Positions 1-20,042 of a stretch of 20,042 bases of DNA are shown piece after piece; position 1 is the first letter of the stretch; the number at the start of each line of letters is the position of its first letter. The notes under the pieces are model-generated. The model had not been told where the DNA came from. It was given only the letters and a program-made list of their open reading frames with translations, and did not search any database. The translations under genes and the position numbers were made by a program. This DNA comes from a virus: positions 1 to 20,042 of IMG/VR virus record IMGVR_UViG_3300020213_000136. One strand, 5' to 3'.

Positions 1-77
1 CTGCGGGTTCTTGGAACCGGGTTTACTCGGACACCAAGAAGATCAAGTTCCGACGCCTGATCACCTGCGAATCGTAA
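1..77 (+). CDS. C-terminal end of an upstream phage gene, partial (probably a head protein)
   Basis: Reading from base 3, 24 codons stay open to a TAA at 75-77, giving a tail ending KKIKFRRLITCES. The basic, aromatic composition (WNRVYSDTKKIKF) looks like real coding sequence. The position, just before virion accessory genes and followed by a strong hairpin, fits the end of a capsid or other head gene, but 24 residues are too few to name a family. Another frame is also open from the left edge to 265, but it would run through the hairpin and into the next gene, so I prefer this one. The head identity is inferred from context only. Confidence 0.5.
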   Translation, partial: AGSWNRVYSDTKKIKFRRLITCES

Positions 78-106
78 ACCTCTTCGTCCTAGCATCCTCC
101 CTCCTC

Positions 107-147
107 CCCCTCCTTTGGACGGAGGGGCAACTCCGCCCCTCCGTCCA
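107..147 (+). terminator. Strong hairpin with a competing upstream hairpin; possible terminator or attenuator
   Basis: Bases 116-127 (TGGACGGAGGGG) and 136-147 (CCCCTCCGTCCA) form a perfect 12-bp stem around an 8-nt loop, CAACTCCG. The downstream tract (ACCCTCTTCTCC) is pyrimidine-rich but not a clean T run, so intrinsic termination would be partial. CCCCTCC also occurs at 107-113 and can pair with GGAGGGG at 121-127, the same bases used by the large stem, so the two structures exclude each other. This is a sensible place to reduce transcription after an abundant head gene. Stem complementarity is seen directly; the function is inferred. Confidence 0.5.
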
Positions 148-173
148 CCCTCTTCTCCAAAGGGATTTGATTT

Positions 174-1136
174 ATGGCTTCTCGCAGACACCGACCCCGA
201 CACGCACGCAGAACCGCTCGTTCCAAGCGGTTCAACGCTCTCGTCACCGACTTGGCGACGATTGACTTCACGGCGGCGTCTGTTGACCTGGCCAGCGACC
301 AAATCTACCTGCCGTCCCACGGGTTTCACACCGGTTCGGGGCCTGTGCAGCTCACCACCACGGGTGTGTTGCCGACCGGACTTGCGGCGGTTACTAACTA
401 TTTTGTCATTCGTGTTGACGGCCATCGGGTCAAGCTGGCTACCAGCCTTGTCAACGCGAATGCCGGCACCGCTGTCAATTTGACTGCTCTCGGCTCGGGC
501 GTCCACACGGCGACCTACGTCAACACGTTCGCTCCTGGCGACACGGCGGACAGCATAGTCACCATTGACGGTCACGGCCTTCTCGACGGAGACGGCCCAT
601 TCCAGCTCACTACCTCGGACGCTGATCTCCCCAACGGGCTACTTCTGGCGACGGACTACTGGGTGATTCGCCGAGACGCGAACAACTTCTATTTCGCGGA
701 TTCGTATGCCGACGCAATCGCGGGTGCTGCCATCTGGGCCGCCGAAGGTGACCCTATCGCATACGTAGCAACATTCTCCGACGGCGGCACAGGCACTCAC
801 ACGATTACTAGGGCGACAGCCTCTGGAGTGCAATCTCTCGTAGGCGATGAAAGCGCCTTCTGGGCTCATCGCCTACACACTGCCGATGGGCCGTTTCGCC
901 TCTCTACTGGCGGAGCCCTCCCCACGGGACTCTCTGCCGCCACCGACTACTGGGCAATTAAATCTTCGGCGGACGCAGTTCAATGGGCGTCCACGAAAGC
1001 TAACGCAATTGCCGGCACGGAGATCAATCTCACGGCCGCCGGCTCTGGGACGTTTGTGGCCACTGCCACGTCCGACGCGGTTTTGCGCTGGCTTTCTCGC
1101 GGACGAAAAATCAGTGAACTGAAAGCTATTGACTAA
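174..1136 (+). CDS. Virion protein with three tandem beta-rich repeats
   Basis: This 320-residue protein has a very basic N-terminus (residues 2-20, mostly Arg and His) followed by three degenerate repeats at about 41-115, 125-212 and 221-299. Each repeat carries an HG or LH turn, then GPxxLTT, LPxGL, a T(D/N)Y(W/F)xI strand and a final A.AG segment (for example GSGPVQLTTTGVLPTGL and ADGPFRLSTGGALPTGL). This repeat type recurs in phage structural proteins, usually as decoration or fibre modules. A C-terminal Lys/Arg-rich end follows. The start ATG has AAAGGGA upstream at 159-165. The gene sits between the presumed head gene and the connector genes, so a capsid-decoration or fibre role is likely but not proven. 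A single copy of the same repeat occurs in the gene at 1447. Confidence 0.75.
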   Translation: MASRRHRPRHARRTARSKRFNALVTDLATIDFTAASVDLASDQIYLPSHGFHTGSGPVQLTTTGVLPTGLAAVTNYFVIRVDGHRVKLATSLVNANAGTAVNLTALGSGVHTATYVNTFAPGDTADSIVTIDGHGLLDGDGPFQLTTSDADLPNGLLLATDYWVIRRDANNFYFADSYADAIAGAAIWAAEGDPIAYVATFSDGGTGTHTITRATASGVQSLVGDESAFWAHRLHTADGPFRLSTGGALPTGLSAATDYWAIKSSADAVQWASTKANAIAGTEINLTAAGSGTFVATATSDAVLRWLSRGRKISELKAID

Positions 1137-1153
1137 AAAGAGGAGCGAGGAAG

Positions 1154-1450
1154 ATGGAAGAAGAACAACTTGAAGTGCAGGAAGTCGATGCCGGTCCAGA
1201 GGAAACTCTGTCCAGTGTCCGTTCAGAAATCGCCCGCTTGAGGGACTACGAACAAGTCCTCATCCAGGCGATCGACGCCAAACGCGCCGAGGAGGAAGCC
1301 AAGAAGCCGAAGGTCTCTTTCATCGAACAGTGTCGGGCCAACGCTCGTGTGGCTCTTGAGCAGAAGCTTGCCAAGGTCGCACGAGGCCAAAATCCTATGA
1401 GTGAAATCGACAAGTTTTACAAGGCTCGGTCCAGAAGGCCAAGACAATGA
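1154..1450 (+). CDS. Small acidic coiled-coil protein, function unknown
   Basis: A 98-residue, highly charged protein. It has an acidic N-terminus (MEEEQLEVQEVDAGPEE), a heptad-like Glu/Leu/Ile/Arg helix at about 18-50 (SSVRSEIARLRDYEQVL followed by KRAEEEAKK) and a basic C-terminus (YKARSRRPRQ). No catalytic motif, signal peptide or membrane segment is visible. The ribosome binding site is strong: AGGAG at 1141-1145 and GAGGAAG at 1147-1153. Its stop overlaps the next start as ATGA, which implies coupled translation with the repeat-bearing protein downstream. It could be a chaperone or linker for its neighbours; I do not recognise the family. Confidence 0.7.
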   Translation: MEEEQLEVQEVDAGPEETLSSVRSEIARLRDYEQVLIQAIDAKRAEEEAKKPKVSFIEQCRANARVALEQKLAKVARGQNPMSEIDKFYKARSRRPRQ

Positions 1451-2088
1451 GAGAAAGAGTCCATACCGCCGGAGAGACCGGCTCTAAGTCGGCTACCAGC
1501 TTCACGACGTTTCCGACCACGTTCGTTGACGTCTCCAGCTGGAACCAGTCCTCGGCTCCTTCTGAGTTCGAAGTTGAAGTCATAGCCTTCGCTGCGGAGG
1601 TTCTAGTAGGGCTTGCCGTAGTTGGCGACTGCCTGTCGGGCAGGTTCGACTACGGACAACTCAACGGTGGAGATAACATTACGCTGGCCGCAACCACGCT
1701 GGTGGTCGCGTCGGCAAGTATCGCCCACGCCGATGAAGAGTTCACTTCGGTCGCACACGGACTGCTCACCGGCCAAGGCCCTATTCGGTTGACTACCAGT
1801 AACACCCTTCCGGCAGGTACGGCGTCAGCTACCGACTACTGGATTATCTCCACTGGCAACGACACGTTCCAGCTTGCTACGAGCAAGCGTAACGCCGAGG
1901 CAGGCACCGCGCTGGCAATTACTTCTGATGGCGTAGGCAACCAAACTTTGAACATCCCGACGAGAGCTTACCGCGAACTCATTGGACATTCTTCGCGCAC
2001 CAAGGGCTACGGCTTCTACTGCACCACGCACACCAACAGCGCTCAGGTTCGAATCTCGGTCCACGCGGTCGAGAGAAAGCTGGTCTAA
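1447..2088 (+). CDS. Virion protein with one copy of the beta-rich repeat
   Basis: A 213-residue protein. Residues 1-90 are a Thr/Ser/Val-rich beta-type region (VDVSSWNQSSAPSEFEVEV). Residues about 94-180 are one copy of the repeat found three times in the product of 174-1136: SVAHGLLTGQGPIRLTT, LPAGTASATDYWII, FQLATSKRNAEAGTAL. A short C-terminal beta segment ends in VERKLV. The start ATG overlaps the preceding TGA by four bases (ATGA). It is likely a structural partner of the first repeat protein; paralogy is indicated by the shared repeat. The precise location on the particle is unknown. Confidence 0.7.
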   Translation: MRERVHTAGETGSKSATSFTTFPTTFVDVSSWNQSSAPSEFEVEVIAFAAEVLVGLAVVGDCLSGRFDYGQLNGGDNITLAATTLVVASASIAHADEEFTSVAHGLLTGQGPIRLTTSNTLPAGTASATDYWIISTGNDTFQLATSKRNAEAGTALAITSDGVGNQTLNIPTRAYRELIGHSSRTKGYGFYCTTHTNSAQVRISVHAVERKLV

Positions 2089-2089
2089 A

Positions 2090-2692
2090 GTGTTTGGACG
2101 TAGTCGAGGCCTGGTAACTAGCGTAGCTGCCGCCTCGTCCTCGTCTTCGGAGGGCGGACGCACCCTGCTAGGCTCGTATACGGTGTCGGGCGCGGCGGCC
2201 AATACGATCGTTATCGGTACGGGCGGTCCAGCCGGGCTTTCGACCATCACCTTCCCTGCCGGGAAGCGCTATGGCATCTACCTTCGGGCCGTGTTCGGAT
2301 CTCCGACCGCGACCAATGTGATTACGCTTGACCCGAACTCGCAGACTTCAAACCTAACGAACCACGTCATCTACACGATTAGCACGACTCTCGGCTCCCA
2401 GGGACCCATCGCAGACGGACTCGTCTACAGCACGTCTGCCGATGTTGAGGAGGCGATCGTTGAGATCGAATGGGACGAGCTTGCTGGTTTCGACCGCAAA
2501 ATGAACGTGCGCTCGGACTACTACGATAACGGTGCACTGGCCTATTCGCAAAACTTCTACACGCTGTTTTGGGCGCAAACACCGGCAGAGACCGCGATGA
2601 CAACGTTCCGTCTGGGCAAGGGCGGAAGCGCTCAAACAGACACCTACGGCATCGGTAGCCGCGTGGCGGTCTTCGACCTCGGCGCCTGTTAA
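2090..2692 (+). CDS. Putative virion structural protein, beta-rich
   Basis: I start this gene at GTG 2090, directly after the previous TAA (2086-2088), because the longer reading frame from TTG 1982 would overlap the previous gene by about 100 bases and has Arg/Ser/Pro-rich shadow composition there. The resulting 200-residue protein has a Ser/Ala linker, then alternating beta-type sequence (ANTIVIGTGG, STITFPAGKRYGIYLRAVF, EEAIVEIEWDEL, NFYTLFWA) and ends VAVFDLGAC. No enzymatic motif is visible. The Shine-Dalgarno is weak (GAGAAAG at about 2072-2078), so coupling to the upstream gene is likely. Its place among repeat proteins suggests a decoration or fibre subunit. Family not recognised. Confidence 0.6.
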   Translation: MFGRSRGLVTSVAAASSSSSEGGRTLLGSYTVSGAAANTIVIGTGGPAGLSTITFPAGKRYGIYLRAVFGSPTATNVITLDPNSQTSNLTNHVIYTISTTLGSQGPIADGLVYSTSADVEEAIVEIEWDELAGFDRKMNVRSDYYDNGALAYSQNFYTLFWAQTPAETAMTTFRLGKGGSAQTDTYGIGSRVAVFDLGAC

Positions 2693-2840
2693 CCTAAAAT
2701 GACTCGCCCGCGCACAGACCCAGGCATCGGCTACAGCCAACGGATATGCGGTCGATGGCGACAACGTTTTTTGTGCCGATCGACTTTGCATCTATGAAGG
2801 AACCGGGTTTCTCCCGTTCTAAAAAACCGACAGGACCAAC
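2693..2840 (+). other. 148-nt gap with a bulged hairpin (2751-2784)
   Basis: GTCGATGGCGACAA (2751-2764) pairs with TTGTGCCGATCGAC (2771-2784) to give 13 base pairs with one bulged G on each side and the loop CGTTTT. Only TTTGC follows, so it is a poor intrinsic terminator. A second small hairpin, GAACcGGG/CCCGTTC, lies at about 2800-2819. An open frame from 2703 to TAA 2820-2822 reads as plausible protein (ATANGYAVDGDNVFCADRLC) but has no ATG, GTG or TTG start, so I do not call a gene. Confidence 0.45.
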
Positions 2841-3398
2841 GTGTCACTCAAATCCAAAGTATCTGATAACGACACCACGTCGGCTTACTTGGTAGACAAG
2901 ATCTCTGGGGCCAGCCAGTACAACGATGGTGGCAACGAAGTCGTGGTGTCCGAGCCGCACTGGGCGGTTATCACTGCCAGTGCAGACCAGGCCACTATTG
3001 ACGAGAGCGTTCCTGACCTTGTAACGGCCTGGAACACAATCGCAGACGGATCCACTGGGCATGGAATCACGGTGTCGGCGGGCGTCGTCACCTTCCCAGC
3101 ACCCTCTCCAGGTAAGAAGTGGGAGATTGAGGCAGAGGTCCTCGTGACACACAGCGCCCCCGGCACGGCCCAGTTCAGGTTTTACGACACGCCGGCCGGC
3201 GCCAACACGGCTGTCGGATACACAGGCATAAACATTTCAGCCTCCAACATCACGGGGATTGGTGGCGACGTAAGTGCTCTGGCCTGGAAGGCAGCGGCCG
3301 GAACTATGGGGCTGCGCTGCACCTCCACTACCGGTGCCAACACCGTAGACCTTGAATATGAGTGGTCCAGGCTGCGTATCCGTGAAGTCCGCGCATAA
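2841..3398 (+). CDS. Putative virion protein with a C-terminal beta-sandwich-like domain
   Basis: This 185-residue protein starts at GTG 2841, with AGGA a few bases upstream. The N-terminal 40 residues (SLKSKVSDNDTTSAYLVDKI) resemble the attachment segments seen in phage fibre or neck proteins. Residues about 50-185 are beta-rich, with a regular strand pattern (KKWEIEAEVLVTH, TAQFRFYDTPAG, TVDLEYEWSRLRIREV) reminiscent of TNF/C1q-like jelly rolls in phage decoration or fibre heads. That fold is my inference from the pattern and not a recognised match. The stop is immediately followed by the repeated AAGTGT site at 3398. Confidence 0.6.
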   Translation: MSLKSKVSDNDTTSAYLVDKISGASQYNDGGNEVVVSEPHWAVITASADQATIDESVPDLVTAWNTIADGSTGHGITVSAGVVTFPAPSPGKKWEIEAEVLVTHSAPGTAQFRFYDTPAGANTAVGYTGINISASNITGIGGDVSALAWKAAAGTMGLRCTSTTGANTVDLEYEWSRLRIREVRA

Positions 3399-3431
3399 AG
3401 TGTGATAAGTGTGCAATAATAGGTAAAGTGT
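3398..3431 (+). promoter_or_regulatory. Repeated regulatory-like site, copy A
   Basis: AAGTGTGATAAGTGTGCA (3398-3415) contains two AAGTGT half-sites at a 9-nt period, followed by AATAAT (3415-3420) that could serve as a -10 element. A third AAGTGT lies at 3426-3431, just before the ATG at 3435. The site shares 14 consecutive bases (GTGATAAGTGTGCA) with copy E in the helicase gene. No good -35 hexamer is seen at 17 nt. Promoter or operator function is inferred from recurrence and position between genes. Confidence 0.45.
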
Positions 3432-3434
3432 CCC

Positions 3435-3671
3435 ATGGCTATAAAACCTGCAATTAACTGGCTCGGAATCACTACCTTCATGGTCGCTATGGCAGGCATC
3501 GTTTGGGCCGGTTCGGAAAAGCTCGCTGAGAAGGCCAATCAAAGGGACGTTGAGGCCTCGAGTCGCAAGATCGATTCCATTGAAGCGCGCCAGCAGTACA
3601 TCCGAGAGGACTTGCAGCAGATTCGAGAGGACATAAGGCAGATTTTACAGGAAGTGAGGAAGAAGCGCTAA
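3435..3671 (+). CDS. Small membrane-anchored coiled-coil protein
   Basis: A 78-residue protein with one hydrophobic segment (residues about 8-26, WLGITTFMVAMAGIVWAG) followed by a long charged helix with heptad spacing (SSRKIDSIEARQQYIREDL, then LQQIREDIRQILQEVRKK). A single N-terminal membrane anchor plus coiled coil is seen in phage holin-associated, spanin-like and superinfection-exclusion proteins, but none of these can be chosen from sequence alone. It lies directly after the repeated AAGTGT site and its stop overlaps the next start (TAATG). An AGG at 3421-3423 is the only weak ribosome binding site. It is odd to find a membrane protein immediately before the connector genes. Confidence 0.65.
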   Translation: MAIKPAINWLGITTFMVAMAGIVWAGSEKLAEKANQRDVEASSRKIDSIEARQQYIREDLQQIREDIRQILQEVRKKR

Positions 3672-4219
3672 TGGCCGTAACACTTGTACTAGAAGATGGC
3701 ACTGGCCTCTCTAACTCCAATGCCTACACGAACCGCACGGCAGCCGACACGTACCACGGCAACAAGCTGCGCAGTGATTGGCAGGCCTTGAGTAACGACA
3801 TCAAGGACGCGGCGATTATCCGAGCGACTGAGTACATCGACTCTGTCTACGGCAAGCTCTTTAAAGGTGCCCCGCTTGTGGACACCCAGTCGCTCGAGTG
3901 GCCTCGCGAGCTGGCCTATGACCGCTACGGTCGAGAGCTGGTAGAAGTTCCGGCCAAGCTTGCACAAGCCACTGCCGAGCTGGCGCTGTTCGCTACTCGG
4001 GATGGTGAGCTGATGCCAAGACTTCCCGGCCCTACCGAGACCCTCGCAGGCGTCAAGGCAGGCAACACCAGTTACGGCAGCATCAAGAAGCAGAAGAAGG
4101 CCGTTGGCCCTATTATTACCGAGGTCGAGTTCACTGTTGGGCAGTTCAGCCAGTCCTTCCCGTCTGTACACGCACTTCTTCAAGATTTGTTGAACACCAC
4201 GGGTCGAGTCTATCGATGA
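3671..4219 (+). CDS. Head-tail adaptor, DnaT-like domain family
   Basis: The 182-residue product opens with VLEDGTGLSNSNAYTNRTAA and continues with an alpha-helical core: IKDAAIIRATEYID, then LEWPRE, then VPAKLAQATAELALFA. This is the hallmark of the putative DnaT-like ssDNA-binding family common in siphophage neck clusters, where it acts as the adaptor ring protein bound to the portal. The C-terminal third (VGPIITEVEFTVGQFS, LLQDLL) is a beta hairpin plus helix usual for the family. The start overlaps the upstream TAA (TAATG), with GAGGA at 3656-3660, and the stop overlaps the next ATG (ATGA). Its position before a putative stopper and the tail terminator supports the assignment. Confidence 0.8.
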   Translation: MAVTLVLEDGTGLSNSNAYTNRTAADTYHGNKLRSDWQALSNDIKDAAIIRATEYIDSVYGKLFKGAPLVDTQSLEWPRELAYDRYGRELVEVPAKLAQATAELALFATRDGELMPRLPGPTETLAGVKAGNTSYGSIKKQKKAVGPIITEVEFTVGQFSQSFPSVHALLQDLLNTTGRVYR

Positions 4220-4578
4220 TCAGCCTTGCTGAGGTCGATGCACTTCTTCAAGAGTTCGGCCGGTCGGTGACGTTTCGTAAGTACGCGCGCACCCCGGCCG
4301 ACTCTAATAAGCCGTGGCGCGGCCCGGCCATCACGACGGCGTCGATGACGGTCGTTACTGGATACGCTGTCCAGGACCAAGGCCCCCCTGGGCGCAAGGA
4401 CAAGATTATCTGGGGCAAAGACCGTACCGGCGGGATGAACCTGATCGCACGTACGGACTCTAACCTCGCTGAGTTTGACGAAGTCTTCGACGGCACCGAC
4501 GTCTGGCGTATTGAACACGCGCGTCCGGTCGCCCCCGGCGACCAAACGTACTACTACGAAGTGAGGGTCGTCCGATGA
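4216..4578 (+). CDS. Putative head-closure (stopper) protein
   Basis: A 120-residue protein lying exactly where siphophages place the stopper, between adaptor and tail terminator, with ATGA overlaps on both sides. An N-terminal helix (SLAEVDALLQEFGRSVTFRKY) is followed by a small beta barrel (TASMTVVTGYAVQDQ, KDKIIWG, DVWRIEHARPV, YYYEVRVVR). The length and all-beta C-terminal end suit the stopper family (SPP1 gp16/lambda gpFII-like connectors). The sequence itself is not diagnostic, so the function relies mostly on gene order. Confidence 0.6.
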   Translation: MISLAEVDALLQEFGRSVTFRKYARTPADSNKPWRGPAITTASMTVVTGYAVQDQGPPGRKDKIIWGKDRTGGMNLIARTDSNLAEFDEVFDGTDVWRIEHARPVAPGDQTYYYEVRVVR

Positions 4579-5015
4579 CCGAGTTCGAGTTGTACGAAGA
4601 CCTGTCGGACTTCTTCGGTGACGGCATGGTCACAGCTGGCTACGTTTTCGGAACGACGCTTCTGGTCGAGTGGCCAGGAACCAAACTGGACGTGCCGCAC
4701 TTGACCGGGGATGCCACTAATGGACACGTTAAGCCCTGGATTCGGTACAACTACCGACCGGTTGCCGGCGGCCAGGCCACCCTCGGATCCAGGTTCTTCA
4801 CGAACGGCGTGATTATCCACCAGATTTTCACCCCTCCTTACCAGGGCTTGCAATCCGCACTTTCCATTGCCGACAGTGTGAGAAGTGTATATGATGGTAA
4901 TGTAAGTGTTGGCGGTGTCTGGTTTCGGAACACTCGCCCCCAAGTTGTAGGTCTAACCGGCGGATGGTTCCAAGTAAACGTAAGTGTGAATTTCGAATAC
5001 GACTTCACGAGGTAA
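4575..5015 (+). CDS. Tail terminator protein (DUF4128-like)
   Basis: This 146-residue protein resembles the DUF4128 tail-terminator group: an N-terminal helix, then LLVEWPGTKLDVP, a strand ending WIRYNYRP, LGSRFFTNGVIIHQIFTPPYQG, a helix (LQSALSIADSVRSVYDG), and a C-terminal strand pair (GGWFQVNVSVNFEYD). The terminator caps the tail tube at its head end and stops polymerisation. GAGG at 4563-4566 provides the ribosome binding site, and the start overlaps the upstream stop (ATGA). Codons at 4875-4909 use AGT, AGA and GTA where the surrounding gene prefers C- or G-ending codons; this stretch is copy B of the repeated AAGTGT site, so coding and a second DNA function appear superimposed. Confidence 0.75.
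   Translation: MTEFELYEDLSDFFGDGMVTAGYVFGTTLLVEWPGTKLDVPHLTGDATNGHVKPWIRYNYRPVAGGQATLGSRFFTNGVIIHQIFTPPYQGLQSALSIADSVRSVYDGNVSVGGVWFRNTRPQVVGLTGGWFQVNVSVNFEYDFTR
4867..4909 (+). promoter_or_regulatory. Repeated regulatory-like site, copy B; candidate internal promoter
   Basis: TTGCCG (4867-4872), a 17-nt spacer and TATGAT (4890-4895) make a good sigma70-type promoter. The spacer carries the tandem CAGTGTGAGAAGTGT motif. Bases 4874-4890 (CAGTGTGAGAAGTGTAT) are identical to copy C at 6517-6533. Another AAGTGT follows at 4904-4909 and a lone one at 4982-4987. The site lies inside the tail terminator gene, about 130 nt before the tail tube gene, where an extra promoter for the most abundant tail protein would make sense. 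Confidence 0.45.
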
Positions 5016-5021
5016 ACAGAG

Positions 5022-6524
5022 ATGGCACAAGTAGACAAAATTGACAGCAACAGCACCGGTCTCTGCTACCGGGAAGAGACCTCCCCCGGAGTCGTGACGA
5101 GCGGCGTTTGGACCGGCATGGAACCGAACAGCTACTCGAACTTCGGGGCCACTCTTACGCTTCTGCCGCGCGAGCCGCTTAGCGCTTCACGCCAACGCAA
5201 GAAGGGCGTCGTCGTAGACATCGAAGCGTCCGGCGCGTTCAACATGGACCTCACGCAGGTGAACTTTGCCGACATTGCGCAAGGCTTCTTCTGCGCGGCC
5301 CTTCGCAAGAAAGACGAGGCGGCTTGTGCAGCGACTACTGGCGGCGCTACCGATGACTTTACTGTTGCTGCCTCTCTCGGCTCTGATTACGTGTCTGGTG
5401 ATCTTGTGTTTGCCGGTGGTTTTGATGATGCGGCGAACAACGGTCTTCACGAATGTAACGGCTCCTCCGCTACCACTATCTCGGTCACTTCGAACCTCGT
5501 AACGGCAGCCTCCCAGGCTGGCGTTCTTCGCCGGGTCGGATTCAAGTTCGCCGCTGGCGATTTGACCATGGTGGTTTCCGGCACTCTGCCGGTGCTTACC
5601 ACGGTCTCCAAAGACATGACTGCCTTCGGATTGGTACCGGGCGAGTGGGTCTACATCGGCGGCGACTCAACAGACAAATTCTTCACTGCGGCCAACAACG
5701 GCTTCGCTCGGGTGCGCTCTGTGACGGCTAACGCCATCACGGTGGACAAGATGCAAGGCACTGCGATTGCCGACGACGGCACGAATACCGGAGCCGGCGG
5801 CGCAGCACTGTCGCTGAAGCTCTTCTTCGCGCCCCGCGTCTTGAAGGACGAATCGGACCCGACCCTCGTGATCGAGAAGACCTATCAGCTGGAACGCTCC
5901 TTGGGCGTATCGGACGATGCGCAACCGACTCAGATCCAGTCTGAGTATTTGATTGGCGCGTACGGCAACGAATGCACCTTCAACCTCGGCACGGCCGACA
6001 AAGTCACTTGTGACCTGTCGTTCTTGGCTCTCAACCACGAGACCTACACCGGGGCCGAAGGCCGCAAGGCCGGTACTCGTCCAGCTATCGAAGATGCCAA
6101 CGCCTTCAACACCAATAGCACCGTCACGTTCGCGCAGATTGCACTGGTGTCCGACACTGATGAGACCGTGGACCCCCTGTTCGCTGGTATCGAAGAAGTC
6201 AAGTTGACCATCAACAACAACCTCCAGGCCAACAAGGCTCTCGGTACGACCGGTGCTTTCTGTGTGTCGAAGGGGTTCTTCTCGGTGTCCGGCTCGATGA
6301 CGGCGTACTTCAACAACGTCGAAGCCATCGACTCGGTCATCAACAACTCCGACGTGACCTTCCACTATCACCTGGGCGACGGTTCGCCGAACGTGGAAGT
6401 GAACAACCCGGTCAAGATCCCGTTGACGTTCGAGGCCGCCTCCGGTGCTCAGTCGTTCGCGGACTACGACCACACCTTGTGTGTTTGCTTCTGGGACTAC
6501 CTTCCGACCGCAGCCTCAGTGTGA
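5022..6524 (+). CDS. Major tail tube protein
   Basis: The 500-residue product begins with a region typical of the siphophage tail tube family Phage_tube_2: CYREETSPGV, then NSYSNFGATLTLLPREPLS, RQRKKGVVVDIEASGAFNMD. Its C-terminal half carries the matching EVKLTINNNLQANKALG, FSVSGSMTAYFNN and VTFHYHLGD strands. Between them are two copies of a small beta unit (about 126-168 and 207-250; compare DLVFAGG with EWVYIGG, and AANNGLHECNGSSATTISV with AANNGFARVRSVTANAITV). The subunit is long for a tube protein because of these units. ACGAGG at 5007-5012 serves the ATG. Copy B of the repeated site lies upstream and copy C overlaps its stop codon. Confidence 0.85.
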   Translation: MAQVDKIDSNSTGLCYREETSPGVVTSGVWTGMEPNSYSNFGATLTLLPREPLSASRQRKKGVVVDIEASGAFNMDLTQVNFADIAQGFFCAALRKKDEAACAATTGGATDDFTVAASLGSDYVSGDLVFAGGFDDAANNGLHECNGSSATTISVTSNLVTAASQAGVLRRVGFKFAAGDLTMVVSGTLPVLTTVSKDMTAFGLVPGEWVYIGGDSTDKFFTAANNGFARVRSVTANAITVDKMQGTAIADDGTNTGAGGAALSLKLFFAPRVLKDESDPTLVIEKTYQLERSLGVSDDAQPTQIQSEYLIGAYGNECTFNLGTADKVTCDLSFLALNHETYTGAEGRKAGTRPAIEDANAFNTNSTVTFAQIALVSDTDETVDPLFAGIEEVKLTINNNLQANKALGTTGAFCVSKGFFSVSGSMTAYFNNVEAIDSVINNSDVTFHYHLGDGSPNVEVNNPVKIPLTFEAASGAQSFADYDHTLCVCFWDYLPTAASV

Positions 6525-6543
6525 GAAGTGTATGGATTATAAC
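6517..6543 (+). promoter_or_regulatory. Repeated regulatory-like site, copy C
   Basis: CAGTGTGAGAAGTGTAT (6517-6533) is identical over 17 bases to copy B, and TATAAC follows at 6538-6543 as a possible -10. No convincing -35 is seen. The site covers both the tail tube stop (TGA 6522-6524) and the GTG start of the protease (6521). If it were a promoter, its transcript would begin downstream of that GTG and could not supply this gene, so an operator or other role is at least as likely. Confidence 0.4.
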
Positions 6544-7138
6544 GCTGGCCGCGCTCTGGCTGTCCTGCGGGGCACGCCAGAGTCCCGGCCAGCATCGTAA
6601 CCAAGCAACTGTCGCTGTCGCCATCTTCTGTGAAGGTAACGACGTCGGCAGCGGCTCGGGCGTGTTCATTACCGCCTCTCATGTACTCACCGCTGCGCAT
6701 GTCACGAAGGTGTGTCCGAACTCAGAGTTCGAGATTGAGCTGGAGAACGGCGACCGCTACCCCGCTCACGTAGACAAGGCATGGTCGGGCATGGACCTGG
6801 CTCGCCTGAAAGTTACCGGCAAGTACGCAGGTAGCCAAAAGCCGATCACGCGCATCGGGTCCAAGCTCGAGGTAGAGGACGAAATTTGCTTTCACAGCGG
6901 AGCCCCGAGCCGGGACATCCGCTGCGGCCGTGTCGAGAGTATCTCGCCGACCGGCCTCGGCAACGTCAAACACAGCGCCATTGTCGAACCGGGTAACTCC
7001 GGGTCGCCCGTGTTCGATAAGCACGGCGCGCTTGTCGGCATCATCACGCACTATCGCAAGTGCAACAACGGCCAGATCTGCGGTGGCCGTTTCTCGTCCA
7101 TTTGGGACCGTAAGTTTGTGTTGACCGAAGTGCAATAA
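6521..7138 (+). CDS. Exported trypsin-like serine protease
   Basis: The 205-residue product has a complete chymotrypsin-type triad: His60 in SGVFITASHVLTAAHV, Asp92 in GMDLARLKV and Ser160 in EPGNSGSPVFD, with GIITHYRK after the Ser as in S1/HtrA-like folds. No PDZ domain follows. Residues 1-18 (MRSVWIITLAALWLSCGA) form a signal peptide; Cys16 follows LS and could be a lipidation site, although Trp at -3 is atypical. Seven cysteines allow disulphides, which suits periplasmic action. GTG 6521, overlapping the tube stop as GTGA, is chosen because no other start precedes His60 except TTG 6479, which is deep in the tube gene. No clear Shine-Dalgarno is seen. Processing of a virion protein, host envelope degradation or exclusion are all possible. 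The fold is confident; the role is unknown. Confidence 0.8.
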   Translation: MRSVWIITLAALWLSCGARQSPGQHRNQATVAVAIFCEGNDVGSGSGVFITASHVLTAAHVTKVCPNSEFEIELENGDRYPAHVDKAWSGMDLARLKVTGKYAGSQKPITRIGSKLEVEDEICFHSGAPSRDIRCGRVESISPTGLGNVKHSAIVEPGNSGSPVFDKHGALVGIITHYRKCNNGQICGGRFSSIWDRKFVLTEVQ

Positions 7139-7165
7139 AGCCCTTCGACACAAAAGAGGAGACAT

Positions 7166-7603
7166 ATGAAAAAGGGACTGTGGGCGCTCCAAACGGACAC
7201 CAAGAAGGAAACCGAGGGTACGTGGATCGACCATCCGAAGATGGACATCCGCTTCAAGATCCGCCGTACGGGAGGGGAAAACAGCGACTTCTCCAATGCC
7301 GCTAACAAAGTCATGCGCCCCTACTGGCGTATGATGGAAGGCGGCAAGAACAAGAAGCCGGACGAGAAGCTTCTCAAGTCCGCCAACGAGAAGCTCGCGG
7401 CGCTGTATGCCGAGCATGTTCTCATGGACTGGTCCGGCGAGGACGTTGTGGACGAAGAGGGCAACGCCCTGGCGTTCACTGTCGAGGCAGCCACCAAGGT
7501 GCTGCGAGACGTTCCGTCATTATTCGGCTGGGTTCGGGACCAAGCTATCGAAGAGGACAATTTCCGCTTCGACTTTGACTTGGAAGAAGAATCGGGAAAC
7601 TAG
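7166..7603 (+). CDS. G: Tail assembly chaperone (gpG-like)
   Basis: A 145-residue, mixed charged protein just upstream of the tape measure region. It contains KMDIRFKIRRTGGENSDFSN, then WRMMEGGKNKKPDEKLLKSA, an ACT-like LYAEHVLMDW followed by GED..DEEGNALAFT and an acidic end (FDFDLEEESGN). This strand-helix arrangement and WSG/LPF-type turn are common in siphophage chaperones, which coat the tape measure before tube polymerisation. AGAGGAG at 7155-7161 is a strong ribosome binding site. The last two codons before TAG form a lambda-type slippery heptamer, so a fraction of ribosomes should extend the protein (see 7166-8019). The symbol is by analogy with lambda. Confidence 0.8.
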   Translation: MKKGLWALQTDTKKETEGTWIDHPKMDIRFKIRRTGGENSDFSNAANKVMRPYWRMMEGGKNKKPDEKLLKSANEKLAALYAEHVLMDWSGEDVVDEEGNALAFTVEAATKVLRDVPSLFGWVRDQAIEEDNFRFDFDLEEESGN

Positions 7604-8019
7604 CAGACGTTCTGCTCTACCAGCTTGGGCAGGGGCAGAACGATGTAGAAGTCGCCTGGGCCTTCTGGAGGAACCACCGAAAGCTGCCGGACTGGTATGT
7701 AAATGCCCCGTCCGTGCGGCCCGGCCTGGAACTCTTCTGGAGGGCCTACAACGACCTTTCCACCTGTCGAAGTATTGGAATGTCCGTGGGTCCCATACCT
7801 TACTTGGCCGCTCAGGAGTGGTGCGATCGTGAGGAAATCGAAGGGGAATTGAGGAGGAGTGTGTGGTACCATGTAAGGAAGCTCGATGGCGTCTATTTTG
7901 AACACTTAGAGCGCATTCAGAAGTCCTCCGACCAGAAGGCCTCCTCCAACAATGCCGCAAAGTCCCCTAGCAAACTTGCTCCGCCAGTTCGCCGTAAAGG
8001 TGGAGGAAAAGGCAAATGA
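7166..8019 (+). CDS. GT: Tail assembly chaperone GT, made by -1 frameshift
   Basis: The -1 frame is open from 7579 to TGA 8017-8019. It has no usable start near its beginning, yet reads as good protein: LADVLLYQLGQGQ, then VAWAFWRNHRKLPDWYV, IPYLAAQEWCDRE, YHVRKLDGVYFEHLERI, and a basic disordered end (PPVRRKGGGKGK). A shift at 7594-7600 joins 145 residues of G to 139 residues of T, giving 284. In lambda the minor GT product links the tape measure to tube subunits. The T end overlaps the next gene by 68 bases. An internal start at GTG 7714 is possible but would remove the conserved beginning of T. Confidence 0.85.
7594..7616 (+). promoter_or_regulatory. Programmed -1 ribosomal frameshift site
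   Basis: G GGA AAC (7594-7600) is a perfect X XXY YYZ heptamer in the G frame, lying immediately before the TAG stop at 7601. The lambda G-T site is G GGA AAG, so only the last base differs. Right after it, AGCAGA (7602-7607) can pair with TCTGCT (7611-7616) around the loop CGT. This stem is closer to the heptamer than usual stimulatory structures, so its role is uncertain. Slippage yields the codon series CTA GCA GAC of the T part. Confidence 0.85.
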
Positions 8020-8392
8020 TCTTGCCAAGGGTATGGCTGTAGCTATTACAGACGCGGTCGCCGAAGCCACACCGGTTGATACTGGACGCGCTCGGGCTAA
8101 CTGGCAAGTTAGTGTGGGCAGTTCCAAGAACGATGACATCGAGCCCTACTTCCCAGGCGAACACCTTGGGCGTGGCGAGACTCAGAACCTTGGGGCCACT
8201 ATGGAAGCTGCACGAGATGCAGTGGCGGCGTATCTCGGCGGGCCGATCTTCATTACCAACAACGTTAAAGATCCCAAGACGAAGAGCAGCTACATCTGGG
8301 CGCTGGATCAGGGGTCTCCACAAAATCCAGCCGGTGATTTCCATGGCGTGGCCGACTCGGCCGCCAATGCGTATTGGCGGACGGTGAAGTAG
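7952..8392 (+). CDS. HK97 gp10-like neck/tail-completion protein
   Basis: The 146-residue product has an N-terminal amphipathic helix (LLRQFAVKVEEKANDLAKGM), then AEATPVDTGRARANWQVSVG, the signature TPVDTGRAR-NW block of the HK97 gp10 / minor structural family. SSYIWALDQGSPQNPAG and a final helix (HGVADSAANAYWRTVK) complete the family pattern. Members take part in head-tail joining or tail completion. ATG 7952 keeps the full first helix although it overlaps the T frame by 68 bases; an AAGG at 7936-7939 is the only weak ribosome binding site. The gene usually sits beside the stopper, so its location between GT and the tape measure is unusual. The stop TAG shares a base with the next GTG. Confidence 0.75.
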   Translation: MPQSPLANLLRQFAVKVEEKANDLAKGMAVAITDAVAEATPVDTGRARANWQVSVGSSKNDDIEPYFPGEHLGRGETQNLGATMEAARDAVAAYLGGPIFITNNVKDPKTKSSYIWALDQGSPQNPAGDFHGVADSAANAYWRTVK

Positions 8393-11300
8393 TGGAAGGC
8401 CAATTCAAAATCGTCGTTAGCATCGAAGGCGCCAAGTTGGCCGCTTCGAGTATCGACAAGATTGCAGAGAACACTGCGAAGGCTACTGCCGAGCTGGAGA
8501 AGCTTAACAAGCGCACCAAGCTTGACGGAGCAAAGGGCCAGATCCGAGAGATGAGTTCTGCCCTGCGCCGCCTCCAAGATCAGCTTGATCCTGTTGGCGC
8601 ACTTCAGCGCAGGCTGGCGCAGGACACCAAAGTCCTGGCCTCTGCGATGAAGAAAGGCAAGATCGACGCACAGCAGTACGCGGAGATGCTGGCCAAGCTT
8701 GCAGCGCAACAGAGAAACGGGGTCGCTGCGATCTCTAAAAGTTACTCCCCTAACTATCTAGGCTCCGAGCGGCAGCGCATGAAAGAGCAGGCGGCGCAGG
8801 CTACTGCACTTGATAAGTTGCGCAACTCGTACGCCCCGGCCCAAAAAGGCTCTGAGGCGCAGAGGTTCAAAGAGCAGGCGGCGGCGCAGCAAAGAGCGGC
8901 GGCCGAGGCCACCACACTGGCTGCAAGCCTGCGCACGTTGCAGGCTGCAATGGACCCTGTCGTTGCGATTGAGCAGAAGCTAGCAGCTGAGACCAAAGTC
9001 CTTACCGACTCGTTCGCCAGAGGCAAGATCTCTGCTGAGCAGTACATCACTATGCTCGCCAAGGTCCGGGCCGATGCCAGCATCGGGGTATCTTCCATAG
9101 CGAAGAAGTTCGCCCCCGACCAGCTTGGTGCGGACGCGCAGCGTGCAAAAGAAGCGGAAGCGCGCCAACGTCAGATCGCCAAGTCGGCGGCTGAGTCGGC
9201 GAAATTCGCCTCCGGTTTCTCTCAGCTGCGCGGGTCCCTCGACCCTGTTTACGCCTCTCAGCAGAAGCTGGCCGCTGGCACAAAACAGCTTGACGAGGCC
9301 ATGAAGCGCGGACTCATCACGGGCCGACAATACTCCGGGCTCATGCGCCAGCTCAAGGCAGATACCACCACAGGAGCTTCGGGCATAAACAAGTTCGGGC
9401 AGGTCATCAGGAACAACCACAAGGCCCTTAATGGATTTGACAGCGCGGCGCATCGCCTACGCCAGTCGCTATTCGCGTTCGGCGCTTTGTTCTTTGTCCG
9501 CGAGCTTGCCCAGATGGCGGACGGTTGGACTAACCTGGGCAACCGCATGAAGCTGGTAACTAGCAGCGCGGCGGAAGCCTCGGCGGCTCAGAACCAAGTC
9601 TTGCAGATTGCGCTAGAGACTCGGCAGCCACTTGAAGACGTCGGCCACTTGTTTACTCGCGTATCTTTGGCCACCAAGAGCATGGGCAAGTCCAACAAGG
9701 ACGTCCTTCAGGTCACGAAGAACCTCGGCAAGGCGATCGTCCTTTCCGGGGCGTCTACGCAAGAAGCCGCCGCCGGTCTCCGACAGTTTTCGCAGGCCCT
9801 GGCCTCCGGCCGTTTGCAGGGCGACGAATTCCGCTCGGTCATGGAGAACATTCCCTATGTCGCCGACCTGATCGCGGAACACTTGGGCGTGACTCGTGGG
9901 GAGCTTTACAAGCTACGCACCGAGGGCAAGCTTACCGGCAAGGTTTTGTTCGACTCCCTGTTCGGCGCGACTGCCAAGCTAGACAAGCTGTTCGCAGGCA
10001 CGATCCCAACGATCGGACAAGGTTTTACGGTTCTCAAGTCCGCCCTCGCGGGGTTCGTGGGGAATTTCGGAGCAAACACCGGAGCTGCCGAAAACTTTGC
10101 TCGAGGCCTGATTTATGTATCACAAAACATAGAAGGGATAGCGCGGGTTCTCGCGGCCTCCGCAATCTACGCAGGGCTTGCGAAGTTGACCCTTCTGATG
10201 AGGGGGGTGACTCTTGCTAGCCCGGTAGGAATTCTATTGTCGGTGGCTAAGGCCGCTGCCTTGGCCGGTGCGTACATCGCTGCAAACGCCGACAAGCTCA
10301 ACGCTACGTCCGATGGGTTGACGAAGCTCAGCGACGTCATAGGCCCCGTCTTTGGGGAGATCAAAGGCGCCGCCTCAGACATCTTCCAGACACTAAAAGA
10401 CATGGGAGAATTGTTGTTGAAGTTGGCCAACGGCCCTGGTTACGAGCTGCAAGATCTTCTCATCGACACGGCCGTGGCATTTCGAGGGATTATCCACGCC
10501 GCCGTGGAGACCGCAGTCCGGGCTCTTCAGTTCTTGGACAGGGCCAGAAATTTACTACCTAACGCTATTACAGGCAAAACCAAAGAAGAGGAAAACACGG
10601 CTGCCATCGTATCGGCCAAGAACAGGACGGCCGATAGGCTTAGAGAGCAAAACAGACTAGAGCAGGAGCTGATTCAGCAGATTGAGATAGCCAACCTGGC
10701 CGGCGGCTCTTCGAGTGTGATAGCAAAGGCCGCCAAAACGGTGGCGGAGGCTCGAGTTGAGGGACTGGTCGCAGAGATTAATGCTGGTGAGGAAGAGCTT
10801 GAGAAGTCCTTGAAGTACGCCGAGGGTGTTGAAAAGCGCATCGGGAAGACGTTTCAGCAAGAGATCGATGAACTGCTAGCGGCCATGAACGGTCGCGAGG
10901 GGGGCAAAAGCTCCGACACTCTTAAACGAGAGGCCAGGGCGAACAGAGACGCCCGACTGGCCAGAGAAGCAGCGCAGCCAGAGAAGGACAGGCTTGGGCA
11001 AGAGGCCCTTGATGCTAAACGCAAAGGGGAGGCCGCCGCCGCCGCTAACGACAAAGCCTCCAAGGCTCAGGCGGACGCCTTCTCCAAGCTAGAGCAGGAG
11101 ATCAATCCTGACCCGCTGCTCAAGTACAACGAGGCTCTCACTGTTCTCCAGAAGCGCCTCGCCTCGACCGGGGACGCTGAAGAGTTCAACTTCTTGATGG
11201 GCAAGCTTAACACCCACTACAAAGAAGCCATCGACCCTGTCGGTGCCTACGCGGACGCCAACAAGAAGCTTGCAGAAGAGATCAGGCTGTCGAACTACGG

Positions 11301-12186
11301 GTTCGAGGTCGAGGCCAAGCTTCGCGAAAGAATCACGGCCCTGATGGAGAAGGGCCACAAGCTGCACTACCTCGAGATTGCGCAGATCAAGCAGCAGGTC
11401 GAGGTCGAGAGAGTCCTGAACAAAGAGAAAGAGAAGAAAGCTGCCGCCGACAGCCTGGTCTCTCAGCTTAAAGAGCAAGCCCGGACCCCGATACAGAAGC
11501 TCCGAGACGACCAGAAGTTGATCGAGTTCTCGGCCACCGGCTCGTCCATAGACGACCGCGCCGCTGCCTGGTACGAAAATCGTAGACAGCAAAACAAAAT
11601 TCTTGAAGAAGAAGACGCCAAGGCCAAAGAAGGCACGTTTGGCAAGAAGCTCAGCGACGAGATCAAAACCTTCTCCGACGTCATTGAAGACCAGGGCATC
11701 GCGTCGATCAACAAGTTCGCCGACACCTGGGCGACGTTCGTCACCACGGGCAAGTTCCAGTTCGCAGACTTCGCCAACTCCGTCATCGCCGACCTGGCGC
11801 GCATCGCCACCCAGCAGCTGATTCTTGGCATCGTAAAGGGGGCCGTAAATGTCTACAACGGAGGCAACTTCTTTAATCAAATGCGCGGCGGCTCCACAGA
11901 GATTCTGTCGAACGCCACGGGCGGCTCCTACAGGGTCGGGGGCTTCGGTGGGTACGACTCCCAAATGTTTCAGTCGCGAGTCTCCCCGGGCGAGCGAGTT
12001 GACGTCCTAACTCCTGCACAGCAACGGGCGCAAGCGGCGGCCATGCAAGGTGGCGGCGGGTCGCCGATCGTCAACACCAAGGTCATCGTGGTGTCGAACA
12101 TGAAAGAGGCGGCGCTGGAAGCCCTGAACTCTGAAGACGGGGAGCGCGTGACCATCAAGCATATGCAGAGGAATGGGATCCGATGA
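8392..12186 (+). CDS. H: Tape measure protein
   Basis: I start at GTG 8392 (TAGTG overlap, GGTGA at 8383-8387), which gives 1264 residues starting MEGQFKIVVSIEGAKL; the TTG at 8374 lies inside the previous gene. The N-terminal 340 residues hold three repeats (about 56-104, 177-229, 276-324) of the type LDPV-A--Q-KLA--TK-L-----G-I---QY--ML, separated by Ala/Gln/Lys-rich coiled coil. Residues about 365-560 match the tape-measure N-terminal domain (MKLVTSSAAEASAAQ, GRLQGDEFRSVMENIPYVAD, TIPTIGQGFTVLKSALAGF). A hydrophobic segment follows (about 583-632), then long coiled coils (about 750-1090), and a C-terminal lambda gpH-type region (FADFANSVIADLARIATQQL). At roughly 1.5 angstrom per residue the tail would be near 190 nm. 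The symbol is by analogy with lambda. Confidence 0.95.
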   Translation: MEGQFKIVVSIEGAKLAASSIDKIAENTAKATAELEKLNKRTKLDGAKGQIREMSSALRRLQDQLDPVGALQRRLAQDTKVLASAMKKGKIDAQQYAEMLAKLAAQQRNGVAAISKSYSPNYLGSERQRMKEQAAQATALDKLRNSYAPAQKGSEAQRFKEQAAAQQRAAAEATTLAASLRTLQAAMDPVVAIEQKLAAETKVLTDSFARGKISAEQYITMLAKVRADASIGVSSIAKKFAPDQLGADAQRAKEAEARQRQIAKSAAESAKFASGFSQLRGSLDPVYASQQKLAAGTKQLDEAMKRGLITGRQYSGLMRQLKADTTTGASGINKFGQVIRNNHKALNGFDSAAHRLRQSLFAFGALFFVRELAQMADGWTNLGNRMKLVTSSAAEASAAQNQVLQIALETRQPLEDVGHLFTRVSLATKSMGKSNKDVLQVTKNLGKAIVLSGASTQEAAAGLRQFSQALASGRLQGDEFRSVMENIPYVADLIAEHLGVTRGELYKLRTEGKLTGKVLFDSLFGATAKLDKLFAGTIPTIGQGFTVLKSALAGFVGNFGANTGAAENFARGLIYVSQNIEGIARVLAASAIYAGLAKLTLLMRGVTLASPVGILLSVAKAAALAGAYIAANADKLNATSDGLTKLSDVIGPVFGEIKGAASDIFQTLKDMGELLLKLANGPGYELQDLLIDTAVAFRGIIHAAVETAVRALQFLDRARNLLPNAITGKTKEEENTAAIVSAKNRTADRLREQNRLEQELIQQIEIANLAGGSSSVIAKAAKTVAEARVEGLVAEINAGEEELEKSLKYAEGVEKRIGKTFQQEIDELLAAMNGREGGKSSDTLKREARANRDARLAREAAQPEKDRLGQEALDAKRKGEAAAAANDKASKAQADAFSKLEQEINPDPLLKYNEALTVLQKRLASTGDAEEFNFLMGKLNTHYKEAIDPVGAYADANKKLAEEIRLSNYGFEVEAKLRERITALMEKGHKLHYLEIAQIKQQVEVERVLNKEKEKKAAADSLVSQLKEQARTPIQKLRDDQKLIEFSATGSSIDDRAAAWYENRRQQNKILEEEDAKAKEGTFGKKLSDEIKTFSDVIEDQGIASINKFADTWATFVTTGKFQFADFANSVIADLARIATQQLILGIVKGAVNVYNGGNFFNQMRGGSTEILSNATGGSYRVGGFGGYDSQMFQSRVSPGERVDVLTPAQQRAQAAAMQGGGGSPIVNTKVIVVSNMKEAALEALNSEDGERVTIKHMQRNGIR

Positions 12187-13331
12187 TCCTCTATGTTCCG
12201 CCAGAGGCTCCCTTGGAACACACTTGGGAGTTCCTCACCGACGTCATCGTCTCTTATGACGGCACCGAGCAGCGGCTGGCGATTCGCAAACAGCCGAAGC
12301 AGCGGTTCCGGCCGAAGTTCGTCTTCGACAATCTGCCGGACCTGCGCCAGATGCGCGCCGACCTGTATCTGAACACGTCGGGCGACGTCTACTTTCCCTT
12401 CTGGCACGAAGGCGTCGAGGCCACCTCGGGCATCGCCGTATTCGGCACGGACAACGCCGAAGGCGACTTCTCGCGCAGCGACATCGCTATCGGCGATAAC
12501 GTCATGATCGTGAACCCCGGGGGCGAGTACCAGATCCTTACAGTAGACGGCATCACCAGTACCACGATCAGCTTCGCGAGCCTGTTCGACGACAACTTCC
12601 CGGCGGGGTCGTGGATGTACCCTGTTGAGCTGGTGTACGCGAAAGACCTACCGAGCCAGGAAGTCTATCCAATAACTGGTGCCGCAGTGGACATGGACCT
12701 CTTGGTGAAGAGGCAGCCGGCAGTCGTCGGAACGGGCGGCGTGTCTTACACTACGTACAGTTCCAAGCAGGTGCTTACCCCCCGTCCGTTGATGGGCGGC
12801 AGCACCGCGAAGTTCAGCTTCGAGCGCATGTTCGAGGAGTGGGAGACCACGAATAATCTCTACCAAGACACGGCCACGCCGTACGCCAAGGTCCAGTCGT
12901 CGAAGCGCTACCTCATCAAGACTGCCCAAGAACGCCAGGACTGGAAGAAGTTCTTCAGCGACATCGAGGGTGGCCGCGAAACGTTTTGGGTGCCGACCTG
13001 GCAGTCGGACCTGGAGATCGTCCAAGAGCCATCTTCGACAACGGTCAAGGTATCGGCGGCCCTGAACTACAAAACGACCTACTGGGACAACAGCGCGATC
13101 AGGAACCTGATGTTGGTCTACGCCAACGGGACGGTGGCCTATCGGTCCGTGACCAACTGCGTGGTCAACATCGACGACACACAAACACTCACACTGAATT
13201 CTTCTTACACGGCCGGTGTGATGAGCGTTTCTTTCTTGGAGTTGAGTCGGCTGGCCGGTAACATAGTCAACTTCCTGCACTACGCTGGCTACTCAGAGAT
13301 GAAGTTTCAAGTCACGACGGTGAGGGGCTAA
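12183..13331 (+). CDS. Distal/minor tail protein
   Basis: The 382-residue product follows the tape measure with an ATGA overlap and GAGGAA at 12168-12173. The N-terminal region (LEHTWEFLTDVIVSYDGTEQ, RLAIRKQPKQRFRPKFVF) and the later DWKKFFSDIEGGRETFWVPT and WQSDLEIV segments are typical of phage proteins in the slot after the tape measure (lambda gpM/distal-tail-like), in which the FWVPTW element is common. An internal beta domain (GDNVMIVNPGGEYQILTVDG) lies at about 100-150. The distal protein forms the ring on which hub and tip assemble and where the tube starts. The assignment rests on gene order plus these motifs. Confidence 0.7.
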   Translation: MILYVPPEAPLEHTWEFLTDVIVSYDGTEQRLAIRKQPKQRFRPKFVFDNLPDLRQMRADLYLNTSGDVYFPFWHEGVEATSGIAVFGTDNAEGDFSRSDIAIGDNVMIVNPGGEYQILTVDGITSTTISFASLFDDNFPAGSWMYPVELVYAKDLPSQEVYPITGAAVDMDLLVKRQPAVVGTGGVSYTTYSSKQVLTPRPLMGGSTAKFSFERMFEEWETTNNLYQDTATPYAKVQSSKRYLIKTAQERQDWKKFFSDIEGGRETFWVPTWQSDLEIVQEPSSTTVKVSAALNYKTTYWDNSAIRNLMLVYANGTVAYRSVTNCVVNIDDTQTLTLNSSYTAGVMSVSFLELSRLAGNIVNFLHYAGYSEMKFQVTTVRG

Positions 13332-14224
13332 TGACCTGGCTAGACGATGAACAGGGCCAAGACTCAGCCGAGCCCTGGGAATTATATACCTTTACCACCA
13401 CGTCACAGACGTTTAGATACACTAGTGGCCCGAGTGACTATACCTACGCCGCCAACGTTTACACGCGCATTCCAATCGAGCGGTCGTCGATCAGAGTGGT
13501 TCAAACCAGGGAGAAGTCCGAGCTGATTGTAGAGATGCCAATCGACATCGCCGTCGTCAACGACATCGGCCAGCTCATCGCGCCAACCAATACTTCCATG
13601 TCTATTCGGCGCATCCACCCAGTCACGGGCAATCACCAGATCATCTGGTCCGGGCAGATCATCCGGGTGGACATCAAGGGTCGCAAAGCGCAGTTCGCTG
13701 TACATCCGAACTTGTCCATCCTGATGGACGCCTCCACGCCGCCGCGCGTGTTCACTCGGTTCTGTAATCACCAGCTGTTCGACACCCGGTGTGGTCTCAA
13801 CAGAAACAGCTACGACTACACAACGACCATCGACTCGGTCAATGGCAGTGAGATTATCTTGGCCGTCGGGGCAGGGGGTGCGGACTCTCCACAAGGGGCC
13901 GGCCCGCTACAGCGCTTCTCAGGAGGCGAGATCCTTCGGGCGACCGACGGTGAGCGCCGTCGCATTGTTCGCCAGGCGACTCACACGATCACCGGAGCTT
14001 ACCCCGGAGTGCCGAGCAGTTCATTGGCGGCCCGGACCATGTATCTCAACATGCCGTTTAGAGATCTAGCGGTCGGGGACACGGTCACGGTCTGGCCAGG
14101 CTGCGCGAAGTCGGCCTACGAGTGCAAAAACAAGTTTAACAACATTGCCAAGTTCGGCGGGTTCCCTCTGGTACCGCTGAAGAATCTCTACGCGGCTGTT
14201 GGCGGAGTAAAGGGAGTTGACTAA
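13331..14224 (+). CDS. L: Tail tip hub protein, gpL/BR0599-like, probable [4Fe-4S] protein
   Basis: The 297-residue product has an N-terminal beta domain (TTSQTFRYTSGPSDYTYAAN, QTREKSELIVEMP) as in GTA-type hub proteins (DUF2163/BR0599), and a C-terminal part ending CKNKFNNIAKFGGFP, the family hallmark. Four cysteines fall in two pairs, Cys145-X8-Cys154 (RFCNHQLFDTRC) and Cys258-X6-Cys265 (WPGCAKSAYEC). Lambda gpL and related tip proteins bind a [4Fe-4S] cluster with four conserved cysteines, so the same is expected here. TAATG overlaps join it to both neighbours. The symbol is by analogy with lambda. Confidence 0.85.
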   Translation: MTWLDDEQGQDSAEPWELYTFTTTSQTFRYTSGPSDYTYAANVYTRIPIERSSIRVVQTREKSELIVEMPIDIAVVNDIGQLIAPTNTSMSIRRIHPVTGNHQIIWSGQIIRVDIKGRKAQFAVHPNLSILMDASTPPRVFTRFCNHQLFDTRCGLNRNSYDYTTTIDSVNGSEIILAVGAGGADSPQGAGPLQRFSGGEILRATDGERRRIVRQATHTITGAYPGVPSSSLAARTMYLNMPFRDLAVGDTVTVWPGCAKSAYECKNKFNNIAKFGGFPLVPLKNLYAAVGGVKGVD

Positions 14225-17200
14225 TGGCCATTGGGTTAGCTATCTGGGCCGGTATTACATTTGCGACCTTCATTGCCGGCAAGTACATGCAGGAGCACGC
14301 CAAGCGGAAGGCCTTGCGGCGATCTAAGGGCGAATTCGACGCCAACGCCTTCCCTATTTTAACCGAGGCCGCACCCTTGCCGATCCTCCTGGGCACGATA
14401 CGCATCAACCCGGCCATGGTCTGGTACTGGGTGAGAGACGGCGGGGCAGCGCCGGTCACAGAAACCTACTACGCCACCAATTACCCTTACAACTCGTACG
14501 AGAACCCAGTCGGCTGGAAGTACGGCGCGAGCTTGCACTTCATCCTGTGTTGTGCCGGACGAACCAACGACCACGACGTGGCGGTCCAGCCAGCCTATAC
14601 ACAAGGTGTCACTAATTTTTGGATCGGCGAAAAGAAGTTCGCGGACCTCAACGCCAACGACGCTATCTTGTCCACCCCCAACACTGTCGGAAGCTACTTC
14701 AACAAGCCCAACTTCTTCGGCGGGCAGGGCAAGGGCGGCGGCGCCGACGGCTACGTCGCTTGGCACGAGGGCGAGTCCAATACTGTCAACCCTGGGGTGT
14801 ACACAGACTGGGAGGCTTGGAAAAATCTTATTGCCTTGGCCCTGTCTCTAGGAGAGAGCGGCTACGACTCCCACACGCCCAATTACAGGTACTCGATAGG
14901 CGTATGCCTGAAAGACTTCTACTTCGGCGAGTCGCCTATGCTGCCTCCTGTTTCGTTTACGGCCCGGTGTCTGCCTAACTACGGCAATTCAATTATCGAG
15001 TCGAGGGTAAGCAACACACTAGGCCCGGACGCAAACCCGGCGGCGATTGTATACACCCTGTTGACTAACACTTGGTTTGGGATTGGACTTACGGCCGCCC
15101 AGGTTGATACGGCCAGCTTTCACGCGGTAGGGCAGACCCTCAATACAGAGGGTTTTGGCCTTACCGTGCTAGTGACGGGCGAGACTTCCCCTAAAGACTT
15201 AATCTCAGAAGTCCTCGAGCATATCGACGCGGTCATTTGGGAAGACCATGCAACCGGCACGGTCAAAATCAAACTTATCCGAGAAGACTACGTCGTCGCG
15301 AATATCACCCAACTGGATGAGACCAACGTTGTCGAGGTCGAGGAATACTCCGCGACGTCATGGGAAGATACGTACAACCTCGTACGTATCAACTACACCG
15401 ACAGGGCCAAAAACTACAAGACCACGTCACTCGCTATTCACGACCAGGCCAACTTCACGTTCCAGTCGAACAAGATCCGCGTCATAGACCTCAAGTTCCC
15501 CTACTGTATGACGGCAACCGTGGCCCGGAAGATTCTGGACCGCGAGCTGCGTACGTACTCGTTGCCCCGTCGGGCTATCCGCCTTACCGTGACGAGAGAA
15601 GCCCTCGAGCTGGTCCCGGGGTCGGTGTTCAAGCTTGATTGGCTGGACTACGACATCACGGGCATGGTCTGGCGTGTGACCCAGCTGGACCTGGGCACTC
15701 TCGACAAGAACACGGTAACGATCGAGGCCGTTCAAGACGTCTTCGACGCCGTGCGCAACACTCACTCAAACAGCGAAGACGATAACTTGTTGCAGACCGA
15801 CCTGGACCTGCCGGCCCCGGTGCGAGCCACGCAAATCAAAGGCCGCGACATCGGGGTCATCGAGCTGCCGTCTTTCTTCCTGGATCAACTCGAAGATCAG
15901 AACCTGTTCGTAGATCCGAACCGCATCTCGAAGATCATGTTCGTGTTCACGCCAACCGTCGCGGCGGACAAGGTGTCCGGGTCTAGCTACCAGGTTGAGA
16001 TGTCCATCAACGGCGGTGACGTGAAACTGGCGGAGAATAGCCTGCTGTTTCACGACTACGCCCAGGTTGATACGTACTATCCATTCGACACGGACAGCTA
16101 CGACACGGCCGTGGGCTTGATCATTAAGAACGTATCCAACCCTGCACTGCTGGCCGCCGCTACTGTAGCCGAGATTCGAGAGTTCGGACAAAACTTGATC
16201 ATGGTCAACGGCGAGTTCCTGTCTTTCGAGACGGTAACGGACAACTTGGACGGCACCTACACGCTCGGAAACGTCTGGCGCGAGCTTCTAGACACATCCG
16301 CTCGGGACCTTGAAGCAGACGATGTTGTCGTGTTCTTGACCCCCCGGTCGCTGCACAACGTCACCAAGTCCATCTTTAACGGTGACGAGACTATAAGTCT
16401 CACTGCACGCTCTTACAACGGCGTGTCCCTGTCCGACGAAGCGACATACTCGAACTTCGACTTGGACAAGAGGCCGCTACTGCCGGCGCCTCCGCAGAAC
16501 GTCAAGGTCCGGTTCGACAATATGGACCCCAACGTCCAGTCGAGTCACACCCGCACCGTCGTAGAGATCAACACCGACCCCGAAATTGACTTTACCTGGA
16601 ACCAACGTACTCGCCTGGCTGGTGCGGTTGTTCGCGGAGATGACGCTTCTGTATCCCCCGAAGACGGAACCCTTTACGAGATCCAAGCCAAACATCGGTA
16701 CGACAATGCCTGGACGACCATTGCGACGGCTATCGCCGCCGGAACGACGGCCTCCGCCTGGGTCAACGAACTGCTTCCGTATGGCGACACGGAGCTACGG
16801 ATACAAGCTTACCGGGACATTGACATCACAGGTGTCACGGACACTCGCTACTCGTTCGATGGGCCAATTGTTCGGTTCGACAACGCCTACTACAGACAGC
16901 TGCTCAAGAGCCCCAACGGCAACAACCGAGCCGAAGGCTGGACAGTAACTAACGGAACCTGGAGCCACAACTTCGCCTCTACTCCATTATGGGGGGCCGT
17001 CGGCACCGTTATCAAACAAACCACGACAGGCGCCGCCGAGTACGTTGAGTACCAAGTCGTGGATATTGAGGACATGCACATCATAGGGTCCGACTGTGGC
17101 AGCATCAGCCTCTCTTTCTATGTCATGGCCGACGCCGCTACGGCACACCAGTACAAGGTAAGTCTGGAAGTGCTCAAGGCCGACGGTACGACGGCAGTGA

Positions 17201-18693
17201 CTACAGAGGCAGTAAGCAACGTCGACGTCTGGACTGTTCCGAGTACCGGGACCTGGGACTATGTCACTGTCACTTCGAATACGAATTTCGAAGCCGCTAA
17301 GATCCGGGTCAAACTCCGGGTCAACCAAGGAGACGCTGTCGCCCCGCAAATTTGCTTCACGAGACTTGACCTTCGAATGGGCGCAATCTCAACGAACCAG
17401 GCCACCAATGGTGACTTCACCACGAACCTTTCTGGGTGGAGCACCGCCGTAGGCACCTGGGCGTGGGACAACACCCTCGCCAGCTTGCGTCAACCAGACT
17501 TGGTTGGCGGGTTCGCCACGTCAACCGACGGAACCGACAACGCAGAGCTTTACCAAGACATTGACGTTCCCGACGCCTACAGCAACTTCACCGGGGCAAC
17601 CCCTGCGGCCAGCTATCCAGGAAACAGCCATGTACTGGTCAAATGGGCTCAGGGCAGCGCACTTAGTACAGAAACTGAGAAGGTAATTGTTGAGGCGAGA
17701 GCTTTGGACCAGACTGTACTGGCTTCGATTGATTCTGGCTTCTTGGCACAGACCGAGGCTAGCAGATCGTGGCGTTACAGGGAAGTTGCCCTCGAGCTAC
17801 CGGATGACACAGCCCATGTCCGCGTTCGACTTGTCGCTGAGGGCGAGGGCGCTTTAGGCAATTCAGCGTTCGACAAGGTCGAGGTAATCTACGCCAAGTT
17901 CGTCCCCTTGATGGTTGCCTCTGCCCAACAGATGGAAGACCGCCTCGGTTACGCACCCGCCCTGTTGTGGAAGTTCGATGTCAACTCCACTGCAACAGCC
18001 GTCAATGACTTGGTGGCCGCCACGCCTCTAACCGAGAACAACACCAGCGTGAGCTGGGCTGCTTCGAACACTGCCTCTAACCATCGATGCCTGCGCTTCA
18101 ATTCAACTTCGTATAAAGTTGAAGCCTCTGCGTCCTCCGTTTTCCAAACGGCACTTACGTCGTTCGCAGTATATTTGGAGTTCTCACAGGTAGACCTAGA
18201 AGGGGACCAGCAAGGCAATCTCATCTCCAAGTGTGATGCGAATGGGCTCGGCTGGCGAGTCACCTATGACAACGAAATGGTCACTTTCTCGGTGAACAAC
18301 GGAACCACCCAGGCGTCGGTGACCGCCGCTACTAGCACTTTAAGAAACCCCTACGCCAACCAGTTCCTGTTCGTCTGCAAGAAGACGGCAGACGGTTATC
18401 TGGACTTGTCGATGATCCATGCGGCCTACTACGGCACAGACGTACAGTGCGTCAAGGTAGCGGGGTCTGTGACAGAGGCCGACTTTACCGCGTTCGGGGA
18501 CTTCACGAATACTGGCATCTTGACCCTGGGCGCAAACGCCTACACGGCGGGCGCCGCCTGGGAGAACGACGCTGTCACCGGCATCAACTACATCCAGATG
18601 GCCCTGTTTTCCGGGGCAAATGCCGAGCAGTTCGTGGTCGGGGACCTGGAGCGATTGCGACTGTCGAAAGGCTATAGAAACACGGCAATCTAA
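14224..18693 (+). CDS. J: Tail tip / host-recognition protein (J-like) with carbohydrate-binding and LamG-like modules
   Basis: The 1489-residue product has a hydrophobic N-terminus (MAIGLAIWAGITFATFIAGK) followed by a basic helix, common in J/gp15-type proteins. LPILLGTIRINPAMVWYW, then LHFILCCAGRTNDHDV and TNFWIGEKKF, precede a Phage-tail_3-like core (about 320-470: VLEHIDAVIWEDHATGTVKI, VRINYTDRAKNYK). A fibronectin-III-like domain lies at about 754-884. Two related jelly-roll, carbohydrate-binding-like modules follow (about 895-1030, GWTVTNGTWSHNF; about 1060-1230, GWSTAVGTWAWDN). The end is a LamG/concanavalin-like domain (about 1243-1485: LLWKFDVNSTA, YINYIQMALFSG region). It closes the tail tip and the C-terminal modules probably bind the receptor. 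AGGGAG at 14211-14216 and a TAATG overlap fix the start. Confidence 0.85.
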   Translation: MAIGLAIWAGITFATFIAGKYMQEHAKRKALRRSKGEFDANAFPILTEAAPLPILLGTIRINPAMVWYWVRDGGAAPVTETYYATNYPYNSYENPVGWKYGASLHFILCCAGRTNDHDVAVQPAYTQGVTNFWIGEKKFADLNANDAILSTPNTVGSYFNKPNFFGGQGKGGGADGYVAWHEGESNTVNPGVYTDWEAWKNLIALALSLGESGYDSHTPNYRYSIGVCLKDFYFGESPMLPPVSFTARCLPNYGNSIIESRVSNTLGPDANPAAIVYTLLTNTWFGIGLTAAQVDTASFHAVGQTLNTEGFGLTVLVTGETSPKDLISEVLEHIDAVIWEDHATGTVKIKLIREDYVVANITQLDETNVVEVEEYSATSWEDTYNLVRINYTDRAKNYKTTSLAIHDQANFTFQSNKIRVIDLKFPYCMTATVARKILDRELRTYSLPRRAIRLTVTREALELVPGSVFKLDWLDYDITGMVWRVTQLDLGTLDKNTVTIEAVQDVFDAVRNTHSNSEDDNLLQTDLDLPAPVRATQIKGRDIGVIELPSFFLDQLEDQNLFVDPNRISKIMFVFTPTVAADKVSGSSYQVEMSINGGDVKLAENSLLFHDYAQVDTYYPFDTDSYDTAVGLIIKNVSNPALLAAATVAEIREFGQNLIMVNGEFLSFETVTDNLDGTYTLGNVWRELLDTSARDLEADDVVVFLTPRSLHNVTKSIFNGDETISLTARSYNGVSLSDEATYSNFDLDKRPLLPAPPQNVKVRFDNMDPNVQSSHTRTVVEINTDPEIDFTWNQRTRLAGAVVRGDDASVSPEDGTLYEIQAKHRYDNAWTTIATAIAAGTTASAWVNELLPYGDTELRIQAYRDIDITGVTDTRYSFDGPIVRFDNAYYRQLLKSPNGNNRAEGWTVTNGTWSHNFASTPLWGAVGTVIKQTTTGAAEYVEYQVVDIEDMHIIGSDCGSISLSFYVMADAATAHQYKVSLEVLKADGTTAVTTEAVSNVDVWTVPSTGTWDYVTVTSNTNFEAAKIRVKLRVNQGDAVAPQICFTRLDLRMGAISTNQATNGDFTTNLSGWSTAVGTWAWDNTLASLRQPDLVGGFATSTDGTDNAELYQDIDVPDAYSNFTGATPAASYPGNSHVLVKWAQGSALSTETEKVIVEARALDQTVLASIDSGFLAQTEASRSWRYREVALELPDDTAHVRVRLVAEGEGALGNSAFDKVEVIYAKFVPLMVASAQQMEDRLGYAPALLWKFDVNSTATAVNDLVAATPLTENNTSVSWAASNTASNHRCLRFNSTSYKVEASASSVFQTALTSFAVYLEFSQVDLEGDQQGNLISKCDANGLGWRVTYDNEMVTFSVNNGTTQASVTAATSTLRNPYANQFLFVCKKTADGYLDLSMIHAAYYGTDVQCVKVAGSVTEADFTAFGDFTNTGILTLGANAYTAGAAWENDAVTGINYIQMALFSGANAEQFVVGDLERLRLSKGYRNTAI

Positions 18694-18699
18694 TTTTGC

Positions 18700-18728
18700 T
18701 TGCACCGAGTGTGAAGAGTGTTTATAGT
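18700..18728 (+). promoter_or_regulatory. Repeated regulatory-like site, copy D; candidate promoter for the helicase gene
   Basis: TTGCAC (18700-18705), a 17-nt spacer and TATAGT (18723-18728) fit a sigma70-type promoter. The spacer carries GAGTGTGAAGAGTGT (18707-18721), the repeated motif with its 9-nt period. The gap 18694-18745 holds no terminator that I can see. The predicted transcript start near 18735 falls on the Shine-Dalgarno of the helicase gene, giving a very short leader, which is a weakness of the promoter reading. Confidence 0.45.
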
Positions 18729-18745
18729 CGTGGCAGGAGTAGGGA

Positions 18746-20042
18746 GTGGATTTCGAGTTCAAAACGCAACCGTTTGCGCATCAGATGCGCATCTGGGAGG
18801 AGACCAAGGACAGGGAGTTCCATGGGCTGTTCCTAGAAATGGGCGTGGGCAAAACAAAGATCGCCATCGACACGGCCGCCTGGAAGTATCTAAACCAGGA
18901 CTGTAATGGCCTGCTGGTCATCGCCCCTAATGGCGTACACCAAAACTGGATCTTTGAAGAGATTCCGAAGCACTGGCCGGACGACGTCCCGTACTCGGCG
19001 GCCGTCTACTACTCGTCCAAATCGAAGTCCCAGAAGCAGCAAAAAGCAGTGGCGGCGATCCTCGACGCCAGCCACCACCGGGTCGCCATTCTCTCTATGA
19101 GCTACGACGCCCTGAACACGGAAGCCGGACGAGAGACGGCCGAGCGGTTTCTGAAGACTCGCAAGAACCCTATGATGATCTGCGACGAGTCGGCGCGAAT
19201 CAAGACGCCGTCGGCCAAGCGCACCCAGGCGATTGTATCGATGCGCGGCAACAGCGGACTGGCCTCTCTTGCCAAGTACCGCTGGGCACTTACCGGCACG
19301 CCAGTAGCTAACGGCCCGTTCGACGTCTTCACCCAAATCAAGTTCCTGAACCCGCAATTCTGGATGCAGTACGGGCTGTCGCCCTTCTCGGTGTTCAAGC
19401 GGGTGTTCGGCATCTTCGAGGCGAGGCCGTTCGCCAAGGGGGGCGTCTGCGTCGGGTATCAGAACCTGGAGCGCCTGCACACACTACTAGACCAAGTCTC
19501 TACCCGGATCACGAAAGACGAGTGCCTGGACTTGCCGCCCAAGATTTACAAGAAGCTGTTCTTCGCCCTGTCTGAGGACACCCAGGCCCTGTATGACGGG
19601 CTCCGGGACAACTACATGGTGGATCTCGAGGGCGGAGCCGAGATCAACGCCCCACTGGCGATCGTCCGGCTCACTCGTCTCCAACAACTAACCTGTGGGT
19701 TTATGTCTGTGGATGGCGAACAAGGGGTCCAGCCGTTGCTGGACAAGAAGGGCAAGCCGGATAACCCCCGCCTGGCGCTCCTCAAAGAGATCTGCGAAGA
19801 CCTGGACTCGGCCATCATCTGGGGCCGGTATCAGAAGGACATCGACAACATTGTTGCCGCACTAGGGAGTGATAAGTGTGCAGTGATTGACGGTCGAGTC
19901 CCGGACCATCAGCGCAAAGAGCTGATCGACAAGTTTCAGTCGGGTGCGGTGCCCTACTTTGTAGGCAACCCGGCGGCTATCTCGGAAGGCGTAACGTTGC
20001 ACCGCACCTCGGCTGTCATCTACTACTCGAACAGTTTCAAGC
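18746..20042 (+). CDS. SNF2-family DNA helicase/ATPase, 3' end outside the window
   Basis: 432 codons are open to the right edge. GTG 18746 is preceded by AGGAG (18735-18739) at ideal spacing; the first residues are MDFEFKTQPFAHQMRIWEE, the Q-like HQ motif. Motif I is LFLEMGVGKTKIAI, Ia is LLVIAPNGVHQNW, II is MMICDESARIKTPSAKR (DESx), III is YRWALTGTPVANGPFD, followed by the second RecA lobe (AIIWGRYQKDI and, near the edge, FVGNPAAISEGVTLHRTSA as motif V). Motif VI is not yet reached. Phage SNF2 enzymes translocate on dsDNA in replication, recombination or defence evasion; the substrate here is unknown. This gene ends the tail module. A partial copy of the repeated AAGTGT site lies inside it. 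Confidence 0.9.
   Translation, partial: MDFEFKTQPFAHQMRIWEETKDREFHGLFLEMGVGKTKIAIDTAAWKYLNQDCNGLLVIAPNGVHQNWIFEEIPKHWPDDVPYSAAVYYSSKSKSQKQQKAVAAILDASHHRVAILSMSYDALNTEAGRETAERFLKTRKNPMMICDESARIKTPSAKRTQAIVSMRGNSGLASLAKYRWALTGTPVANGPFDVFTQIKFLNPQFWMQYGLSPFSVFKRVFGIFEARPFAKGGVCVGYQNLERLHTLLDQVSTRITKDECLDLPPKIYKKLFFALSEDTQALYDGLRDNYMVDLEGGAEINAPLAIVRLTRLQQLTCGFMSVDGEQGVQPLLDKKGKPDNPRLALLKEICEDLDSAIIWGRYQKDIDNIVAALGSDKCAVIDGRVPDHQRKELIDKFQSGAVPYFVGNPAAISEGVTLHRTSAVIYYSNSFK
19866..19887 (+). promoter_or_regulatory. Repeated regulatory-like site, copy E (partial), inside the helicase gene
   Basis: GTGATAAGTGTGCA (19869-19882) is identical over 14 bases to copy A (3402-3415), and AGTGAT follows where copy A has AATAAT. 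The left half-site is degenerate (GGAGTG). TTGCCG, the -35-like hexamer of copy B, also lies upstream at about 19853-19858, but at a different distance. The copy is in the coding frame as GSDKCAVID. It is the weakest of the five copies. Confidence 0.3.

Follow-up and report, generated by a model that had tools for sequence, protein, structure and literature searches.

A gene for a probably lipid-anchored, HtrA-like serine protease inserted between the tail tube and tail chaperone genes of a YuA-like siphophage

The virus contig analyzed here (20,042 bases, the whole of which is called the window) carries at 6521..7138 on the + strand a serine protease gene of 205 aa, running from a GTG start to a TAA stop, that is best explained as mobile cargo, with a probability of roughly 0.7. 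The product would be a small Sec-exported, probably lipid-anchored HtrA-like protease that works in the host envelope and takes no part in the virion; its gene lies inserted between the tube stop codon and the ribosome-binding site of the chaperone gene in a YuA-like siphophage. The observed basis of this explanation is the fold family, the catalytic triad, the hydrophobic N-terminal export segment, the insertion relative to related phages, and the finding of homologues in unrelated phages at positions that have nothing in common. The frame, stop and coordinates of the ORF match those given in an earlier, sequence-only reading, which had described an exported trypsin-like protease among the tail genes.

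The protease matches the Pfam Trypsin_2 model with an E-value of 1.3e-16 and 62.1 bits, above the curated threshold of 27.6, and the Pfam Trypsin model with an E-value of 4.5e-8 and 33.6 bits (cut-off 20.6); among proteins of solved structure, the relatives identified by sequence are HtrA3 and HtrA1. The catalytic residues His60 (codon 6698..6700), Asp92 (6794..6796) and Ser160 (6998..7000, within PGNSGSPVFD), all on the + strand, show no variation across 16 aligned viral homologues, where they lie in the contexts TAAH, D-L-A and GNSG; the complete triad named in the sequence-only reading is borne out, and its loss was not seen in these homologues. The AlphaFold2 model, built from 16 viral sequences, has a mean pLDDT of 86.1, exceeding 90 over most of the barrel, and a pTM of 0.81, and together with Foldseek it gives a chymotrypsin-type double beta-barrel, for which the best PDB matches are the protease domains of Deg1, DegP, DegS and HtrA1 (E about 1e-11 to 1e-12, TM about 0.7). 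At the C-terminus, a single short helix follows straight after the final barrel strands, and neither the Pfam search nor the AlphaFold2 model contains a PDZ domain. The proposed placement in peptidase family S1 is upheld by Trypsin_2, the model and Foldseek; by sequence and model the protein is a member of this family, with predicted proteolytic activity. Trypsin has Asp189 at the position matching Ile154, the residue six before Ser160, so Lys/Arg specificity is not expected, and what is known of the family makes an HtrA-like preference for aliphatic residues more likely. The earlier label "trypsin-like" holds for the fold and probably does not hold for specificity, given Ile154 and the HtrA/DegS character of the best structures.

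Compared with the closest homologue found (L174, IMGVR 3300038379_000399, 65% identity), the gene has a dN of 0.35 and a saturated dS, and identity is 37% at third and 77% at second codon positions, which indicates a coding gene under strong purifying selection. Codon usage, GC3 and base composition are those of the neighbouring genes; foreign codon usage is thus ruled out, and the gene has either ameliorated or come from a similar donor.

The protease frame is open from 6164, and its candidate starts are GTG 6479 and TTG 6485, both within the tube gene, then GTG 6521, then Val48. The two upstream starts merely add residues to the N-terminus, and Val48 falls within the trypsin core, so that every viable start retains the hydrophobic segment WIITLAALWL; GTG 6521 is the best of them. 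The N-terminal signal, MRSVWIITLAALWLSC, comprises an h-region and a lipobox-like LWLS followed by Cys16 (6521..6568, +), which fits the permissive PS51257 pattern and is non-canonical, with an unusual W at -3. Clearer lipoboxes occupy the corresponding position in homologues, namely FIGSC in L174 (GLVFFIGSC) and LLSAC in L030, and the protease of the related phage G003 likewise reads LLSAC. Judging from these motifs, the window protease is probably a lipoprotein rather than a plain type I export, although cleavage by signal peptidase I after CGA18 is possible. The sequence-only reading is sustained as to the presence of an export signal, which no alternative start yielding the protease removes. 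Among small viral trypsins, a hydrophobic N-terminus occurs in 41 of 45 and a lipobox in 19 of 45, the latter against a background of 0.013 expected per equal stretch in the remainder of those 45 trypsins. In addition, six core cysteines (Cys37, 65, 122, 134, 182 and 189) are all kept in L174, and L032, a more distant homologue, has residues aligning with Cys37, Cys122 and Cys134, the latter two numbered one higher in that alignment. Such conservation suits an oxidising compartment, in which Cys37-Cys65 and Cys122-Cys134 would be the likely disulphide pairs.

The neighbours of the protease gene in the window are a head-tail adaptor, head closure, tail terminator, tube, two chaperone ORFs, neck protein, tape measure and hub, and no lysis cassette surrounds it. 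The tube and hub relate to those of Pseudomonas phage YuA, Stenotrophomonas phage Bhz59 and other siphophages, making this a YuA-like tail module. Upstream lies the tail tube gene (5022..6524, +; Pfam Phage_tube_2, 4.8e-23; phrog_290, 1.3e-43), which shares with the protease gene a GTGA start/stop overlap at 6521..6524 (+) by which the protease is likely to be translationally coupled to the tube. Downstream lies tail assembly chaperone 1 (7166..7603, +; phrog_313, 1.8e-25), which retains its own Shine-Dalgarno sequence AGAGGAG at 7155-7161; the protease stop is 27 nt ahead of the chaperone ATG, and the gene fills the tube-chaperone gap. Just ahead of its stop, the first chaperone ORF also holds a correctly framed GGGAAAC slippery heptamer (7594-7600), from which the -1 frame stays open to the point where the second chaperone ORF ends, and this looks like the classic programmed frameshift of tail chaperones.

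The distance from tube stop to chaperone start is at most about 200 nt in YuA, Bhz59 and 85 of 90 metagenomic relatives, as expected from the earlier statement that these genes are usually adjacent; the five exceptions (L008, L009 and L137, which are of one type, L100 and L115) have small non-protease ORFs there. A protease occurs between tube and chaperone in none of about 90 related loci, a set that includes a few contigs fetched twice. By this comparison of sequences, the protease is an extra gene at a site where relatives have none, and the view of it as a non-standard insertion is supported. It resembles a classical phage moron in being an inserted gene missing from relatives at the site, but differs in having no promoter or terminator of its own: no sigma-70-type promoter match lies near 6521, and no terminator match follows 7138 on the + strand.

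The start codon was also said to lie inside a repeated motif, and this 17-bp exact direct repeat, CAGTGTGAGAAGTGTAT, is real, with one copy in the tail terminator gene (4874-4890, +) and the other across the tube/protease junction (6517-6533, +), spanning the start at 6521. A direct 17-mer repeat arises in 1 of 100 Markov-simulated windows, and this one was not found in related loci. The sole sigma-70-type promoter match overlaps the 4874-4890 copy, in a count no higher than that of shuffles; a regulatory role is unsupported, as no relative carries the repeat, which is possibly a microhomology from the insertion or a product of chance.

Several other features of the window and its relatives were recorded. 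A 78-aa ORF (3435-3671) that immediately precedes the head-tail adaptor gene combines a single transmembrane segment at its N-terminus with a coiled coil; the same spot holds a spanin, holin and endolysin in YuA and Bhz59, and no endolysin or spanin was recognised in the window. Consecutive ORFs at 174-2692 have repeated segments resembling (DG)PFRLTT..LP.GL..ATDYW, with no useful Pfam match, and are possibly virion decoration or fibre proteins. In three YuA-like contigs (L012, L013 and L020), a gap of about 330-350 nt following residue 66 divides the match to the head-tail adaptor, as if a segment had been inserted in or beside the gene. Two tandem tail-terminator-like matches lie upstream of the tube in G003/L004 (L004, 5276-5958) and also in L023, which suggests a duplicated terminator gene.

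A direct search of viral and genome collections with the window protease gave no homologue, and profile and motif alignments were needed. The L174 homologue shares with it the six core cysteines and a lipobox but occupies a different site, about 10 nt after a primase/helicase gene and before an exonuclease gene; the window's tube and hub were not found in this contig, which, like L032, is partial, so that missing tail genes there are no proof of absence. The YuA-like relative G003 (IMGVR 3300031772_000127; L026, 1399-2070, -) has a lipoprotein trypsin between a MuF-like head-morphogenesis gene and a scaffold gene, of which L023 has a partial copy. It is similar to the window protease in its lipobox, its small Trypsin_2 domain and its location within a structural operon, again in a YuA-like phage, but the identity is only about 21-26% and the site is another, so it was probably acquired separately. 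Other small exported viral trypsins adjoin the portal gene (L061, L073), the terminase gene (L045, L042, L062, L070, L175), a DNA polymerase exonuclease gene (L031, L059) or a repair exonuclease gene (L054, L087, L089). Lysis genes are further neighbours: an endolysin and a holin with three transmembrane segments in L044, a spanin in L054, and a spanin and a lipoprotein in L087; in L033 an amidase gene lies two genes on, and the L032 trypsin follows overlapping Rz/Rz1-like ORFs, judged by eye, near an integrase-like gene. In L044 (7860-9762), the protease, endolysin and GTA-type holin are consecutive, forming a compact lysis cassette that opens with an exported trypsin. Lysis neighbours turned up in some 5 of the roughly 25 contigs examined, a figure that comes from post hoc annotation with no matched control. 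Two candidates were set aside, namely L027, a GenBank phage match surrounded by bacterial-type genes, and L028, a huge phage too distant to inform. Since the catalytic and export features are kept while the position shifts across modules, the simplest reading is cargo that acts on the host and belongs to no single module, and the tail-operon position looks like an incidental cargo site.

Among known systems, the protease domain of HtrA, DegS and DegP (S1C) has in common with the window protease the chymotrypsin-type double barrel, the triad, the Trypsin_2 domain and a periplasmic location, predicted for the latter; the window protease differs in lacking PDZ, in being a probable lipoprotein and in its extra conserved cysteines. 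NCBIfam HtrA equivalog and subfamily models score it at no more than about 34 bits (33.6) against cut-offs of 250-800, and with no PDZ domain, membership of the HtrA/Deg family proper is ruled out. Phage defence proteins (LmuA, RT-protease, Avs1b) were also rejected, as the trypsin-domain cross-matches cover part of the profiles only and the neighbours are tail genes. Phage trypsin-like proteases are already annotated in rhizobial phages, and it is the insertion site that is unusual here. These include 16-3 p036, phiM9 gp099, P10VF_080, RHph_X2_25 and RHph_TM3_3_14B (compare phrog_9683, "protease"), and a trypsin-like protease is common to one alphaproteobacterial phage cluster (PMC10783043). 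They are likewise of Trypsin_2 type, mostly 210-240 aa, with a hydrophobic N-terminus and a cargo-like position, but they are distant, being reached only with L087 as query, and those read have no clear lipobox. No published function for them and no functional study of exported phage trypsins was found in the literature searched, whose coverage leaves out many journals; a large survey of spanins makes no mention of proteases (PMC6139136).

The proposed course of events is as follows. The protease would be translated late in infection, coupled through GTGA to the tube protein, and would then be exported, acylated at Cys16 and disulphide-bonded. By the E. coli rule, Gly at +2 of the acylated cysteine would favour the outer membrane. 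The enzyme may then cleave host envelope or periplasmic proteins, and the prediction of action in the envelope, made in the sequence-only reading, is supported as a reading. Its most likely use would be the late weakening or remodelling of the envelope, either as a lysis aid or for superinfection exclusion, which are about equally probable. The lysis aid is at most slightly ahead, given the late-operon location of the window copy and the presence of several relatives within lysis cassettes; since the L174 copy belongs to a replication operon and the sample is uncontrolled, both benefits stay in play.

As a lysis auxiliary, which is a tentative proposal, a periplasmic lipoprotein protease would cut proteins of the outer membrane or the tethers of the envelope, making the outer membrane give way once endolysin and spanin have acted. 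The five contigs with nearby lysis genes (L044, L054, L087, L032, L033) and the late co-expression expected of the window copy agree with this, but the closest homologue is probably expressed earlier, most other family examples adjoin packaging or DNA genes, and YuA-like relatives have a complete lysis cassette without the protease. In superinfection exclusion or a change of the host surface, the protease would remove or alter an outer-membrane receptor or degrade incoming phage proteins in the periplasm. Mobile cargo of variable position in early and late operons would suit such a role, as would the integrase-like gene beside the L032 copy and the probable lipoprotein form, which is shared with lipoproteins known to act in exclusion, Ltp of Streptococcus thermophilus phages among them (PMC3952083). 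This proposal is likewise tentative; the 20-kb fragment has no lysogeny gene, and late expression from a tail operon would be poorly timed.

A helper of envelope quality control, clearing misfolded periplasmic protein in the manner of DegP/DegQ so that the host stays productive, is suggested by the nearest structures (HtrA, DegS, DegP) and is improbable given the missing PDZ domain and the NCBIfam scores far under the cut-offs. Least probable is a role in morphogenesis or in the virion, with the protease processing tail proteins or being carried in the tail. The position in the tail operon and the likely co-translation with the tube speak for it, but the export signal would part the enzyme from cytoplasmic assembly, about 90 relatives with the same tail do without it, and the window's tube was not found in the partial contig of the nearest homologue. 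Similarly, a specific tie to the tail is unsupported, and the earlier suggestion that the enzyme may cut the phage's own tail fibres is unlikely to hold, as the homologues lie in replication, head, portal, terminase, polymerase and lysis contexts.

Phage proteases are usually regarded as cytoplasmic maturation enzymes. A tentative extension is that HtrA-like proteases of small size, without PDZ and either exported or lipid-anchored, form a widespread, undescribed class of envelope effectors in phages; they would cut proteins of the host envelope to aid outer-membrane rupture or to block competitors, the window copy having been captured into a tail operon. This wider pattern of exported, often lipid-anchored proteases is a more interesting claim than the window copy itself, which, if the claim is not true, would be one further cargo gene. 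If it is true, phages would also put proteolysis to use in the envelope of the host, whether to lyse it or to exclude other phages, and this would mean an extra proteolytic step in the lysis of Gram-negative hosts or a new mechanism of exclusion.
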